Program-made: the position numbers and the translations under genes
Assembly: GCF_000244895.1 (NCBI RefSeq)
Contig: NZ_CM001441.1
Span: forward strand, 2,624,226 to 2,688,225
Direction: 5' to 3'
From: Desulfosporosinus youngiae DSM 17734
Lineage (GTDB): Bacteria; Bacillota; Desulfitobacteriia; Desulfitobacteriales; Desulfitobacteriaceae
DNA length: 64,000 nucleotides
The notes under the pieces: generated by a model
The model's database searches: none
Seen by the model: only the letters and a program-made list of their open reading frames with translations
Told to the model about the DNA's origin: nothing
Shown here: positions 1-64,000 of the stretch, piece after piece
How positions within the stretch are numbered: position 1 is the first letter of the stretch
Layout: each line of letters opens with the position of its first letter

Positions 1-136
1 ATCCATATAACAGGGCTGAAGCCAACTGAGAGGGGAGATAACAGGCGGTTCTTGGGTGTTTTTTTAAGCAATAGACATAGAAATCCAGGGTACTGTCGCC
101 GTCGTAAATGGTCTTATCGAAGTCATAAACATTCAT
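1..136 (-). CDS. HAD-superfamily phosphatase, N-terminal part (runs off the window)
   Basis: Reading leftward from an ATG at 136 the frame is open to the window edge, about 45 residues, so only the N-terminus is visible. It begins MNVYDFDKTIYDGDST, which holds the DxDxT nucleophile motif of HAD phosphatases of the phosphoserine-phosphatase-like type (seen). It lies 15 bp after the stop of the UbiA-like gene on the same strand, so it is probably the last known gene of that operon. Inference: next to a polyprenyl-phosphate transferase it may remove a phosphate from the lipid-linked sugar product. The specific substrate cannot be told from this fragment. Confidence 0.75.
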   Translation of the reverse strand, partial: MNVYDFDKTIYDGDSTLDFYVYCLKKHPRTACYLPSQLASALLYG

Positions 137-151
137 TGTTTCTTCAGATCC

Positions 152-1066
152 TTACATTAAAAAAATCATAGCTGCCGGCAGATGAAGGGAAGGATAATAG
201 ATAATGATAAACATCAGGAGGGCGTAGGAAATCACGAGGCCGATCAAGGTTTTGTCCCCAAGCAGGACATCAACGGGATCACCCTGGGAATCTCCTTCCA
301 CTTGCAGGCTGTATTTCATGCAAATGATCAGAACCGGCATGACGGTCCAGATCATATTATTTGTGGAATGCATGGCCATAGTCACCGGGTCGACACACCA
401 CAGGGCGTAAAAAGCGATGGTTAAGCCTAAACAGACATACATATTCCGATCAAGAAAATTTTGATTGTAGTACTGAGATACTTTGCGGATATTACCATGG
501 TTTTTGATTTCATTTCTCCGTTTTCCCAGGGCCAGATAGAAGGACAAGGAAATAACGGTTAAATAGAGCCAATTTGATATGATCACCGCAGTAAGGGCGG
601 AACCATAGACAACCCTTAACAAAAAGCCGGAGACTAAAATTATAATATCCAGGAGAGGAATGTTTTTCAGTCCTAGGCTGTACAGTATATTGAGGAAGAC
701 ATAGGTTATAAGGATGATCCAGCCGAAGGCCTTAGTCCCGCAGGCCAGGTAGTTAAAAAGCAAGGATAGGATGACCAGAATAAAGGTCAATGCTTTCGCC
801 GTCCCTAGGGAAACATTGCCGGAAGCAATCGGCCTTTTTGATTTAAGCTCATGCAGCCTATCGCTTTCCACATCACGAAGGTCGTTGATAATATAGATAG
901 CCGATGCCGCCAGGCTGAAAGCGATAAAGCCAACCATAGTATTGAGAAGCATTGTCCCATGGAACAGGTTTCCGCTGAAGAGCAAAGGTAAAAATATTAA
1001 CAGGTTTTTCAGATAGTGATGGACCCGCATGGCTTTTAAAATCATTTTGATTTTTACAGTTAGCAT
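152..1066 (-). CDS. UbiA-family prenyltransferase (decaprenyl-phosphate phosphoribosyltransferase-like)
   Basis: 304 residues of an integral membrane protein with about eight or nine hydrophobic segments. The first Asp-rich motif reads NDLRDVESDRLHELKSKRP (residues about 61-79), the NDxxDxxxDR metal/diphosphate site of UbiA enzymes. The N-terminal MRVHHYLKNLLIF pattern is typical of the DPPR-synthase branch, which moves phosphoribose from PRPP to a polyprenyl phosphate, rather than of quinone prenyltransferases. The ATG overlaps the end of the upstream glycosyltransferase gene by 7 bp and an HAD phosphatase follows, which fits a lipid-linked pentose pathway for cell-surface glycans. Family call is firm; the exact donor is inferred. 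Confidence 0.8.
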   Translation of the reverse strand: MLTVKIKMILKAMRVHHYLKNLLIFLPLLFSGNLFHGTMLLNTMVGFIAFSLAASAIYIINDLRDVESDRLHELKSKRPIASGNVSLGTAKALTFILVILSLLFNYLACGTKAFGWIILITYVFLNILYSLGLKNIPLLDIIILVSGFLLRVVYGSALTAVIISNWLYLTVISLSFYLALGKRRNEIKNHGNIRKVSQYYNQNFLDRNMYVCLGLTIAFYALWCVDPVTMAMHSTNNMIWTVMPVLIICMKYSLQVEGDSQGDPVDVLLGDKTLIGLVISYALLMFIIIYYPSLHLPAAMIFLM

Positions 1067-2532
1067 AGTTTATCACCAGCTTCTTTTTGCTCATCTGATC
1101 CCCTAAAAGAAGTCAGGGCCAAAATCGGAAAGATCCAACAGGCAATATAACCGTATCGTGATTGGGATTCCGTAATTAAATAGAAGAGGGCAAACCCGGC
1201 AAAAAGGATATACAAAAGCTGCAGGCTTTGGCCGGCAGACCTTTCTTGACGAAATAATCCCCTCAGGGACAACATCAAGAGGACGATCCAGACCAGCTGA
1301 TGGAAAAGAAAGCCCTGGGAAAGCATGGAGACGACCATTTTGTTTTCCCGGTGGATACCTTGGGCAAATAGGGTCTGGGACTTGAAGTCCGTACGTCCGG
1401 CTTCCGCCCAATAGGCGCCGCCGAAATCGCCGGAGCTCCACTGGCTGCTGTATTTTAGCAGGTAAAATTTAAGCCAGGCGCCGGGTGGGGTTTCTGTGAA
1501 CCTTTGTTTAATAAGTCTTTGGCATTCTTGGTTAACAGCCTCATAATCCCCGTTGAATTGACTAAACACGGAAGCGTCTGCTTGATTCCAGCCGCCGCCG
1601 GAGGAAATGTTGGTCCCTTTAAGCATGGAAACCGTTAAAGGTTCCGTACCATGCCACAAGGGGTACTGGGTAATGTCCATTCGCACCAAGAGCAGGCTGA
1701 TGAGCACAAAGGGTAAAAGGGAGGCTAGGACAACACTGAGCACAGCCTTAAGTTTTACCCGGATATGATTTTGATAATAGATCAAAGCGTAAAGCACGTA
1801 AGCCACGAGAACGACATAGAGGAGGGGCCGGAATAAATGGGCAAGGCTCAAACATAAACCGGAACCAAGGAAGGGGATTATTTTTTGGTCATTAACTCCT
1901 TGAAGATAAAAAAGAACACTCAGCAGTAATAAGGGCAGGGCCAGGTTTTCTGAGGCAAAAACATTGTTGTAGTAGATCATGGGCGGGTAGATTCCGGCCA
2001 GCAGCATGACCCCCAGACTTTTATGCCTGTCGCGGAATAATTGCCGGGCGATAAAATAAAGTAAAACAATATTGAGCAGTGAAAGGCCGATATTGATCAC
2101 ACGGCTCATTGTGAGAGCATCCGCAAACAGGTATTGGATCAGGCCGAAGTACATTACCGTCAGTGACATGTGGGGAAAGCGGGCAAAATAACTGATCCCC
2201 TTAAACATGTCCGTATGGCCTTGGATAAACTGACTGCCGTTATAAAACATCATGCCGAAATCAGAGACCGGCAGACTGTCGATATTTAAAAACCATAAAA
2301 TTCGAAGACCCAGGTTTATGAGGAAGATGGCGGTGAAAAGCACTTTAAAATTGAGTTTGGACCTGAGCTTATAAAACAAAAATCCCAATCCGCTCCAAAT
2401 CCCAAGCAAGATAAGGGCTATGGGGGATTGCTGATACATACCTGAGGTTATGTAGGTATAGATCGAACCCATAATAATAATGCTAAAAAGTACTTTTAAA
2501 ACAGAATTAAGCCATAAGGTCATTCTTTGCAT
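1060..2532 (-). CDS. Membrane glycosyltransferase, GT39/ArnT-like
   Basis: 490 residues with about ten to twelve transmembrane segments and large outside loops. A loop near residues 290-390 contains the WHGTEP and WNQADASVF stretches, and an early acidic pair near residue 81 (PVSDFGMMFYNG) sits in the first external loop, as in dolichyl/polyprenyl-phosphate-dependent mannosyltransferases of the GT-C fold. It would use a polyprenyl-phosphate sugar at the outer membrane face. First gene of the operon with the UbiA-like and HAD genes, which could supply its lipid-linked donor (inference). No conserved feature fixes the acceptor. Confidence 0.7.
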   Translation of the reverse strand: MQRMTLWLNSVLKVLFSIIIMGSIYTYITSGMYQQSPIALILLGIWSGLGFLFYKLRSKLNFKVLFTAIFLINLGLRILWFLNIDSLPVSDFGMMFYNGSQFIQGHTDMFKGISYFARFPHMSLTVMYFGLIQYLFADALTMSRVINIGLSLLNIVLLYFIARQLFRDRHKSLGVMLLAGIYPPMIYYNNVFASENLALPLLLLSVLFYLQGVNDQKIIPFLGSGLCLSLAHLFRPLLYVVLVAYVLYALIYYQNHIRVKLKAVLSVVLASLLPFVLISLLLVRMDITQYPLWHGTEPLTVSMLKGTNISSGGGWNQADASVFSQFNGDYEAVNQECQRLIKQRFTETPPGAWLKFYLLKYSSQWSSGDFGGAYWAEAGRTDFKSQTLFAQGIHRENKMVVSMLSQGFLFHQLVWIVLLMLSLRGLFRQERSAGQSLQLLYILFAGFALFYLITESQSRYGYIACWIFPILALTSFRGSDEQKEAGDKLC

Positions 2533-2935
2533 CGTTTTTCCATCCTTTATTTGTTAATGACTATAATTTTAAAACAAACAAATTAAGAAAAGCGCCTGAG
2601 TTTATAAAGACTTTCTGAATATAAATCTGAGAAATATTGAATTATGATTCATGGATCGCCATTCCCTATCGAAGAAATGCTGCCAATCTATCATCGAGTG
2701 TTGAAAAAGTGAGTAGTTCGGCGAAAATGGGGTATGCATCATAAAGCAAGCAGAACACTACGGATCATCAGTGCAGAAGATGAAGGTGGGGTGAATTGGC
2801 TGGCAGGTACCGAATGCTGAATCAGTGTTATTCTCAGCGGAGCGACAAGTTCCTGGGAGCAGCGGTAGAGCGGACCGTAACCGCTTGTTTAAATGCAGGC
2901 TATTGCCCATTGATCAGAAAATAAAGAAAAAACTA
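2533..2935. other. Gene-free stretch with a DUF1835-like 3' remnant
   Basis: No convincing coding frame. Bases 2672-2712 read EEMLPIYHRVLKK then stop in the plus frame. They nearly repeat bases 11170-11203, the end of a DUF1835-like fragment (IYHRVLKK shared). The rest, including 2760-2935, shows no clear ORF, hairpin or repeat. The region divides the minus-strand operon from the plus-strand ytrA-like operon. Confidence 0.45.
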
Positions 2936-2964
2936 TTGACAAAAAGAAATCTCTTCCGTATATT
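2936..2964 (+). promoter_or_regulatory. Sigma-A promoter of the GntR/ABC operon
   Basis: Perfect -35 TTGACA at 2936-2941, 17 bp spacer, -10 TATATT at 2959-2964, about 60 bp upstream of the regulator start codon. Confidence 0.8.
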
Positions 2965-2973
2965 GTAAACATA

Positions 2974-2995
2974 GTGCATTACATCTCTAATGTAC
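2974..2995 (+). promoter_or_regulatory. Probable YtrA-type operator
   Basis: Inverted repeat GTGCATTA-6 bp-TAATGTAC lying at about +3 to +24 of the predicted transcript, just after the promoter. Position and symmetry suit autorepression by the GntR regulator encoded next (inference). Confidence 0.6.
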
Positions 2996-3026
2996 TACAC
3001 CACAAGAATGGCCGGAGGTGAATGCT

Positions 3027-3422
3027 GTGCTCTTTAACCCCGACAGTATTAAGCCCATCTATGTTCAAATCTCTGAGTGGCTTGAGGCAGAAATTTTAAA
3101 TGATAACCTCCCCGAAGATGAACGTATCTATTCCCAATATCAGCTAGCAGATATGTTTACCATCAATCCGGCTACAGCGGCTAGAGGTCTGAATCTCTTG
3201 GCCGATGAGGGGATTGTCTATAAAAAACGAGGATTAGGAATGTTCGTATCTCCCCAGGCTAAGCACTATATATTGACTAAGCGTAAAAGTCAGACCCTTG
3301 GACAGATGATTAGGGAACTTGTGGCTGAGGCTCGGCGCCTCGGGGTAGGAGAAAAGGAATTATCCCAAATGATTGAGCAAGCCTATTATGAAACTCCGAA
3401 GGAAGGGGAAAGGGGAAGATGA
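3027..3422 (+). CDS. GntR-family transcriptional regulator, YtrA subfamily
   Basis: About 131 residues from GTG at 3027, which sits 8 nt after GGAGG (3014-3018). An in-frame GTG at 3018 overlaps that site and is less likely. The N-terminal winged helix-turn-helix contains PIYVQISEWLEAEIL and the recognition helix region QLADMFTINPATAARGLNLLADEGI. The C-terminal tail is short, as in YtrA-type regulators that lack a ligand-binding FadR/HutC domain. It leads a four-gene operon with ATGA overlaps to an ABC ATPase, a permease and a membrane protein. Known relatives repress such ABC operons and respond to cell-wall-active agents; that signal is not shown here. Confidence 0.85.
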   Translation: MLFNPDSIKPIYVQISEWLEAEILNDNLPEDERIYSQYQLADMFTINPATAARGLNLLADEGIVYKKRGLGMFVSPQAKHYILTKRKSQTLGQMIRELVAEARRLGVGEKELSQMIEQAYYETPKEGERGR

Positions 3423-4333
3423 GTGTGATCGAAAGTTATGACCTGAAAAAGACCTATGGTAAAATTCAGGCAATCCAGGATTTGTCCTTCATGATCCCAG
3501 AAAATACAATCACGGGTTTAATCGGGAGGAATGGGGTCGGCAAGACTACGCTGTTAAAAATGATAGCTGGGTATTTGTGGCCAACTCAAGGAGAACTGAA
3601 GGTCTTTTCCCAGAATCCTTTTGATAATTTAGAGGTCGCCGGGAATATGATTTTTGTGGATGATAGCATGGCTTTTCCGAATTCCTTCACTTTAGCTGAC
3701 ATTTTGAGGGAAATGCCTCCCTTTTATCCAAACTGGGATGCTCAGATTGCCCGGGGGTTATTTGATTATTTTCGCCTCAATCCTCAGCAGCGGCACAGCA
3801 ATTTATCGAAGGGAAGCAAAAGTACATTTAATGCCATTATCGGAATTGCCGCCCGCTGTCCCCTCACCCTTATGGATGAGCCTACTACAGGTATGGATTC
3901 AGCTGTTCGTAAGGATTTTTACCGAGCCCTCCTTAAGGATTACCTCGAATATCCCCGAACCGTGATTTTATCCAGTCACTTGCTGGGAGAGCTTGAAGAT
4001 ATTCTCGAAGATGTTCTGCTCCTGGATCAGGGGACGAAGAGGCTGCATACCTCAATTTTGGAGATGAAGCAGTATGCATTGGGCTTGAGGGGAAATGCTC
4101 AAATCATCAGCGAGAGGCTTCTTCACCAACTGGCAGAGAAAGAAATCCTCTGCCGTGAGGAGTTTGCCAAGGGGAGTTTGTACGTGGTGGTCAAGACCGA
4201 GCGACTTCCGGAAGGCTATGAGAAACTAAGACAAGCCGGGGTAGAGATAATCCCAGTGGGGATTGATGATCTATGTATTTATCTGACGGCCGGGACAAAG
4301 GGAGGGATAGATGATGTCTATAAACGAGACTAG
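3419..4333 (+). CDS. ABC transporter ATP-binding protein (YtrB-like)
   Basis: 304 residues. Walker A GRNGVGKTTLL at about 36-46, signature LSKGSKST near 137, Walker B LTLMDEPTTGMD near 152-163, and H-loop SSHLL near 184. The signature has KGSKS in place of SGGQ, as in several YtrB/antibiotic-efflux-type ATPases. The extended C-terminal part (about 220-304) is the accessory domain seen in this branch. Start ATG overlaps the stop of the regulator (ATGA) and the 3' end overlaps the permease by 23 bp, so the products are probably translationally coupled and act as one complex. Confidence 0.85.
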   Translation: MSVIESYDLKKTYGKIQAIQDLSFMIPENTITGLIGRNGVGKTTLLKMIAGYLWPTQGELKVFSQNPFDNLEVAGNMIFVDDSMAFPNSFTLADILREMPPFYPNWDAQIARGLFDYFRLNPQQRHSNLSKGSKSTFNAIIGIAARCPLTLMDEPTTGMDSAVRKDFYRALLKDYLEYPRTVILSSHLLGELEDILEDVLLLDQGTKRLHTSILEMKQYALGLRGNAQIISERLLHQLAEKEILCREEFAKGSLYVVVKTERLPEGYEKLRQAGVEIIPVGIDDLCIYLTAGTKGGIDDVYKRD

Positions 4334-5090
4334 GCTTTCCAACAGCATTGTCAAAAAAATTCCCTGGCAGCAAATCGTCCTGAAGCAATACTTGTATAAG
4401 CTAAAAGGTCACTCCGGCCTCATCTATTCCCTAATCTTCACCCAGCTGCTGGGCTTGCTTTCTTCCCTGGGCATGCGGGGCAGCATGTCTTCCGGCGGGG
4501 AATTTATTTGGGTCTCTGTCAATACTTATTCCGGAGACGTGATCTTAATTTTCTCCTTTATCTGGATAATCATAGTGTCGTCCTTAATAGGCTCTCAATC
4601 CTATCGGAGTATAGGATTTTCAGTGGTAAGCAATCGAATGACTGACCACACTTCTAATATAATGCTCCTCTTAACCTCTGCCGTATTTGCGGGGGTGACG
4701 GGAGTTCTTATGAGTGTTGGCCAGCGGATTATCATGATCATGACTCAAAGTGAAGGGGAGTTTCTTGTTGGGGAGCTGGGGATCGCACCTCAGAATTTGC
4801 TTCTGGGTATCTTCGTGGCAAGTCTTTATCTGATTTTGCTGGCGGCAATCACTTATCTGATTCAGACCATCAGCACCTTAAATAAGACGTCAGCAATTAT
4901 TCTGGGGATGGTAATTTTAACCTTTGGCTTCGGATACATCAGGATTTTCGCTTTTAACTTTGGGAACCTCATGGGCTTTTATATCTCGGAAAGCTCCTTG
5001 GAGCTCTTCGTCCTAAAAGTATTCTCCACAGTCTGTCTTCTTTTTGGGCTAAGCATGTTTATTTCTAAACTAATGGAGGTGAAAAGATGA
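4311..5090 (+). CDS. ABC transporter permease
   Basis: 259 residues with six hydrophobic segments: about 38-52, 72-95, 124-145, 160-180, 195-215 and 230-250. Two adjacent ATGs (4311 and 4314) follow a GGGAGGG site; 4314 has the better spacing. It has no binding-protein-dependent EAA loop, so export or a membrane-remodelling role is likelier than import. It is coupled to the ATPase before it and, through an ATGA overlap, to the membrane protein after it. Substrate unknown. Confidence 0.75.
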   Translation: MMSINETRLSNSIVKKIPWQQIVLKQYLYKLKGHSGLIYSLIFTQLLGLLSSLGMRGSMSSGGEFIWVSVNTYSGDVILIFSFIWIIIVSSLIGSQSYRSIGFSVVSNRMTDHTSNIMLLLTSAVFAGVTGVLMSVGQRIIMIMTQSEGEFLVGELGIAPQNLLLGIFVASLYLILLAAITYLIQTISTLNKTSAIILGMVILTFGFGYIRIFAFNFGNLMGFYISESSLELFVLKVFSTVCLLFGLSMFISKLMEVKR

Positions 5091-5836
5091 GCAATACAGC
5101 TACATTATTGCCCCTTGTGATCTTGGCCTTGGGAATACTTTCCCTTTTCCTTCTCAAAAAGGGTATGCAGCCCATGCTTTATCGTCTGTATAAATGGAGA
5201 ACCAATTTAATTGCAGCGGGGTGCTATCTCACGGTACTTTTTCTGGTATCTCTGGTCGTGTTCTTTGGTCAGGATGGGCTGATTCAAGCGGCCAATAACC
5301 ATAGCAAGGGGCAGATATCTGAAACTCCCGATGACTGGAGAGAGGGCAGGTGGCAATTTGGCCTTCCGAAAGATGGGAGCTTCGAGAAACAAGAGGGGGT
5401 ATATAAGAATAGTAGTCAGACTTTTAAAGTAGATGCAACAGAAACTCCACCATTAAAAATAAGAACTGTGGGAAATTCTGGCTATGAGCAAATCTACATA
5501 GAACGCAAAGAAAGTGCCGATGGAATTATCGAAGTCAATACCTATGTGGCACCTCATTATGCAGGAACGATTGATTTCACGAAAATAGTTGCTCCCCCGA
5601 AAATATCTCTGGAGAAGGGGATTTTGCAGATTGAGGCACTCAGCGAACAAAAGCTGGTCTTTAAAACCATCGGCGAGACGTTTGTTGTGAATCAATTTAA
5701 GCAGAAAGCTCAAAATACAAGTGCCGGCAGGAATGGGGTTATGCACGGCGCACGAAAAGTTTTGGTGCGGATTCCTGCTAATCTGGAGATTGCCGATGAG
5801 GATAGGGAGCAGATTACCTGGGTAGGGGATAGCTAG
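5087..5836 (+). CDS. Membrane-anchored hypothetical protein of the ABC operon
   Basis: 249 residues. Two N-terminal membrane segments (about 5-22 and 40-62) are followed by an outside domain of about 180 residues rich in beta-strand-like alternation (KIRTVGNSGYEQIYIERK). No family recognised. The ATGA overlap with the permease gene makes it part of the same operon, so an accessory or sensing subunit of the ABC complex is the simplest guess. Ends 134 bp before a strong hairpin terminator. Confidence 0.6.
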   Translation: MSNTATLLPLVILALGILSLFLLKKGMQPMLYRLYKWRTNLIAAGCYLTVLFLVSLVVFFGQDGLIQAANNHSKGQISETPDDWREGRWQFGLPKDGSFEKQEGVYKNSSQTFKVDATETPPLKIRTVGNSGYEQIYIERKESADGIIEVNTYVAPHYAGTIDFTKIVAPPKISLEKGILQIEALSEQKLVFKTIGETFVVNQFKQKAQNTSAGRNGVMHGARKVLVRIPANLEIADEDREQITWVGDS

Positions 5837-6160
5837 CGCGGAGAATATTCAAAGCGATTCACCTCAAAAGCTATGCTTTTACAAAGTGCTTTGCAAGAAA
5901 AACAGGATCGAATGGCGAAGGTCATCCTTTTCTCGGTAAGCTCGGATAATTTAATGCAAGGTAAGATTAAATAGAAGAGCAGCTTACTCACAAGGGGTAA
6001 ACTGCTCTTCTATATTTTCTGTTGTAAAATAGTCGTAAATGATAACAACTGCCCCAGGCACTGGCTGTACTGGAATATACTGTGAGAAACACTTTTTATA
6101 AAAAGTTTTAAGAGAAATCGCAGATAGAAAACGTAGTATTCTATGAAAGGAGATAAATAA
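5837..6160. other. Intergenic stretch between ABC operon and sigma factor gene
   Basis: Holds the operon terminator at 5973-6015 and an AT-rich leader for the sigma gene. Bases 5837-5970 show no gene. An AAGGAG ribosome site is visible at about 6145-6150. I could not assign a sigma-specific promoter with confidence. Confidence 0.5.
5973..6015 (+). terminator. Terminator of the GntR/ABC operon
   Basis: AGAAGAGCAG (5973-5982) pairs perfectly with CTGCTCTTCT (6002-6011), further extended by a partial inner stem, then a T-rich tail. Confidence 0.7.
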
Positions 6161-6709
6161 ATGAACTTTTCAGAGAGTGAGCTCATATCTGAAATCAAAA
6201 AGGGAAATTTGAACGCTTATGGATTCTTAATCAAAGAGTATACCAAACCAGTTTATTATTTAACCTATAACATTTTAAACATTGGCAACAGTAAAGAAGA
6301 CATAGAAGAGTGCGTAGCGGATGTCTTTTTGGAAGTCTGGTTAAAAGTTAATGAATTTAATAGCGAGAGAAGCAATTTCAAAACCTGGGTTTTAATCCTC
6401 ACAAAGTTTAAAGCGCTTACATATAAGCGCAAACTTCTTAAAAAAAATGATGTCGTAAGCCTTGATGATTACCAGATTGAGGAGCCTGATATCGTTGAAA
6501 AGCAGATTATTGACAGAGAAACACAGAAAAAACTGCTGGAAACAATTAATAGCTTTAATAAAAAGGACAAGGAACTTTTTATCCGTAGATATATTTACAA
6601 CGAGAAAATTAGCGATATTATGCAATCTTTGGGGTTGAGCCGTTCGGCGCTGGACAACAGGCTCTTAAGAGGCAGAAAAGTAATCAAGGAGGCTTTATCC
6701 TATGACTGA
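6161..6709 (+). CDS. ECF-type RNA polymerase sigma factor
   Basis: 182 residues from ATG 6161 behind AAAGGAG. Region 2 (about 10-85) holds the ECF core-binding pattern with ECVADVFLEVWLK and FKTWVLILTKFKALTYKRK. Region 4 (about 125-178) ends in the helix-turn-helix ISDIMQSLGLSRSALDNRLLRGRK. There is no region 1 or 3, as in ECF factors. The stop codon overlaps the following gene by 8 bp; that gene encodes a one-span membrane protein with a cytoplasmic N-terminus, the usual layout of a sigma and anti-sigma pair. Which stress it answers to cannot be read from the sequence. Confidence 0.85.
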   Translation: MNFSESELISEIKKGNLNAYGFLIKEYTKPVYYLTYNILNIGNSKEDIEECVADVFLEVWLKVNEFNSERSNFKTWVLILTKFKALTYKRKLLKKNDVVSLDDYQIEEPDIVEKQIIDRETQKKLLETINSFNKKDKELFIRRYIYNEKISDIMQSLGLSRSALDNRLLRGRKVIKEALSYD

Positions 6710-8027
6710 AAAGCAAATTCAGACGCTAATGCAAAATCTTGATAACGATTTGTTGGTTAAGGAGCTGGATGATTTAATGAGTGACTTGGAAGTCGATCAG
6801 GACTCTATTACCCAAAAAGCATTCAATAAGCTGAATAAGGAGCAGTTAAAAGTGAAACGAAAAAGGAATAGAATTTATCCAATGGTGGCAGCGTGTTTAA
6901 TTATGTTTATCGGTGTATCAAACGCCTATGCTGGAGAAATCTCAGATTTTGTCAGATCTTTTTTCAATCAAAGAGCAATTTATTCAACGGTGATAGACGG
7001 AAGTGCCTACTATCTGGAATCCCCCTTGCAGTTGGATAAGGAAAGCAAATTGGAGAACGTTATTTTTTCAAAAGACAAGTTGGAAATGAATTTAAGTTTT
7101 TCTTTACGAGAAGATAAACTTCCGGAAATATCAGTTGCTGCGGAAAACGGCAAACTATATAAACCGGGAGGTTACGATTACGACAATAATCGTATGTTCC
7201 TCAGTTTTTGGAATGAAGCAGAGCGGAACTACGTGTTCTCGCCATCGAAAGAATTGAAATTGATGATTGGAAATAAAAGTTATAGTATTCATTTAGCAGA
7301 AGGCGCGCCTGTAGTTGGCAACGGCGAAATTAAAGCTGCTGAACAAACGGATATTGGTTGGGTAAATGTTGGTTATCAAAAGACTAAACAGGGTGTGCAG
7401 ATTTTAACGAGCTTTACAGATAAAGACTTGAAACTGATCGGCATTGGTGAACTGGCTCAAAATACTGTGACGAACATGTTTAAAAATGAAAAGGGCATCA
7501 TAAACAACAGCGGGACTTCCTCAATGACCAAGCCCCTCATTGGGTATGACAAAGATAAAAACGTTTACACCTACAATCAAGCTAAAAATGCTGTGGGAAC
7601 ACCCATCACCGAATTTGAATCCCAGGCTCCTGTCGACAAAGAAATTGAACTGCAAATACCAAGTTTGCTTGTTGGTTATGAAAAGAACTTTGGTGATATT
7701 GATGTGGCAATTCCGGGGTTAAATGAAGAAAAAAGAATCGGCCAGGATATCGACCTGAAATTACAAAAAATCTCCTTGGAAAGTATTAAAAGAACCTCCG
7801 CAACAACAGCTGAGTTAAAATTTGCTGTGAACACGGGAGGCACAGAAGGGGTTGCTGTTCGAGCGGTTAACCTTTACAGTAAAGATGTGCAAAGAGGTGA
7901 CAGCACTTGGCAAGGTGACGTATGCACAATGCGTATCAGTTTTGACGAAAAATTAAAAGATGCTAAGTTTAATGTGGGCTGGCCGAAGTTTGTGGTAAAA
8001 GGTAATTGGACTCTAAAGATTAAATAG
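6702..8027 (+). CDS. Transmembrane anti-sigma factor-like protein (DUF4179-type)
   Basis: 441 residues: a charged cytoplasmic N-terminus of about 60 residues, one membrane span at about 62-78 (YPMVAACLIMFIGVSNAYA), then a large extracytoplasmic domain of about 360 residues. The layout and its 8 bp overlap with the ECF sigma gene match DUF4179-containing anti-sigma proteins common in clostridia and bacilli. The sequence NAYAG right after the span could serve as a cleavage site, but such proteins are normally anchored. Function as the partner that holds the sigma factor is inferred from position. Confidence 0.7.
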   Translation: MTEKQIQTLMQNLDNDLLVKELDDLMSDLEVDQDSITQKAFNKLNKEQLKVKRKRNRIYPMVAACLIMFIGVSNAYAGEISDFVRSFFNQRAIYSTVIDGSAYYLESPLQLDKESKLENVIFSKDKLEMNLSFSLREDKLPEISVAAENGKLYKPGGYDYDNNRMFLSFWNEAERNYVFSPSKELKLMIGNKSYSIHLAEGAPVVGNGEIKAAEQTDIGWVNVGYQKTKQGVQILTSFTDKDLKLIGIGELAQNTVTNMFKNEKGIINNSGTSSMTKPLIGYDKDKNVYTYNQAKNAVGTPITEFESQAPVDKEIELQIPSLLVGYEKNFGDIDVAIPGLNEEKRIGQDIDLKLQKISLESIKRTSATTAELKFAVNTGGTEGVAVRAVNLYSKDVQRGDSTWQGDVCTMRISFDEKLKDAKFNVGWPKFVVKGNWTLKIK

Positions 8028-8132
8028 TAGTTCATTGTTGAAGCCGGTTGCTTTTTGGCAATTGGCTTCTTGCGTACGACAGGCAGCAGCACCGCCTTGG
8101 AAGATTAGTGATGAATTTCCCATTCTCATCTA

Positions 8133-8254
8133 TTTCGTTGACTAGGGTTGGCTATTGAAGCTTTGATTTTTATGATATACTAATTTATACTAAATTTTGG
8201 GAGGATGTTTTTATATGAAGTGGAATGAGGTAAGAACTATTTATCCCAATCAGT
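8133..8254 (+). repeat. 122 bp direct repeat, copy 1 (promoter plus gene start)
   Basis: Bases 8133-8254 equal 14365-14486 with a single mismatch (C at 8237, A at 14469); weaker similarity runs back to about 8113. The repeat carries the promoter, ribosome site and first 13 codons of the small gene whose full form is at 14447-14701. Confidence 0.9.
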
Positions 8255-8298
8255 CATGCTTAATGAGTAAAAGCCAAAATTATACTTACAGTCAATAG
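8215..8298 (+). pseudogene. Truncated 5' copy of the 14447 gene
   Basis: The frame opens MKWNEVRTIYPNQ exactly like the intact gene at 14447 (MKWNEVRNIYPNQ), then leaves the homologous sequence after residue 13 and stops at 28 residues. The matching 3' end of the same gene sits at 10601-10659, so a gene copy was split or rebuilt here by later events. Confidence 0.75.
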
Positions 8299-8318
8299 GT
8301 AAATGGGGTGTTTTATCT

Positions 8319-8777
8319 TTGATTAAGCAGAAAAAGCTAATCGGAATGATTATCATATTGGCCCTTATCGTTTTGGGTCTAAGTTTGTATTACGTGAATA
8401 ATTTCCCCCCAAAATTTGATGACGAGGTGGTAGCAGTATCATTAGCAAATCAAGAAATTACTTCGGATGGCGTAACTTATACAATAAAAGTGATCAATAA
8501 CGGTAGCTATAGCTTAAAAAATAACGCTTTATATTTTACGGCAAGGGAATATATGCAACCTATAGAGGCTAAAGCCACTGAAGGTAATAAAGAACTTATT
8601 AAACCTGGGAAACAGGTGAAGTTTACAGCTTTCGTTCCTAAAGAGAAATTTAGAGACTTACAGTCATCTCAAAACATATCCTCAGAGGTTATGTTAAAAG
8701 GGTACGTTAGTTGGTGGTTTTGGAAAGTTTCGTTTAACAAAGGTGGCGGAGTGAATATTAACCATCCTTCACTGTAG
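8319..8777 (+). CDS. Membrane-anchored hypothetical protein
   Basis: 152 residues from TTG 8319, 10 nt after a GGGG-type site. One N-terminal hydrophobic span (about 8-26, IGMIIILALIVLGLSLYYV) has no lipobox, so it is probably a signal anchor. The remaining 125 residues look like an outside beta-rich domain (TYTIKVINNGSYSLKNNALYF), reminiscent of immunoglobulin-like folds, but I recognise no family. Monocistronic, placed beside the repeat at 8133. Confidence 0.5.
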   Translation: MIKQKKLIGMIIILALIVLGLSLYYVNNFPPKFDDEVVAVSLANQEITSDGVTYTIKVINNGSYSLKNNALYFTAREYMQPIEAKATEGNKELIKPGKQVKFTAFVPKEKFRDLQSSQNISSEVMLKGYVSWWFWKVSFNKGGGVNINHPSL

Positions 8778-8880
8778 TAAAACAAAGGAGGAAGAATGTA
8801 CAATCTGAATTTAAAACTAGTTTAAGTCGAATTAGGTAATGCAGCAAAAACATTTTCATGATGAAGGAAGGATATTGAAA

Positions 8881-9270
8881 ATGACATCATCACTCTACGA
8901 ACAAATATATGATCGGGAAGACAGACTGTTACAACCTGAGATTCGTCGCTCCAGAGAGGAAATTTCATGGCTTCTAGCTGACGATTTTGTTGAATTTGGG
9001 AGTTCCGGGGGCATATTCAATAAGTTACAAGTTGTCGAAGAATTACCACATTCTCCTGCAGTTCCAGTGATTATTGAGGATTTTCAAGTGAAAGTCTTTG
9101 CGCCGGATGTAGTACTAGCTACCTATCGGGCAGTTAAGACCAATGAATCCAGAGAAGAAATGAGGAATTCATTGCGCAGTTCAATTTGGAAGTTCCTCGA
9201 TGGAAGGTGGCAAATGGTCTTTCACCAAGGAACCAGAACAAAGGAGCAGACTTTACCAGTATCCGGATAA
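8881..9270 (+). CDS. DUF4440 / NTF2-like protein
   Basis: About 129 residues from ATG 8881, which follows GAAGGA; an in-frame ATG at 8839 lacks a comparable site. The pattern EISWLLADDFVEFGSSGGIFNKLQVVEEL is typical of small DUF4440 proteins of the NTF2-like alpha+beta cone fold, and WKFLDGRWQMVFHQGT is the usual last strand. Such proteins bind small ligands or act as mild enzymes; no catalytic role can be assigned. Confidence 0.75.
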   Translation: MTSSLYEQIYDREDRLLQPEIRRSREEISWLLADDFVEFGSSGGIFNKLQVVEELPHSPAVPVIIEDFQVKVFAPDVVLATYRAVKTNESREEMRNSLRSSIWKFLDGRWQMVFHQGTRTKEQTLPVSG

Positions 9271-9463
9271 AATCAAGGTTGGAATATTAGCTGACTTGAA
9301 CATTGATTTAGGTTTGGTGTTTTTGATGGATTAGGAAGAGTTCATTCAAAGCGGGACATCAACAAAATGTGCTTATTTTGCCTGACAGCCTAAGCATGGA
9401 ATGAAGAAGACCTTGGGCCCCGGTATTATACTGTAGGGCTTTATTTTATTTATTTTGGCAAAG

Positions 9464-9682
9464 CTATTTACCGTTCTTTTCATAAATAATTATCCCTGAA
9501 TCTGGTGTTTCTCCTGCAAAATCTAAGTTTTCCTTAATATCTGATGCCGAGTTAAATCAATTGATAATATTATATTGCGTCGCCTCTTTATGACCATCAA
9601 CACCCTATAATGTCACACGAGATATGTCCTCAGCTTTTATTGGAAGGTGTAGATTTGAGGTTTTAACATGGTTCCAAAGACT
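9464..9682 (-). pseudogene. Unidentified decayed gene
   Basis: Reading the minus strand from 9682 gives one frame of about 72 codons with two internal stops and a protein-like ending (SASDIKENLDFAGETPDSG followed by IIIYEKNGK and stop). The amino-acid texture is real-protein-like, but the family is not recognised. It directly follows the truncated integrase on the same strand. No other feature is visible at 9271-9463 except a GC-rich pair near 9417-9440. Confidence 0.4.
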
Positions 9683-9690
9683 TAGAGTTA

Positions 9691-9864
9691 TCAGAAGTAA
9701 AATTGCCTATCCTCTTCCTGGTGTTCAGGTGCTTCGAACCAACCAATAAACTGTTTTAGGTCACTTGCGTACTCTTTTAACGTCTTTGGCTTTAAATCTT
9801 CACGGATAGTTAAGGTATCGATAAACTTGGCAATTATCAGTTCTCCTTGAGTGGATACATTCAT
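9691..9864 (-). pseudogene. Tyrosine recombinase (phage-type integrase), N-terminal stub
   Basis: 57 residues from ATG 9864 behind TAGGAGGAG. Residues about 14-42 (IDTLTIREDLKPKTLKEYAS and following DLKQFIGWFE) match the SAM-like core-binding domain at the N-terminus of XerC/D-type recombinases. The catalytic domain (R-H-R-Y) is gone; a full protein has about 300 residues. The stub points away from the toxin-antitoxin pair and its upstream region carries three TTAGCGGACAT repeats. A relic of an integrated element. Confidence 0.7.
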
Positions 9865-9894
9865 TGCATCAGCTCCTCCTAACTCTTGACTTAC

Positions 9895-9996
9895 CTTAGC
9901 GGACATGATAATTTTTTCTTAGCCGAAACCTTAGCGGACATTAAGACTTATTTTAAGCAGGGGTTATAACCGCTAATCTTTATTAGCGGACATTAG
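9895..9996. repeat. Three direct repeats and one inverted repeat upstream of the integrase stub
   Basis: TTAGCGGACAT occurs at 9896-9906, 9931-9941 and 9983-9993. A reversed half-copy, CCGCTAAT at 9970-9977, pairs with ATTAGCGG at 9982-9989 around a 4 bp loop. Spacing (35 and 52 bp) and place between the divergent integrase stub and the toxin-antitoxin operon suggest recombinase arm sites or an operator (inference). Confidence 0.6.
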
Positions 9997-10011
9997 ATAG
10001 GAGGCGTTTTC

Positions 10012-10266
10012 ATGGCTATCAGTAATGATGATTTATTAAAGCTGGTAAAGATACTCCCAGAAGAGGCCAAGCAATCTGCTTATGATTATTTGAAATATTT
10101 AACAATTGGACATAGGCGACCCGATTGGGATGAAATTGACCTAATGGAGCCGGATGATATACCCTTAAGTGAAGAAGAAGAACGGCAAATGAATAACAAC
10201 ACGGAATTTGTGTCATGGGAGGATGCGATGCATGAGCTCAATTTACCAACTGACATTAAACCGTGA
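10012..10266 (+). CDS. Antitoxin of a RelE/ParE-type pair
   Basis: 84 residues, acidic, from ATG 10012 behind TAGGAGGCG. The N-terminal helix region (ISNDDLLKLVKILPEEAKQ) and C-terminal EFVSWEDAMHEL resemble DUF2281/RelB-like antitoxins, which bind DNA with one end and wrap the toxin with the other. The gene overlaps the toxin gene by 35 bp, the standard coupled layout. Inverted repeat CCGCTAAT/ATTAGCGG lies about 22 bp upstream of its start and may be its operator. Confidence 0.75.
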   Translation: MAISNDDLLKLVKILPEEAKQSAYDYLKYLTIGHRRPDWDEIDLMEPDDIPLSEEEERQMNNNTEFVSWEDAMHELNLPTDIKP

Positions 10267-10492
10267 TTCGATAAAATTTCTTGCCAAGCAGGAAAGAGCT
10301 GTTCAGGAACGTATCCGTAAAGCAATATCAGGTTTAGCCATTCGTCCACCGATTGGAGATATTAAGCCTCTTAAAGGGCAAGTAAAGTTGATGCGTTTAC
10401 GAGTTGGTACATATAGAATAATTTTTGAAGTTAATCATAAGGAACAAATTATATATATATTAACTATCGACAATCGTGGTGATGTCTATTAA
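10232..10492 (+). CDS. RelE/ParE-family toxin
   Basis: 86 residues from ATG 10232, which lies 9 nt after GGGAGG; an in-frame TTG at 10208 and ATG at 10223 are too early for that site. Family marks: IYQLTLNRDSIKFLAKQ, PLKGQVKLMRLRVGTYRIIF (the LKG...RxRVGxYR core) and ending YILTIDNRGDVY. Members cleave mRNA at the ribosome or poison gyrase; this sequence, with IxxRGDVY, is nearest to the RelE side. A terminator follows at once, so the pair is a complete two-gene unit. Confidence 0.85.
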   Translation: MSSIYQLTLNRDSIKFLAKQERAVQERIRKAISGLAIRPPIGDIKPLKGQVKLMRLRVGTYRIIFEVNHKEQIIYILTIDNRGDVY

Positions 10493-10506
10493 AAGATGTA
10501 AGCACA

Positions 10507-10547
10507 AAAAAGCCGGTGATCCTTAGAGTAAGGAAATCCGGCTTTTT
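10507..10547 (+). terminator. Terminator of the toxin-antitoxin operon
   Basis: AAAAAGCCGG and CCGGCTTTTT arms around about 20 nt, ending in five T; symmetric, so it may work on both strands. Confidence 0.85.
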
Positions 10548-10600
10548 GCTTCCATAAAATGTCTTAGCGTATATTTTCGTTAAAAGGTTGGCGAGACCCC

Positions 10601-10659
10601 TAGTAGTGATAAAGTTGAGAACGAGAATTGGATTGGGGAGAGCATTAAAAAATGCGCAT
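10601..10659 (+). repeat. 3' fragment of the 14447 gene (59 bp repeat)
   Basis: Bases 10601-10659 match 14640-14698 (last 20 codons of the intact gene, VVIKLRTRIGLRRALRNAH) with a few changes. It is the complement of the 5' fragment at 8215-8254. Between them lie the genes 8319-10492, so an ancestral copy may have been interrupted. Confidence 0.8.
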
Positions 10660-10684
10660 CAGAATGTGTTAAGAAGGGATAGAT

Positions 10685-10990
10685 ATGGGACAAATCGAAA
10701 AACTCCTGAATACTGCCGGCAAAACGATTACCGATCTGGAACTCCAGCAGATCCTCGGAGAGCCGGATTATTCTCGCTTTCAGAGGGAAGTGGAAAGGCT
10801 GGTCGAGTCAGGATTGCTCACGCCTATAAAGGCTTCCCCAAAAAATGGCCGCTTGCCGCCTCTCTATACTAAATATAAAATTATTAAGCCCCAGGAGGAT
10901 TATGCCGTTTATCTGGAGTCCATTCGCCGGCTTAATCCTGTGCTCAGCGTTGGGGATATTTCGGAGAATCAGCCCGGTTTAAAAGGGTAA
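10685..10990 (+). pseudogene. N-terminal fragment resembling Wadjet JetD / DUF2220-type protein
   Basis: 101 residues from ATG 10685. The pattern of a small winged-helix-like start, then LPPLYTKYKII and YLESIRRLNPVLSVG, resembles the N-terminal arm of DUF3322/DUF2220 proteins such as JetD, the nuclease of Wadjet plasmid-defence systems. I am only moderately sure. A full protein has about 380-400 residues, so only the first quarter is left, and the DNA runs directly into an unrelated DUF1835-like fragment. No JetA, JetB or JetC is nearby. Confidence 0.4.
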
Positions 10991-11211
10991 AAGAAAATCT
11001 GAAAACGGTTCAGGAACGCGCAGTAGCGGGAGAATCTCTGCGAATCTGGTACAGCAATCGGCCTGATGAAATGTGTGGACTCTATTGGTTCATGGAGCAG
11101 TTGAATCAGTGGAAAGTGCCTGGTAAACAAGTTTCTATTGTCAAGCTCCCCGAATGGGAGGCTGACGAAGATATGCTAATCTATCACCGAGTGTTGAAAA
11201 AGCGTACTTAA
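10987..11211 (+). pseudogene. DUF1835-like fragment
   Basis: An open frame of 74 codons without its own start: the piece GESLRIWYSNRPDEMCGLYW then QLNQWKVPGKQVSIVKLPEW matches the core of DUF1835 proteins. It overlaps the end of the preceding fragment and ends at TAA 11209. N-terminal and C-terminal parts (DUF3658) are missing. Part of its tail recurs at 2672-2712. Confidence 0.6.
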
Positions 11212-11232
11212 CAGATTAAATATAATAAAAGC

Positions 11233-11280
11233 CCCCTTGAAACTACGAAATAGGTCATCATACTTCGTGTTATCAAGGGG
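11233..11280 (-). terminator. Hairpin, T-run on the minus strand
   Basis: CCCCTTGA (11233-11240) pairs with TCAAGGGG (11273-11280) with a partly paired inner stem. On the minus strand it is followed by GCTTTTATTAT, so it would stop leftward transcription. No leftward gene remains for it, so it is perhaps an element relic. Confidence 0.5.
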
Positions 11281-11462
11281 AGTAATTTAGAAATAAGGTC
11301 GATAGTTACATTAAGTTATAACGTGAAGAAACGTGTGATTTTCTCCCAGACCCCTGGAGTTATTACCGCCGTTCCTCCTGAAATACCGGCACGCTTGATA
11401 GTGGACTTTCGCCCGATTTTTGTGTAAAATTTTGAAAACTAAAATGAATTGAGTGATTTAAA

Positions 11463-12659
11463 ATGGAAAATAAAATGAAAATCTGTGGACATCCTCACGG
11501 AATGGGCGGACATCCGCAGGGTAAAGGTGGTCATCCAGGTGGGCACCCGGGAATGAACGTTGACTACGATAAGAACCCGTTCATCGTAATCTGGGAAACT
11601 ACTCGTGCCTGCGGGCTTAAGTGCCAACACTGTCGTGCAGATGCGCAACCTGATCCGCATCCGGAGGAGTTAACCCACGAGCAAGGTATCGCTCTAATCG
11701 ATGAAATCTACGCAATGGACAACCCGATGCTGGTTTTCACTGGTGGGGACTGTATGCTTCGAAAAGACCTTTTTGAATTAGCAGATTACGCTATTAAAAA
11801 AGGAATGCGTGTTTCCATGAGCCCAAGTGCTACTGTTGAAGTAACCAAAGAGCGCATGGACAGGGCGAAAGAAGTTGGGATTTCTCGTTGGAGTTTTTCA
11901 ATTGACGGTGCAGATGCTAAGACGCACGATGCTTTCCGTGGAATCGATGGAACGTTTGATTTAACAATTGAGAAAATTAAATATTTAAATGAAATTGGTG
12001 TTTCTCATCAGATCAATACTTGCATTAACAAAGCAAACTTACACCAAGTTGAGCAAATGGCGGAATTAATGAAAGAGTTGAAGACTTCGGTTTGGTACAT
12101 TTTAATGATGATTCCAACCGGACGCGCTTCAATGGCTGATTGTATAACAGCTGCTCAGCACGAAGAAGTGTTCAAGTGGCTTTATGAGTTAAGTAAAGAT
12201 GCGCCTTATGATATAAAAACAACTGCGGGTCAGCACTATCGTCGTGTTGTATTCCAACAACGTGCTAAGGAAAATGGTACTACAGGTGAGCAAATCACTT
12301 TCGAAGGTACTAAGACACGTGACATGGCTCAGTTCATTGACGGTCTGGCAAGAGCACCAAAAGCAGTTAACGATGGAAATGGTTTCATCTTCGTATCACA
12401 CATCGGTGACGTTACACCCAGTGGATTTTTACCATTAGTAGTTGGTAACGTTAAGGAAAATAGACTGCGCGACATCTACCGCGAAAGCCCTATTTTAAAA
12501 GACTTGCGTTCACCAGATAAGTACGAAGGTAAATGCGGTATTTGTGAGTACAACAAAGTTTGTGGTGGATCAAGAGCGCGTGCATACGGCGCAACTGGAA
12601 ATTATATGGCATCAGAGCCATTCTGCGTGTATATTCCAGAGAAGATGAGAAAGAAATAG
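11463..12659 (+). CDS. Radical SAM/SPASM protein with His-Gly-rich N-terminus
   Basis: 398 residues. Residues 9-31 are a His/Gly/Pro run (GHPHGMGGHPQGKGGHPGGH) that could bind a metal such as Ni, Zn or Cu. The radical SAM cluster motif CX3CX2C is at C50, C54 and C57 (RACGLKCQHC). Other core marks are FTGGDCMLR and WSFSIDGADAKTHD. A SPASM domain near 340-390 carries KCGICEYNKVCGG and a late Cys (EPFC), for one or two extra FeS clusters. It is close to the TIGR04053 group and to haem-modifying AhbC/NirJ-like enzymes; the substrate is not known. A PAS-domain gene follows 51 bp downstream. Intact despite the decay around it. Confidence 0.85.
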   Translation: MENKMKICGHPHGMGGHPQGKGGHPGGHPGMNVDYDKNPFIVIWETTRACGLKCQHCRADAQPDPHPEELTHEQGIALIDEIYAMDNPMLVFTGGDCMLRKDLFELADYAIKKGMRVSMSPSATVEVTKERMDRAKEVGISRWSFSIDGADAKTHDAFRGIDGTFDLTIEKIKYLNEIGVSHQINTCINKANLHQVEQMAELMKELKTSVWYILMMIPTGRASMADCITAAQHEEVFKWLYELSKDAPYDIKTTAGQHYRRVVFQQRAKENGTTGEQITFEGTKTRDMAQFIDGLARAPKAVNDGNGFIFVSHIGDVTPSGFLPLVVGNVKENRLRDIYRESPILKDLRSPDKYEGKCGICEYNKVCGGSRARAYGATGNYMASEPFCVYIPEKMRKK

Positions 12660-12710
12660 AATTATGTTACTAGTAACAGAAGACGACAAGATAGCTGGAG
12701 GTGTATAGGA

Positions 12711-13055
12711 ATGAATTTTGGTGAGATTTTTAAGGATATTTCTGCGGGACTTTTGGTTACAGATGCAGATTTCAATGTGATCTGGGCCAATAAATTCGAG
12801 GAAGAGTTCTATGGGAAAACCGTTATGGGTTTGTGGGCTTTAGACTGTCACAAGGAAGAAAATCGCCAAAAGATTGCCGACTTTATATCGCGGTTCAAAA
12901 CCGGGGAATTAAAATCCTTTACCAAAATAGCCTTTGGGATGGTTATTACCTATAGCAGCTATTTTAAGGATGGGGAATTTGCCGGAATGATTCGAACAAG
13001 AATTTATTTGCCCGAAGGGGCTGATGCAAAGGAGACAGCTCATTATCCAAAGTAA
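12711..13055 (+). CDS. Stand-alone PAS-domain protein
   Basis: 114 residues from ATG 12711 behind TGGAGGTG. The fold signs are DISAGLLVTDADFNVIWANK (classic PAS start) and FEEEFYGKTVMG. There is no kinase, DGC or HTH domain attached and no membrane segment. It follows the radical SAM gene and is probably co-transcribed. A Cys-His pair (LDCHKEEN) could hold a cofactor. Role: likely a sensor or partner of the radical SAM enzyme (inference). Confidence 0.65.
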   Translation: MNFGEIFKDISAGLLVTDADFNVIWANKFEEEFYGKTVMGLWALDCHKEENRQKIADFISRFKTGELKSFTKIAFGMVITYSSYFKDGEFAGMIRTRIYLPEGADAKETAHYPK

Positions 13056-13095
13056 ACTCGTTAAGCTATTTATTTCGTTACCGGAAAATGAACTT

Positions 13096-13478
13096 CCAAG
13101 GAGGAACCGGCTGTGCCTGCCCGGAAAGTACCCTGTTAAAAAGTCTCTTGGATCATATTGTCCTGGAAAGAAACGAAATTGCGATTCTAGATATGGAAGC
13201 AGGACTGGAACATTTCGGGCGGGGGGACAGCCATGGGTGTGGATGCCTTTATTGTTGTGGTGGAACCTGGGCGACGCAGTATTGAAACAGCTCAGGCAGT
13301 GGCCAAACTTGCCGAGATCTAACAGGTGCTTGATTTTCTGCCGGTTTTAGGGCATTTCCCCTATGATCCCGTGGTTGTAGACGCTGATTTTTATGGCCAA
13401 AATCTGTTTGATTTTAGTACAAGTTTTGTTCAAGAGGCTGAAAAGATAAAAGCTAAAATTGATTTGTTGCTTAGGTAG
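13096..13478 (+). pseudogene. Broken 3' copy of cooC
   Basis: Bases 13096-13478 copy 21059-21503, the last 148 codons of the intact cooC, at roughly 95% identity by eye. Lesions: one inserted G in the G-run near 13226, a 63 bp deletion between two CTTGCC direct repeats (equivalent to loss of 21276-21338), and GAA to TAA giving a stop at about 13320. The 5' half with the P-loop is missing. Clearly non-functional. Confidence 0.9.
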
Positions 13479-13488
13479 AGGTTAGCAA

Positions 13489-14225
13489 ATGTTAGTTGAA
13501 GTAAAAAATCTAGTAAAACGATACAAAGATGTACTTGCTGTAGATAATGTCAGTCTGTCCATCGAAGAAGGTGATATTCTTGGGCTGCTGGGTCCTAAGG
13601 TGCGGGTAAGACCACCACCATAAACGCAATGATCGGGCTAGCAAGGGCCGATAGCGGTGAAATCCTGATTTTCGGCAGGAACTTCAAGGATTGCGAATTG
13701 GAGATCAAGCGGGATCTGGGTGTTGTACCTCAGGATATTGCGATCTTTGAAGATCTCAAGGCTTATGAAAACCTTTGTTATTTCGGGAAACTCTATGGAT
13801 TAAAAGGATCACTCCTCAAGGAACGGGTGGAAGAAGCTCTGGAGTTTACGGGCCTGCTTGATAAGCAGAAGCAGTACCCCAAAAAGTATTCCAACGGTAT
13901 GAAAAGAATACTAAACATTGCCTGCGCCTTAGTCCACCATCCAAAGCTCATTATCATGGATGAGCCGACAGTGGGTATAGACCCGCAGTCCAGAAGCCAC
14001 ATCATCCAATCAATCAAGAAACTCAACAAAATGGGTTCTACCGTCATTTACATTTCACATTATATGGAGGAAATTGAAGAGATCTGTACCAGAATCGTTA
14101 TCATGGACCACGGCAGGATTATCGCCAAGGGGACAAAAGAAGAACTTAAGGCGCTGATGAGCAATAATGAAAGGGTAGTCATAGAACTTTCAAACCGGAA
14201 GAGGATGCTTACGTTCGTGGAATGA
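13489..14225 (+). pseudogene. ABC transporter ATPase broken by a frameshift in Walker A
   Basis: From ATG 13489 the protein reads MLVEVKNLVKRYKDVLAVDN and reaches LLGP, where one base is missing at about 13598. Adding it restores GPNGAGKTTTIN and joins the open frame that continues to 14225. Later marks are intact: Walker B LIIMDEPTVGIDP and H-loop ISHYMEE; the signature reads YSNGMKR instead of YSGGMKR. About 245 residues in all, of the DrrA/NatA-type exporter class. There is no permease gene behind it. A sequencing slip cannot be ruled out, but its neighbours are decayed too. Confidence 0.75.
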
Positions 14226-14394
14226 TTCCATCCAAGTAAAAGACCTTTTCTTTGATCGGTTAGTGCCTTTGGCGATAGGTTCACGGTTTGGGGACAACAC
14301 AAAGTTACTACTCAGGGCCATCGAGAATGTGAAACGTTCTACGAAATTTCTTATTCCCATTTATTTTCGTTGACTAGGGTTGGCTATTGAAGCT

Positions 14395-14423
14395 TTGATT
14401 TTTATGATATACTAATTTATACT
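14395..14423 (+). promoter_or_regulatory. Promoter of the 14447 gene pair
   Basis: TTGATT (14395-14400), 17 bp spacer, TATACT (14418-14423). The same promoter is repeated at 8163-8191 inside copy 1 of the 122 bp repeat. Confidence 0.65.
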
Positions 14424-14446
14424 AAATTTTGGGAGGATGTTTTTAT

Positions 14447-14701
14447 ATGAAGTGGAATGAGGTAAGAAATATTTATCCCAATCAGTTTGTTAAGTTTGAA
14501 GTTTTAAAATCACATATTGAAAACGACAAGGAGTATGTGGATGAAATAGCTGTAATTGGGCCTATAGCAGATGATAAAGCAACGCGTGAGCTTTTGGAAT
14601 CTAAGGATAATGTTTTGATTTATCATACTGCAAATGAAGTAGTAGTGATAAAGTTGAGAACGAGAATTGGATTGAGGAGAGCGTTAAGGAATGCGCATTG
14701 A
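14447..14701 (+). CDS. Small hypothetical protein paired with an aspartic protease
   Basis: 84 residues from ATG 14447 behind GGGAGGATG. Short mixed sequence (MKWNEVRNIYPNQFVKFEVL, ending LRTRIGLRRALRNAH), no membrane segment and no family I can name. The stop codon overlaps the start of the retropepsin-like gene by 11 bp, so the two are coupled. Broken copies of this gene lie at 8215 and 10601, which means it was duplicated within this window. Confidence 0.65.
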   Translation: MKWNEVRNIYPNQFVKFEVLKSHIENDKEYVDEIAVIGPIADDKATRELLESKDNVLIYHTANEVVVIKLRTRIGLRRALRNAH

Positions 14702-15071
14702 CTATAGAGATGGATTGCTTTTTACTAGTATTGAAATTACATATAGAGGGAAAACGAAGCAAATAAGCAATGTTGTAATAGATACAGGTGCCTCGCATTC
14801 CCTGTTAACCCAAGATTGTGTTGATGAAATAGGTATACGAATAAGTGGTGAGGATGAAATTGTTACCTCTTATGGCATAGGGGGGAGAGAACATTCTTTT
14901 GTAAAGAAAGTGGACAAAGTCGAGGTCGGAGAATATTGCCTTAATAATTGTTCATTGGATTTTACAAGCCACATTTACGAAGATATTAATGGACTTTTAG
15001 GTTTGGATATGCTGCTAAATGCTGGGTTTATCATTGATCTGAAAAAGTTAAATATGTACCTGCAAATTTGA
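14691..15071 (+). CDS. Retropepsin-like aspartic protease
   Basis: 126 residues. The catalytic motif VVIDTGASHSLL is at about residues 28-39 (DTGA in place of the common DTGS). The second family mark INGLLGLDML near 97-106 corresponds to the ILG flap/alpha element. As in retropepsins, only one Asp motif is present, so the active form must be a dimer. Soluble, with no signal peptide. Overlaps the upstream small gene, a possible substrate or regulator (inference). Confidence 0.8.
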   Translation: MRIDYRDGLLFTSIEITYRGKTKQISNVVIDTGASHSLLTQDCVDEIGIRISGEDEIVTSYGIGGREHSFVKKVDKVEVGEYCLNNCSLDFTSHIYEDINGLLGLDMLLNAGFIIDLKKLNMYLQI

Positions 15072-15090
15072 TGTTGCAGGATATTTTTTT
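15059..15090 (+). terminator. Terminator of the protease pair
   Basis: CCTGCAA (15059-15065) and TTGCAGG (15074-15080) followed by ATATTTTTTT; the hairpin starts inside the last codons of the protease gene. Confidence 0.85.
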
Positions 15091-15144
15091 ATATGCACCT
15101 TTCCTTCTGAGCAAACTGATTCTATCGAAAGAGGTTTTAGTTAA

Positions 15145-15603
15145 TTGGCCTTAATTAACCGAAGGCGGCCTTACCTGCCTCATTTTTGGGATGGAAAAGT
15201 TCGGCGCTTGATAGGTCAAGCAAGCATAAGCTATAGTGATGGTTATACGGAAAGGAAGAGACTGTCTTTAAATCGGATCTACCCCGGGCAAGCAAAAGCT
15301 TGGCATTATACCCTCGAAGATTATCAGCTTTCGCGCTCAGACCAGGTCCTAAGTCAACAGGAGTATCACACTATATTGGCTGTTGCCGACAAAGCGGCGG
15401 ATTCTACAGCTTTTGTTGAATTTATGCTCCGCTTGATCCGAGATGCTTTAAATGATCTTATGCAAATCGAACAAGTTCGCGAGCAAGTTACAGATCAAGT
15501 CGAGCGCCTGATGTCCGCTTTAGGCAGCGAAACGCTGTCCGCAAAAGAGCTTTTGGAGCAGCTTGGGTTAAGCACCGTCCAACGTTCAGCAACGTTTAGC
15601 TAA
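15145..15603 (+). pseudogene. Fic-family C-terminal fragment fused to unknown sequence
   Basis: 152-codon frame with only a TTG start and no ribosome site. Residues about 64-140 (DKAADSTAFVEFMLRLIRDA and helices after it) match the C-terminal helical tail of Fic-domain proteins, but the HPFxxGNGR active site is absent. The first 60 residues (RPYLPHFWDGKVRRLIGQAS) belong to something else that I do not recognise. Most likely a chimera made by deletion. Confidence 0.55.
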
Positions 15604-15735
15604 ATCCCAGTACACTAATTAAAGAGAATCCAGGAACAATAAAAAGCAACCTCTATATAAAAAAATTTTACCGAATGTATTTTATAATTATTCTAATTCA
15701 AGATCTAAGTAGATTGCTCAAAGGAGTCGGTATTT

Positions 15736-16242
15736 ATCAAAAAGATTGTTTATTTCATATTAGCAATTGCTATCCTATCAATATCTCTGATAACTTACTC
15801 CAATATTTCTACCTTGTCCAAACAAAATAAAGATTTGAATCAAGAACTTCGGAAATCTAAAGAAGATTTATTGACTTGGAAGGAATTATATGAGCTACGT
15901 AACACTCTAGACCTAGAGGCACGCGATATCTTAACTCATTTAGAAGACGGCGATACCGAATATGTAAAGAATAAAGTATCCGAAAATGTAACAATTTATG
16001 GAGATAAACTTATCTACAAAAAAACAACTAACCAAGACTTTATTATTCCTAAGTATCCTGAGAATAAATACATCCTTAGACAAAGAGCCTATATGTTTAC
16101 AAATGACAAGAAGGATGAGTTTTTATCAATATACGAAATAATGTCGGGAGGCTTTCAAGCGAAAAGGCAGAATACTCTGAATTTTTATTACATATATAAA
16201 GAGGGTGAATGGTTGTTAGATTACTTAAGTGAAGACGAATAA
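15736..16242 (+). CDS. Signal-anchored hypothetical protein with apparent ATC start
   Basis: The frame is open from 15736. ATC at 15736-15738 stands 9 nt after AAAGGAG and is followed by KKIVYFILAIAILSISLITY, a perfect signal-anchor start; in homologous position one expects ATGAAAAAG. The first standard start in frame is TTG 15814, which has no ribosome site and would lose the membrane segment. After the anchor comes a short coiled-coil-like stretch (KQNKDLNQELRKSKEDL) and an outside domain of about 115 residues. No family known. Either a rare ATC start or a start-codon mutation in a once active gene. Confidence 0.55.
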   Translation: MKKIVYFILAIAILSISLITYSNISTLSKQNKDLNQELRKSKEDLLTWKELYELRNTLDLEARDILTHLEDGDTEYVKNKVSENVTIYGDKLIYKKTTNQDFIIPKYPENKYILRQRAYMFTNDKKDEFLSIYEIMSGGFQAKRQNTLNFYYIYKEGEWLLDYLSEDE

Positions 16243-16335
16243 GTGCAACTGAGTAGCTTCTTCTTCAAGTATTCCGTTATCTCCAGGCCCTTGACCAGCT
16301 TAGAACCCCGTACCCACGGATATTAATGCTCAACC

Positions 16336-16990
16336 GTGGTTAACCAAAGGACGAATCCAAAAGATCTGGAGAATTTGAGTGAACGACTGCTTAAGGCTGT
16401 CGAGGTTCTGAATACCCAGGGGCAATGGCGTCTCGATGTTCTTGAGGCTGGATTAGATGGCGGCCCAGCTCGTGATCCCTGGGGAAACCTCATAAATCAG
16501 GTTGAAAAAGTGTCCAGGCAAGCGCTGGAGGCCAAAGAACTCTTGCTTGAATTAGGCCCTGCTTTGCCAAGTCATATGAGTTTTGAAGAGATGGAAAAGG
16601 TTTTCGTCGAAATTCTGGATTTCTTTGAGCAAAGTACTAAGCTCACGAGCTTTAAACTCTGGACGAAACGGCAATGGAAGGTTTTTATTGAAAATGCGCG
16701 TGTTGAAGGCAGGCAGAGAACCCGGAGAGCCAGGCTGCAGTGGTTTCTTTCCTTTATGACGCTCTCTCCGGTCTAAGTCCTTCTAGCTATACCCGAGCCT
16801 ATCAACGTTTGATCGAGCTTACTTCCAGACGTTAGGATATTGAACTGCGCAACAAGCTGTTGGCAAAACTGGAGTTGGCAGCGCCTGATTGGTCAAGTGC
16901 TCTCCGATCACGAGCCGGTTTACATGGGCAAGGCAGAATTCCCGGCAATCCCACAGACGCCTGGTTATGATGTCAACTGCAGGGAGAATT
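16336..16990 (+). pseudogene. Decayed helicase/ATPase-like fragment
   Basis: First frame 16336-16776 (TTG-type start, no ribosome site) gives a helical segment; a frameshift near 16745 moves the protein into the next frame (FLYDALSGLSPSSYTRAYQR), with stops at about 16833 and 16966. RNKLLAKLELAAPDWSSALR and GRIPGNPTDAWL recall the inter-motif part of large superfamily helicases, but no P-loop or DEAD motif remains. The upstream piece at 16265-16310 (FRYLQALDQLRTPYPR) may be from the same gene. Confidence 0.4.
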
Positions 16991-17479
16991 GGAACAGGAA
17001 TTCAACACTTCATCCAATAAACTAATCGCTTGTTTTTCTTCTAGGCCCTTTACTTCCATAATCTCACTGACAAAAACCTGACGTGCATTGTTCAACATGT
17101 TTGTGTCATTTGCATCAAGCTTATTTTTTTGGCCCTTACGTGTTAAATCACGAATAATTTCCGCACCTTTATAAATGTCACCACTTTTAAATTTCTTTTT
17201 ATTAATATCTTTACACCATCGTTGATTTTCAAAGATAATTGAGTCAGTATTTCCAAGGTTAAAACCACTGAGTACATTTTCTAATATCTCAGGTTTAACG
17301 ACCTGTCGTATCCCTATATTGACAGCTTTGTCCATAGGAATCATAACATGCAATTTTTCCTGAGGAATGTTCAAAATGTAGCAGAGTTTTCTTTCCCCTA
17401 AAATCTCTTTTTCTTCAACCGCTTCGATAATACAAGTTCCATGAACCGGATAAAGAATTTTGTCGCCCACGTTAAACAT
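16973..17479 (-). CDS. CarD-family transcriptional regulator
   Basis: 168 residues. The N-terminal CarD/TRCF RNA-polymerase interaction domain (about 1-60) starts FNVGDKILYPVHGTCIIEAV and includes the usual hydrophobic beta core. The helical C-terminal domain (about 70-165) carries the basic DLTRKGQKNKL and ISLLDEVL segments. Such proteins bind the polymerase beta subunit and stabilise open promoters. Single gene with its own promoter. It stands within the decayed region but is itself complete. Confidence 0.85.
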   Translation of the reverse strand: MFNVGDKILYPVHGTCIIEAVEEKEILGERKLCYILNIPQEKLHVMIPMDKAVNIGIRQVVKPEILENVLSGFNLGNTDSIIFENQRWCKDINKKKFKSGDIYKGAEIIRDLTRKGQKNKLDANDTNMLNNARQVFVSEIMEVKGLEEKQAISLLDEVLNSCSNSPCS

Positions 17480-17544
17480 AATTTCACCTACCTCCAGACT
17501 ATCCTCTTGAGTATATCATGGGGTCGGGTAAAATAAAAATTTAT

Positions 17545-17574
17545 ATTTTACCATATTACATTTATATGTGTCAA
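17545..17574 (-). promoter_or_regulatory. Promoter of the CarD-family gene
   Basis: On the minus strand TTGACA (17574-17569), 18 bp spacer, TAAAAT (17550-17545), followed by an AGGTAGGTG ribosome site before the ATG at 17479. Confidence 0.65.
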
Positions 17575-17732
17575 TAATCTTGTGAAAATGACAATGTAAT
17601 ATTTTGATTGATGTTTAAGCAGAGATGAAGCCGAAGAGGTTGTTCGAAAAATGGTACTTGTAATAGCGCTTTTTACCTCAGCAGTTGGACTGGTTGTCGA
17701 AGTCGGCGGAATGATGTCTCATGGATCGGTGA

Positions 17733-17849
17733 TGACTGCCTTCCGTCCGGAGCATTGCCTCATAGCCGCTTTGGTCAAAGATAGATCGTCCTTATAGACA
17801 ATGAGCCGGAGATAAGAGAGAGTATTCTTGATCTCCATCCGGCCAAAAA
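17733..17849 (-). pseudogene. Broken copy of the uvrD helicase gene
   Basis: 17733-17778 matches 22757-22802 and 17786-17849 matches 23036-23099 of the intact helicase gene, both nearly identical. The 233 bp between them is deleted. Same orientation as the intact gene. Together with the cooC fragment it shows an old copy of the cooC-to-uvrD segment upstream of cooA. Confidence 0.9.
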
Positions 17850-17952
17850 TAATACCTTTGACGTCAAGGTTAGTGAGTTGGTGGAACTTATATCCTGTAT
17901 GATATAATTAATTGATCTGCTGAATAGAAAAGACGCTAGGAGTTCTGTCGAC

Positions 17953-18618
17953 ATGGATTTAAATGAACTGAGGAAAATTCCGCTTTTAAGGACTTTAAGC
18001 GATGAACAATTGGAAATTCTTCAAGGCAATGCCCAGGAAAGAGCTTATAAAAAGAATAAACCTATCTTTGAACCAGATGGCAAGGACAATTTCATCATGA
18101 TTGTGCTGGAAGGTAAAGTACGCATTTATCTTGCCTATCCGGATGGAAAAGAGTTTACCGTCGCCTTTTTAGAACAAGGTGATATTTATAGCAGTCATTC
18201 CAAAACCTTTGCCGAAGCGAGAGAAGTTACTAAGATTTTAACAATTAATGCTAAGGCTTTTCATCTTTTCATGCTTAATAACCCTGCCATACTCATCAGC
18301 ATGGTTAAGACTTTAGGAGACAGCTTAGGGAATACCCTGCGTATCATTGAAAATCTGGCTTTCCTGGATATCGATAAACGTCTGGCCCGCTTTTTACTGG
18401 ATGCAGCCAAGGAAAAGGGAGTTGTCAGACAAGAGGGCACGTTTATCAATCTGGGTTTATCGGTGGAAGATATCGCCCTGGCCGTGGGGAGTTCCCGGCA
18501 GACGGCTTCCATGCTCTTGAATCGCTGGGAAAGGGATGGGGTTATCAGACGCAATCGCAAAACAGTGTATTTGCTGGATATACTCAAGCTGCAAGAATTG
18601 GGAGGAAGAACAGAATAA
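17953..18618 (+). CDS. cooA: CooA-type CO-sensing regulator (CRP/FNR family)
   Basis: 221 residues. N-terminal cyclic-nucleotide-binding-like domain (about 15-115), long C-helix (about 110-135) and a winged HTH at about 165-200 (SVEDIALAVGSSRQTASMLL). His82 in GDIYSSHSK stands where CooA has its haem ligand; in Carboxydothermus CooA the ligand is also His82. The Cys two residues before it in Rhodospirillum CooA is Ser here, and there are no FNR-type Cys clusters. It lies directly upstream of cooS. Known CooA proteins bind haem, sense CO and activate coo genes. The haem role here rests on alignment by eye and context. Confidence 0.8.
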   Translation: MDLNELRKIPLLRTLSDEQLEILQGNAQERAYKKNKPIFEPDGKDNFIMIVLEGKVRIYLAYPDGKEFTVAFLEQGDIYSSHSKTFAEAREVTKILTINAKAFHLFMLNNPAILISMVKTLGDSLGNTLRIIENLAFLDIDKRLARFLLDAAKEKGVVRQEGTFINLGLSVEDIALAVGSSRQTASMLLNRWERDGVIRRNRKTVYLLDILKLQELGGRTE

Positions 18619-18641
18619 ATTTATATTGTCGAAAAGGTATG

Positions 18642-18670
18642 AAAACCGTCAGATATTTGATGGTTTTTTT
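18642..18670 (+). terminator. Terminator after cooA
   Basis: AAAACCGTCA pairs with TGATGGTTTT (one G-T pair), loop about 5 nt, then seven T. It separates cooA from cooS, so cooS needs its own promoter or read-through. The inverted pair TTGTCA/TGACAA (17 bp apart, about 18694-18722) before cooS is wider than a standard CooA site. Confidence 0.75.
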
Positions 18671-18732
18671 ATTTGCCATACCCTAAGATGATTGTCAGAG
18701 AAGAGAAACTTTTTTGACAAGGAGAGGATAAG

Positions 18733-20697
18733 ATGTCAAGACAAGTATTAATGACTGATCTGACAATGGATACCGGAGTACAGGAATTATTAGTGAAAGC
18801 AGAACAGGAAACTATTGAGACAGCGTTTCAAAGGGCGAAGGAGCAAGAGCCCCATTGCAAATTTGGTTTAACGGGCGTTTGCTGCCGCCGTTGTCTTCAA
18901 GGGCCCTGCCGGGTGACCTTTAATGGGAACAAAGGGGTAAAACGCGGAGTGTGTGGGGCTACAGCCGACCAGATTGTAGCGCGTAATCTGCTGTCCCTGA
19001 TTGTGGAAGGTACGACTCCCCATGTAGAACATGCCCGGGAGATACTCCACACCCTTTTGGAAACCGCCGAAGGGAAAGCTCCTTATGAAATAAAGGGCAA
19101 GGAAAAGCTTATTGCTATTGGCAAGCAGCTGGGCTTAATGGTAGATGGCGTAGAGTTAGATAAATTAGCCCGGGAAGTTGCTTTAATCGCTTTACAAGAT
19201 TTTCAGCAACAATCCGGAGTGTCTCACTGGTTGCGTCTGCGGGCCCAGGAACAATCGGTTGAAACCTGGGAAAAACTGAATATCCTGCCTTCCAACGCTC
19301 ACTTGGAAATAGCCAATGCCATCAATAAAACAGCGATGGGCTGTGAGAGTGATCCGGTTAGTCTTTTGTTGGCAATTATGAAAATGGGCTTAGTCGAAGG
19401 ATATGACGGCTTGCATCTTTCCACGGATCTCCAGGATATTTTGTTCGGTACGCCACGGCTGGTCAAAACCCAATACAGAATGGGTGTGATTAAAGAAGAT
19501 TATGTCAATATTGCCGTGCACGGTCATATTCCGATGGTCTCGGAAAAAATCCTGGAGTGGAGCCGTAAGTTGAATAATAAGGCCCAAGCCTTAGGGGCTC
19601 AAGGAATTAACATTGTAGGAATTTGTTGCAGTGCTAATGAACTTTTAATGCGCCAAGGGGTTGCCGTAGCGACAAACTATGCCAGTCAGGAATTAGCGAT
19701 TATTACCGGTGCCTTAGAGGCCATGGTCGTCGATGCTCAATGTATCATGCCTGGCCTGGCTCAAGTGGCTGAGTGTTACCATACAGAACTTATTTCCACC
19801 TTGCCCAATATTAAGATAGAAGGAGCAAGCCATGTGGATTGGACACCGGAAGCTGCAGATCAAATGGGAGAGGAGATTGTCCGCCGGGCCCTGGCCCACT
19901 ATCCGGAGCGAGACCAATCCAAAGTCCGGATTCCGGGAGATACCGTAGAAGCCTACGCAGGTTTTTCCGTTGAGCAGATTGTGGAGCTTTTGGCGGCTTT
20001 AAATGGTCCGGACCCTTTACTCCCCTTGATAGAAGCCATTGCTCAAGGGGATATCTTAGGTGTAGTTGCTATTGTCGGCTGCACAAATCCTAAAGTAAAA
20101 CAAGACTGGGCTAATACGGAAGTGGCCAAAGAGCTTATGAGGAATAATGTCTTAGTCGTTGCTACCGGATGTTCAGCTCACTCCTTAGGGAAAAATGGCT
20201 TATTGTCCCCCGCCGGCTTGCAATATTGCGGCGAAAAACTAGCCAGTGTTCTGACAGCCATTGGGCAAGCCAACGGTTTACCGGCCTTACCTCCGGCTCT
20301 TCACATGGGAAGTTGTGTGGATAATTCCAGGATTGATGATTTGCTGGTTGCTTTAGCCACTAGAATGGGTGTAGCTGTGAGAGAATTACCTGTGGCAGGC
20401 TCCAGTCCTGAAAATCATAGTCCCAAAGCCTTATCGATTGGAACCTTCTTTATCGCTCAGGGAGTGGATGTTCACATCGGGGTTAATGCCCCTATTACCG
20501 GTTCACCGCTGGTAGAACAGGCTCTTACAGCTAACAAAGGCGAGTTTTCCGTGACTACCGATGAGCTTTTCGGGGGAAAGCTAATTTACGAAGCAGACCC
20601 CATTCAGGCTGCCCAAACAATGATTGTTCGTATTATGCAAAAACGCCAGGCTTTGGGACTTGTTTGTCCGGAAATTAAGGAAAGTGCTGCAAAATAA
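18733..20697 (+). CDS. cooS: Ni-containing carbon monoxide dehydrogenase, catalytic subunit
   Basis: 654 residues, the usual size of CooS. Cluster D/B cysteines are in HCKFGLTGVCCRRCLQGPC (residues 41-59) and C74. The C-cluster ligand set is present: H265 (AVHGHIP), C299 (GICCSANE), C337 (DAQCIMP), C450 (IVGCTNP), C480 (ATGCSAH) and C528 (GSCVDNS), matching the order in Carboxydothermus CooS-II. The reaction is CO + H2O to CO2 + 2 H+ + 2 e-. No CooF ferredoxin or hydrogenase genes are next to it, so the electron acceptor is not shown; the cell may use CO for reducing power or detoxify it. Followed 8 bp later by cooC. Confidence 0.95.
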   Translation: MSRQVLMTDLTMDTGVQELLVKAEQETIETAFQRAKEQEPHCKFGLTGVCCRRCLQGPCRVTFNGNKGVKRGVCGATADQIVARNLLSLIVEGTTPHVEHAREILHTLLETAEGKAPYEIKGKEKLIAIGKQLGLMVDGVELDKLAREVALIALQDFQQQSGVSHWLRLRAQEQSVETWEKLNILPSNAHLEIANAINKTAMGCESDPVSLLLAIMKMGLVEGYDGLHLSTDLQDILFGTPRLVKTQYRMGVIKEDYVNIAVHGHIPMVSEKILEWSRKLNNKAQALGAQGINIVGICCSANELLMRQGVAVATNYASQELAIITGALEAMVVDAQCIMPGLAQVAECYHTELISTLPNIKIEGASHVDWTPEAADQMGEEIVRRALAHYPERDQSKVRIPGDTVEAYAGFSVEQIVELLAALNGPDPLLPLIEAIAQGDILGVVAIVGCTNPKVKQDWANTEVAKELMRNNVLVVATGCSAHSLGKNGLLSPAGLQYCGEKLASVLTAIGQANGLPALPPALHMGSCVDNSRIDDLLVALATRMGVAVRELPVAGSSPENHSPKALSIGTFFIAQGVDVHIGVNAPITGSPLVEQALTANKGEFSVTTDELFGGKLIYEADPIQAAQTMIVRIMQKRQALGLVCPEIKESAAK

Positions 20698-20705
20698 AGG
20701 ACAGG

Positions 20706-21503
20706 GTGAGTATTATGAGGGAAAAAAGCATCAAAATTGCCATCTCCGGTAAAGGTGGCGTGGGTAAAACGACGTTGTCATCACTATTATGCTATCTGTA
20801 CGCTCAAGCCGGACAGAGAGTTCTGGCGGTAGATGCCGACCCTGATGCCAATTTGGGAACGGCTCTGGGATTTCCCCCGGAATTGTTAGCCCAGCTGACT
20901 CCTATTTCTGAAGAACGAAAACTTCTTAAAGAACGTACCGGAGCTGAACCGGGAACGATTGGGGCCATTTACAGTCTCAATCCCCGGGTGGATGATATTC
21001 CGGATACCTATGTTGCAGAATACCGGGGGATTAAACTTCTCCGGATGGGGTCGGTTACCCAAGGAGGAACCGGCTGTGCCTGCCCGGAAAGTACCCTCTT
21101 AAAAAGTCTCTTGGATCATATTGTTCTGGAAAGAAACGAAATTGCGATTCTGGATATGGAAGCAGGACTGGAACATTTCGGGCGGGGGACAGCCAGGGGG
21201 GTGGATGCCTTTATTGTTGTAGTGGAGCCTGGGCGACGCAGTATTGAAACGGCTCAGGCAGTGGCAAAGCTTGCCAATGACTTAGGGGTCAAAAAAGTTT
21301 ATGCAGTCGTAAACAAAGTGCATGCAGGTCAACTTGCCGAGATCGAACAAGTGATTGATTTTCTGCCGGTTTTAGGGCATTTCCCCTATGATCCTGTGGT
21401 TGTAGACGCTGATTTTTATGGTAAAAATCTGTTTGATCTTAGTACAAGTTTTGTTCAAGAAGCTGAAAAGATAAAAGCTAAAATTGATTGGTTGCTTAGG
21501 TAG
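20706..21503 (+). CDS. cooC: CO dehydrogenase nickel-insertion ATPase
   Basis: 265 residues of the MinD/ParA-type P-loop fold. Deviant Walker A GKGGVGKTTLSSL at about 15-27 with the signature Lys, switch region VDADPDANLG at 42-51, and the nickel/zinc-binding CXC at C124 and C126 (GTGCACPE) that sits at the dimer face in CooC1. It loads nickel into the C-cluster of CooS using ATP. GTG at 20706 or ATG at 20715 may start it. Two-gene operon with cooS. A broken copy is at 13096-13478. Confidence 0.92.
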   Translation: MSIMREKSIKIAISGKGGVGKTTLSSLLCYLYAQAGQRVLAVDADPDANLGTALGFPPELLAQLTPISEERKLLKERTGAEPGTIGAIYSLNPRVDDIPDTYVAEYRGIKLLRMGSVTQGGTGCACPESTLLKSLLDHIVLERNEIAILDMEAGLEHFGRGTARGVDAFIVVVEPGRRSIETAQAVAKLANDLGVKKVYAVVNKVHAGQLAEIEQVIDFLPVLGHFPYDPVVVDADFYGKNLFDLSTSFVQEAEKIKAKIDWLLR

Positions 21504-21532
21504 CGTTACTATTATATGGGAATTGACTAGAA

Positions 21533-21680
21533 ACAAATCAGGCCGCCTGGTTTTTTTGGCGGCGGCCTGAACTCCGTGAATAGATAGGGATAAGTCAACA
21601 CTCATTGTTATGATCATGAAGAAATAACCTGTAATTCGGGCTAACCGTTGTAAACTGTGCAGCCCGCTCGCTTGAGCTTT
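21533..21680 (+). repeat. Decayed second copy of the type I toxin cassette
   Basis: The hairpin CAGGCCGCC/GGCGGCCTG (21539-21569), the toxin tail (TTGTTATGATCATGAAGAAA, about 21607-21626, encoding VMIMKK then stop) and ATTCGGGCTAACC match the intact cassette at 28925-29260 in the same order. The promoter and toxin start have been deleted. The hairpin may still end the cooSC transcript. Confidence 0.75.
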
Positions 21681-21688
21681 CTCCTTTG

Positions 21689-21928
21689 CTATAGAGCCTC
21701 AGTTTCAATTATCTTCGGCTTGGACTGGCGAATATGAAAGTGATTGTGCTGCAGCTTTAAAATATGCAGCGTTCCGCAAACCGGGCATTTTTTATGTTCT
21801 CCGTCTCTGAAGGGTATCTCCCCGATATGCCCGCCGCAGCAGGTTACTTCAACGCTGATGATTTGGCCGCCATTACGGAAATTAACACGGTAGTCATTAA
21901 TCTTACCTTCGATCTGACTGTCCTCCAT
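21689..21928 (-). CDS. Small zinc-ribbon-like protein
   Basis: 79 residues with a CC pair at 30-31 (EVTCCGGHIGEIPF) and CPVC at 48-51 (KKCPVCG), plus His-rich tail HNHFHIRQ. This spacing suggests one bound zinc. Length and lack of other domains suggest a small accessory protein; family unknown. Between the cooC unit and the SOS helicase, alone on the minus strand. Confidence 0.5.
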   Translation of the reverse strand: MEDSQIEGKINDYRVNFRNGGQIISVEVTCCGGHIGEIPFRDGEHKKCPVCGTLHILKLQHNHFHIRQSKPKIIETEAL

Positions 21929-22098
21929 AATTTCTTCACCCTTTCATGTATTGTTTCGCTACCCCAAATATAGCACTAGTTCAAAATAGTGGCAACCTCA
22001 AGATGCGAAAGCGGTGTTAGACGCAGTCCAAAAGTTTGGAATAGATGTCTATAAAACAGCAAAAAGGTTTACTAAATTGGCTGTCGTTTAGTTTTTGG

Positions 22099-24264
22099 TT
22101 AATTTCTGCTGTTTTCCGCTTCGATTTTGGCTCTCAGGCTTATATTCCTCACCGTTCCAAGGTTGTCGAACTTAATTAAGTAGGCAGCTTTGTCACGGTT
22201 GATTCCGATGACTTCACCGGTGCCCATGATGCTGTGTACGATACGGTCGCCGGGCCGAAAAGGAAACCCAGAAGACTTCGCTTCTATTAGTTTCTCGCTG
22301 CTGCTGATATGCCAATTTGATTCTTTGACCAGACCTTCATCAAGTTCCGCCGTGTAAACAAGCAGGTTTTTGTCTACATTAAAAATAAACCGGGAGGGAT
22401 AGCGATAGGAGCCGTCCAGGTTCCGTCCTTCCGCATCCGTCAGGTACAAACCTTTTTCCCCACGGGTGAAGGCGACAAAGGCGAGCCGCCGCTCTTCTTC
22501 CATGGCTTCAAGGGTCGCGGTCTTTTTGGAAGGGAACACGCCTTCCCCAAGACCGCAAAGAAATACATAGGGGAACTCCAGGCCCTTGGCCGTATGAACG
22601 GTCATCAGTTTAACCGTATTTTTGCCGGCAGCGGTATCGGTATTGGTCAGCAGACTGGTATGAGACAAATAGTTATCTAAGGTGTTTTCCTCGCCGCTGG
22701 TGGTCTCGTATTCATAAACCGATTGTTTGAGCTCCGCCAAATTGTCCAGCCGCTCTTGACTGCCTTCCGTCCGGAGCATTGCCTCATAGCCGCTTTGGTC
22801 AAGGAGGGAATTTAACAAGTCGGAAACCGGCATAGTCTGATATCCTGCGGAAAAACGTTCGATTAAATCGAGAAACCCCTGGGCCTTGGTGCCTTTGAAA
22901 ATTTCCTGGTCGATGGTTCTTTCCAGAGCGCTGTACAGGGAGCATTGGTGCCGGGCGGCGTAATCTTTTAAAAACGTCATGCGCCGCAGGCCGATATTGC
23001 GTTTGGGTACGTTAGCTACCCGCAGGAAGGACAGGTCGTCCTTATAGACAATGAGCCGGAGATAGGAGAGAGTATCCTTGATCTCCATCCGGCCGAAAAA
23101 TTGTACGCCGCTATAGATGGTGTAGGGGAGTTTTTCTTTCAGAAAAACCTCCTCCAGGGTACGGGAGATGAAATGGGCGCGATAGAGGATGGTCACGTCG
23201 CTGAGCTTCACCCCCTGAGCAGCCAGCTCCTTGATTTGAAGGGCAATCCACCGGGCTTCCTCTTCCGCTGTTTTGGCATGATGGTAAACAACGGGGGCCC
23301 CGTCCGGCAGCATGGGAAGCAAGACCTTGCTGATGCGGTGTTTGTTGTTTCCGATTAACGAATTAGCGGCAGCGAGAATCTGCGGTGTTGAGCGATAATT
23401 CTCCATCATCATGATGGTGCGGACCTGGGGGAATTCCCGGTCAAAGTCCAGTAAATATTTAAGCCGGGCACCGCGCCAGGTATAGATGGTCTGATCCGGG
23501 TCGCCGACGATAAAAAGGTTTTGGTGATAAGCACACAGCACCTTCATCAGCCGGTACTGCAGCTCGTCAATATCCTGATACTCGTCTATCATGATGTATT
23601 CCAGCCGCTGCTGCCACTTCAGCCGGATCCCCGCGTCCACGCTGAAGATGTGGAGTACATATTTAATCAGGTCGTTGTAGTCAAGCCCGAAACATTTCTT
23701 TTCCTGATAGAGGTATCCCCAGAAGATGATGTCCTCCGTTTCGGCGGCATTCAGATATTTGAGATGCAGCTCCTCAAGGGAAAGAGAGATCATAAATTTG
23801 TAGTACTCCGGATCTTTAAACAGCTTGCGGATTTCGATCATGTCTCTCGCTTTAGAGAAGGTCATGTGCCGCAAGGTGAGGCCCCGTTCTTCATAAACGA
23901 TCTTCAGCATGTCGTTGATATCGGAATTGTCAAGCACAAGAAAGTTTTTTGGATAGTGGACAGCGTTGATGTCCTCCTGCAGAACAGTCACGCAGAAGCT
24001 GTGGAAAGTGCTGATATAGCCGGTATCGTTGTCGCCGCAGAGCTGGCGGATGCGCTGCTTCATCTCCCGGGCGGATTTATTGGTAAATGTGACGCAGAGG
24101 ATGTTGGACGGCATAATGCCAATCTCATTGACCAGATAGGCAAACCGATGCGACAGCGCGCGGGTCTTACCCGACCCCGCACCCGCAATCACGCGAATGA
24201 AGCCTTCCGTGGCTGTTACTGCTTGTCGCTGCTGTTCATTAAGTCCCGTCAAGATGTCATTCAT
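22099..24264 (-). CDS. UvrD/PcrA-like ATP-dependent DNA helicase
   Basis: About 721 residues from ATG 24264 (MNDILTGLNEQQRQAV); an earlier in-frame ATG at 24321 adds an odd leader. Superfamily 1A motifs in order: Q-motif LNEQQRQAV, Walker A AGAGSGKTRALSHR, Ia VTFTNKSAREMKQR, II IMIDEYQDID, III GDPDQTIYTWRGA, IV MMENYRSTP, V KLMTVHTAKGLEFPYVFLCG and VI EEERRLAFVAFTRGEKGLYL. A short C-terminal Tudor-like tail (RPGDRIVHSIMGTGEVIGI) is typical of PcrA and binds RNA polymerase. A LexA box lies upstream, so it is damage-induced. It may be an extra UvrD paralogue rather than the essential PcrA. Confidence 0.88.
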   Translation of the reverse strand: MNDILTGLNEQQRQAVTATEGFIRVIAGAGSGKTRALSHRFAYLVNEIGIMPSNILCVTFTNKSAREMKQRIRQLCGDNDTGYISTFHSFCVTVLQEDINAVHYPKNFLVLDNSDINDMLKIVYEERGLTLRHMTFSKARDMIEIRKLFKDPEYYKFMISLSLEELHLKYLNAAETEDIIFWGYLYQEKKCFGLDYNDLIKYVLHIFSVDAGIRLKWQQRLEYIMIDEYQDIDELQYRLMKVLCAYHQNLFIVGDPDQTIYTWRGARLKYLLDFDREFPQVRTIMMMENYRSTPQILAAANSLIGNNKHRISKVLLPMLPDGAPVVYHHAKTAEEEARWIALQIKELAAQGVKLSDVTILYRAHFISRTLEEVFLKEKLPYTIYSGVQFFGRMEIKDTLSYLRLIVYKDDLSFLRVANVPKRNIGLRRMTFLKDYAARHQCSLYSALERTIDQEIFKGTKAQGFLDLIERFSAGYQTMPVSDLLNSLLDQSGYEAMLRTEGSQERLDNLAELKQSVYEYETTSGEENTLDNYLSHTSLLTNTDTAAGKNTVKLMTVHTAKGLEFPYVFLCGLGEGVFPSKKTATLEAMEEERRLAFVAFTRGEKGLYLTDAEGRNLDGSYRYPSRFIFNVDKNLLVYTAELDEGLVKESNWHISSSEKLIEAKSSGFPFRPGDRIVHSIMGTGEVIGINRDKAAYLIKFDNLGTVRNISLRAKIEAENSRN

Positions 24265-24345
24265 CCTGTTCGTCACCACTTTCTTCAACCGAATCCATAC
24301 TACGTTTGTTAACCGGTGCAAGCATAAAAAATCAAGCTTGGCTAT

Positions 24346-24359
24346 CGAACGTGCGTTTG
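24346..24359 (-). promoter_or_regulatory. LexA (SOS) box
   Basis: CGAACGTGCGTTTG fits the Gram-positive LexA consensus CGAACRNRYGTTYG at every position. It stands 82 bp upstream of the helicase ATG, just downstream of a TATAAT -10 (minus strand, about 24374-24369), so LexA would block transcription start. Confidence 0.8.
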
Positions 24360-24702
24360 TTATTTTTTATTATACATTACTTTGAAAAAACCATCCATAA
24401 CTTAAATCCTTTGACTGAAGGTCTTCAGTCTGTGAATGAAACATCATAGCCGGTTTCTTTAACTAAAAATGATTAGGGTGATATGGGTTCATTGCCATGG
24501 AGTCCTGCAAGTGACATTATTTCAGGGCGGATTGTAAAGGATTAATCTTTCACTAATTCTTAAACCCTGAGTATAAAAGTGATCCCCAATCTAAGCAATG
24601 TTGGGCGGCATTCTTAGAGGGTATTGAGAAGCAATGATTGAATTATTAATGTACTTGGAGTGACGATTGCTTCTTGGTTAAATTGAGTTAGAGGTGGACA
24701 AA
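24360..24702. other. Intergenic stretch between helicase and DUF4085 gene
   Basis: Two small hairpins are visible: GACTGAAG/CTTCAGTC (24413-24430) and GAAGCAAT/ATTGCTTC (about 24629-24672, 28 nt loop). Otherwise AT-rich with no coding frame. Confidence 0.4.
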
Positions 24703-25215
24703 ATGCATTATTTTACAAAGGAATGGTATGAATTGGAGGTTAGTGCTCATTTAGAGTTAGAAGAAGATAAACAAGCGGAATTTATGTCTGAAGAATACTT
24801 TCAAGAATTATATAAGCAAAAATCTGAGGAATTTTTAAAGGAATTGCAGATTGTACATGAGGAAATCGCTTTAAAACATCAAACTCTTAAAGAAGGTCAT
24901 ATTAAACATGAACCATTTAACAGAGAGAAAGTAGCGGAAAATTTTTATCAATCATTTTTAGATAATCAAAATCGCCTCAAAAAAACCTTAACCATTATAT
25001 TTGATAATTCGGGTAGTTTCACTACTATAACTAAAATGAATTTGGATAATTATGAGATTATCAGACAAGATTCTTTACTGCAAAACTTATTGTGGGTTAA
25101 TGATGAAATATATAAAACAAACGGAAAATATGAATTGCATGTAATGCTTCGGAATGTGAATAATGAGCTAATAGAATTTATCGTTTCTGCTGAACACATA
25201 TCATTTGAGCATTAA
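24703..25215 (+). CDS. DUF4085-family protein
   Basis: 170 residues from ATG 24703 behind GAGGTGG (an in-frame GTG at 24694 overlaps that site). The opening HYFTKEWYELEVSAHLELEE and SEEYFQELYKQKSEEF match the DUF4085 family found in bacilli and clostridia. Soluble, helix-rich, strongly charged; no known activity. Single gene followed by a hairpin. Confidence 0.75.
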   Translation: MHYFTKEWYELEVSAHLELEEDKQAEFMSEEYFQELYKQKSEEFLKELQIVHEEIALKHQTLKEGHIKHEPFNREKVAENFYQSFLDNQNRLKKTLTIIFDNSGSFTTITKMNLDNYEIIRQDSLLQNLLWVNDEIYKTNGKYELHVMLRNVNNELIEFIVSAEHISFEH

Positions 25216-25220
25216 CACAA

Positions 25221-25248
25221 CAAGCCACCGTTCATAGACGGTGGCTTG
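25221..25248. terminator. Hairpin after the DUF4085 gene
   Basis: Perfect 11 bp stem CAAGCCACCGT/ACGGTGGCTTG with a 6 nt loop. No T-run on the plus side, so termination would be imperfect. Confidence 0.55.
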
Positions 25249-25267
25249 AAACGTTTGAAGCTCAGAC

Positions 25268-25492
25268 CTATCTTGTTTCGGTCTTGTTTGAAAGGGCGTT
25301 GAGGTAGATCAAGCTTACTTTCTCAGGAATCTCGTTGGGTTTTACTAAAATGATAGGGGATTGTATCGATCCGGCAATAACTGAGCCGGAGAGAGCATCC
25401 GGAAAATTTGTTCCGGTGGCGATGATGACTTCCCTGCCTCCGGGAGGCTTGACTTGGGTAATGATCCACTTGTTTTTGCCTATTAAAGTCAT
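25268..25492 (-). pseudogene. Cell-wall-binding repeat 2 (CWB2) fragment
   Basis: 74 codons; the core EVIIATGTNFPDALSGSVIA then SPIILV is the signature of one CWB2 module (PF04122), which in clostridia comes in threes and anchors surface proteins to anionic wall polymers. No signal peptide, effector domain or second module exists on either side, so this is the leftover of a surface-protein gene. Confidence 0.7.
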
Positions 25493-25652
25493 TATTGAGC
25501 CGGTCTATGATCAAATTTACCGTTTCTCAGGACGGTCATTAATGGTAAAATTAGACTAGACAAGATTTAATCCTAAGTCGATTTTTTCATCTTTGTGGAT
25601 GTGCTGCTGGAAGTCACTCCGGACGTTATTCGGTTTAAAATGGAGGCAAATA

Positions 25653-26582
25653 ATGAAAAGCAAACGACTCTTAGCCATAATCATAGGTGCACTGCTGCTG
25701 GCGGGCTGCGGGAAAACGGTTCCGGCTGATACCCCGCAGCAACTTGAAGAGCAATCCCCATCAGCGGCAACCCCAGAGTCCTCCCCGGCTGCGCCGACCG
25801 GTGAGGAAATTGACTACACTCAGTACCTTAAAAAGACGTGGGTTAAGAAAAATGATGCTGATAACAACTCGGGAAATGCCGTATCTTTTTCTATTTCTGA
25901 AATTAAAAACGGAAAAATTTCAGCAGAACTCCTTGTGACCGGTCCGGCTCCCGCCTATCCTAATGCGATAGCCAGGTTTGATGGAATAATAAGCAACCAT
26001 ACGGCCGAATGTCAGTTCACTGATTCAAGAGGTAATAAAGGAACCATCAAATTGAGCTTTGAAGCCAGGGATGAGATGAAAGCAGCCATTAACCTTACGG
26101 ATAAATCAGAGGATACCAAAGCCCAGCCTCCGGTGGGAACTTTCCGGTTCGCCCCCTATAATCTTAAAGATATAGAGGGGTTCAGCCCTATTGAGGAGCA
26201 ATCCTTCATGGTGGATTTAAACTCCTGGGGCAAGGTTAAATTTGTAGCGGGTAAATTGACAGAAGGCAGCCATATACCTGTTGTATTCTATTTAACTAAT
26301 CAAAATGGGGATATCCTGTATAATTTTTATCCAACTCTCCCTTATAGGGTGGATGTCAAAGCTGTTTCTTTTGAAGATGTAAGTAAGGACGGGCTAAAAG
26401 ATATTATCATTATTGTGGATGATGATTATTCCGGACAGGGGAGTGCTCCCATAGCTACTGTCTATTTTCAAAAGGACGATGGAACCTTCGCCAATGATCT
26501 GAAGCTGGATCAGGAAATTAATGATTCAAAGAGCAATAAGGACGTAAAAGCTGTCAAGAGTTACTTGTCTCGAAAGTTCTAG
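25653..26582 (+). CDS. Lipoprotein with VCBS-like C-terminal part
   Basis: 309 residues from ATG 25653 behind TGGAGG. Signal peptide with lipobox LLAGC (Cys19), then a Pro/Ser/Thr linker to about 52. A middle beta domain (about 52-180) and a C-terminal stretch SFEDVSKDGLKDIIIIVDDD (about 245-264) that resembles an Asp-rich calcium-binding or FG-GAP-like repeat. Anchored on the outer face of the membrane. Function unknown. Confidence 0.65.
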   Translation: MKSKRLLAIIIGALLLAGCGKTVPADTPQQLEEQSPSAATPESSPAAPTGEEIDYTQYLKKTWVKKNDADNNSGNAVSFSISEIKNGKISAELLVTGPAPAYPNAIARFDGIISNHTAECQFTDSRGNKGTIKLSFEARDEMKAAINLTDKSEDTKAQPPVGTFRFAPYNLKDIEGFSPIEEQSFMVDLNSWGKVKFVAGKLTEGSHIPVVFYLTNQNGDILYNFYPTLPYRVDVKAVSFEDVSKDGLKDIIIIVDDDYSGQGSAPIATVYFQKDDGTFANDLKLDQEINDSKSNKDVKAVKSYLSRKF

Positions 26583-26614
26583 CCCTGTGCTGCCCCATAT
26601 GGAGGTGTGTGAAT

Positions 26615-27112
26615 ATGGAAATCAGAAAAGCAACACTTCACGATGTCAAACAAATCAGTCGTATTCATGCGTTAAGCTGGAAATCGGCTTATAAGGGAAT
26701 TGTTCCACAAGCTTACTTGGATGAACTCAAAGAAGATTTTTGGGTACCAGCTTTTGAAGCTTGGCTAAAAGATAATGTATTAACAGCTCAGCTGATTTTT
26801 GAAAAGAGCGGAGCAATTGGCTGTGTTGCCTATGGAAAGTCCAGAGATAAATCTCTGCCAAATTGGGGCGAAATTGTTTCCATTTATCTGTTGCCTGACT
26901 ATTTTGGCAAGGGATATGGCAATAAGCTGTTAGCAAGTGCCTTATCAGATTTAAAACAAGCGGGCTATCCTGACATTTACTTATGGGTACTTAAAGAAAA
27001 TCAAAGAGCAAGACATTTCTACGAAAAGAATAAGTTGCAATGTAATAACGATGAATGCATTTGCGAAATTATGGGAAAACGGCTTATTGATATACGGTAT
27101 TGTTTTACCTAA
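26615..27112 (+). CDS. GNAT-family N-acetyltransferase
   Basis: 165 residues from ATG 26615, 9 nt after GGAGG (GTG 26609 is also in frame). Acetyl-CoA-binding motif A is WGEIVSIYLLPDYFGKGYGN then KLLASAL, with the Q/RxxGxG/A loop as FGKGYG. Motif B is DIYLWVLKENQRARHFYEK. Resembles RimI/YhbS-type acetylases of small molecules or protein ends; substrate not determinable. Single gene. Confidence 0.85.
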   Translation: MEIRKATLHDVKQISRIHALSWKSAYKGIVPQAYLDELKEDFWVPAFEAWLKDNVLTAQLIFEKSGAIGCVAYGKSRDKSLPNWGEIVSIYLLPDYFGKGYGNKLLASALSDLKQAGYPDIYLWVLKENQRARHFYEKNKLQCNNDECICEIMGKRLIDIRYCFT

Positions 27113-27173
27113 CCAGTTTGCAGAAAGATGTATTGAACCTGGCATTTTCAGTTTTTTGAAACAAGTGGAGATT

Positions 27174-27551
27174 TTACGCATTTTGCTGTGGCCGGACGGA
27201 GTTAAGTAGTATCGCCATGCTCTGTAGCTCGTTCTCATCATTCAGTAAATGAATAATTATAGTAGAATTTTTTTTAAGTGCATTCCCGCTGTCTAATATT
27301 CTTATATCTTCATCTCGGCTTGATTTTTTGACTTTAACCTTATTAAGGTTATGGATTATTTCCGATATCATATCGCTATCAGTATATTCCTCCTGTTGAG
27401 AACTACCTTTATTTATTGCTATTAGACTAATTTTCTCTTTTTCAATTGAATTAATTTGATTTGTTGAAAATGTCTTTGTTCCGCACCCTGAAGTTGTCGT
27501 AATAAGAGAAATAACAATAACCCATAAAAGCAATTTTCTTATCCAGTTCAT
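27174..27551 (-). CDS. Small lipoprotein
   Basis: 125 residues. Signal peptide with lipobox TTSGC (Cys23), then a soluble alpha/beta domain with the repeated pattern of DUF5301-like proteins (DSDMISEIIHNLNKVKVKK, TIIIHLLNDENEL). The tail NSVRPQQNA looks cut compared with the regular fold, so a 3' truncation is possible. Unknown function. Confidence 0.55.
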   Translation of the reverse strand: MNWIRKLLLWVIVISLITTTSGCGTKTFSTNQINSIEKEKISLIAINKGSSQQEEYTDSDMISEIIHNLNKVKVKKSSRDEDIRILDSGNALKKNSTIIIHLLNDENELQSMAILLNSVRPQQNA

Positions 27552-27835
27552 AACTTCATCTCTTTCATGTTTATACCATATATTTGATTATATGTTAAAT
27601 AGGCTTATATAATCAACATAGTTCAATGCCATAGGAAGCGCTTTAAAGGCTTTTGAATGAATTCCCGCAGTGGCTTAAGTTCATTTTGTAACAATTGAGC
27701 TATATTTTAAATATTTCTAGGCTAGGCTCCCGTTAGGAATGGTTCAATTCATAATAATTATATGTCCAAATGGATATTGAAGCAGGAATATACCAAAAGA
27801 AGGAGAAATTCGGAAGGGAATGGGAGGGAAGCCGG

Positions 27836-28843
27836 ATGGCTATTGCTATTGTCGATGATACGCTTTTTAGCTTAGAAGTACTTAAAGCCTCTCTTAGGGC
27901 TGCGGGATACTATGACATTATTACGCTTAGCTCCGCTAAGGAACTTTATCAGCTCGTTGAAGGGCAGTCTGAGCTGGGAATTGTTGAACTCGACTTAATT
28001 TTAATGGATATCGTCATGCCGGAGATTAGTGGGATTGAAGCTTGCCAAAGTATTAAAAAAAGAAGTTGGCTTGTTGATGTACCGGTTATAATGGTGACTT
28101 CAAGAACCGACACTAATGATTTACAGCTGGCCTTCTCTGCCGGAGCTATGGATTATATAAAAAAGCCCCTGGATAATGTTGAATTACTGGCACGGGTGAG
28201 ATCAGCCCTAAAATTGAAACATGAGACAGCTCGCAGAAAAGCCCGGGAACTGGAGCTTATTGAGGTGACACGTCAATTACAGGCAGCAAATGAAAAACTT
28301 CAAAGCCTTTCTTTTTTTGATGGATTGACGGGGATCGCTAATCGCAGAAACTTTGATCAACGATTAATGCAAGAGATAAAGCGTTCCCGGCGGGAGGGGA
28401 TGCCCCTTTCTTTGATTATGCTGGATATTGATTATTTTAAAGCTTTCAATGATACCTATGGACACTTAAAAGGGGATGATTGTCTGATCCTTGTTGCGTC
28501 CCTGCTTGTTAAGGCACTAAAGCGTCCGGGGGATTTTCCGGCACGCTATGGGGGGGAGGAGTTTGCGGTTATCTTACCGAATACCGACGACATAGGAGCG
28601 GCCGTTATTGCAGAAGAATTGAGGACGAGTATTGAAAGAGCTGACGTCGAGCATGTTAATTCCCTTTGTGCAGGCCGGGTTACAGTGAGTTTAGGGATGG
28701 TAACGAAATTTCCCGGGCAGGAGGAAACCTCGGAAGATTTGATTAGGGCAGCGGATCGTGCTCTTTATCGCTCCAAAAATGATGGCCGTAATCGAGTCAG
28801 TGAGGAACGGCTTCATTCCAATCCTTCAAATTGCATATTATAG
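27836..28843 (+). CDS. Response regulator with GGDEF domain (diguanylate cyclase)
   Basis: 335 residues from ATG 27836 behind GGGAGGG; ATG 27770 is in frame without a site. Receiver domain 1-120 with acidic pocket D7/D8, phospho-acceptor D58 (LILMDIVMPE) and K110 (YIKKPLD). A coiled linker (about 125-160) leads to a GGDEF domain with the active site GGEEF at 239-243 and an RxxD inhibitory site at R230-D233, so it should make c-di-GMP with product inhibition. The last ten codons (LHSNPSNCIL) are antisense to the end of the ABC exporter gene, which shows the 3' end was rebuilt. Confidence 0.9.
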   Translation: MAIAIVDDTLFSLEVLKASLRAAGYYDIITLSSAKELYQLVEGQSELGIVELDLILMDIVMPEISGIEACQSIKKRSWLVDVPVIMVTSRTDTNDLQLAFSAGAMDYIKKPLDNVELLARVRSALKLKHETARRKARELELIEVTRQLQAANEKLQSLSFFDGLTGIANRRNFDQRLMQEIKRSRREGMPLSLIMLDIDYFKAFNDTYGHLKGDDCLILVASLLVKALKRPGDFPARYGGEEFAVILPNTDDIGAAVIAEELRTSIERADVEHVNSLCAGRVTVSLGMVTKFPGQEETSEDLIRAADRALYRSKNDGRNRVSEERLHSNPSNCIL

Positions 28844-28858
28844 CAATGAGCATAGATT
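28747..28858 (+). repeat. Duplicated gene junction, copy A
   Basis: 28747-28777 matches 29383-29413 and 28810-28858 matches 29416-29464, each with one mismatch. Copy B lacks 32 bp present in copy A. The first half belongs to the GGDEF coding sequence, the second half to the 3' end of the ABC exporter on the other strand. The two copies flank the toxin cassette. Confidence 0.9.
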
Positions 28859-28927
28859 TTCGTTTCAACTATCTGCATCGCTGTGAGGAACAGAGTCCTT
28901 CAGGTTTAAGGTTACTGAGGGCTAAAT

Positions 28928-28956
28928 CAGGCCGCCTCATTTTATGAGGCGGCCTG
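28928..28956 (+). terminator. Hairpin at the head of the toxin cassette
   Basis: Perfect 13 bp stem CAGGCCGCCTCAT/ATGAGGCGGCCTG with a 3 nt loop. It recurs with changes at 21539-21569. No T-run; may end transcription from the GGDEF gene weakly. Confidence 0.6.
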
Positions 28957-29006
28957 AACCCTTTGAGTAGTCAGGGATAAATTTTATCCTTTTTTCTGGG
29001 AAATTA

Positions 29007-29015
29007 TGGTATAAT
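29007..29015 (+). promoter_or_regulatory. Toxin promoter (extended -10)
   Basis: TGGTATAAT gives TGn plus a perfect TATAAT; the -35 is poor (TCCTTT). It drives the toxin mRNA, start expected near 29022. Confidence 0.7.
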
Positions 29016-29074
29016 ACTTATAACAGGTTGTCGAGGGACGGTTAGCCACACCCTTTCAGAAAGGGGGTGGTAAG

Positions 29075-29152
29075 ATGATCTCAATGGTTGAGGCGATGTA
29101 TCTCATGATTGCATTTGCAACACTCGTTGTTATGATCATAAAGAAGAAATAA
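29075..29152 (+). CDS. Type I toxin, small hydrophobic (holin-like, TxpA/BsrG class)
   Basis: 25 residues, MISMVEAMYLMIAFATLVVM ending IIKKK: one membrane span followed by a basic tail, as in the putative holin-like toxins of Firmicutes. ATG 29075 lies behind a strong AGGGGGTGG site, which the inverted CCACACCCTTTC/GAAAGGGGGTGG stretch (about 29045-29070) can hide in a stem, a usual way to delay translation in these mRNAs. A convergent antisense RNA overlaps its 3' end. Too short for normal gene finders. Confidence 0.85.
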   Translation: MISMVEAMYLMIAFATLVVMIIKKK

Positions 29153-29180
29153 CCGCCCCCCGCCAAGGATTGCGGTTATT
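29148..29180. terminator. Shared bidirectional terminator of toxin and antitoxin RNAs
   Basis: AATAACCGC (29148-29156) pairs with GCGGTTATT (29172-29180). It lies at the end of the toxin frame and would serve both convergent transcripts. Confidence 0.7.
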
Positions 29181-29259
29181 CCTTATAACCTTTGATTCGG
29201 GCTAACCTTTCGGTTAGACAATCTGCCGGGCTGGCGTGCTTGCAACACGTCAGTCCTTT
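29148..29259 (-). ncRNA. Antisense RNA antitoxin (RatA-like)
   Basis: Predicted transcript of about 110 nt from a strong minus-strand promoter (29294-29266) to the shared terminator. It contains a stable GGCTAACC/GGTTAGAC-type hairpin (about 29197-29218) and pairs with the 3' end of the toxin mRNA, the arrangement known from txpA/ratA and bsrG/SR4. Boundaries are inferred. Confidence 0.7.
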
Positions 29260-29265
29260 TCTTAT

Positions 29266-29294
29266 ATTATACCCAGAGAATGTAAAATATGCAA
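29266..29294 (-). promoter_or_regulatory. Strong promoter of the antisense RNA
   Basis: Minus strand TTGCAT (29294-29289), exactly 17 bp, TATAAT (29271-29266). Confidence 0.8.
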
Positions 29295-29382
29295 CCGGCT
29301 CACATATGGAAAGGTTACAAAGAGGGAATGATTAGTTACTTCAATACCGGTCAGCATTTCATGGAAATTCAAGTGAAGATCA

Positions 29383-29464
29383 GGCAGCGGATCGTGCTCT
29401 TTAGCGCTCCAAACAGCTTCATTCCAATCCTTCAAATTGCATATTATAGTAATGAGCATAGATT
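29383..29464 (+). repeat. Duplicated gene junction, copy B
   Basis: Second copy of the sequence at 28747-28858. Its right part encodes the real end of the ABC exporter on the minus strand; its left part is a dead piece of the GGDEF gene. Confidence 0.9.
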
Positions 29465-31155
29465 CCCGACTGTTCAATGAGTTGTTTGTGACTGCCTCTT
29501 TCTTGAATGCCTTGGTCAGTGACGACAATAATTTCGTCGGAATTTTTAATGGTACTTAATCTGTGAGCAATCACGATGGTCGTTCTGTTTTGAGAGAGTT
29601 TCTGCAGTGATGTCTGGATATATTTTTCACTGTCGTTATCCAGAGCGGAGGTAGCTTCATCTAAGATCAAAATGGGAGGATTCTTTAAGAATACCCGGGC
29701 GATGGAAAGCCTTTGCTTTTGGCCTCCTGAGAGTCTGACTCCTCGTTCTCCTACATAAGTGTCATAGCCCTCGTCAAGGGACATGATAAACTCGTGAATA
29801 TTGGCTTTTTGGGCTGCTTCAATAATTTCTGATTCTGTGGCGCCTGCTTTGCCGTAAGCAATATTTTCTTTGATGGAGCCGTCAAACATATAGACATCCT
29901 GCTGCACAATGCCAATAGCATTTCGCAAAGATTCTAAGGTGACATCCCGGATATCCTTGCCGTCAATGGTTATGGAGCCGGAGGCTACATCATAAAATCT
30001 GGGCAGCAGAGAACATAAGGTGGTTTTCCCGCCTCCGGAGGGTCCCACTAAAGCAATGGTTTGTCCGGCACCAATAGTGAGGCTGACATTATCTAAAACG
30101 TTGGCATCATCGTTATAACGGAAGGATACGTTTTTATAGCAGATCTCTCCCTTTACGTCAGTTAAAGGTATAGCATTGTCTTTGTCCAGGATATCCGGTT
30201 CCGTTTCCAATACTTCGATAAACCGCTTAAACCCGGCATACCCCTTTTGAAAGGATTCAGTATAGTTGATTAAGACATCAATGGGGTTAATAAAGAGGTT
30301 GATGTAAAGTACATAAATGGCCAGATCCGAAATTTCTAATGAGCCATCGGCAATGAATAGCCCGCCGGAAACAATAATGACAACATAGAGAAGCCCTTCA
30401 AAGAAAGAATTCCAGGCATGAAAACCACCCATCAGGTGATAAATCCTGACTTTGGAGTCTAAAAATTGGTGATTGCTTTTTCTGAATTTCTCTTGTTCAA
30501 GGTTTTCGTTGGCAAAGGACTTAACAACTCTGATTCCAGCCAGACTGTCTTGCAGTCCGGAGTTGACAGCGGCAATTTTTACACGGCTGTCAGCAAAGCT
30601 GGGGGCCATTTTAACATTCTTATAAATTGTAAACAATACCATGATTAACGTAACTCCCAGCAGGATCAAGGTCATTTTGACATTGATTAACATTAAGAGA
30701 GCAAAGGAACCAATGATCTTAAGGGCGGAGATGAAAACGTTTTCCGGTCCGTGATGTGCCAGCTCGGAGATATCGAAGAGGTCAACAACCAGCTTGGACA
30801 TCATTTCGCCGGTGTTATTTTTATCATAGTATGTGAAAGACAGTTTCTGAAAATGATTAAACAGATCCCGCCTCATATCGGTTTCCATCTTAGCTCCCAT
30901 GATGTGGCCCCAGGAAATAATGAAATACTGACAAAAATATTTAACCACATACATCCCCAGTAAAGCCAAGCCGATAAATCCTATGGCGTGCAGGATCGCT
31001 TCTTTGTCTTGGGTAAATAAATTTTTGGCCAGGTAATTAAGAATCTGCGGGAAGGCCAGGTCAATGGCGGAAACAATGATGGCACAAAACATGTCGAAGT
31101 AAAAAAGGAATTTGTAGGGTTTATAATAGGCTATAAATTTCTTAAGGATATTCAT
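29419..31155 (-). CDS. ABC exporter, fused membrane and ATP-binding domains
   Basis: 578 residues from ATG 31155 (MNILKKFIAYYKPYKFLFYF); a longer frame to 31368 has an unlikely leader. Six membrane segments in the first 310 residues, then an ATPase domain with Walker A LVGPSGGGKTTLCSL, signature RLSGGQKQRLSIAR, Walker B PPILILDEATSALD and H-loop VIAHRLSTI. Typical half-transporter of the lipid/multidrug MsbA/BmrA class that works as a dimer. It runs toward the toxin cassette. Substrate unknown. Confidence 0.9.
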   Translation of the reverse strand: MNILKKFIAYYKPYKFLFYFDMFCAIIVSAIDLAFPQILNYLAKNLFTQDKEAILHAIGFIGLALLGMYVVKYFCQYFIISWGHIMGAKMETDMRRDLFNHFQKLSFTYYDKNNTGEMMSKLVVDLFDISELAHHGPENVFISALKIIGSFALLMLINVKMTLILLGVTLIMVLFTIYKNVKMAPSFADSRVKIAAVNSGLQDSLAGIRVVKSFANENLEQEKFRKSNHQFLDSKVRIYHLMGGFHAWNSFFEGLLYVVIIVSGGLFIADGSLEISDLAIYVLYINLFINPIDVLINYTESFQKGYAGFKRFIEVLETEPDILDKDNAIPLTDVKGEICYKNVSFRYNDDANVLDNVSLTIGAGQTIALVGPSGGGKTTLCSLLPRFYDVASGSITIDGKDIRDVTLESLRNAIGIVQQDVYMFDGSIKENIAYGKAGATESEIIEAAQKANIHEFIMSLDEGYDTYVGERGVRLSGGQKQRLSIARVFLKNPPILILDEATSALDNDSEKYIQTSLQKLSQNRTTIVIAHRLSTIKNSDEIIVVTDQGIQERGSHKQLIEQSGIYAHYYNMQFEGLE

Positions 31156-31344
31156 TTGCGGAATGCCACTTGCCTTTCTGTTGGTTGCTTTAGACAATCT
31201 TATCATACTGAGATCGTTAAGCAATTCTGAATATTTGCTTGCTGCAAGAAGGCAATCGGAAGAGAAACAGATCAGTTTTACTGAGCGTAAAACAAAGGGA
31301 TTGTTGAAAATCGTTGCAAAACGGCTTTCGGAAAATGATCTGCA

Positions 31345-31391
31345 CAAAAAATCAGCCCGAGAGTACACTCATTAACGTCTTTCGGGCTGAT
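31345..31391 (-). terminator. Terminator of the foldase gene
   Basis: Minus strand ATCAGCCCGA and TCGGGCTGAT arms (31391-31382, 31360-31351) followed by a T-run (31351-31345). It sits between the foldase and ABC exporter genes, so these are separate units. Confidence 0.8.
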
Positions 31392-31407
31392 CTCTTATGT
31401 GCCGTCT

Positions 31408-32292
31408 TTAAGTCAAATAATTTTCAATACTATACTCTGCCTTGCATTCCTGAAGCCAGGCGTCAAATTCCGTGGACAGTTTTTCATCAAGCAAAGCAGC
31501 GGTTATCATATCCCTGCTTTCCGGGAGAGTAACCTCTTTAACCTCTTTTTTATCCTCAACTTTAATAATATGATAGCCATAGTCAGTTTTAACCGGATCG
31601 CTGATTTTACCCACCTCTAAGGAAAAGGCGACATCTTCAAATTCCTGCACCATAGCTCCCTTTTGGAAATAACCCAGCTCTCCGCCTGATTCCTTGCTGC
31701 TCTCGTCGGTTGAGTATTGCTTAGCCAGTTCAGCAAAATCTTCACCGGCAGCAAGCTTTGCTTCGATTTCATTGGCCAGTTCTTCAGTGCTTACCAGAAT
31801 GTGACTGGCCTTTACTTGTTCAGGTTCGGCAAGGCTTGCTTTATTAGTATCATAGTACTGTTGAATTGCCTCATCGGTTATGGGACTTCTAGCTGCGAGA
31901 ATCCTTTTTAGTTCGATATTAGTTATGATACTCTCTTTAAGAGCATCAAGAGTTATTCTATTGGTTGTTAAGGCCTGATTAAAAGCTTCTTCGCTGCCAA
32001 AGGATTCTTTTAAAGTCGATAACTCCTTATTGATGTCTTCCTCTGATACTTGGATGTTCTGTTTTGCAGCTTCTTGTTTAATAATGTTTTGTTGGATTAA
32101 TGTTTCCAGGGCATCTGCTCCGCCTTGTTGAACTAATAGTTTATTTAACTCTGATTCAGTGATGGATATCCCATTTACTTTAGCGACAACGTTATCTTTA
32201 GCAGCATAAAGAGCTCCAATTCCGATTCCGGCTGCTAATAATAGGATCATGAGAAGCCAAAGGTAACTCTGTTTAATTTTTTCCAGTTTCAC
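31408..32292 (-). CDS. PrsA/SurA-like peptidyl-prolyl isomerase (parvulin type)
   Basis: 294 residues. N-terminal signal anchor at about 12-30 (WLLMILLLAAGIGIGALYA) without a lipobox. SurA-type N-terminal chaperone region at about 35-150, parvulin domain at about 160-250 with the marks VKASHILVSTEE, FAELAKQYSTDESS and GGELGYFQKGAM. Helps secreted proteins fold outside the membrane. Single gene with its own terminator. Confidence 0.88.
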   Translation of the reverse strand: MKLEKIKQSYLWLLMILLLAAGIGIGALYAAKDNVVAKVNGISITESELNKLLVQQGGADALETLIQQNIIKQEAAKQNIQVSEEDINKELSTLKESFGSEEAFNQALTTNRITLDALKESIITNIELKRILAARSPITDEAIQQYYDTNKASLAEPEQVKASHILVSTEELANEIEAKLAAGEDFAELAKQYSTDESSKESGGELGYFQKGAMVQEFEDVAFSLEVGKISDPVKTDYGYHIIKVEDKKEVKEVTLPESRDMITAALLDEKLSTEFDAWLQECKAEYSIENYLT

Positions 32293-32475
32293 TTAATCGC
32301 TCCTTTTGAAATTGATAAGATTTACAAAATAAGGGTGTCATATTGAATATAAACTATATTTGTTGTATTTCCGTGGCCTATTTATGGAGAATATGTGAAG
32401 CTTATCAAGTTATAAGTAACACATTATTCAATTGGCGATAGTTGGGCAGAACTTTGAGTTTCGACCGTTACATAA

Positions 32476-32525
32476 AGTGACTAAAGAACCCTGCCGGCAT
32501 ATGTCAGCAGGGTTCTTTAGTCACT
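32476..32525. repeat. Perfect 19 bp inverted repeat
   Basis: AGTGACTAAAGAACCCTGC (32476-32494) and its exact reverse complement (32507-32525) around 12 nt. It lies 47 bp past the stop of the flavoprotein gene and is probably its terminator on the minus strand, but no clear T-run is present on either side. Confidence 0.7.
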
Positions 32526-32571
32526 ATGGACATGAGATTCCACGGGAATCGATACTGGCTAAACTTTCAAT

Positions 32572-33147
32572 TTACCGAACTTGTTTTAGGAGCTGTGCCA
32601 TATTTTTACCAAGAGTTTGGAAGGTCTGAACCCCTTCAGCATCCTTTTGAACTTCGCCGGGATCACGAGATAATGTCAAATTCCAATAACTCGAACTGCA
32701 AATAACCATTTCAGCGATGCCAAAAAAGAAATTAATGGCCGAGTAGGTAAAGGTTGACCCAGCCCTGCGGGCGGCAACGACAGATGTTCCGACTTTCCCT
32801 TTTAAGAGGGCACCGCCGTTAGCTTTGGCTACATAGCCGCAGCGATCAATTAAAGCTTTGACTTCTGTGCTCACATTGCTGAAATAAGTAGGTGAACCAA
32901 TAATAATGCCGTCGGCTGCTTCTATTTTTTCAATGAAAGTATTCATTTCATCATCTTTGCGTATACAGCGATTATCTTTCGTTTCTCCACATTTGCCGCA
33001 GGCTAAACAGCCAAATACTTTACGCCCTCCTAATTGAACAATCTCGGTTTCAATGCCTTCTTTTCTTAATTCATTCAAAACAATTTCCAGGCTTTGCTTC
33101 GTATTGCCATTAACCCGAGGGCTTCCATTAAATGCTACAACTTTCAT
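32572..33147 (-). CDS. Flavodoxin-fold NAD(P)H-dependent reductase / iron-sulfur flavoprotein
   Basis: 191 residues. FMN phosphate loop FNGSPRVNGNTKQS at about 6-19, a Cys-rich segment FGCLACGKCGETKDNRC at about 45-61, and the second FMN contact GSPTYFSNVSTEVKALIDR at about 84-102. The Cys set is as in Isf-type flavoproteins that bind a 4Fe-4S cluster, though one Cys spacing differs. Divergent from an HxlR regulator, a pairing seen for redox-stress reductases. Likely moves electrons to quinones or disulfides (inference). Confidence 0.85.
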   Translation of the reverse strand: MKVVAFNGSPRVNGNTKQSLEIVLNELRKEGIETEIVQLGGRKVFGCLACGKCGETKDNRCIRKDDEMNTFIEKIEAADGIIIGSPTYFSNVSTEVKALIDRCGYVAKANGGALLKGKVGTSVVAARRAGSTFTYSAINFFFGIAEMVICSSSYWNLTLSRDPGEVQKDAEGVQTFQTLGKNMAQLLKQVR

Positions 33148-33192
33148 TCTCGAACACTCCTTCTATAATTGCTTGGGCAATTGATTGGTATT

Positions 33193-33221
33193 ATAATATA
33201 CGATATAATACTATCAAGCAA
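33193..33221 (-). promoter_or_regulatory. Promoter of the flavoprotein gene
   Basis: Minus strand TTGCTT (33221-33216), 17 bp, TATTAT (33198-33193). Confidence 0.7.
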
Positions 33222-33222
33222 G

Positions 33223-33268
33223 TACGTACCTTTTTGTGCTATAGTATATAAAGGTATACCATGGTACC
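33223..33268. promoter_or_regulatory. Probable HxlR operator sites
   Basis: Palindromes GTACGTAC (about 33222-33229) and GGTATACCATGGTACC (33253-33268) lie between the two divergent starts. The first touches the -35 of the flavoprotein promoter. HxlR regulators bind such GTAC-rich dyads; assignment is inferred from position. Confidence 0.55.
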
Positions 33269-33341
33269 TGAAAGTATCTTATTATATAGGTGTAGGTAGG
33301 GGTATGGTCAGAGCTGGAGTAAGTTTTAGGAGTGAGTTCTC

Positions 33342-33704
33342 GTGATTAAGTTTAAAAATAATGAATATCAGTGCTCGATGGAATTAACCTTAGCTCTTAT
33401 TGGGGGAAAATGGAAAGCCTTAATACTATGGTATTTAAGTAACAAAACCCTTCGTTACAATGAATTGCGAAAAATATTGCCTAATGTAACAGCGAAAATG
33501 TTAACTCAACAATTACGAGAGTTAGAAGATTGTGGATTACTTAAGAGATTCATCTACACTCAGATACCGCCTAAAGTTGAGTACTCTCTAACTGAAGCAG
33601 GTAAGAGTTTATTGCCAATTTTAGATGCCATGTGTAAATGGGGTCAAAACTATGCGAATGACTATGAAAAAACAGAACAAGAGTATAACTTGATTAGAGA
33701 TTAG
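33342..33704 (+). CDS. HxlR-family transcriptional regulator
   Basis: 120 residues from GTG 33342 behind GGAGTGAG. Winged HTH of the HxlR/DUF24 type: CSMELTLALIGGKWKALILW, LRYNELRKILPNVTAKML and YTQIPPKVEYSLTEAGKSLL. It keeps the conserved N-terminal Cys (C12), which in HypR/YodB relatives is the redox or electrophile switch. Divergent to the flavoprotein gene it most likely controls. Confidence 0.88.
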   Translation: MIKFKNNEYQCSMELTLALIGGKWKALILWYLSNKTLRYNELRKILPNVTAKMLTQQLRELEDCGLLKRFIYTQIPPKVEYSLTEAGKSLLPILDAMCKWGQNYANDYEKTEQEYNLIRD

Positions 33705-33755
33705 AGAATGCGAAAGGGAGCTGGAAGGTTTTTTTGCCCCCAGAGAAGCAAAAGC

Positions 33756-33783
33756 TGGACAAACCACCGGCTAAGAGTATACT
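33756..33783 (+). promoter_or_regulatory. Promoter of the FMN-riboswitch transcript
   Basis: TGGACA (33756-33761), 16 bp, TATACT (33778-33783), placing the start at about 33790, just before the aptamer. Confidence 0.65.
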
Positions 33784-33801
33784 TATAGGTGAATGACTTA
33801 T

Positions 33802-33939
33802 TCTCAGGGCGGGGTGAGATTCCCCACCGGCGGTATCCTAGTTGTTTCTAGGGAGCCCGCGAGCGCTCTTCTTGCCGAAGAGGTCAGCAGAACTGGTGAA
33901 AGGCCAGTGCCGACGGTATAGTCCGGATGAAAGAGGATA
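33802..33939 (+). ncRNA. FMN riboswitch (RFN element)
   Basis: All conserved blocks are present in order: CTCAGGGCGGGGTGAGATTC, CCCACCGGCGGT, GAGCCCGCGAGCG, GTCAGCAGAACTGGTGAAA, GGCCAGTGCCGACGGT and GTCCGGATGAAAGAGGAT. It precedes ribB with a terminator between, so FMN should shut transcription off. Confidence 0.97.
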
Positions 33940-33961
33940 AGGGAGTCTGCATAATCTAATT

Positions 33962-33992
33962 CACTGCAGTAAATCTGCAGTGGAGTTTTTTA
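33962..33992 (+). terminator. Riboswitch-controlled terminator
   Basis: CACTGCAG and CTGCAGTG arms with loop TAAAT, then GAGTTTTTTAGTTTTT. Expression platform of the FMN riboswitch. Confidence 0.88.
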
Positions 33993-34061
33993 GTTTTTGC
34001 CTGCTGTCTGTCTTTATGCCCTGATTCGAGTAAGTCGACTAAAATTAGGAGGCGTGTTACT

Positions 34062-34721
34062 TTGAATCAGACCTTATTAACTTGTTTCGGAACCTCATTA
34101 GAGAGAGTAGAAAAGGCGCTTGACTCATTACGGCGTGGTCGGGGAGTCTTGGTCACTGATGACGAACAAAGAGAAAACGAAGGAGATATTTTTTTCGCGG
34201 CCCAGCACTTAAGCGACGAGCAAATGGCTATGTTAATTCGAGAAGGCAGTGGAATCGTTTGTCTGTGCCTGCCTGAGGAAAAGGTTCAGGAGTTAGGATT
34301 ACCCATGATGGTGGAAAACAACACAAGCAGTTATCAAACTCCTTTTACAATTTCTATCGAAGCTGCAGAGGGGGTTACGACGGGCGTGTCGGCTGCTGAC
34401 CGGGTCACGACCGTGAAAGCGGCGATTGCCGATCAAGCGCGTCCGGAGGATCTTCGTCGTCCGGGACATATGTTTCCCTTAAAGGCTAAGCCATTAGGAG
34501 TGCTGGAGCGGCCCGGGCATACGGAAGCGAATGTAGATCTAATGAGACTTGCCGGGTTAAAACCTTATGGTGTATTATGTGAATTAACCAATCCTGATGG
34601 CACTATGGCGCGTCTGCCTGAAATTGTGGCCTTTGCTGAAAAAAACGAGATGCCTGTCGTTACGGTGGATGATATAATCAGCTATCGTAAGGCGAGAGAA
34701 CAGAGGGCGGATATAATTTAA
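34062..34721 (+). CDS. ribB: 3,4-dihydroxy-2-butanone 4-phosphate synthase
   Basis: 219 residues from TTG 34062, 9 nt after GGAGG. Makes the four-carbon riboflavin precursor from ribulose 5-phosphate. Active-site marks: [32 protein letters not shown] and RPGHMFPL plus GHTEANVDL. Monofunctional with no GTP cyclohydrolase II domain, and strikingly like the enterobacterial RibB along its whole length, even the first residues ([11 protein letters not shown]). Firmicutes usually carry a bifunctional RibBA in a rib operon, so this stand-alone copy may be acquired. Confidence 0.95.
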
Positions 34722-34740
34722 TTGATTTTAAGAGGATTGA

Positions 34741-34784
34741 AAAATGCCAATACACCCATAAGGGGTTATTGGCATTTTTCTTTT
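34741..34784 (+). terminator. Terminator after ribB
   Basis: AAAATGCCAATA and TATTGGCATTTTT arms followed by CTTTT. Confidence 0.85.
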
Positions 34785-34862
34785 CCAAGACAATTAATTC
34801 CCCCAGCTTATTTTCCACTATTAGGAATAGTGTTAGAATAGTTGATAAAAGGGAGGGATTTT

Positions 34863-35348
34863 ATGAAAATCGCAATAGTTTACTTTAGTAAGACCGGAAA
34901 TACCAAGAAGGTAGCAGATCTTATTGCGGAAGGTGCCAAGAAAGCCGAAAAAGTTGAAGTGAAAGCTATGTCTATTGAAGAAGCCGATTACGAATTTTTA
35001 AACGAAGCAAAAACAATTATCGTCGGTACACCAACCATTGCCGGCACTTTTTCCTGGCAAATTAAGCAATGGCTGGATACATCCAGTAATCCCATGTTTG
35101 CCGGAAAACTAGGGGCTGTTTTTGCAACCGCCAATTATGTAGGGGGCGGAGCGGAAGTCGCAGAACTGGCACTCCTTGCTGAATTGTTGGTTAAAGGGAT
35201 GTTAGTTTATTCGTCGGGTGCGGGAGAAGGTCAGCCTTTTATTCATTATGGCCCTGTGTGTATTAAAGATGGAGATGCAGGTCAAAAAGAAAGAGCAGTA
35301 ATATTTGGCGAACGGGTCGCCAAAAAGACTGCCGAACTGTTTAGGTAA
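34863..35348 (+). CDS. Flavodoxin
   Basis: 161 residues from ATG 34863 behind GGGAGGG. FMN phosphate loop YFSKTGNTKKVADLI at about 7-21 and the second loop GTPTIAGTFSWQIKQWLD at about 57-74. Short-chain type with no cluster-binding Cys. Carries one or two electrons in place of ferredoxin; it sits near ribB, so FMN supply and use are neighbours, although under separate promoters. Confidence 0.88.
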   Translation: MKIAIVYFSKTGNTKKVADLIAEGAKKAEKVEVKAMSIEEADYEFLNEAKTIIVGTPTIAGTFSWQIKQWLDTSSNPMFAGKLGAVFATANYVGGGAEVAELALLAELLVKGMLVYSSGAGEGQPFIHYGPVCIKDGDAGQKERAVIFGERVAKKTAELFR

Positions 35349-35434
35349 CAGGCAAAAACTGCAGTAAAAGGGGATTGGAATGGAATTTATTCCTGCAAAA
35401 AGGAAGAGACCAAGCTTCTTTGATGTTTTAACAC

Positions 35435-35469
35435 GAGGATAGGGTGGCTGGAAAGGCCACCCTATCCTC
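35435..35469. terminator. Hairpin after the flavodoxin gene
   Basis: Perfect 14 bp stem GAGGATAGGGTGGC/GCCACCCTATCCTC with a 7 nt loop; an A-run follows on the plus strand, so the T-run is on the minus strand. Confidence 0.55.
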
Positions 35470-35498
35470 AAAAAAATATTACATAGGAGAGAAAAAGT

Positions 35499-36152
35499 TT
35501 GAAAAGGTATTTTATTTTATTCTTATGGATTTGCAGCTTTACCCTTATTGCTTGTAGCCCAATTTCGCCTGGAGACCCGCAAAATGAGATAACTCAACAA
35601 TGGGAAGGTCAAGTGAAGACTGTAGAATCTTCAAAAGAGATAGTTGACGGTCGATATATATTCTCTTTTGAAATTACGCCTCCAGAGAGAATAAACCGGA
35701 TGGATGTTTGGGTAGACATTTACAAAAAAGGGAACAAAGTCAATCAGATTGATGGAGGAGGCTACACTTTATCTCCGGACAAAACCGCAATGTTAATTAC
35801 GATGGATAGAAATAACGAGAATAGCGAAGAAAATTGGAAATTTTATGGTCTTACTAATCAAAGTAGAGTTGCAATAATAACTTGGCCGGAAAGAGAAGAA
35901 TCAAAATTCTTGGGCACATTTCAACCGAAGACTTCTTTAAAAGAGATTCCTGCAGAAGGTGGAGAACTACTTTTGGGTGAGATTGTTGTTTGGAGTCAAA
36001 AAGGGGGGAACGCTGCAGATATGCCAGAGGCAATGAGCGACTTGGAAAATAATTTAGAAAATGATTTCGAGAAAACTATTGCCGTTTTTGATATGGTCTA
36101 TCTGCTGAAAGGAAGGTTTTCTTTTGACGAGTCTTTTTATGCTAGCTCATGA
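35499..36152 (+). CDS. Hypothetical lipoprotein
   Basis: 217 residues from TTG 35499 behind AGGAGAG. Signal peptide with lipobox TLIAC (Cys19). The outside part is mostly beta-like (RYIFSFEITPPERINRMDVW) with an acidic helical segment (SDLENNLENDFEKTIAVFD) near 182-200. No family recognised. Single gene. Confidence 0.6.
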   Translation: MKRYFILFLWICSFTLIACSPISPGDPQNEITQQWEGQVKTVESSKEIVDGRYIFSFEITPPERINRMDVWVDIYKKGNKVNQIDGGGYTLSPDKTAMLITMDRNNENSEENWKFYGLTNQSRVAIITWPEREESKFLGTFQPKTSLKEIPAEGGELLLGEIVVWSQKGGNAADMPEAMSDLENNLENDFEKTIAVFDMVYLLKGRFSFDESFYASS

Positions 36153-36177
36153 TTGAAGACTTTTCCATGAAAAGCTC

Positions 36178-37224
36178 TTATACACTTAAATCAACATGTT
36201 GAATCGTTCCGGCACTGCCATCTTCTTTAAGAAATAGTCCGGTTTTTTGGATTTGGGCGTTTAATTCGTTGTTGCTGTTCTTTAGGGCAAAGCTGGTATT
36301 GACATTTCCCAGATAGATGGCACCAATTCCCTTTTCGCCCAGAGCCAATAATAAGTCATTACCCTGGGCATCTTTGATCCAAATCCGCAGTTTTTCATAA
36401 ATAGCATCGTTTTCATCAATCCACCCGTTTTTATCCAGATCATATTTGGCCAGATCAGAAAAACCATCCCCGCTGTTAGGACCAAAAAGTTCCCTGCCAT
36501 CGTTGATAATGCCGTCATTATTAAGATCTAAGGCTAAAAAACCGCTGCCAGGTCCGGCAAAGGATATTTGATCCAGTGTTCCGTCCGCATCAATGTCAAA
36601 CTCATACTTCTCCCGGGTAACTGAGGCACTTGCCGAACCATAATTGATAACCAAGGGATCGATTAAAGCCTCTCCGGCACGTATGCTGAGGTTGTTTCGG
36701 GAAATAAACTCTCTGCTCAAATTTAACTGCAAATTCAAATTGATTTCCCGGCCATCTTCCGTTTTGATGGATGCCTGAGCGTTAAAAGACGTACTTTCGG
36801 CTTCATAGTGGGTTGTACTTCGGTTGTAGATAAGACCCCAGCCTGCACTTTGGGGCTGCTGCAATTGCTGAACAGCAATTGTTTTGGGGGCTTGGATGTT
36901 ATCCGGTACTACAAGCTTAAGCTTTTTTCCCGTTAGACTTTTGAAGAGCATTTGGATAAGCTCAATCTTTCGTTTATCTGATTCGCTGAGCTGAAAAAGC
37001 GAATCGGATTCATTGCTGGATTTGCTTACGCTGTTTTCCCCGGACATCTGAAGATATTTAGCTTCTTCAGATAGTTCAACCGTATCAACCTCAAGCTTGG
37101 CAGAGTTAATTTGGCTAAGAGTACCCCCTTGGTTGCTCCATAATTTTAAAGACTCAAAACTGACAGTTGCTTCAGAATAACTGTGCTGACTGCTCATCGC
37201 TACATCTGAGCTTGCTATTTTCAT
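36178..37224 (-). CDS. Calcium-binding VCBS/EF-hand-like protein
   Basis: 348 residues, no signal peptide. N-terminal 90 residues are low in structure. The C-terminal part has three Asp-rich loops: DIDADGTLDQI (about 200-210), DLNNDGIINDGRELFG (about 224-239) and DLDKNGWIDENDAIYEKLRI (about 255-274), which follow the DxDxDG calcium pattern. Proteins of this type are common in sulfate reducers and their Firmicute relatives; role unknown. Monocistronic, convergent to the lipoprotein gene. Confidence 0.7.
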   Translation of the reverse strand: MKIASSDVAMSSQHSYSEATVSFESLKLWSNQGGTLSQINSAKLEVDTVELSEEAKYLQMSGENSVSKSSNESDSLFQLSESDKRKIELIQMLFKSLTGKKLKLVVPDNIQAPKTIAVQQLQQPQSAGWGLIYNRSTTHYEAESTSFNAQASIKTEDGREINLNLQLNLSREFISRNNLSIRAGEALIDPLVINYGSASASVTREKYEFDIDADGTLDQISFAGPGSGFLALDLNNDGIINDGRELFGPNSGDGFSDLAKYDLDKNGWIDENDAIYEKLRIWIKDAQGNDLLLALGEKGIGAIYLGNVNTSFALKNSNNELNAQIQKTGLFLKEDGSAGTIQHVDLSV

Positions 37225-37409
37225 AAAGCCACCTCCATTGTAAAAGTATAAATTTACCTTTCAAGTTATTTATCGGCACACAAGTTCTAAACATTTATAG
37301 TTTCCGGTGATTTCCAAATATTTGACGACATCAAATCACCATTCTTTTCTTCGAAATGCTAGTATTTGACAATTTAATATCTAAAAACAATTCTATAGAC
37401 AAATATTAG

Positions 37410-37438
37410 CAGACATGCTAAGATTAAGCTAATATAAT
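37410..37438 (+). promoter_or_regulatory. Promoter of the cobalamin-riboswitch transcript
   Basis: CAGACA (37410-37415), 17 bp, perfect TATAAT (37433-37438); start at about 37445, the first base of the aptamer stem. Confidence 0.65.
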
Positions 37439-37442
37439 AACA

Positions 37443-37591
37443 TGTATAAGTTTCGCATGAATTAAAAGGGAATCCGGTGTAATTCCGGAGCGAGGCCGTC
37501 ACTGTGAAGGGGAGTTTTGCAGCAATCCACTGGAGTATTCCGGGAAGGGCTGTAAGGCGATGAACCAAGTCAGGAGACCTGCTTATACACA
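37443..37591 (+). ncRNA. Cobalamin riboswitch
   Basis: P1 stem TGTATAAG pairs with CTTATACA. Conserved blocks: AAAAGGGAATCCGGTGTAAT, GCCGTCACTGTGAAGGGGA, CCACTG...GGGAAGG, GGCGATGAACCAAG and the B12 box AGTCAGGAGACCTGC. It precedes the ABC import operon, so that operon should fall silent when cobalamin is plentiful. Confidence 0.95.
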
Positions 37592-37596
37592 TATTA

Positions 37597-37716
37597 ATGA
37601 ACGCCTACGGTATCTGGGCCGCTCATTTGGTGGATTTCTCATGGGCTAATGGTCTATCCTTTGCCTTTAGTGACATGGTTTCCCGGATTAGCAGCATAAA
37701 CTCAAAGCAGCCGTAA
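37597..37716 (+). CDS. Short ORF inside the riboswitch leader
   Basis: 39 codons from ATG 37597 (MNAYGIWAAHLVDFSWANGL) to TAA 37714, which lies in the loop of the terminator. No clear ribosome site before it. It may be a leader peptide, a cut-down gene once controlled by the riboswitch, or chance. Confidence 0.35.
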   Translation: MNAYGIWAAHLVDFSWANGLSFAFSDMVSRISSINSKQP

Positions 37717-37732
37717 CAGGCTGCTTTTTTAT
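37704..37732 (+). terminator. Terminator of the cobalamin riboswitch
   Basis: AAAGCAGCC and GGCTGCTTTTTT arms with a 6 nt loop, 112 nt after the aptamer. Confidence 0.88.
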
Positions 37733-37756
37733 ACTGTCAGAAAGTATAACTTTTCG

Positions 37757-37850
37757 TTGTATACTTTCTAAGCATAAGTGCAACCAGCGACTTCGCCTCA
37801 TTCGCAAGCATGCGTTTAAAGCTCGGCGAAGCCGGGTTTTCTTTATATGA
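37757..37850 (+). repeat. Dispersed intergenic repeat, copy 1
   Basis: TATACTTTCT, AAGCATA, GTGCAAC and a GC-rich stem ending GGGTTTTCT occur in the same order on the minus strand at about 50543-50433. The sequence between the anchors differs, as in a structured element whose stems vary. Confidence 0.5.
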
Positions 37851-37903
37851 TCAGCAGCAGGTATTGCCGGGCAGGCAGGCCATAGGGCTGAGATGATTGA
37901 GAG

Positions 37904-38851
37904 GTGATACATATTAGCTTGCTGAAATTGACCAAGCGGTTCTTCCAAATGGTGATTGTATTGTTTTTTGTAAGTTTTTTCACTTTTTTGCTCACATATC
38001 TGGCCCCGGGGGATCCGGCCAGTGCTATGTTTGCAGCCAGCGGCATTGTGCCTAGCGAGGATATGCTGAAGGCGGCCAGACATTCGATGGGGTTGGACAA
38101 ACCTTTTGTCCTGCAGTATACTTCATGGCTGACAAACTGTCTGGCAGGCGATTTCGGGACATCCTTTTCGAAGAAAACACCTGTGGCGGCACTGTTGAGC
38201 CAGCGGCTTTGGCCCACTCTCAAGCTGGCGTTGTTTTCCCTCGTTCTCATGCTGGCTCTCTCCCTGCCGGCCGGTATTGTCTCGGCTGTTCGGCAAAACA
38301 AATTCACGGACTATCTGTTCCGCGGATTTTCTTTTGTCGGAATATCCATGCCGGGATTTTGGATCGGACTGCTTCTCTTGTACATATTTGCCCTTAAACT
38401 CAACCTTTTGCCGGTGATATCAACCACGGCAGGTTGGAAAAGGCTGGTTTTGCCGGGGGTTACCCTGGCTATCGCCATGGCCTCGAAATACTCCCGCCAG
38501 GTCAGAGCTGCGGTTTTAGAAGAGCTGCAGCAGGATTACGTCGTAGGTGCGAAAGCAAGAGGCATCAAACCCTCTGTGATAATGATCCGGCACGTTTTGC
38601 CCAATGCCTTATTGCCCCTGGTAACCATGCTGGGCCTTTCCCTTGGCTCCCTTCTGGGCGGGACCGCAGTGGTGGAGATTGTTTTCGCCTATCCGGGCCT
38701 TGGCAATCTGGCAGTAAATGCCGTCGGCGCGCGGGATTATCCATTAATTCAGGGCATTGTGCTGTGGATCGCCATGATTTATATGGTCATCAATTTACTG
38801 GTTGATTTGTCCTACAGCCTGATTGACCCCCGAATACGGAAGGAGGCATAA
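37904..38851 (+). CDS. ABC transporter permease, DppB/NikB type
   Basis: 315 residues from GTG 37904, or 310 from TTG 37919, which has better spacing from GAGAGGTGA. Six membrane segments. The N-terminal signature APGDPASAMF, the DFGTSF block and the cytoplasmic EAA loop VLEELQQDYVVGAKARGIKP (about 206-225) define the peptide/nickel permease family. First gene of a seven-gene run behind the cobalamin riboswitch. Works with the next permease, two ATPases and a lipoprotein receptor. Confidence 0.9.
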   Translation: MIHISLLKLTKRFFQMVIVLFFVSFFTFLLTYLAPGDPASAMFAASGIVPSEDMLKAARHSMGLDKPFVLQYTSWLTNCLAGDFGTSFSKKTPVAALLSQRLWPTLKLALFSLVLMLALSLPAGIVSAVRQNKFTDYLFRGFSFVGISMPGFWIGLLLLYIFALKLNLLPVISTTAGWKRLVLPGVTLAIAMASKYSRQVRAAVLEELQQDYVVGAKARGIKPSVIMIRHVLPNALLPLVTMLGLSLGSLLGGTAVVEIVFAYPGLGNLAVNAVGARDYPLIQGIVLWIAMIYMVINLLVDLSYSLIDPRIRKEA

Positions 38852-38854
38852 GCC

Positions 38855-39754
38855 ATAAAGACTTTCCTTGACTTTGTGAAAAAACACAGAAGTTTCATGG
38901 CATTTGCCTTCCTGGCGGTGCTGATCGGATTCATAGCGCTCTTTGCGCCCCTTATTGCCACTCATGACCCCTTAGAGGCAGTTCTGCAGGATGCTTTGCA
39001 GCTGCCCGGCGCGGAGCACTGGTTCGGTACGGACGCCCTGGGGCGGGATGTATTCTCCCGGGTTGTTTTTGGCGCGAGAACCTCAGTGGTGAGTGCTCTG
39101 ACGCTGGTCACAGTCATTCTGGTATGCGGTACGCTGCTCGGAATTGTGGCCGGTTTCTTCGGCAGAACCGTGGACGCTGTGATTATGCGGTTGGCCGACA
39201 GTATGCTGGCTTTTCCCGATCTTGTGCTGGCTATGGCGATTGCCGGTATTTTAGGACCCAATATGATAAACTCCATTGCCGCTATCGCTGTTGTCAGTTG
39301 GACAAAATACGCGCGCTTGGCGCGCAGTCTGGTTCTGAAAATAAAGAATTGCGACTATATCACCGCCGCACGCATGACAGGCACGAAAAACAGATATATC
39401 CTCTGGCGGTATATGCTGCCCAATGCCCTGCCGACAATGGTGATTACCGCCGCTACGGATATCGGGGCGATGATGCTTGCTTTAGCCTCCCTGTCCTTCC
39501 TGGGATTCGGCGTCCAGCCGCCCACGCCGGAGTGGGGCTATATGCTCAGTGAGGGCCGGCAGTATTTCCAGTCGTCTCCCTGGCTGCTGTGGTGTCCCGG
39601 AGCGGCGATGTTTATAGTAGTGGTAGTGTTCAACCTCCTGGGGGACAGCCTGCGCGATATTCTGGACCCCAAACAGGAGCAGACCCTCTCAGGGCGCCCG
39701 GAGGATGAAGCCGGGGTTCTCCGCAGCAATGCTACAGTTAACCAATTATCATAA
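38855..39754 (+). CDS. ABC transporter permease, DppC/NikC type, apparent ATA start
   Basis: About 299 residues if read from ATA 38855, which stands 8 nt after AAGGAGG and gives (M)KTFLDFVKKHRSFMAFAFLA, a normal DppC start. The first standard start, GTG 38876, has no ribosome site. Six membrane segments; marks are HWFGTDALGRDVFSRVVFGA, the EAA loop DYITAARMTGTKNRYILWRY, and SFLGFGVQPPTPEWG. The second half of the importer pore. The last 24 residues are an extra hydrophilic tail. Confidence 0.85.
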   Translation: MKTFLDFVKKHRSFMAFAFLAVLIGFIALFAPLIATHDPLEAVLQDALQLPGAEHWFGTDALGRDVFSRVVFGARTSVVSALTLVTVILVCGTLLGIVAGFFGRTVDAVIMRLADSMLAFPDLVLAMAIAGILGPNMINSIAAIAVVSWTKYARLARSLVLKIKNCDYITAARMTGTKNRYILWRYMLPNALPTMVITAATDIGAMMLALASLSFLGFGVQPPTPEWGYMLSEGRQYFQSSPWLLWCPGAAMFIVVVVFNLLGDSLRDILDPKQEQTLSGRPEDEAGVLRSNATVNQLS

Positions 39755-39776
39755 TAATTTGAAAGGGGTCAAACAT

Positions 39777-41366
39777 ATGAAAAAGAGAAAAGGGTTCATT
39801 CTATTCGTCACTATCTGCCTTGCGCTGTCCATGCTCGCCGGCTGCGGCAGCAATCCGGGCACAGCCGGCCCGGCAAGTTCTTCGTCGGGAAAAACACAGT
39901 TGAATGTCGCCACTGAACTGATGTCCGCCACATTGGAGCCTTCCCTGAACTGGGACGGTTGGTTTGTGATGCGCTGGGGTGCGGGTGAAACCCTGATCCG
40001 CTATGATGAAAACGGGAACTTTGCCCCATGGCTGGCGGAAAGCTGGGAAGTAGCTGCCGACAACCTCACCTGGACGTTCAAAATACGCGACGGCGTGAAA
40101 TTCTCAAATGGCAAAGACATGAAAGCAAGTGATGTAGTGAAATCCATCGAGCGCCTCTTCAAGCTGGAAGATCCCGCCAATGGCGGGGCGGGGAACCCCC
40201 AGGGGCACTTCACTTATTCCTCCATTGCAGCAGATGACGCTGCGGGGACGGTAACCATCGTCACTAAAAAGCCGGTTCCCGATATGCCGGGATGCCTGGC
40301 TTATCCCTGGACAATGGTGATTGATGTGGAGGGCTCCGCTCAACGGAAGGTTCAGCTGGAGGGTCCTATTTGCACCGGTCCCTACGCTTTCGTTTCCTTT
40401 ACTCAGGACAACGATGTGCAGATGGTGCGCAACGAGCATTACTGGGATGGGGAAGTCCCTTTTAAAACCGTCAATATCATGCAGGCGAAAGAGCCCTCCA
40501 CCCGTACCATGGCCCTGCAGGACGGCAGTGTGGATCTGGCCCTCAACATTCCTGCCTCTGACCGGGATCTCCTTCTGAAGGCAGGCGGCTTCACAGTCAA
40601 CGAAGTAGCCGGTTCCCGCATAGGCTATGCCCACATCAACATGGAGGGCATTATGGGCAACGACGCCTTGCGGCAGGCCGTGATGATGGCCATTGACGGC
40701 AAAACCATTGCCGATGTAACTACCAGCGGCTCCTATACCTACGGTTACGCTGCCGTTCCATCCAGTCTGGACTTCGGCTACGATGAACTTAAATATCAAT
40801 TCAGTTATGATCCGGAGAAGGCTAAAAAAGTTCTGGATCAGGCGGGTATTGTGGATTCCGATGGCGACGGCTACAGGGATCTGAAGGGGCAGGCCATTAA
40901 TCTGGATTACAAGGTAACCGCCAACCGGCAGATGGATAAAATTGCCCAGGCTCAAGCTGCGCAATTAAACGTCATCGGCATCAAGTGCACCGTGCAGCTC
41001 ACCGAAACACAAGCCGATGTTTTGAACCACCATACCTTTGATCTCTGCACCAGCAATGAGGTGACCACTCAGACCGGTGATCCCGCCAAGTACCTGAAGC
41101 ACTGGTATTCCAAGAGTGACGACAACTACGCCAATTATAAAAACAGTCAATACGACGCACTCTACGAAGCCTTGGAGAGCGAATTTGATCCTGAGGCCAG
41201 AAAGAATTATATGGTGCAAATGCAGCAGATCCTGCTGGATGACGCCGCCGTCCTTGTCTACGGCTACTTTAATTACAATATGTGCACCGCCGATACCCTC
41301 ACCGGAATCAATGTATCCCCAAATGATTTTTACTGGGTGACCAAGGATATTAAATTTAACAAATAG
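39777..41366 (+). CDS. ABC substrate-binding lipoprotein, family 5 (NikA/DppA-like)
   Basis: 529 residues from ATG 39777. Signal peptide with lipobox MLAGC (Cys21) anchors it outside. Family-5 marks: LAESWEVAADNLTWTFKIRD, GVKFSNGKDMKASDVVKSIE, GPICTGPYAFVSF and RNEHYWDGEVPFKTVNI. It is the receptor that sets the cargo. Residues near the pocket do not settle whether this is a peptide, nickel, cobalt or metal-chelate binder; the cobalamin riboswitch points to cobalt or a cobalt complex (inference). Confidence 0.9.
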   Translation: MKKRKGFILFVTICLALSMLAGCGSNPGTAGPASSSSGKTQLNVATELMSATLEPSLNWDGWFVMRWGAGETLIRYDENGNFAPWLAESWEVAADNLTWTFKIRDGVKFSNGKDMKASDVVKSIERLFKLEDPANGGAGNPQGHFTYSSIAADDAAGTVTIVTKKPVPDMPGCLAYPWTMVIDVEGSAQRKVQLEGPICTGPYAFVSFTQDNDVQMVRNEHYWDGEVPFKTVNIMQAKEPSTRTMALQDGSVDLALNIPASDRDLLLKAGGFTVNEVAGSRIGYAHINMEGIMGNDALRQAVMMAIDGKTIADVTTSGSYTYGYAAVPSSLDFGYDELKYQFSYDPEKAKKVLDQAGIVDSDGDGYRDLKGQAINLDYKVTANRQMDKIAQAQAAQLNVIGIKCTVQLTETQADVLNHHTFDLCTSNEVTTQTGDPAKYLKHWYSKSDDNYANYKNSQYDALYEALESEFDPEARKNYMVQMQQILLDDAAVLVYGYFNYNMCTADTLTGINVSPNDFYWVTKDIKFNK

Positions 41367-41382
41367 ACTGTAGGAGGCCGCC

Positions 41383-42171
41383 ATGCTTGAAATCAAAGAT
41401 CTCACCATCCAATACGGTTCCGCCGCCCCGGCGGTAGCGCATTTCAACCTCAGCATGCAGCCGGGTGAGATCCTAGCCATTGTGGGGGAAAGCGGAAGCG
41501 GGAAGACATCGGTTATTCGTGCGGTCATGGGACTCCTCCCTCACAGCGGTTTTGCCGCCCGGGGCGACATCCTCTTTGAAGGGCGCTCCATCTTATCTCT
41601 GAACGAAGAGGAATTGAGGATACTCTGCGGTACCCAGATCTCCATGATCTTCCAGGATTCGGGAATGATGATCAATCCCATCCGCCGCATCGGCCCCCAG
41701 TATGTGGAGTATATCCGGATGCATGAAGCCAGTACCAAAAAACAAGCCTATGGGAAAGCCGTCCATATGTTGGGGCAGATGCGTCTGCCTGATAGCGACA
41801 ACATCATGGAGAGCTACCCTTTCCAACTCAGCGGCGGCATGCGGCAGCGGGTAGGCATTGCCATGGCCATGACTTTCCAGCCCAAGCTGCTTTTGGCGGA
41901 TGAGCCGACCAGCGCTCTGGATGTGACAACTCAGGCGCAAATCGTCCGCCAAATGATGGAATTGCGGCAGCGCTATCATACCAGCATCATTTTAGTTACC
42001 CACAACCTGGGGGTTGCGGCTTATATGGCAGACCGGATTCTTGTAATGAAAAACGGCCTGATTGTAGACGAGGGGACCCGGGAGCAGATTCTTCGCCGGC
42101 CGCAAGACGAGTATACTAAAGGATTGCTTGCTGCCGTTCCGGTGTTGGAGGGAGAAATGTATGTTTCGTAA
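41383..42171 (+). CDS. ABC transporter ATP-binding protein, DppD/NikD type
   Basis: 262 residues. Walker [18 protein letters not shown] at about 34-50, Q-loop [12 protein letters not shown], signature [16 protein letters not shown], Walker [14 protein letters not shown] and H-loop VTHNLGV. It lacks the C-terminal oligopeptide-type Cys tail, which is on its partner. The 3' end overlaps the next ATPase gene by 11 bp, so they are made together and form a heterodimer. Confidence 0.92.
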
Positions 42172-43120
42172 GGCAGACCCTATTCTGGAAGCCAAAAATG
42201 TCAGTCGTGTTTTCCCCGCTTCCGGAGGGCGTCGGCTGTATGCGAACAGCGATGTGAATTTGACTTTGTACAGGGGCAGGACCCTGGGGATTGCCGGGGA
42301 GAGCGGATGCGGGAAAAGCACTATGGCCCGCATGCTTGCCCAGCTGGACAAACCCACCAAGGGCGAAATACGATTTAAGGGCAAAGACATCACGCATCTG
42401 CGGGGAGAAGCTCTGCGCCAGACCCGCAGGCATATCCAGATGGTCTTTCAGGACCCGGCAGCGGCTTTTAGCCCTAAGATGAAAGTTAAAGACATCCTGT
42501 GCGAACCCTTGCTGAACTTCGGTATTATTTCTAAAAAAGAAACGGAGGCAGCGGCCGTCCGGCTTTTGGAAATGGTGGAGCTCCCGGGTGATTTTAGCCA
42601 TCGTTATGCTCACAGCATGAGCGGCGGACAGAGGCAGCGCGTCGGGATTGCCCGTGCCCTGGCTTTGGAGCCGGAAATTCTGATTTGCGACGAAGCGACC
42701 TCGGCACTGGACGTGTCCGTTCAAAGGAACATTATTGACCTCTTAGTCAAATTGCAGCAGGAACGGAACCTGACCATTGCCTTTATCTGCCATGATGTCT
42801 CTCTGGTTCGTTCCATGTCCCATCAGATTGCCATCATGTATCTCGGCCATGTGGTTGAGCTGATTCCCGGAAAGCTTGTGGGCAAATGCGCTATGCATCC
42901 TTATACCCAGGTACTGATCAATGCCATTTTTTCTCTCAATATGGACTTTTCCAAGCCTATTCAGAGCGTTGATTCGGACGCGCCCAGTCCATTGGATCTA
43001 CCCGCCGGATGTCCCTTTCAAAACCGGTGCGGTCACTGTATGAAAATTTGCCGGGAGACAAAGCCTGTTTTGCGGGAAACAGCACCCGGACATCAAATAG
43101 CTTGTCATTTATATAGATGA
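42161..43120 (+). CDS. ABC transporter ATP-binding protein, DppF/NikE type with FeS-like tail
   Basis: 319 residues from ATG 42161 behind GGAGGGAG. Walker A GESGCGKSTMARML, signature SMSGGQRQRVGIARAL, Walker B ILICDEATSALDV. The C-terminal oligopeptide/dipeptide tail (about 235-319) ends with a four-Cys set, CPFQNRCGHCMKIC, then a last Cys (IACHLYR); in Dpp/Opp ATPases these Cys can hold a 4Fe-4S cluster. Partner of the preceding ATPase. Confidence 0.9.
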   Translation: MFRKADPILEAKNVSRVFPASGGRRLYANSDVNLTLYRGRTLGIAGESGCGKSTMARMLAQLDKPTKGEIRFKGKDITHLRGEALRQTRRHIQMVFQDPAAAFSPKMKVKDILCEPLLNFGIISKKETEAAAVRLLEMVELPGDFSHRYAHSMSGGQRQRVGIARALALEPEILICDEATSALDVSVQRNIIDLLVKLQQERNLTIAFICHDVSLVRSMSHQIAIMYLGHVVELIPGKLVGKCAMHPYTQVLINAIFSLNMDFSKPIQSVDSDAPSPLDLPAGCPFQNRCGHCMKICRETKPVLRETAPGHQIACHLYR

Positions 43121-43137
43121 TATCTGGAGGTAATCAA

Positions 43138-44103
43138 GTGGAGATGTTTGAACTGTGCGGTCACCGCATACCACCCAATGAAAAAAAACAGATTGTGATC
43201 CATCCCAATATTCCCGACTATGAGATACCGGCTACGGTGATTTGCGGCGGCGGAGAAGGCATGACCCTGCTGGTGACAGCAGGTATCCACAGCGGAGAAT
43301 ATCCGGGTGTGGCGGCTGCCATCCGTTTGGCCAGGGAGCTTGATCCCGCCGGAATAAACGGCCGCCTGGTGTTGGTGCACAGTGTGAATACCAGTGGGTT
43401 CTGGGCGAAAAGTCCGGGCCGTGTACCTGAAGACGGCGCAAATTTAAACGCTAATTATCCGGGGAATCCCCAGGGCGGAGCAGGGGACAGGATTGCCGAT
43501 TATTTTGTCCGGCAGGTATTTCCTCAAGTTGACTTTATCGTGGATTTGCACAGCGGCGGCGGCATGGAGCCGCTGACCCCCTGCCTGTTTTTTCCGGCGG
43601 CTGCCGGTGAAGAGGTGCGGAGGATATCTCTCGCCGCCGCCCGTGCCACGGACATCCCCTATCTCATTGCTTCGACAGCCAAAACCGGGGAGTACAGTTA
43701 CGCCGCCCAACAGGGGATTGCGGGCTTATTGCTGGAACGGGGCAGCTGCGGCCTCTGCAAGGAAGAATGGATTGAGGCCTATTGCCGGGATCTCCGCCTT
43801 CTGCTGGCTCACTTTAAGATGCTGGCTTTAAAGAAGCCGGAACCAATCTGCAGCAAAAAGGTTTATGGTGAAACCATCTATCTTTCAGCGGAAGACAGAG
43901 GGCTTTGGTATCCTCAGGTAGAAGAAAACCGGATGATAAAAAAGGGGGACCTGCTGGGCTACATGGAGGACTTTTACGGTAAACGCCTGCGGGAATACCG
44001 GGCGGAAGATGACGGAACCGTTTTCTATTACAGCGGCGGGCTGGCAGTGCTTCAAGGGGATCCCCTGGTGGCTTACGGCCTCGAAAGATCCGTCGAATCC
44101 TAA
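43138..44103 (+). CDS. AstE/AspA-family zinc deacylase (succinylglutamate desuccinylase-like)
   Basis: 321 residues from GTG 43138 behind TGGAGG. Zinc site HSGE (ITAGIHSGEYPG region, His and Glu about 46-49) and the third ligand in FIVDLHSGGGMEP. Other marks are DGANLNANYPGNP and the catalytic Glu in GLLLERGSCG. Members cut acyl groups from amino acids and related compounds. Its place between an ABC importer and a MATE exporter under cobalamin control is unusual: it could process an imported chelator or acylated ligand (inference). Confidence 0.82.
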   Translation: MEMFELCGHRIPPNEKKQIVIHPNIPDYEIPATVICGGGEGMTLLVTAGIHSGEYPGVAAAIRLARELDPAGINGRLVLVHSVNTSGFWAKSPGRVPEDGANLNANYPGNPQGGAGDRIADYFVRQVFPQVDFIVDLHSGGGMEPLTPCLFFPAAAGEEVRRISLAAARATDIPYLIASTAKTGEYSYAAQQGIAGLLLERGSCGLCKEEWIEAYCRDLRLLLAHFKMLALKKPEPICSKKVYGETIYLSAEDRGLWYPQVEENRMIKKGDLLGYMEDFYGKRLREYRAEDDGTVFYYSGGLAVLQGDPLVAYGLERSVES

Positions 44104-45443
44104 TGCCGGCAGAAAAAGCGCGGAATAAAAATATGACTGAGGGCGCGATAGGGAAGCAGTTGATTCTCTTCGCGCTGCCGTTGCTTGCCGGCAGCCTGAT
44201 CCAACAACTTTACAATACCGTTGATCTGATATTTGTGGGACAGCTTCTGGGGAAGGAAGCTGCCGCCGCCGTCGGTGCCAGCAGCCTGCTGATTACCTGT
44301 ATGGTCGGCTTCTTCACAGGGATGAGCGTGGGTTCCGGCATTGTGGCCGCCAAGTGCTTTGGAGTCGGGAACTATAGGGAGCTGGGCAGGATTATTCATA
44401 CGGGTGTGGCTATCGGTGTGTTTGGCGGGGCGCTTCTGATGGCAGTCGGATATATATTCGCCCCCGTGTTTTTGCGCTGGCTGAATACCCCGGAGGATAT
44501 TTTCATCCAGGCAACCGGCTATATCAGGATCTACTTTCTCAGCTTGATCCCCCTGGTCGGCTATAATATAGGCGCGGGTATTCTGCGGGCTTTAGGCGAC
44601 TCCAAATCCCCTATGATCTATCAATTGGTTGGCGGTTTAACGAATGTTGCCGCCAATGCCCTGTTTATTTGTTTGCTTGGCTGGGGGGTAAAAGGGTCGG
44701 CCCTGGCATCTCTGATAGCCCAAGGTCTTGCCGCGGCTTTGGTGTTTTTTCATTTATCAAGACTGGATGAAGCATATCGTCTGCGGCCCCGTCAGATTCG
44801 AATTGACAGAACTGCCGGCGGGCAGATTCTGGCGGTCGGTATTCCTGCGGGGATTCAAGCCATGGTGATCACGCTTTCCAATTTAATCGTGCAATACAAC
44901 ATCAACAGCCTGGGGGTGGACAGCATTGCTGCCTTTACCGCTTATTTTAAGGTGGAGCTGTTTATCTATCTGCCCATTATGGCTTATGGTCAGGCTGCCA
45001 CGATCTTTACCGGGCAGAATTTCGGCGCGGGTAAATTGGAGCGGGTGAAGCGCGGCACCAGGGTCAGTTTATGGGCCGGGATTATAACCACCGTTGTCCT
45101 GAGTGGTCTGGTGCTGATTTTTGCCAGGCAGGCCTTCGCTCTCTTTTCCAATGATGCCGGTGTAATCGAGCTGGGCCGAAAGCTGGCGTTTACCACATTT
45201 CCTTTCTACTTTATCTATCTCGTCATGGAAGTCCTGGCCGCCTCCATCAGGGGAACGGGCAAGGCTTTGCCGCCCATGCTTATTATCCTTACGAACATTT
45301 GTATTCTCAGAATAGCTTTGCTGAGCATTATGACTGTCATAGCCCCTGGTATCAGGGGTATCGCCATAGTATATCCCATAACCTGGGCTTCAACGGCGCT
45401 CTGCATGTTCGTCTATTACAGAAGGATGCCAAAGGAGGTTTAG
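44103..45443 (+). CDS. MATE-family efflux transporter
   Basis: 446 residues, twelve membrane segments in two like halves, from ATG 44103 overlapping the stop of the deacylase gene (TAATG). Marks: MTEGAIGKQLILFALPLLAG at the start, FVGQLLGKEAAAAVGASSLL in the first half, QNFGAGKLERVKRG in the second. Exports cations, drugs or small metabolites against Na+ or H+. Tight coupling suggests it works with the importer, for example to send out a metal chelator or to remove a by-product (inference). Confidence 0.9.
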   Translation: MPAEKARNKNMTEGAIGKQLILFALPLLAGSLIQQLYNTVDLIFVGQLLGKEAAAAVGASSLLITCMVGFFTGMSVGSGIVAAKCFGVGNYRELGRIIHTGVAIGVFGGALLMAVGYIFAPVFLRWLNTPEDIFIQATGYIRIYFLSLIPLVGYNIGAGILRALGDSKSPMIYQLVGGLTNVAANALFICLLGWGVKGSALASLIAQGLAAALVFFHLSRLDEAYRLRPRQIRIDRTAGGQILAVGIPAGIQAMVITLSNLIVQYNINSLGVDSIAAFTAYFKVELFIYLPIMAYGQAATIFTGQNFGAGKLERVKRGTRVSLWAGIITTVVLSGLVLIFARQAFALFSNDAGVIELGRKLAFTTFPFYFIYLVMEVLAASIRGTGKALPPMLIILTNICILRIALLSIMTVIAPGIRGIAIVYPITWASTALCMFVYYRRMPKEV

Positions 45444-45471
45444 TTTTTTAAGACTTTTCAGATTAAGGTTA

Positions 45472-45500
45472 TTGACTTTTTTAAATCCATGAACTATAAT
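45472..45500 (+). promoter_or_regulatory. Promoter of the T-box leader
   Basis: TTGACT (45472-45477), 17 bp, perfect TATAAT (45495-45500). Confidence 0.85.
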
Positions 45501-45506
45501 GGCAAA

Positions 45507-45785
45507 AATTAAATACATTAAGCTATGAAGAAGAAGAGTACCTGTTTTTAGATGCCCAGAGAGAAGATGGCCGGTGAAAATCTTCGTGAAGAAAACAGGG
45601 AAGCCGTTTCTGAGCTGTTAGCCGAAAAGACATCTGTCCAGTAAGCTTTACCGGAGTTCCGGCCGTTATAGCGGAAGCGGCATTTTATGCCGTCAGAGAG
45701 CAGAGTAACCTCTGAATTTAGGTGGTAACACGGATTTGCCAATTCGCCCTAAGCTGATTAAATCAGCTTAGGGCTTTTGTATTTG
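45507..45785 (+). ncRNA. T-box leader, probably alanine-specific
   Basis: Stem I features: AGTA before CCTGTTTTT, AGAGAG and GGTG bulge motifs, then GAAAACAGG closing the stem and GAAGCCG, which would place codon GCC (Ala) in the specifier loop. The T-box itself is TTTAGGTGGTAACACGG (45717-45733), a variant of AGGGTGGNACCGCGG. The terminator is GCCCTAAGCTGATT/AATCAGCTTAGGGC plus TTTTGT (45746-45780). Uncharged tRNA should turn on the aminotransferase gene. The specifier was read by eye. Confidence 0.85.
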
Positions 45786-45841
45786 TAGGCTTCAGCCTAT
45801 TGAGGCAGGCAGAGAGTTATTTTTGGAAAGTGGGGATTGTA

Positions 45842-47059
45842 ATGAGAACATTTACTATGTCAAAGAAGCTGGATTATGTCTGTTATGATGTGCGGGGGCC
45901 TGTGCTGGAGGAAGCCGAGCGCATGCGCAGTCAGGGCCTGGATATTTTGAGCCTGAATATCGGCAACCCAGCCCCCTTTGGATTTGAGGCTCCCGGAGAG
46001 ATCATTCACCAGATGACGGAAAACCTGCACAATGCGGAAGGATATTCCGAGTCCAAGGGAATTCTCTCCGCCCGTGAGGCCATTGTCAATTACTGCGAGT
46101 TCAAAAATATACCTCAAGTGGGTGTCAATGATGTCTATACGGGAAACGGTGTCAGCGAGTTAATCCTGATGGCTATGCAGGGACTGCTGGACAACGGAGA
46201 TGAGATTCTCGTTCCCGCGCCGGACTATCCTCTCTGGACGGCGGCTATTACCCTGGCAGGAGGGAAAGCCGTTCATTACATCTGCGATGAGCAGTCTGAA
46301 TGGTATCCGGATATCCGGGATATCACGAGCAAAATAACCGCAAAGACGAAAGGGATTGTAATTATCAATCCCAACAATCCCACCGGGGCCTTGTATTCCA
46401 CGGAATTATTGGAACAGATTGCTGAACTAGCCCGGCAGCACAGTCTGATTATTTTCTCTGACGAGATCTATGACCGCCTGGTCATGGATGGCGGTGAGCA
46501 TACTTCCATTGCCGCCCTGGCTCCCGATTTATTGGTTGTGACTCTGAACGGCCTTTCCAAATCCCATATGATCGCTGGGTTCCGCTGCGGATGGATGTGT
46601 TTAAGCGGGGATAAGTCCCATGCCCGGGGCTATATTGACGGGTTGAACATTCTCTCATCCATGCGGTTGTGTTCAAATGTACAATCCCAGTATGTGATTA
46701 AAACAGCCCTTTCCGACCTCCATAAATGCGACGACGCTCTTTTGCCGGGAGGACGGATCTATGAGCAGCGGGAATATATCGTCAAGGCCTTAAACAATAT
46801 TCCCGGTCTTCAGGTGGTAAAACCTAAGGCAGCCTTCTATGTCTTCCCCAGGATTGATACCAAACGATTCAATATCACTGATGATGAAAAATTCATCCTG
46901 GATTTTCTCCATGAAAAACACATCCTCATGGTTCATGGGCGCGGGTTCAACTGGCCGTCGCCGGATCATTTCCGTATTGTCTATTTGCCTAAAATGGAGG
47001 AGCTGAAAATGGCCTGTGACCGTCTGGGCGATTTTCTGGAGGGCTACCGGCAGGCCTGA
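45842..47059 (+). CDS. Class I/II aminotransferase, alanine transaminase-like
   Basis: 405 residues from ATG 45842. PLP Lys240 in LNGLSKSHMIAGFRCGW; other fold-type I marks are VYTGNGVSELI, PAPDYPLWTAAI, IINPNNPTGALY and FSDEIYDRL. Overall close to the AlaA/AlaT group of pyruvate-glutamate transaminases, which agrees with an alanine-type codon in its T-box leader. So it likely makes alanine when charged tRNA(Ala) runs low. Single gene convergent with the desulfurase operon. Confidence 0.88.
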   Translation: MRTFTMSKKLDYVCYDVRGPVLEEAERMRSQGLDILSLNIGNPAPFGFEAPGEIIHQMTENLHNAEGYSESKGILSAREAIVNYCEFKNIPQVGVNDVYTGNGVSELILMAMQGLLDNGDEILVPAPDYPLWTAAITLAGGKAVHYICDEQSEWYPDIRDITSKITAKTKGIVIINPNNPTGALYSTELLEQIAELARQHSLIIFSDEIYDRLVMDGGEHTSIAALAPDLLVVTLNGLSKSHMIAGFRCGWMCLSGDKSHARGYIDGLNILSSMRLCSNVQSQYVIKTALSDLHKCDDALLPGGRIYEQREYIVKALNNIPGLQVVKPKAAFYVFPRIDTKRFNITDDEKFILDFLHEKHILMVHGRGFNWPSPDHFRIVYLPKMEELKMACDRLGDFLEGYRQA

Positions 47060-47069
47060 TGGGGATTTT

Positions 47070-48215
47070 TTAAAGGATCTTTCCTAATGAATGAATCACA
47101 TAGTCCACATCCTGAAGGGAGTTAAAATGGCTGAAACTAAAGCGTATGGTTCCCTGGGGGAACGTACCCAGTGTCTGATGGGCTGCCGGAGCGCAGTGAA
47201 GACCGCAGCGGGTCATAATTCCAAAGTCCTTAAATAACTCATAGCTGACTTCGGCATTATCGTGATTCAAAACGTTAAGAGAAGCAATCCCGGTTCGGTC
47301 CTGTCCCGGGTCGGGGCCAAGGAGCTGAATACCAGGCAGGGTATACGCATTTTCCATAAACCTCTGGACAAGACTCAGCTCTTTTTCTCTTATGGCAGGA
47401 ATACCTTCGGTGCTTAAGTATTTAAGTGAGGCATTGAGCCCGTAAATCCCCGGCAAGTTTAAGGTGCCCGCTTCAAAACGATCGGGCATATAACTTGGTT
47501 GGAGAACACTGTCTGATGCGCTTCCGGTCCCCCCTTCGATCAAGGGTTCAACCAGAGAGGCTAATTTATCATTCAGGTAAAAGCCGCCGATTCCTTGGGG
47601 GCCTAAGAGACCTTTATGGCCGGTAAACGCTAATCCATCCGCCTTAAGCGCCAGAAAATCTATGGTTAAGAAACCGGCTGTTTGCGCACAATCAACAATG
47701 AAAAACAAGTTATGCGCCTTACATAGTCGGCCGACTTCTTCTAAGGGCATGATCGTACCACTGACATTGGAAGCATGAGTCATAATAACTGCTTTTGTAT
47801 TGGATTTAATTTGCAGGACTAAGTCGCCGGTGGGAAGCTCCCCTTTGGCATTACAAAGAACCGTTGATACTTCAACCCCTTTTTCAGCCAGTGAAGCCAA
47901 GGGCCGCATAACTGCGTTATGTTCCATGGAAGAAACAATCACGTGATCACCTGATTTCAACAACCCTTTAAGGATAACATTAAGACTTTCCGTAATATTT
48001 TTAGTGAAAATTACGTTTTCCGGTTTAGGAAAATTAAACAGGCTGCACAGAAGTTCCCTTGTTTCATAGACAATGTTGGCAGCTTCAAAGGATGCCGTGT
48101 AAAGCCCCCGGTTAATATTACAGCCGCAATTGGTCAGAAATCCGGCGACGGCCTCAGCCACCCCGGGAGCCTTAGGGAAAGAAGTGGCTGCATTATCTAA
48201 GTATAATCCGTTCAT
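47070..48215 (-). CDS. Cysteine desulfurase-family aminotransferase (class V)
   Basis: 381 residues. N-terminal LYLDNAATSFPKAPGV, PLP Lys201 in AFTGHKGLLGPQGIGG, substrate region FEAGTLNLPGI, and the loop cysteine(s) C336 and C340 (MTRCGLHCAPAAH) that take the sulfur or selenium. The length and pattern fit the TIGR01977 group. Last gene of an operon with a YedE-type transporter, a TusA-like carrier and a DUF3343 protein, a set linked in other genomes to selenium or sulfur handling. It is not IscS/SufS with a scaffold partner. Confidence 0.85.
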   Translation of the reverse strand: MNGLYLDNAATSFPKAPGVAEAVAGFLTNCGCNINRGLYTASFEAANIVYETRELLCSLFNFPKPENVIFTKNITESLNVILKGLLKSGDHVIVSSMEHNAVMRPLASLAEKGVEVSTVLCNAKGELPTGDLVLQIKSNTKAVIMTHASNVSGTIMPLEEVGRLCKAHNLFFIVDCAQTAGFLTIDFLALKADGLAFTGHKGLLGPQGIGGFYLNDKLASLVEPLIEGGTGSASDSVLQPSYMPDRFEAGTLNLPGIYGLNASLKYLSTEGIPAIREKELSLVQRFMENAYTLPGIQLLGPDPGQDRTGIASLNVLNHDNAEVSYELFKDFGIMTRCGLHCAPAAHQTLGTFPQGTIRFSFSHFNSLQDVDYVIHSLGKIL

Positions 48216-48230
48216 GACACCATTCCCTTT

Positions 48231-48264
48231 AGTAAGGGCTTCGTCATTTCACGAAGCCCTTACT
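48231..48264 (-). terminator. Intergenic hairpin inside the desulfurase operon
   Basis: Perfect 14 bp stem AGTAAGGGCTTCGT/ACGAAGCCCTTACT, loop 6 nt, between the DUF3343 stop and the desulfurase ribosome site. Without a T-run on the minus strand it may rather protect or process the mRNA. Confidence 0.5.
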
Positions 48265-48274
48265 ATTATTAAGT

Positions 48275-48514
48275 TCAATCCTTAGCAGAATAAACTAATT
48301 GGTATTGATTCCCTTCAACTGCATAAATCTTCTCGATTTCGTCAGAAATAATTCCGGCAAGATCCTGGGTAAAGCGAAATTTTACACCCATGCCGCAACT
48401 GGAAGTCAACTTGCGGGGTAAAGGGATCAATTCTCCCGGATAGTTAAACCTTTGAATGAACTTGGCGAATTTGATCGCTGAAGAGTTCGTGTAGAAGAGC
48501 ACAATGTAAGTCAT
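48275..48514 (-). CDS. DUF3343-family protein
   Basis: 79 residues from ATG 48514 (MTYIVLFYTNSSAIKFAKFI); the longer frame to 48580 runs into the TusA-like gene. The marks IPLPRKLTSSCGMGVKF define DUF3343, which carries one conserved Cys in the SSCG loop. Such proteins go with YedE/YedF and desulfurases; a sulfur/selenium carrier role is likely but unproven. Confidence 0.8.
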   Translation of the reverse strand: MTYIVLFYTNSSAIKFAKFIQRFNYPGELIPLPRKLTSSCGMGVKFRFTQDLAGIISDEIEKIYAVEGNQYQLVYSAKD

Positions 48515-48518
48515 AATG

Positions 48519-48737
48519 CTATTTCTTCTTTGCTGATATTTCAAAGGTATTGGTTTCGCCGTCCAGTTGGATAGTATCAATAGTGTAGCCTGTTAAGTTT
48601 AAGTATCGTTCCACATTTGATTTTGCTGTTTTACTATCAACGAGGACGGTAACTTCACTCGAGTTAACTTCCAGGGCCTTTTTGGTCATAAGAACCGGTT
48701 GAGGGCAGGACATTCCTCTTGTATCAATTTGCGCCAA
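48519..48737 (-). CDS. TusA/SirA-like sulfur carrier protein
   Basis: 72 residues from TTG 48737, 7 nt after AAGGAGGTG; an upstream ATG at 48770 lies inside the transporter gene and has no site. The active Cys is in DTRGMSCPQPVLMTKKAL (CPxP motif), the fold is a two-layer alpha/beta sandwich. It takes a persulfide or selenium atom from a desulfurase or transporter and passes it on. It overlaps the transporter gene by 14 bp. Confidence 0.87.
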   Translation of the reverse strand: MAQIDTRGMSCPQPVLMTKKALEVNSSEVTVLVDSKTAKSNVERYLNLTGYTIDTIQLDGETNTFEISAKKK

Positions 48738-49812
48738 TTTTAGCACCTCCTTGTACAGTTGCTTTGGCATCCCGTTCTATATTGAAATAAGCAATCACAA
48801 GTAAGAGAGCAAACCCAATCAGTACCGCGATTTTTCCGTTAGGGGAAGGTCCTTGAGCACTGGCGGCAAGAGAAAAGTTATGAGCAAAGGCCGCTCCGGC
48901 AGACATCCCTAAAACGGTGATCACGGAATCAACATTTCCTTCGGAAGCCAGAATAAGTTGTCTTAAGGGGCACCCTCCCAGAAGCACAGAACCCCAGCCT
49001 GCCAGAGTCATGCCCAGAAAGTTCCATAATCCATCAGCATGGGCAACGGATTGACCGGCAAAACCGAGCTTATAAAAGCCAAAGTATAAATTTCCCAGAC
49101 TGGCAAAAACAATGATGGAGATAAAACCTAAAATTAAATAAGTATCTTTAAAGAGAATAGCATCCCGGATACCACCTACCATGCATAACCTGGTTCTTTG
49201 CACTAAGACCCCGACGATCAATCCTGCAGCAAGAGCAATCCACACTGGCGCATGCCCGGCTCCCGGACCTTTGGTACTAAAGTAGATAAAGGCAGGTGCT
49301 GTTAAGAGAAGGATAAAAAGCCCGGCATTAAACAGGGGAAAAAGGTAACCTTCCAGTTTGGAGAGTTTATAAGTTCTTTTAAGACTAAACCCATTTTTTA
49401 AGAAAATAATGCCGACAATAATTCCGGAAGCGAATCCAGCCAGACCAAACAGAGCATTGAGATCGCCGCCCCCCAGTCTTAAGACCATGCGAAGAGGACA
49501 GCCTAAAAACATCAAAGCACCAATCATAACCACAAAGCCAAGAATAAAGCGAAGGAAGGGGGATGAGCCTCCTCGCACATCAAATTCCTTTTTGGCAAAT
49601 GAGATCAGAAAAGCTCCTAAGACAATCCCGATAATTTCCGGACGAATGTACTGAACAACCTCTGCACGATGTAAGCCCAAAGCTCCCGTAGTGTCCCGAA
49701 TAAAGCAGGCGATGCAGATTCCCATGTTCACAGGATTACCGAAACGAACCAGAAGAACTGCAAGTATCCCAATAACCGCTCCCGTAAAAATAATGCCTTT
49801 TTTACTATCCAA
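48724..49812 (-). CDS. YeeE/YedE-family transporter (thiosulfate/selenium type)
   Basis: 362 residues from TTG 49812 behind GGGAGGAAG. About nine to ten membrane segments in two like halves, each with a conserved Cys motif: FLGCPLRMVLRLGGGD in the first half and LLGGCPLRQLILASEGN in the second, plus RTRLCMVGGIRD. These Cys line the path for thiosulfate in TsuA; the YedE branch is linked to selenium. First gene of the operon, with the TusA-like carrier placed to accept the atom. Confidence 0.88.
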   Translation of the reverse strand: MDSKKGIIFTGAVIGILAVLLVRFGNPVNMGICIACFIRDTTGALGLHRAEVVQYIRPEIIGIVLGAFLISFAKKEFDVRGGSSPFLRFILGFVVMIGALMFLGCPLRMVLRLGGGDLNALFGLAGFASGIIVGIIFLKNGFSLKRTYKLSKLEGYLFPLFNAGLFILLLTAPAFIYFSTKGPGAGHAPVWIALAAGLIVGVLVQRTRLCMVGGIRDAILFKDTYLILGFISIIVFASLGNLYFGFYKLGFAGQSVAHADGLWNFLGMTLAGWGSVLLGGCPLRQLILASEGNVDSVITVLGMSAGAAFAHNFSLAASAQGPSPNGKIAVLIGFALLLVIAYFNIERDAKATVQGGAKIGAN

Positions 49813-50028
49813 TGTTCTTCCTCCCTTTTATAGATCAGAGTCTGGAATGTTAAAGTTGAAATCTGTCTTATCCCTCCTTTTCCATAATTATGTAATGATA
49901 TATAAACATAATATTATTATAATGTAAAAAAATCAACAATTATTCCAATTTATCTAAAATCTAGGATACTGGAAAGCCTCCAGGGTCAGGATAGTATGCT
50001 TAATCTAGAGGGAGTTCAGTTGATCATT
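49813..50028. other. Promoter stretch of the YedE operon
   Basis: Minus-strand leader of about 100 bp with the promoter at 49936-49908, then AT-rich sequence to the 30 bp inverted repeat. A GGAGGG at about 49870 belongs to no visible frame. Confidence 0.45.
49908..49936 (-). promoter_or_regulatory. Promoter of the YedE operon
   Basis: Minus strand TTGATT (49936-49931), 17 bp, TATTAT (49913-49908). Confidence 0.65.
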
Positions 50029-50095
50029 AAACAGGCCTAAGCAAAACAAGATGAAAGGTGATTTTCCTTTCATCTTGTTTTGCTTAGGCCTGTTT
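50029..50095. repeat. Perfect 30 bp inverted repeat
   Basis: Arms 50029-50058 and 50066-50095 are exact reverse complements around a 7 nt loop. It ends 19 bp past the stop of the small minus-strand gene, with TTT on that side, so it may be its terminator; a 30 bp perfect stem is far longer than terminators need. Confidence 0.85.
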
Positions 50096-50114
50096 CAATT
50101 TTCAAGGGGAAGAA

Positions 50115-50387
50115 TTACAGATTGACAACCTTGGAAGAGAGTGTGTTCCTGTCGGGGCTGTCCATGATATGCTTTACGACTTTAACCACAGTAGCCGGAG
50201 AACTGGTCAGTTTGACCACTCGGAACTCTCTGGATTTTTCACCATATAAGACATTGAGAATAGTCAAGACCTTTCCTTTAGCGGCAAAGAATGCTGCCGC
50301 ATTATTGGCACCACGCAGTTCCGGTGCACACAGTTGTTCAATTTCCTGACCTAGCTTGGCTAGTTCAGAATGAAAATCAAAATACAT
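50115..50387 (-). CDS. Small hypothetical protein
   Basis: 90 residues from ATG 50387 behind AAGGAGG. Helix-rich start (FDFHSELAKLGQEIEQLCAP) with one Cys, then an alpha/beta tail (LTSSPATVVKVVKHIMDSPD). No family known and no membrane segment. Single gene. Confidence 0.5.
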   Translation of the reverse strand: MYFDFHSELAKLGQEIEQLCAPELRGANNAAAFFAAKGKVLTILNVLYGEKSREFRVVKLTSSPATVVKVVKHIMDSPDRNTLSSKVVNL

Positions 50388-50640
50388 AAGAACCTCCTTA
50401 AAATTCCCTCAATGGTTATTATTCTATTTAGAAAACCTGGCCGGCGCTCACGAAGACACAGTCTTCGCGCGAATTAGCCTTCTAGTTAGCCTTCGGGTGC
50501 AGGCGGATGCCATGTTGCACCTATGCTTCAGAAAGTATATAAATGATCTATTTGGAAGGCGTTGGTAAAACTAAACACACACGATGTTATTATATGCTCT
50601 GGGAAGACTTTTGTGAAGTATTCCCAGGCAAAAAGAAACG
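50388..50640. other. Gene-free stretch with dispersed repeat, copy 2
   Basis: On the minus strand from about 50543 to 50433 it repeats the anchors of the 37757-37850 element (TATACTTTCT, AAGCATA, GTGCAAC, GC-rich stem, GGTTTTCT). It also has the hairpin GAAGAC/GTCTTC near 50452-50466. No coding frame. Confidence 0.45.
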
Positions 50641-50671
50641 ACCGTTCCCCGGTGCAATACCGGGAAACGGT
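50641..50671 (-). terminator. Terminator of the catalase gene
   Basis: ACCGTTCCCCGGT/ACCGGGAAACGGT stem with a 5 nt loop; on the minus strand it ends in CGTTTCTTTTT. Confidence 0.8.
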
Positions 50672-50681
50672 CTCATCTGCA

Positions 50682-52739
50682 TTAAACCAGAGCAGGATAA
50701 AGAAAACTTGGACGGTTCCAGAATCTCTGCTTGGCCATGGCCTTGATAAATCTGCTGGCAAACTCCGGACCTGAATCCGTGACGATCCCCTCATCAGCCA
50801 ATAAGCCCAGCGGTTCCAGTACAGCCTCACCCTTTTGCATGATGCCGATGGGTTTGAAGTGATTGTAGATATCCGTGGTGAATTTCTGGGCTGTATATGT
50901 AAAATAGGGGGTGATATTGCCGCTTCCTACGATAAGTATTCCGTCATAGACAAGTGGGGAACCGGTTAAAAAGCTGTCATGGATTTCATAGGTTACCCCC
51001 TCGGTTCCACTGACCATCCCCAAGGTATCGTGGACAATGACCACTCTTAATTTGGCGGCCGACAAATCCTCCAACAATTTGCTTACGCCGGGACCATCGA
51101 AGCCTTGAGCGAGGAACACCGCGACGCGCAATGTATCCGGCACAAAAATCGTATTATGCAGGCTAAGGGCCGGAGATGACTTCGTCACAGGAGATTCCTC
51201 AACATCCGCCGGCACAGTTGTGCCTAATTCCTTGGAAACACTCTTGGCCAGTTCTGTGCTGATATGAGCAAGCAGATCAACCCATTCCTGCCGGACAAAG
51301 GGTCCGCATTTGCCAAGCTCAAAGCAGTAAGCGCCGATAATCTGACGCTTTTCAACCTCAGTCATACTATTCCAGAACATTCTTGCCTGGGAGTAATGAT
51401 CTTTAAAGGATGAAGCTGTTGATCTTACCTTATGTCCTTCTATGGTCGATGGATACGTGACAAACCCGCCTTGGGTGCCTGGTACCGTAGACGGTGTATT
51501 ATTGGCAAGCCCATTGCGGTGATAAGCAACTTTTCCCCGATCAATAACCAGCCTCGAAGCGCCGTCACGCTGATTATTGGCAAATGGACAGACTGGACGA
51601 TTGATCGGCAGTTGTTGATGATTTGGACCAAGCCGTGCCTGCTGGGCATCGGTATAGGAGAACAATCTCCCCTGAAGGAGCGGATCATTGGAAAAGTCAA
51701 TCCCTCTCACAATATTCCCAGGGTGAAAGGCACTTTGTTCGGTTTCAGCAAAAACATTTTCCACATTGCGGTTAAGAATGATCTTGCCAATTTTGCGTAA
51801 AGGAATCTCTTCTTCCGGCCACAATTTCGTCGGATCTAACAGATCAAAATCATAGGCAAATTCATCTTCCTCTTTAATGACCTGAATAGCCATCTCATAC
51901 TCCGGATAGTTCCCAATATCTATATTTTCCCATAAGTCTCTGCGGTGAAAGTCAGCATCAGAACCAAGACGCTGCGCTTCATCCCATATTAATGAATGGA
52001 CGCCCAGCAACGGTTTGATATGAAATTTAACAAAGTGGGATTTTCCATCCTTATTCACCAAACGGAATGTATGTACCCCAAATCCCTCCATGGTTCTGAA
52101 GCTTTTGGGAAAGGCGCGATTAGAGGCAATCCATAACGACATATGCGCAGTTTCTTTGTTGTTCGCCATAAAGTCCCAGAATGTGTTGTGGTCTGTTTGA
52201 CCTTGTGGATATTCAGTATCCGGCTCGGGTTTCACCGCATGGATTAAGTCAGGGAACTTAATCGCATCTTGAATAAAAAACACCGGCATGTTAATGGCAA
52301 TCAAATCGAAATTGCCCTCATCGGTATAAAACTTAATGGAAAAACCCCGGACATCCCGATTGGTCTCATTACAGCCTTTGGAGCCAACGACTTGTGAGAA
52401 ACGGACAAACAAGGGCGTTTTTTTATTGGGGTCTTGCAAAAAATCAGCCATCGTTAAATCCGCTAAGGATTCATAGGGCTGGAACTCTCCATGCGCCCCA
52501 TATCCTCTGGCATGTACGACACGTTCAGGAATACGTTCACGATCAAAGTGAGCTAGTTTTTCGCGCGAGAGAAAATCTTCAATAAGTGTTGGTCCGCGCT
52601 CGCCGGCTGTTAGTGTATTTTCATCATCAGAAATCGTGATTCCTTCATTCGATGTCATTTGCTTTCCTTCTGATTCGTGAATGAACGGCTCTAATTGCTC
52701 ACGCTTTTTATTTGACCTGTTATCCTTCATCTGACTCAC
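50682..52739 (-). CDS. katE: Large-subunit (clade 2) haem catalase
   Basis: 685 residues, the size of HPII-type catalases. Catalytic His76 in RVVHARGYGAHG, Asn near 148 in INMPVFFIQDAIKFPD, haem-ligand Tyr in GRLFSYTDAQQARLG. After the core (to about 500) comes the flavodoxin/DJ-1-like C-terminal domain (about 530-685; LRVAVFLAQGFDGPGVSKLL) typical of the large clade. Breaks hydrogen peroxide to water and oxygen. In a strict anaerobe this is an oxygen-stress enzyme; it has its own terminator and no partner genes. Confidence 0.95.
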   Translation of the reverse strand: MSQMKDNRSNKKREQLEPFIHESEGKQMTSNEGITISDDENTLTAGERGPTLIEDFLSREKLAHFDRERIPERVVHARGYGAHGEFQPYESLADLTMADFLQDPNKKTPLFVRFSQVVGSKGCNETNRDVRGFSIKFYTDEGNFDLIAINMPVFFIQDAIKFPDLIHAVKPEPDTEYPQGQTDHNTFWDFMANNKETAHMSLWIASNRAFPKSFRTMEGFGVHTFRLVNKDGKSHFVKFHIKPLLGVHSLIWDEAQRLGSDADFHRRDLWENIDIGNYPEYEMAIQVIKEEDEFAYDFDLLDPTKLWPEEEIPLRKIGKIILNRNVENVFAETEQSAFHPGNIVRGIDFSNDPLLQGRLFSYTDAQQARLGPNHQQLPINRPVCPFANNQRDGASRLVIDRGKVAYHRNGLANNTPSTVPGTQGGFVTYPSTIEGHKVRSTASSFKDHYSQARMFWNSMTEVEKRQIIGAYCFELGKCGPFVRQEWVDLLAHISTELAKSVSKELGTTVPADVEESPVTKSSPALSLHNTIFVPDTLRVAVFLAQGFDGPGVSKLLEDLSAAKLRVVIVHDTLGMVSGTEGVTYEIHDSFLTGSPLVYDGILIVGSGNITPYFTYTAQKFTTDIYNHFKPIGIMQKGEAVLEPLGLLADEGIVTDSGPEFASRFIKAMAKQRFWNRPSFLYPALV

Positions 52740-52959
52740 CTCAAATTAATTATGTAGGTTCCCGGAATTAAAATTCCGGCTTTCCTCGGTCTGCGCGATT
52801 CTCAATGTTTGGTTCTGGAACGGGCCCTTGTTTCGATAATCATTATGCCCGCGAGACAAGTTTATATGCGAGATCAAAGCAGAAGACAGACACTGCCTTT
52901 ATCCAAGCGTAAGGAAGGGCGCAGTGGGCATTCCTTTATCTGAGAAATAGTCAAGTAAT

Positions 52960-52974
52960 TGATAATAGTTATCA
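52960..52974 (+). promoter_or_regulatory. Fur box
   Basis: TGATAATAGTTATCA matches the 7-1-7 Fur consensus TGATAATNATTATCA at all but one defined position. It touches the -35 of the promoter at 52975-53003. Confidence 0.8.
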
Positions 52975-53003
52975 TTTACAACGTGAGATTCATGGTGTAG
53001 AAT
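52975..53003 (+). promoter_or_regulatory. Promoter of the DUF3793 operon
   Basis: TTTACA (52975-52980), 17 bp, TAGAAT (52998-53003), next to the Fur box, so iron should repress it. Confidence 0.65.
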
Positions 53004-53133
53004 AAAAGAAAACATAAAGCCTTCTACACAAGAAAGCCAAGTCTTATAGAAAACCCCAGTAAAATCGAGGTTAGGGATAACTGCTATATAATTGAGAATC
53101 GTTATTGAATATTTAAGGAAAGGATGGCCGGCA

Positions 53134-53361
53134 ATGAAAGAAAAAGTATATTATTGGAGCGACACTTGCAACAGAAAAGCGATGGCTGAGGCGGCGGTCC
53201 AGGAAGTGAGGAGGGTATATGCTCATGCTCCAGTGAAAAAAACGAGGCGAGAGGGAAAGCCGGATTTCTGGAGGGATGGGCTGTGGCTGAAATACTTGGA
53301 GGAAAGAGTGAAAATTTTAGCAGAGTCCGATCAATCGGCAAGGAAGTTGGGGAATTCATGA
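53134..53361 (+). CDS. Small hypothetical protein of the Fur-box operon
   Basis: 75 residues from ATG 53134 behind AAAGGATGG. It begins KEKVYYWSDTCNRKAMAEAA, then a basic stretch VKKTRREGK. One Cys. No family recognised. The stop overlaps the next ATG (ATGA), so it is coupled to the DUF3793 gene and likely iron-regulated. Confidence 0.5.
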   Translation: MKEKVYYWSDTCNRKAMAEAAVQEVRRVYAHAPVKKTRREGKPDFWRDGLWLKYLEERVKILAESDQSARKLGNS

Positions 53362-53936
53362 ATTTTATCAGCTTGCGGAGTATTCAAAATGACAAAGATT
53401 ACTTGTACTATAAATTAGCTTACCTGACTGCCCCAACCATGGCTAAGAAAAAGCCTGCTACCCTGCTTTCCTTTTCCCATAACAACTGGGACCTCTATGC
53501 TCTTTGGGAAACCTATAAGGTTGAGATTGCGGAGAAATTACAGCTGGAGTATTTTGAAATCCGTAAATGCCCGAAACGAATCCTGGTTATTTTTTTCAAC
53601 AGACCGCTTTTGCTGAAAACTCTGTTAAAAGACTGCAATCGGAAATACCTGATGGCTGCAGGATATTCAGGAGAATTGGACTTGGAGGAATATCTGATTT
53701 TGCTCAAGCGCCGCTTCGCCACCTCTTGTCCTCATGAGGTAGGCATCTTTTTGGGCATTCCCCTGGAAGATGTTCTGACCTTTGTAGAAAAGGAAGGCAA
53801 AGGTTGTTTGCTTAATAGTTATTGGAAGGTCTATCATAATCCGCAAAAAGCCCGATTAATCTTTGCTTCCTATGATCAAGCCAGGGCAGAAGTAAGTAAG
53901 CTGCACCAAATGGCTGCGGCAGCAGGAAAGGGGTAA
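53358..53936 (+). CDS. DUF3793-family protein
   Basis: 192 residues from ATG 53358. Family marks: LAYLTAPTMAKKKPATLLSF, CPKRILVIFFNRPLL and CPHEVGIFLGIPLEDVLTFV. Soluble. DUF3793 genes often stand near ferrous-iron uptake or flavodoxin genes and under Fur control; this one has a Fur box upstream. Biochemical role unknown. Confidence 0.82.
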   Translation: MNFISLRSIQNDKDYLYYKLAYLTAPTMAKKKPATLLSFSHNNWDLYALWETYKVEIAEKLQLEYFEIRKCPKRILVIFFNRPLLLKTLLKDCNRKYLMAAGYSGELDLEEYLILLKRRFATSCPHEVGIFLGIPLEDVLTFVEKEGKGCLLNSYWKVYHNPQKARLIFASYDQARAEVSKLHQMAAAAGKG

Positions 53937-53940
53937 AAAC

Positions 53941-54321
53941 ATGGTCATTGCCATTGCCAGTATTGGAGGAGAAATTTCGCCTCATTTCGGACATAGTGAC
54001 GGGTGTATGATCTATAGCCTGGCAAATCAGGAGCTTACTGTGAACGAATTCGTTAACAATCCGCTGGCCCGGATAAAACAGGGACTATTCCGGCAGAACC
54101 ACGGCAAGGACAATTGCTCCTGCCGGTTCTTTGCAGAATTTCTTCTTCATGAAATTCAATTTGATGTGCTGGTGACGGGGCATATCGGCGACGCAGCGTC
54201 CCAGCTTTTGAGCCGGAGGGGTGTTGAGGTTATTGCCAATACTAAAGGGAACATTTCCGACTATTTGCGGGAGTATATCAGTAAGAAAGGGTTAACCTGC
54301 CCTGCATTTGCGCTAAGTTAA
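53941..54321 (+). CDS. NifX/NifB-type FeMo-cofactor-binding domain protein
   Basis: 126 residues from ATG 53941, 4 bp after the DUF3793 stop. The pattern IAIASIGGEISPHFGHSDGC at the start and LVTGHIGDAASQLLSRRGVE later match the dinitrogenase iron-molybdenum cofactor family (PF02579). Two extra Cys (DNCSC) in the middle. Small members outside nitrogenase clusters are thought to bind FeS or Fe-Mo species; with the Fur box, an iron-cluster carrier role is plausible. Confidence 0.82.
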   Translation: MVIAIASIGGEISPHFGHSDGCMIYSLANQELTVNEFVNNPLARIKQGLFRQNHGKDNCSCRFFAEFLLHEIQFDVLVTGHIGDAASQLLSRRGVEVIANTKGNISDYLREYISKKGLTCPAFALS

Positions 54322-54386
54322 TTGACCTATGGAATTGATTAGAGTTAGGCTAGTGTGTACGAAGAAGATTTTTTATACTGAAGATG

Positions 54387-54410
54387 ATCCCCTTTAAGGG
54401 GGTCTTTTTT
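54387..54410 (+). terminator. Terminator of the Fur-box operon
   Basis: ATCCCC and GGGGGT arms around TTTAA, then TCTTTTTT. Confidence 0.75.
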
Positions 54411-54894
54411 CATATCTCCCCCCCTATGAGTGTAAGTATCTTTCATTTCTACCGCCGGAGGAGTTTTGCTTCGGGTACTTGCGAGAAGTTAGGTAAAAGG
54501 CTTCTGATATGACATTTTTTGGAGAGGGTATATAGAAAGTGGGTTTTTGGTGATATACTATTATTTAGAAGCTCTTGTGAGAGAGGTAAAAATATATCAG
54601 CCAAGATGAGCCAAGTAAAAGAAGCTGCAATCAAAATAATCAATGACCTTAGTGCTTGCAATAATTCATGCAGCACGAGACTTGAATAACATGAAACCTC
54701 AACCTTGGGAAAATACATAATCTCCTGAGGTTTTCTGTTAGGCAAAGCCTAACGGCATATTTCCAGAATCTGAGCGGATATGATGTCAAGAGAATTAAGT
54801 TAAGATCTCCGGCGAGGCTTAAGGGAATTTCTTAAGGGCAGATATTATTGTTTGAAGAGGCAGAGGGTAAAGAATAAGAAAGTTGAGGATGCAT
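54411..54894. other. Gene-free stretch with a possible antitoxin relic
   Basis: A short plus frame at about 54606-54686, MSQVKEAAIKIINDLSACNN, resembles the start of DUF2281-type antitoxins but stops after 27 residues. The remainder is AT-rich; AGGCAAAGCCT near 54741-54751 is a small palindrome. No regulator site seen before the PstS-like gene. Confidence 0.35.
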
Positions 54895-55908
54895 ATGAAG
54901 AGACTCATTACTTTGATATTGATAAACATGCTGCTGCTGACGCTTTGCGCTTGTTCCCACAGGGGTGCCGCCAGGACTGAGGGGACGGCAGGGCCCCCGT
55001 CTTCTACACAACCTGCTTCCGAAGGCAGCACTGACGGCACAATGACGGCCGGTGCCCAGGCACTGGGTATTACTGCACTGAATTATCCAATAATTGACGG
55101 CTCAACTTCCACACTCTCTATCGTACAGTCTGTCTACCGGGCTATGTATGGCGAGGAGGCAGCCGATACAGACGGATATCCCACAAAGGCATCGAAAACA
55201 GTTCCCTCTTACCATCGTTTGATTGATGGGAAAGCGGATATGATCCTCGTACCCTATGCTTCTGCCGATGTACTGGAGGAGGCGGAGAATGCAGGTGTGG
55301 AACTGGAATTCCACAAGGTTGCCGCCGAAGCGCTGATCTTTATCACTTCCGCTGAAAACCCGGCGGAATCCATAACCTTGGAGCAAATCAGAGACATATA
55401 TCTGAACTATGGCATTACCAACTGGAGGGAGTTGGGAGGGCAGGCTAGAGAAGTTGTTCCTATTTGCCGCAATTCTGACAGCGGAAGTCAATCGCAAATG
55501 GACAATCTGATCCTCAACAATGAGAAAATGCATCCGGACATCCGGAATAATTATGTAGAACTTACGATGGAGGGAATGCTGGAGCAGGTAGCATTTTATC
55601 ATAACGGCGGTTTGTCAGGGAGCCCGACTAACAGCTATGCCCTGGGCTACACCCTGTATACTTACCTGCAGTGGATGAATAATGTAACCGGTATCGGCGA
55701 ATATCTGAAAGTTCTCTCAGTTAATGGCGTGCCGCCCACAGCAGAAACTATCGGAGACGGCGATTATCCCCTGGCCGACGGCTATTACGCAGTTATACGC
55801 TCAGACCTTCCCCGGGGTCACAGTGCCCGGGCGGTTATCACATGGCTTCAGGGAAAAGACGGTGCAAAGGCCATAGAAAATCTTGGCCTGATTCCCTGTG
55901 CTGAATGA
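54895..55908 (+). CDS. PstS-like substrate-binding lipoprotein
   Basis: 337 residues from ATG 54895 behind TTGAGG. Lipobox TLCAC (Cys20 in this numbering). The periplasmic-binding fold of the phosphate type shows as IIDGSTSTLSIVQSVYRAMY, LIDGKADMILVPYASADVLE, VAAEALIFITSAENPAESIT and ICRNSDSGSQSQMDNLIL. No PstCAB transporter genes follow, so it is an orphan receptor, perhaps for phosphate or another oxyanion or for signalling. Own terminator. Confidence 0.82.
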   Translation: MKRLITLILINMLLLTLCACSHRGAARTEGTAGPPSSTQPASEGSTDGTMTAGAQALGITALNYPIIDGSTSTLSIVQSVYRAMYGEEAADTDGYPTKASKTVPSYHRLIDGKADMILVPYASADVLEEAENAGVELEFHKVAAEALIFITSAENPAESITLEQIRDIYLNYGITNWRELGGQAREVVPICRNSDSGSQSQMDNLILNNEKMHPDIRNNYVELTMEGMLEQVAFYHNGGLSGSPTNSYALGYTLYTYLQWMNNVTGIGEYLKVLSVNGVPPTAETIGDGDYPLADGYYAVIRSDLPRGHSARAVITWLQGKDGAKAIENLGLIPCAE

Positions 55909-55938
55909 GGGTATAAGGCTTCCAATCATATTGAGAAT

Positions 55939-55984
55939 AAACAGCCAGCCGCGGAAACTTACTTCCGCGGCTGGCTGTTTGTTT
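55939..55984 (+). terminator. Terminator after the PstS-like gene
   Basis: Perfect 18 bp stem AAACAGCCAGCCGCGGAA and its complement (55963-55980), loop 6 nt, then GTTTAAAA. Confidence 0.85.
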
Positions 55985-56016
55985 AAAACGTCAAAAGCGG
56001 GCTAATCTGAAAAATT

Positions 56017-56475
56017 AAAAGACCCTAAAGACATCAGAAGAATACCCATACCCGTAAGCAGGGCAGCTTCGTCCACAGAAGCGAACCCATTGCATGGAGA
56101 GGCGGTAAAAGCCCACAAGCCGGTGCGGGGATACGGAGCCACGGGTTCACATCAGGTATTACCCGGAGGTTTGGCACGAAAGTGTCCGGTGGACACTTTC
56201 GCCGAAGCGGCAATCTCCAAAGAAAACTTATCCGCTGAAGGTAGCTCCCGCATCGGCGAGTGGGCGAGCCTCGGAATGCTGCGGTGAGCGGATGTGGACG
56301 AAGCTGCCCGACCCGGACACAGCTCCTTTCATCCTCTGTTGGTGCTGCGTTAGCGGCATGGGGATCTACCCTCGAAAAAAGACCCTATAAAGACATGCAG
56401 AAGAGAATCCCCGACCCGAGAGCACTCTCGTTTTCATCCTCTGCTGGTGCCGCATCAACAGCATGGGCGTCTGAA
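56017..56475 (+). ncRNA. Candidate structured RNA with long-range helix
   Basis: No credible gene. GGGCAGCTTCGTCCAC (56061-56076) pairs exactly with 56294-56309, a 16 bp helix closing about 217 nt. Inside lie ATCCGCT/AGCGGAT (56230-56236, 56287-56293), GAACCC/GGGTTC (56083-56088, 56143-56148) and an 11 bp hairpin CGAAAGTGTCC/GGACACTTTCG (56177-56201). Outside, a block AAAAGACCCTAAAGACAT (about 56017) recurs at 56377, and TTCATCCTCTG (56328) recurs at 56433 with matching flanks. Strand and ends are inferred; it could also be a repeat element. Confidence 0.5.
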
Positions 56476-56907
56476 TAAGCCAATGATCAATACACCATAA
56501 ACAGAGGCGCTTTCCAGGCGACTGATGATGATATAACTTAACTTTGATTTTCCAAACTCCGCAAGTTTGGAAACGTCATAGAAATTCTCCTTAGCTATAA
56601 TGAGCATGACTTTTATTATTTTTGGATACGGCACAAAAACTGTTCACTTAATAAGATGAGAAAGATCAAACTTCTCATCAGCTTTTTGAAATTTTCTTTT
56701 ATCGTACTGCTAAGCAAAAGAGGAATGGAGCGGAACGAACTAAATATTAAAATACAATAATTTTTAGGCTAATCTTACTTCATTTGATATAATTATCCAT
56801 AACCGATAAAATTTATGTTAAAACTATAGATTATATTTATTAAGGATTAAAAGTTAGGAGGTTTTACCGGAACTTGCCGAGAAAGAGAGAAAAGGATGGA
56901 GCAACTT
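56476..56907. other. Leader stretch before the sensor kinase gene
   Basis: Holds the hairpin TTTCCAAACT/AGTTTGGAAA (about 56549-56573) and AT-rich sequence to the kinase ribosome site. No ORF or clear promoter assigned. Confidence 0.4.
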
Positions 56908-59595
56908 ATGAAGCTTAAAAACGTACTTATTTTAGGAATTGGTAGTTTTCTTATTCTCTTGATCACAGTAGTCATTACTGGATTTTATCAAATGAGAGTC
57001 GTCAATAATGAAATGGTTTTAATAGTCAATGACCGTTATCAAAAGGTGAATCTAGCGAAGAATATTTCAATTGAGTTAGGGAATATTACCCGAAACCTTA
57101 GAGAAATCTTTTTACTTAATAATCAGATGGCCCCTACTCAATATATAGAAAGCATCCATAATTCCAACAGTCAGGTAATAGGTAATATTTCAACTTTAGT
57201 GGGGCTTTCCAAATCAGCAGAAATAGATAAAGTTGCTCAGCTGAGAGCAAGCTTTGAAGAGTACCTTAATTATGAAAAACAAGCTATTTATCTAATAGAG
57301 TCCAACAGAATTGAGGAAGCAAAAGAATTAATTCTTAATTCTTCAAACGATAAGTTAGAGAATCTAATCCGATCATTGAATGATGTAAATGAACTGGAAG
57401 AACAGTTGATGAATGCGTCTTTATCTAGTTCACAGAATGTTTTTTATAAAAGTAAAATTATATTTGCTTTGTACGTACTTATCGGTTTAATCCTTGGAAT
57501 CATTATTTCTCTATGGATGTTAAAGGCTTTTCTCGGAGATCTCGGTCAATTGACCAAAGCAATGAAAGGAATTACTTCTTATCCGGATAAAACCTCGTTA
57601 CCCCGTCTGAATGTGTCTAAGAATGAGTTGGGGGAGTTATCCGCCGTATTTAATGAAATGGCTGGTGCTTTAGAAATCCAAACCCGTCAACAGAGCGAAT
57701 CCACCCAAGCTTTAAAGGTTCGGAACTGGCTGCAATCAAAAGTCAGCGAGACTCATGCCTTATTTCAGGGGGTTCAAAAGGTTGAAGATTTCTGTAGTTT
57801 ATTAATCCATTGGGTTTGCCAAATTGTTGAATCAAACTATGGCAACTTTTACATCCGTTCCAACGAAACCGGTACTATTAAGTTAATGGCTTCGTATGCC
57901 GGAGATGGTCAAGAGATTGGCACAACGGAGTTTAAACTTGGTGAGGGTTTAATAGGTCAATGTTTTTTAGAAAATAGAATCATTAACCTAACAGAAGCTT
58001 CCGGCCAATACATTTCTATTACTACCGGACTGGGACAAATTATTTCAAAGCAGATTAAATTGCTTCCGGTTGAATTTGAAAATCAAGTAGTTGCGGTGAT
58101 TGAGTTAGCATCCCTTTCAGAGTTTTCTTCTAAAAAGAGAGAATTTTTAGAACAAGTTCGCTGGAATATCGGTATTATTCAGAACCGCATACAAGAGCAT
58201 GAGCATGTCCAAAAACTCTTAAAAGAATCTCAGATACTTACTGAGGAATTGCAAACTCAATCTGAATTGCTGCAAACTCAGCAAGAAGAATTGAAAACCT
58301 TTCACGAAAAGCTGGAGGAACAATATAAAGAATTGGAGCTTAAAAATATTGAACTGTCCCAGGCTAAAGCAAATTTAGAAGATCAGGCCCGTCAACTCGA
58401 ATCCAGTTCCCGGTATAAATCTGAATTCCTTTCAAATATGTCCCATGAATTAAGAACTCCCCTTAACAGTCTTTTAATATTGTCAAAGCTGTTATGGGAA
58501 AACAAGGATAGAAACCTTAATTCAAAACAGCTTGAATACGCGAAAACAATCTGGTCCTCCGGTAATGATTTGCTGCAGCTAATCAATGATATTTTAGATC
58601 TATCGAAGATTGAGGCCGGAAAGCTAGCAGTCAATAGGGATGAGGTTATCTTAACTGATCTCGTAAAAGAGCTTGAACGACAGTTTAGACCAATGTCTCT
58701 GGAAAAAGGACTGGATTTTAGGGCTGAAGTGAATAATATAACATATGAGTTGATCACAGACAGACGCCTCTTAAAGCAAATTTTAGCGAATCTGTTAAGT
58801 AATGCGATTAAATTTACTGAACAGGGTTATGTAAGAATGCACATTCAAGAACGAAAGCCAAAGGATAACATGATTGCTTTTCATGTTACTGATTCCGGAA
58901 TCGGTATTGCCGAAGATAATCAGGATTTGATTTTCGAAGCCTTTCAACAGGCTGATGGTACCACCAGCCGTAAATATGGCGGTACTGGCCTTGGTTTGTC
59001 TATTTGCAGAGAGTTGGCAGCTTTATTGGGAGGTTATATAGAACTTAAAAGTGTTGAGGGAAAGGGAAGTACCTTTACACTTTATTTACCTGGTGTAACT
59101 TCAGATAATTCCCTTGCAACAAGTGCACCATCGCTGGAGACTAAGCAAAATTTCGTTAATGCTGCTGCCAAAATAGTAAATGAAGAAGATGTTTTCTCAA
59201 AAACGGCTGTCCCAGGGGAGTTGATGGGGAGGGTTGTCCTTGTTGTTGATGACGATATGCGTAATATATTTGCCATATCAGCTGCTCTTGAGAAAGCTAA
59301 AGTCAAAGTATTGTATGCAGAGAATGGACGGGAGGCTTTGGAAAAACTTAAAGGGAACCGTGACATAGAACTGATCCTGATGGATATTATGATGCCTGAG
59401 ATGGATGGCTATGAGACGATGATACAGATAAGGGGATTGCCCGGGTATGCACAGATCCCCATAATAGCCCTAACTGCGAAGGCGATGAAAGATGACCGGG
59501 AGAAATGTCTGGAAGCCGGCGCTTCTGATTATTTAAGTAAACCCGTAGATATCGATAAATTAACGTCCTTAATTCGAGTATGGTTGTATAGGTAG
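56908..59595 (+). CDS. Hybrid sensor histidine kinase with GAF and receiver domains
   Basis: 895 residues from ATG 56908, 6 nt after GGAG (ATG 56896 is too near its site). Order: membrane span about 7-28, outside four-helix sensor about 30-180, span about 186-206, HAMP about 207-262, GAF about 290-430, coiled coil about 435-500, HisKA with phospho-His in SNMSHELRTPLNSLL (about 510), HATPase with N, G1 and G2 boxes (ANLLSNAIKFTE, DSGIGI, GGTGLGLSI), and a C-terminal receiver with D in LILMDIMMPEMDGYE (about 822). Followed by CheR and two response-regulator genes, forming one signalling unit. Confidence 0.92.
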   Translation: MKLKNVLILGIGSFLILLITVVITGFYQMRVVNNEMVLIVNDRYQKVNLAKNISIELGNITRNLREIFLLNNQMAPTQYIESIHNSNSQVIGNISTLVGLSKSAEIDKVAQLRASFEEYLNYEKQAIYLIESNRIEEAKELILNSSNDKLENLIRSLNDVNELEEQLMNASLSSSQNVFYKSKIIFALYVLIGLILGIIISLWMLKAFLGDLGQLTKAMKGITSYPDKTSLPRLNVSKNELGELSAVFNEMAGALEIQTRQQSESTQALKVRNWLQSKVSETHALFQGVQKVEDFCSLLIHWVCQIVESNYGNFYIRSNETGTIKLMASYAGDGQEIGTTEFKLGEGLIGQCFLENRIINLTEASGQYISITTGLGQIISKQIKLLPVEFENQVVAVIELASLSEFSSKKREFLEQVRWNIGIIQNRIQEHEHVQKLLKESQILTEELQTQSELLQTQQEELKTFHEKLEEQYKELELKNIELSQAKANLEDQARQLESSSRYKSEFLSNMSHELRTPLNSLLILSKLLWENKDRNLNSKQLEYAKTIWSSGNDLLQLINDILDLSKIEAGKLAVNRDEVILTDLVKELERQFRPMSLEKGLDFRAEVNNITYELITDRRLLKQILANLLSNAIKFTEQGYVRMHIQERKPKDNMIAFHVTDSGIGIAEDNQDLIFEAFQQADGTTSRKYGGTGLGLSICRELAALLGGYIELKSVEGKGSTFTLYLPGVTSDNSLATSAPSLETKQNFVNAAAKIVNEEDVFSKTAVPGELMGRVVLVVDDDMRNIFAISAALEKAKVKVLYAENGREALEKLKGNRDIELILMDIMMPEMDGYETMIQIRGLPGYAQIPIIALTAKAMKDDREKCLEAGASDYLSKPVDIDKLTSLIRVWLYR

Positions 59596-59606
59596 GTGAG
59601 TAAATC

Positions 59607-60470
59607 CTGGCAGCAAGCGATGGTCAGACTATTGGTAGCTTAGAAAAACTGGAGATCGAGTTTTTGCTTGAAGGAATCTATAGAATTAGTGGTTATGACT
59701 TTAGAAATTATGTGTTGTCGTCCATTCGCCGGCGTATATGGCATCGTGTTCAGGCAGAAAGGTTAACCACAATCACAGGACTACAGGAAAAGATTTTTCA
59801 TGATACATCTTGTATGGAGCGATTAATCAAGGATTTTTCGATACAAGTCACGGAAATGTTCAGAGATCCTGGATTTTTCATATCATTTCGAAAAAATGTA
59901 ATCCCACTAATCAAAAAATCCCCGTTAATTAAAATTTGGCATGCGGGCTGTTCTACCGGGGAAGAAGTGTATTCTATGGCTATTCTTTTGTCAGAAGAAG
60001 GGCTGTATGATAAAACCCGTCTCTATGCGACGGATATAAATGAAAATGCCATTGAAATGGCTAAAAGAGGTGTTTATTCTCTTGGAAAAATGAAAACGTA
60101 CACAAGTAATTATCTGAATGCTGGGGGGAGGCAATCTTTTTCAAACTATTATACGTTAAGAGGAGAAAATGCAGTTTTTGATAATGTACTCCGGAAAAAT
60201 ATCGTTTTCGCTAAACATAACTTAGTAAGCGATAGCTCATTTAATGAATTTAACGTAATAATCTGTAGAAATGTTTTAATCTATTTTAACAAAGAGTTGG
60301 AGAATAAAGTGCATGGTCTCTTTTATAACAGTTTAGGACCCAGGGGGATTTTAGCTTTAGGAAAAAAAGAAACCATTAAATTTACTACTTATAATGATAA
60401 CTACAGCAAAATTGATAATGAAGAAAACATTTATCAAAAGATGCAAAAGGGAGCTAATGATGAAGGATAA
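59607..60470 (+). CDS. CheR-type chemoreceptor methyltransferase, apparent CTG start
   Basis: 287 residues if read from CTG 59607, which follows AGGTAGGTGAG and restores the full N-terminal helix (EKLEIEFLLEGIYRISGYDF). TTG 59664 would cut this conserved helix. SAM-binding motif IWHAGCSTGEEVYSMAI, then ATDINENAIEMAKRGVYS and the NVIICRNVLIYFNKELENKV block are typical of CheR. Methylates glutamates of chemoreceptors or of a partner sensor. No mcp or cheB nearby; the kinase before it may be part of a Che-like pathway (inference). Confidence 0.85.
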   Translation: MAASDGQTIGSLEKLEIEFLLEGIYRISGYDFRNYVLSSIRRRIWHRVQAERLTTITGLQEKIFHDTSCMERLIKDFSIQVTEMFRDPGFFISFRKNVIPLIKKSPLIKIWHAGCSTGEEVYSMAILLSEEGLYDKTRLYATDINENAIEMAKRGVYSLGKMKTYTSNYLNAGGRQSFSNYYTLRGENAVFDNVLRKNIVFAKHNLVSDSSFNEFNVIICRNVLIYFNKELENKVHGLFYNSLGPRGILALGKKETIKFTTYNDNYSKIDNEENIYQKMQKGANDEG

Positions 60471-61524
60471 AGTTAAAATCTTAATGGTTGATGACCGGGT
60501 GGAAAATCTTTTAGCGTTAGAAGCTATTTTAGAGTCAAACTCCTATGATTTGATAAGGGCCCATTCAGGGCACGAAGCCCTAAAGCAAGTGCTGGATCAC
60601 GACTTTGCCTTAATTCTGTTAGATGTACAAATGCCGGAAATCGATGGCTTTGAAACAGCAAGCTTGATAAGGATGAGAGAAAAATCACAGCATACCCCCA
60701 TCATTTTCATTACTGCAAATTATCAGGAGCAAGAACAAATTAATAAAGGATACGAGCTTGGAGCCATAGATTATATTTTAAAACCTGTGAACCCAGCGAA
60801 TCTCAGATATAAAGTCGCTCGTTTTGTTGACTTATATAATTATCAAGATGAAATGATCGAAGAAGAAATGCTCAGATCCCATCAACTTAGACTTTTGGGG
60901 GAAATGGCAGCCGGAGTCAGTCATGAGGTTAGAAATCCAATAACCGGAGTGAGAGCCTATCTTCAATTAATTCAGGGAAAAAGCGAGTTTGTAAACTATC
61001 AGGAAGATATAAGCTTGATGATAAGTGAACTTGACCGGGCGAAATTACTAATCAGCGAATTCCTATCCCTGGGACGCAGTAGTCCATCACAGTTTGAAAT
61101 GAATAATCTGAATATCCTGGTTAATACTCTGAAACCACTCATTCTGGCTGACGCTAAGCATCATAAAATGACAGCCAGAATAGAGACCGGCGATGTGCCT
61201 GATTTTAGTATGAACAGTAAAGAGATACGGCAAATCACTTTAAACTTATGCCGAAATGGTTTGGAAGCAATGGCTCCAAGAGGCTGCCTTGTCATTAAAA
61301 CCTATTTGGAAAATAATCAGGTTGTTCTTTCCATTCAGGACCAAGGCAAGGGCATTAATCCGGAAATTCTAAAAAAGCTGGGAACGCCTTTTCTAACCGA
61401 TAAGGAGAGTGGAAATGGATTGGGACTTAGTATTTGTTATTCTATCGCTGCACGTCATAATGCAACTATAGAGGTCAATACAAGTTCGAAGGGTACGACG
61501 TTTTTTGTTAAATTCAAATTGTAG
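60460..61524 (+). CDS. Response regulator-histidine kinase fusion
   Basis: 354 residues from ATG 60460 (or 60457) behind AAAAGGGAG, overlapping cheR by 11 bp. Receiver domain 1-120 with DD (MVDDRVENLL), phospho-Asp in LILLDVQMPEIDGFE and K in YILKPVNP; then HisKA with phospho-His in GEMAAGVSHEVRNPITGV (about 152) and HATPase with LTLNLCRNGLEAM, QDQGKGI and GNGLGLSI. Soluble. Resembles sporulation-type or KinB-like soluble kinases; likely takes phosphate from the hybrid kinase (inference). Confidence 0.9.
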   Translation: MKDKVKILMVDDRVENLLALEAILESNSYDLIRAHSGHEALKQVLDHDFALILLDVQMPEIDGFETASLIRMREKSQHTPIIFITANYQEQEQINKGYELGAIDYILKPVNPANLRYKVARFVDLYNYQDEMIEEEMLRSHQLRLLGEMAAGVSHEVRNPITGVRAYLQLIQGKSEFVNYQEDISLMISELDRAKLLISEFLSLGRSSPSQFEMNNLNILVNTLKPLILADAKHHKMTARIETGDVPDFSMNSKEIRQITLNLCRNGLEAMAPRGCLVIKTYLENNQVVLSIQDQGKGINPEILKKLGTPFLTDKESGNGLGLSICYSIAARHNATIEVNTSSKGTTFFVKFKL

Positions 61525-61668
61525 CTTACGTTAGAATTGCCTTGATTAAAGATAGTCCTTTATTTTATGACAAAAGAACATAAAGTTTTCGGACATACTT
61601 CAACAGACTTTTCAGGGAATTAGGACTATAGTTTAGATACTAATTCTTTTTGTTGGAGAGTGAATATC

Positions 61669-62028
61669 TTGGCTAATATTCTAATGATTGAAGACAATAC
61701 CTTCATTGGTCGGGTAATCCAGATGGTCTTGGAAGAAGTTGGACATAAAGTAGAATGGTGTAAATCAGGCACAGAGGCTTTTGACGTATTAGATAGCAAA
61801 CAACCTGATTTAGTAATGACGGATTTGGGTTTGCCCGGAAAAAGCGGGAAAGAAGTGCTTGAAAAAATGCGGTCGGAACAACATCTTGTTGGGGTTCCTG
61901 CTATAATTATGACGGGCAGTTTTCCTGACAGCAAAGATTATCCCGAAAAGAACTTTTACCAAGGAATTTTAGAAAAACCCTTTGACTTAGAGGAATTAAA
62001 AACTACTATAAAACAATGGGTGTCTTGA
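61669..62028 (+). CDS. Single-domain response regulator (CheY-like)
   Basis: 119 residues from TTG 61669, 10 nt after GGAG (GTG 61660 is also in frame but overlaps the site). Receiver only: IEDNTFIGRV, phospho-Asp in LVMTDLGLPGKSG, T/S in IIMTGSFP and K in ILEKPFD. No output domain, so it acts by protein contact, as a phosphate relay or on a motor or partner. Last member of the signalling cluster. Confidence 0.88.
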   Translation: MANILMIEDNTFIGRVIQMVLEEVGHKVEWCKSGTEAFDVLDSKQPDLVMTDLGLPGKSGKEVLEKMRSEQHLVGVPAIIMTGSFPDSKDYPEKNFYQGILEKPFDLEELKTTIKQWVS

Positions 62029-62066
62029 TTTGATAGTCTATTACATAGGCATTTAGTCCGAAGTAA

Positions 62067-62107
62067 AACGCACCTCGACATGAACGTTTTTATGTCAGAG
62101 GTGCGTT
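62067..62107. terminator. Bidirectional terminator between convergent units
   Basis: AACGCACCTC/GAGGTGCGTT outer arms with ACAT/ATGT inner pairing; AT-rich on both sides. Confidence 0.75.
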
Positions 62108-62127
62108 ATATTTATATTAAACAACTA

Positions 62128-63513
62128 TTAATCTGCCTTTTGGTTGGCCATAACCCTGCGATGGGAGGGCAGTAAGGCACTGGTCAGTAAGGTAATAACA
62201 GAAGTGGCAAAAACCAGAATAAAGACCATATGCAAGCCTTGGGCCATACCTCTTTGGTTCAGAGTATTGTTAAACACGGTGCCCAGGGCCGCGATGCCTA
62301 CAGTTTGTCCAAGTGAGCGGGAAAACGTATTGGAGGCTGTAGCCGCTCCCCGTAAATTCCAGCCAACAGCCGACTGAACCAAGACGGTTAACGGGGTGAA
62401 AGAACAACCCATGCCGAAGCCGATGACAACCATGATCCCGACTAAATACCAATAAGGAGACCCGGGATTAATCAGCAGCAGCCAGGCCGACCCCGCCATA
62501 ATCATGACCGCGCCGAAGACAGCAGTGGCTTTGGAGCCGATTCGGTACATGAACCTTCCGGCCAAGGTTGAGGCCAAAGGCCAAGCGAAGGACATGGGCA
62601 TCAGAGTCAGCCCCGAACTGGTAGCACTATGCCCCAGCAGGCTTTGAATCCAGACAGGCAGGTAAACATTGACGCCGATCAGTACGCCGCTGGCCACAAA
62701 ACCAACAGCATTGGATACGGCAATGACCGGAATTTTAAAGAGGGAGAGGGGCAGCATAGGTTCCTTAGCTTTGGTTTCTACAATTAGGAAGGCCAGGAGA
62801 AATACCAAGGCCACGATAAAAAGGGAGATGATCTCCACTGAACTCCAGGCGTAGAACTGTCCTCCGCTGATTAGGGCGAAGAGCAGGGAGCCCATGGAAA
62901 TGGTAAACAAGGCGGTTCCCAAATAGTCAATAGACTTCTTGGTTTTTTCCAGGGCCGTTTCGTGAAGGAAACTGAAGACTAAGAAAATGGCAATGATGCC
63001 GACGGGAACATTGATATAAAAAATCCAGCGCCAGGAAATGTGATCAACAAACAGTCCTCCTACTAATGGGCCGAGCAGACCGGCAACGCCCCAGACCGAG
63101 CTGAAGACACCCTGCATTCGTGCCCGTTCTTCCCCGGGATAAAGATCGGCGATGATGGTAAAGGTCAGGGGCAGCACGGCCCCGGCACCCAGGCCCTGAA
63201 AGCCGCGGAAGATAATGAGCTGGTGCATGGTTTGGGCCATACCGGACACCATGGAACCGATGACGAAGAGGGCAACTCCAAAGATAAACACGGGCTTTCT
63301 TCCGAACAGGTCGGCAAGCTTGCCGTAAATGGGTGTGGTTACGGAGGATGTCAGCAAATAAATCGCAAACACCCAACTGAGTAAATTCAAGCCGCTTAAT
63401 TGGTCAACGATGTGAGGCATAGCGGTGGTAATGATGGTCGTATCCAGAGCGACCAGTAAAATCGATACAAGCATGGCTAGAGTAACCATCTTGCGCTGGG
63501 TTGTCTTCTCCAT
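62128..63513 (-). CDS. MFS drug:H+ antiporter, 14-span DHA2 type (EmrB/QacA)
   Basis: 461 residues with about 13-14 membrane segments. Motif A is GKLADLFGRKPVF, motif C region GVAGLLGPLVGGLF, and motif D1 VALDTTIITTAMPHI at the start. Exports lipophilic or aromatic compounds using the proton gradient. Followed upstream (39 bp) by a flavin-binding oxidase-like gene on the same strand, so the two may be one operon; no TetR regulator is in view. Confidence 0.9.
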   Translation of the reverse strand: MEKTTQRKMVTLAMLVSILLVALDTTIITTAMPHIVDQLSGLNLLSWVFAIYLLTSSVTTPIYGKLADLFGRKPVFIFGVALFVIGSMVSGMAQTMHQLIIFRGFQGLGAGAVLPLTFTIIADLYPGEERARMQGVFSSVWGVAGLLGPLVGGLFVDHISWRWIFYINVPVGIIAIFLVFSFLHETALEKTKKSIDYLGTALFTISMGSLLFALISGGQFYAWSSVEIISLFIVALVFLLAFLIVETKAKEPMLPLSLFKIPVIAVSNAVGFVASGVLIGVNVYLPVWIQSLLGHSATSSGLTLMPMSFAWPLASTLAGRFMYRIGSKATAVFGAVMIMAGSAWLLLINPGSPYWYLVGIMVVIGFGMGCSFTPLTVLVQSAVGWNLRGAATASNTFSRSLGQTVGIAALGTVFNNTLNQRGMAQGLHMVFILVFATSVITLLTSALLPSHRRVMANQKAD

Positions 63514-63552
63514 TTGGTCAATGATCCCCTTTAAAGGCTCTTGAATGGGCAG

Positions 63553-63945
63553 TTAGAATTTTATGGTTCTGGGCTCAGCGGTAAAGGAAGCGATGGTAGC
63601 TGTGGCATCTTTCAAATACAATACCTGGGTGTTGTCATCGCTGGCCGAATACCGGTCCTGAAGGGAAGGATAGTTATCCAGCATACTCTGTTTGGCTTCA
63701 ACCCGGTCATCCTCCATGGCGACGGCCTGAACGCGAATCCATTCCTGACCATTAAAAGCACAGATTTCAATTTTGGGATTGGCCAGCATTTGCTTGGAAA
63801 CATCCTTTGCTTTGCCGGTTTGAATGTAAAGCTTACCCTCAAAAATGTTGACGGTCCCGAAAGGACGGACTCGCGGCTGATCCCCGTCAACGGTTGCTAA
63901 GTAATAAGTCTGGCACTTCTTTAAGAAATCAAAAACCTCTTGCAT
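63553..63945 (-). CDS. Pyridoxamine 5'-phosphate oxidase-like flavin-binding protein
   Basis: 130 residues from ATG 63945 behind GAAAGGAG; a longer frame to 63972 has no site. Split-barrel FMN-binding marks: CQTYYLATVDGDQPRVRPFG, IFEGKLYIQTGKAKDVSKQM and NPKIEICAFNGQEWIRVQA. Small members of this group (MSMEG_3380- or FlaRed-like) bind FMN, F420 or haem; few make PLP. First gene of the unit with the MFS exporter. Confidence 0.83.
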   Translation of the reverse strand: MQEVFDFLKKCQTYYLATVDGDQPRVRPFGTVNIFEGKLYIQTGKAKDVSKQMLANPKIEICAFNGQEWIRVQAVAMEDDRVEAKQSMLDNYPSLQDRYSASDDNTQVLYLKDATATIASFTAEPRTIKF

Positions 63946-64000
63946 GTGAAAACTCCTTTCAAATTTATACACCTAAATTTACAATACTAGGATTGAAATA

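Follow-up and report, generated by a model that had tools for sequence, protein, structure and literature searches.

The window, a stretch of 64,000 nucleotides from the genome of Desulfosporosinus youngiae DSM 17734, contains an intergenic block at positions 56017-56475. Upstream of the block lie an ORF (54883-55908), which we take, from its translation, to encode a phosphate-binding-protein-like lipoprotein, and then a terminator-like hairpin with arms at 55936-55956 and 55963-55983. The ORF downstream (56896-59595) presumably encodes a sensor kinase, as judged by reading its translation. The only reading frames of at least 60 aa within the block were two short ones of 65 and 72 aa, in agreement with the original prediction that the block is free of genes. 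An Rfam scan over the block, also proposed there, found no family at its gathering score, and the weak sub-threshold matches fell only on the upstream terminator or on the block edges. Elsewhere in the window, an FMN riboswitch (33796-33942, +), a cobalamin riboswitch (37431-37600, +) and a T-box leader (45516-45754, +) were found above their gathering scores.

Comparison with other copies in the same genome delimited an array on the + strand, whose first element (56002-56372, with approximate boundaries) is composed of a left end, an R1 block, a core carrying a module M, and the right end Q1. The left end, CTAATCTGAAAAATTAAAAGACCC (consensus CTACYCTGAAAAA..AAGACCC), and the R1 block, which has ACCCG at its end, together occupy 56002-56054. 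A repeat search located the two 17-bp arms of the closing helix 1 at 56061-56077 (5' arm) and 56293-56309 (3' arm). The conserved rod-like core, module M included as an insert, extends from 56067 to 56303, as delimited by its match to a covariance model (model R1, E = 5e-40), and is supported by covariation. Within it, the apical conserved motif GGTTCACATCAGGTATTACCCGGAGGTTTGGC (56144-56175) corresponds to near-invariant columns of alignment A1 and to the consensus of alignment A3 (both described below), and the optional module M (56176-56243), delimited by aligning own-genome copies, consists of a hairpin, ACGAAAGTGTCC-GGT-GGACACTTTCG, and a second stem. The right end Q1 (56327-56372) contains a small hairpin followed by CTACYCT. 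It is followed by R2 (56374-56418), a second left end and R block that is coreless and has a single GACCCG, and by Q2 (56431-56474), the right end of this second unit.

The array thus reads R1-core-Q1-R2-Q2, the core being absent from the second unit, and the repeat search recovered the R-insert-Q-R-Q order of blocks that had been claimed. The Q copies (56327-56367 and 56432-56472) were 80% alike and the R copies (56017-56042 and 56377-56402) 73% alike, ungapped. The predicted long-range pairing is real and 100% complementary, but its length is 17 nt instead of 16 bp and its spacing 215 nt instead of 217. ACCCG lies to the left of the core and GACCCG to its right, against one GACCCG in the core-less unit; these motifs may have been duplicated during insertion or may belong to the element.

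The block proved to be one copy of a dispersed repeat, with at least 80 BLAST pieces in its own genome among the best 40 of 129 candidates scored. Combining the BLAST collection with the covariance model, we arrived at no fewer than 83 distinct cores for this genome of 5.66 Mb: 58 of family A, to which the window's core belongs, 13 of a second family, B, and 12 known only by place. Copy numbers per genome are lower bounds throughout, the best 40, 34 or 7 candidates having been scored, depending on the search. A structured RNA confined to a single locus was rejected in view of these many copies. The original prediction had named many genome copies with transposon-like ends as an observation that would count against it, and this was partly what we found: the cores are numerous and their ends recur, which points to a composite mobile repeat rather than a single RNA gene.

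Cores were intergenic and often arranged in head-to-tail arrays. Families A and B share their ends, namely CTACYCTGAAAAA on the left (followed by AAGACCC in A) and Q on the right, where Q is TTTTCATCCTCTG, then the small hairpin, then CTACYCT. The left end of the next element often directly follows Q, which gives rise to arrays such as Q-B-Q-R-A-Q, and A or B cores were present at the 15 Q/R sites that were read. Family B has a different 17-bp closing helix (for example at L012, 1244-1419 (-), and L008, 1893-2120). B cores lay on the strand opposite to the neighbouring A core in 13 out of 13 cases; since B cores were met only at loci chosen around A or Q, their nearness to A results from this selection, and only the strand opposition is informative.

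Among 41 aligned copies from the same genome, module M was absent in 15, and a hairpin cassette (..ACACTGTCTTCGCACG..), sometimes doubled, was found beside the right core arm in 20 (L006, L008-L018 and others). In two of the 41 (L029 and L067), a relative of M was nested in the apical loop of M itself. M was also observed without a core (L049, 1501-1572) in genome G030, which had no core match by the covariance model. Module M is therefore probably a separate small mobile hairpin. From a reading of the copies, the inserts sit in loops, and the long-range pairing stays possible.

Folded as RNA, the given strand of the block had a z-score of -6.1 and the opposite strand one of -4.5, with none of 100 dinucleotide shuffles as good in either case. 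With DNA parameters, the core alone reached -7.5 (0 out of 200 shuffles as good). The 17-bp helix closes a rod of about 175 nt with a near-invariant apical motif, to which the window copy adds a 68-nt module. Other subfamilies exhibited the same rod with quite different stem sequences. Closing helices were sought with an automatic helix finder at 43 apical-motif centres in other genomes, and many differed in sequence; at several of these centres (for example L042, L080 and L092), the finder gave no convincing closing helix. Examples of the differing helices are CGTAGCTTTACGTA/TGCGTAAAGCTACG in L044, GAGGGTGTGACTTT/AAAGTCACGCCCTC in L052, AATATTTGTGTA/TGCACAAATATT in L055 and, for family B, GGAGCGCTTGTCTGC/GCAGACAAGCGCTCC in L041.

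Covariation was assessed in three alignments. The first, A1, comprised 19 short forms that were picked by hand and whose closing helix was clear (174-187 nt; 15 from the 43 centres and 4 own copies). Aligned without structure fitting, it had a two-sided change in at least one sequence at 25 of the 38 consensus pairs. In A2 (47 covariance-model matches at 40 loci, 44 distinct rows), two-sided changes were present in 34 of the 38 pairs, 92.5% of the cells paired, and the covariation score was 0.570, versus 0.200 ± 0.009 after shuffling and 0.06-0.09 with slid partners. In A3 (106 model matches at 80 named loci, 105 of them distinct), they were present in 32 of the 38 pairs (936 cells), with a score of 0.561 versus 0.208 ± 0.006 after shuffling; two other outcomes were weaker, with 87.0% of the cells pairing and 3 out of 500 shuffles reaching its count of pairs with two-sided change. 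Because A2 and A3 were built by fitting to the model and consist of related rows, the shuffles of both are not probabilities. Short loop motifs stayed fixed across the alignments. Internal loops of the GUGAAC type recurred and, by reading, could form tandem G.A pairs.

The two-sided changes in the helices support selection for a folded strand. Compensatory change was also observed in the long helix, as had been proposed as support for an RNA, with different but complementary closing helices in other subfamilies. The block had first been suggested to be either a structured RNA or a composite element of palindromic type, and these suggestions prove to be two aspects of the same object: the selected fold is upheld by covariation, but the block is not a single RNA gene, since it contains the core of a composite mobile repeat, and this core is under strong selection to fold. 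An ordinary MITE would be an insertion sequence that has lost internal parts by deletion, in which the terminal inverted repeats are what counts and any fold of the interior is a by-product. This would match the short, gene-free, intergenic and many-copied form of the repeat, as well as its imperfect inverted ends R and Q. However, compensatory change occurs throughout the interior, loops are conserved where stems are not, and the core is also found with other or no recognisable ends, as in L052, L057 and L058, whose cores are without R/Q ends. We consider this reading very improbable.

On the strand shown, G-U cells numbered 71 and A-C cells 19 (52 versus 19 without one G-U-dominated pair). 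In the larger tally, made on A3, the corresponding numbers were 160 and 67 including one G-U-dominated pair, or 132 and 67 without it; 20 columns had more G-U and 9 more A-C. The wobble excess was weaker in own-genome copies alone (110 G-T versus 74 A-C). Since G-U exceeds A-C on the strand shown, the fold appears to be strand-specific, which suggests that this strand is the one that folds, as RNA or equally well as ssDNA.

To describe the distribution of the repeat, relatives were searched by DNA similarity, which matched 36 out of 60, and by the covariance model, which identified the core in 59 of the 82 class genomes, a count that includes the own genome (best 34 candidates scored per genome). 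In a draw from the phylum, 14 out of 398 genomes had the core, 3 of them outside the class, in a search that scored the best 7 candidates per genome and was weak for diverged copies. In the order to which one of these 3 belongs, 3 out of 19 genomes matched, all in 1 of 11 genera, with 13, 21 and 6 copies. In a distant genome, G155 (L175-L177), the cores were extended on the 5' side by a long conserved stretch that includes an additional hairpin and does not resemble R/Q.

When named genomes were scanned with a pattern, 118 stretches were returned, of which 80 were examined; the sources were Desulfosporosinus species, Heliobacterium mobile and H. chlorum, Paradesulfitobacterium, Gracilibacter, and Peptococcaceae and Bacillota MAGs. 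Pattern hits in Paenibacillus (L250) and Ferruginibacter (L252) were not cores and were counted as chance. Viral contigs had no match to one exact pattern, and plasmids and phages had no match by blastn; a phage or plasmid location was rejected on these results. No description of the repeat was found in the openly licensed PubMed Central literature or in Rfam.

Orthologous sites were compared with those of a relative, G003, in which the flanks of seven own loci were sought and both flanks were aligned at two. At L003, the orthologous flanks were 90 bp apart in G003 versus 424 in the own genome, and at L023 they were 307 apart versus 1025; G003 had no core at either site. Overall, six of the seven G003 segments were coreless (with only one flank found for four of the six), and the segment corresponding to L102 had a core in the opposite orientation. 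By reading, the element at L003 (about 1463-1840) seems to be inserted in the terminator hairpin behind a gene that we take to be gatB-like. Flanks compared by eye showed no constant target-site duplication, and the intergenic sequence of G003 was too diverged for such a comparison.

Among own loci L001-L030, no long gene was interrupted at any of the 30, apart from short frames running through the repeats and L016, where one start is likely over-extended. The neighbouring genes, tallied by hand for ORFs of at least 100 aa, were co-directional at 23-24 loci, convergent at 6-7 and divergent at none of the 30. Relative to co-directional neighbours, cores had the same orientation at 13-14 loci and the opposite one at 10, with no clear preference. 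No replication-strand bias was found either (40 versus 30 cores, with the origin assumed at the contig start), and a bias of the type expected for lagging-strand ssDNA transposition was rejected on these numbers. The gene-free insertion pattern, together with the absence of copies at orthologous sites, is the behaviour of a non-autonomous mobile element.

These observations also bear on the possibility that the core is a structured RNA useful to the host (a 3'-UTR, attenuation or processing element, or an sRNA), amplified and kept by host selection. Conservation of the fold and loops over a class would be expected of such an RNA, and both the G-U excess on one strand and the lack of divergent neighbours are consistent with it. 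The nearly even orientation of cores relative to co-directional genes, the copies missing at orthologous sites and the patchy occurrence outside the class argue against it, and we find it unlikely.

A mobile element of this type would depend on an enzyme supplied in trans, and candidate partners were looked for beside the cores and in the genomes carrying them. In a neighbour-gene survey, which excluded L031, L071, L072, L093-L095, L122, L134 and loci added later, the genes for a common ABC-transporter ATPase, at 10 loci, were the only protein genes to recur, all others being present at 5 loci at most. The two largest clusters of neighbour proteins were reading frames of the repeats themselves. 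A conserved neighbour gene travelling with the core was rejected on this survey.

Matches to Y1 transposases were found in 52 of the 82 class genomes. In the own genome, L094 (1327-1863, -) encodes a RAYT-like Y1 protein of 178 aa. Such a protein would be required if Q and R formed an inverted REP pair moved by a RAYT (Y1) transposase, with the core as passenger. By reading, a GTAG-type foot and a hairpin are seen in Q on its other strand, and R is a degenerate inverted copy of it; with the RAYT-like protein encoded in the same genome, this speaks for a REPIN-like carrier. Yet only chance-level BLAST matches to Q/R were found beside the RAYT-like gene, none of the 31 Y1 loci examined had a core, and Y1 was not matched in G003, G034, G027 and G073-G077, each with at least 13 cores. 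Cores without R/Q ends are also at odds with it. A general need for a RAYT, or for any other Y1 transposase, in mobilisation was rejected on these results, and the REPIN-like reading as a whole appears unlikely, slightly more so than selection by the host. Nevertheless, as Q resembles a REP and a RAYT-like protein is present, the Q/R carrier itself could still be REPIN-like.

Reverse transcriptases were matched more widely, in 67 of the 82 class genomes, with three matches in the own genome. Together with the strand-specific fold, this would fit an RNA of the SINE type that is mobilised in trans by a reverse transcriptase, for example that of group II introns. However, no reverse transcriptase was matched in G074, G075, G077, G059 and G067, which have at least 7-29 cores, and cores were present at none of the 20 reverse transcriptase loci examined. 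Neither poly-A nor a pattern of variable 5' truncation caught the eye in the copies. A reverse transcriptase as a generally required partner was rejected on both grounds, and the SINE-like explanation is, in our opinion, distinctly unlikely.

Stand-alone copies of an OMEGA-type guide RNA (IscB/IsrB omega RNA, HEARO) were considered by analogy, since these too are large structured RNA-like units in a mobile context. The IscB N-terminal family PF14239 gave no signal in control genomes in a first search; in a later one it was matched in 7 of the 82 class genomes and was absent from the own genome. None of the 14 IscB loci had a core and there was no Rfam HEARO match. An IscB/IsrB omega RNA was rejected on the rarity of the family and on these loci, and an OMEGA-type origin is hardly credible.

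Three genomes with at least 13-29 cores (G074, G075 and G077) matched none of IscB, Y1/RAYT and reverse transcriptase; as loss after expansion, or assembly gaps, could hide a partner, this is evidence that none of them is generally required today, but it does not speak against a role in the past.

Overall, we favour, as fairly probable, the view that the block belongs, as one copy, to a superfamily of mobile elements that are small and non-autonomous and in which the folded single strand is the conserved and recognised feature. The conserved unit is a rod-like folded strand of about 170-180 nt, comprising helix 1, internal loops able to form tandem G.A pairs, further helices and the near-invariant apical motif. 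In the own genome, this core is usually part of a carrier that has R as its left end and Q as its right end, and carriers often join head to tail at a CTACYCTGAAAA junction, producing arrays such as R-core-Q-R-Q. An enzyme supplied in trans would read the folded single strand by its shape and apical motif, not by stem sequence, and would move it through an ssDNA or RNA form. Recognition of the folded strand by a trans-acting enzyme is the most likely arrangement, and the stems that have changed in sequence while keeping the hairpin shape in distant relatives point to a type of mobile element that has so far been overlooked and is itself recognised by shape. More tentatively, the rod of about 175 nt, with its tandem G.A loops and fixed apical motif, could be the transposition signal itself, read as folded RNA or ssDNA by an undiscovered bacterial enzyme, so that stems would be free to change and hairpin modules could nest in loops without breaking the fold; we regard this as possible, with the odds somewhat against it.

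Mini-repeats of bacteria are usually classified by their sequence and regarded as remnants of insertion sequences that are already known. In the present case it is a fold, not a sequence, that is conserved across a class and met again in a single genus of a different order, with tens of copies in each genome, while three genomes rich in cores lack matches to all three of the partner enzymes tested. The cores call for one of two explanations, a mobilising activity that is new or a large structured RNA with a use yet to be recognised. Both can now be tested, since there are an alignment, a covariance model and numerous copies to work with. Such an element would also explain some of the so far unannotated intergenic DNA in Desulfosporosinus, Heliobacterium and their relatives.

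Among known systems, the HEARO/IscB omega RNA is a structured RNA tied to a mobile element, whereas the cores have neither an Rfam match nor an adjoining IscB. Integron attC sites are recombination sites of folded ssDNA, with R'/R'' boxes and a nearby integron integrase; the fixed apical motif of the core would argue against this identity. Mitochondrial double-hairpin elements and cyanobacterial small dispersed repeats are small palindromic repeats that nest in one another, but the core described here is much larger, its fold is conserved across genera, and it resides in a bacterial chromosome of another phylum.

BIMEs have a mosaic structure. REPINs are described, in passages of one source, as inverted REP doublets moved by RAYT (PMC3116915). 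As judged from the same passages, the block family resembles REPINs and REPs in being small, intergenic, high-copy and palindromic (PMC3116915). Mosaic and tandem arrays are a further likeness, shared with BIMEs, and Q of the block family resembles a REP. For the doublet feature, Q is REP-like, but R matches an inverted Q in degenerate form only. The block family further differs in its covarying core of about 175 nt with fixed loops, and in the several core-rich genomes where Y1/RAYT was not matched. Prokaryotic MITEs, as characterized in parts of PMC10969869, are non-autonomous, gene-free and intergenic, with inverted ends and stable folds. The block family is likewise short, non-coding and present in many copies, with terminal inverted repeats (R/Q, imperfect); in contrast to MITEs, it is the interior fold that is conserved despite changed stems, and not the ends alone, and no parent insertion sequence of the block family turned up at the 15 Q/R sites that were read. 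Finally, ERIC, YPAL and other stem-loop repeat families are presented, in passages of PMC2267715, as dispersed and intergenic, with a common predicted structure and in one or few species. Those passages cover genomes other than the Desulfitobacteriia type, and the block family is, like the repeats they describe, dispersed, intergenic and united by a shared structure.
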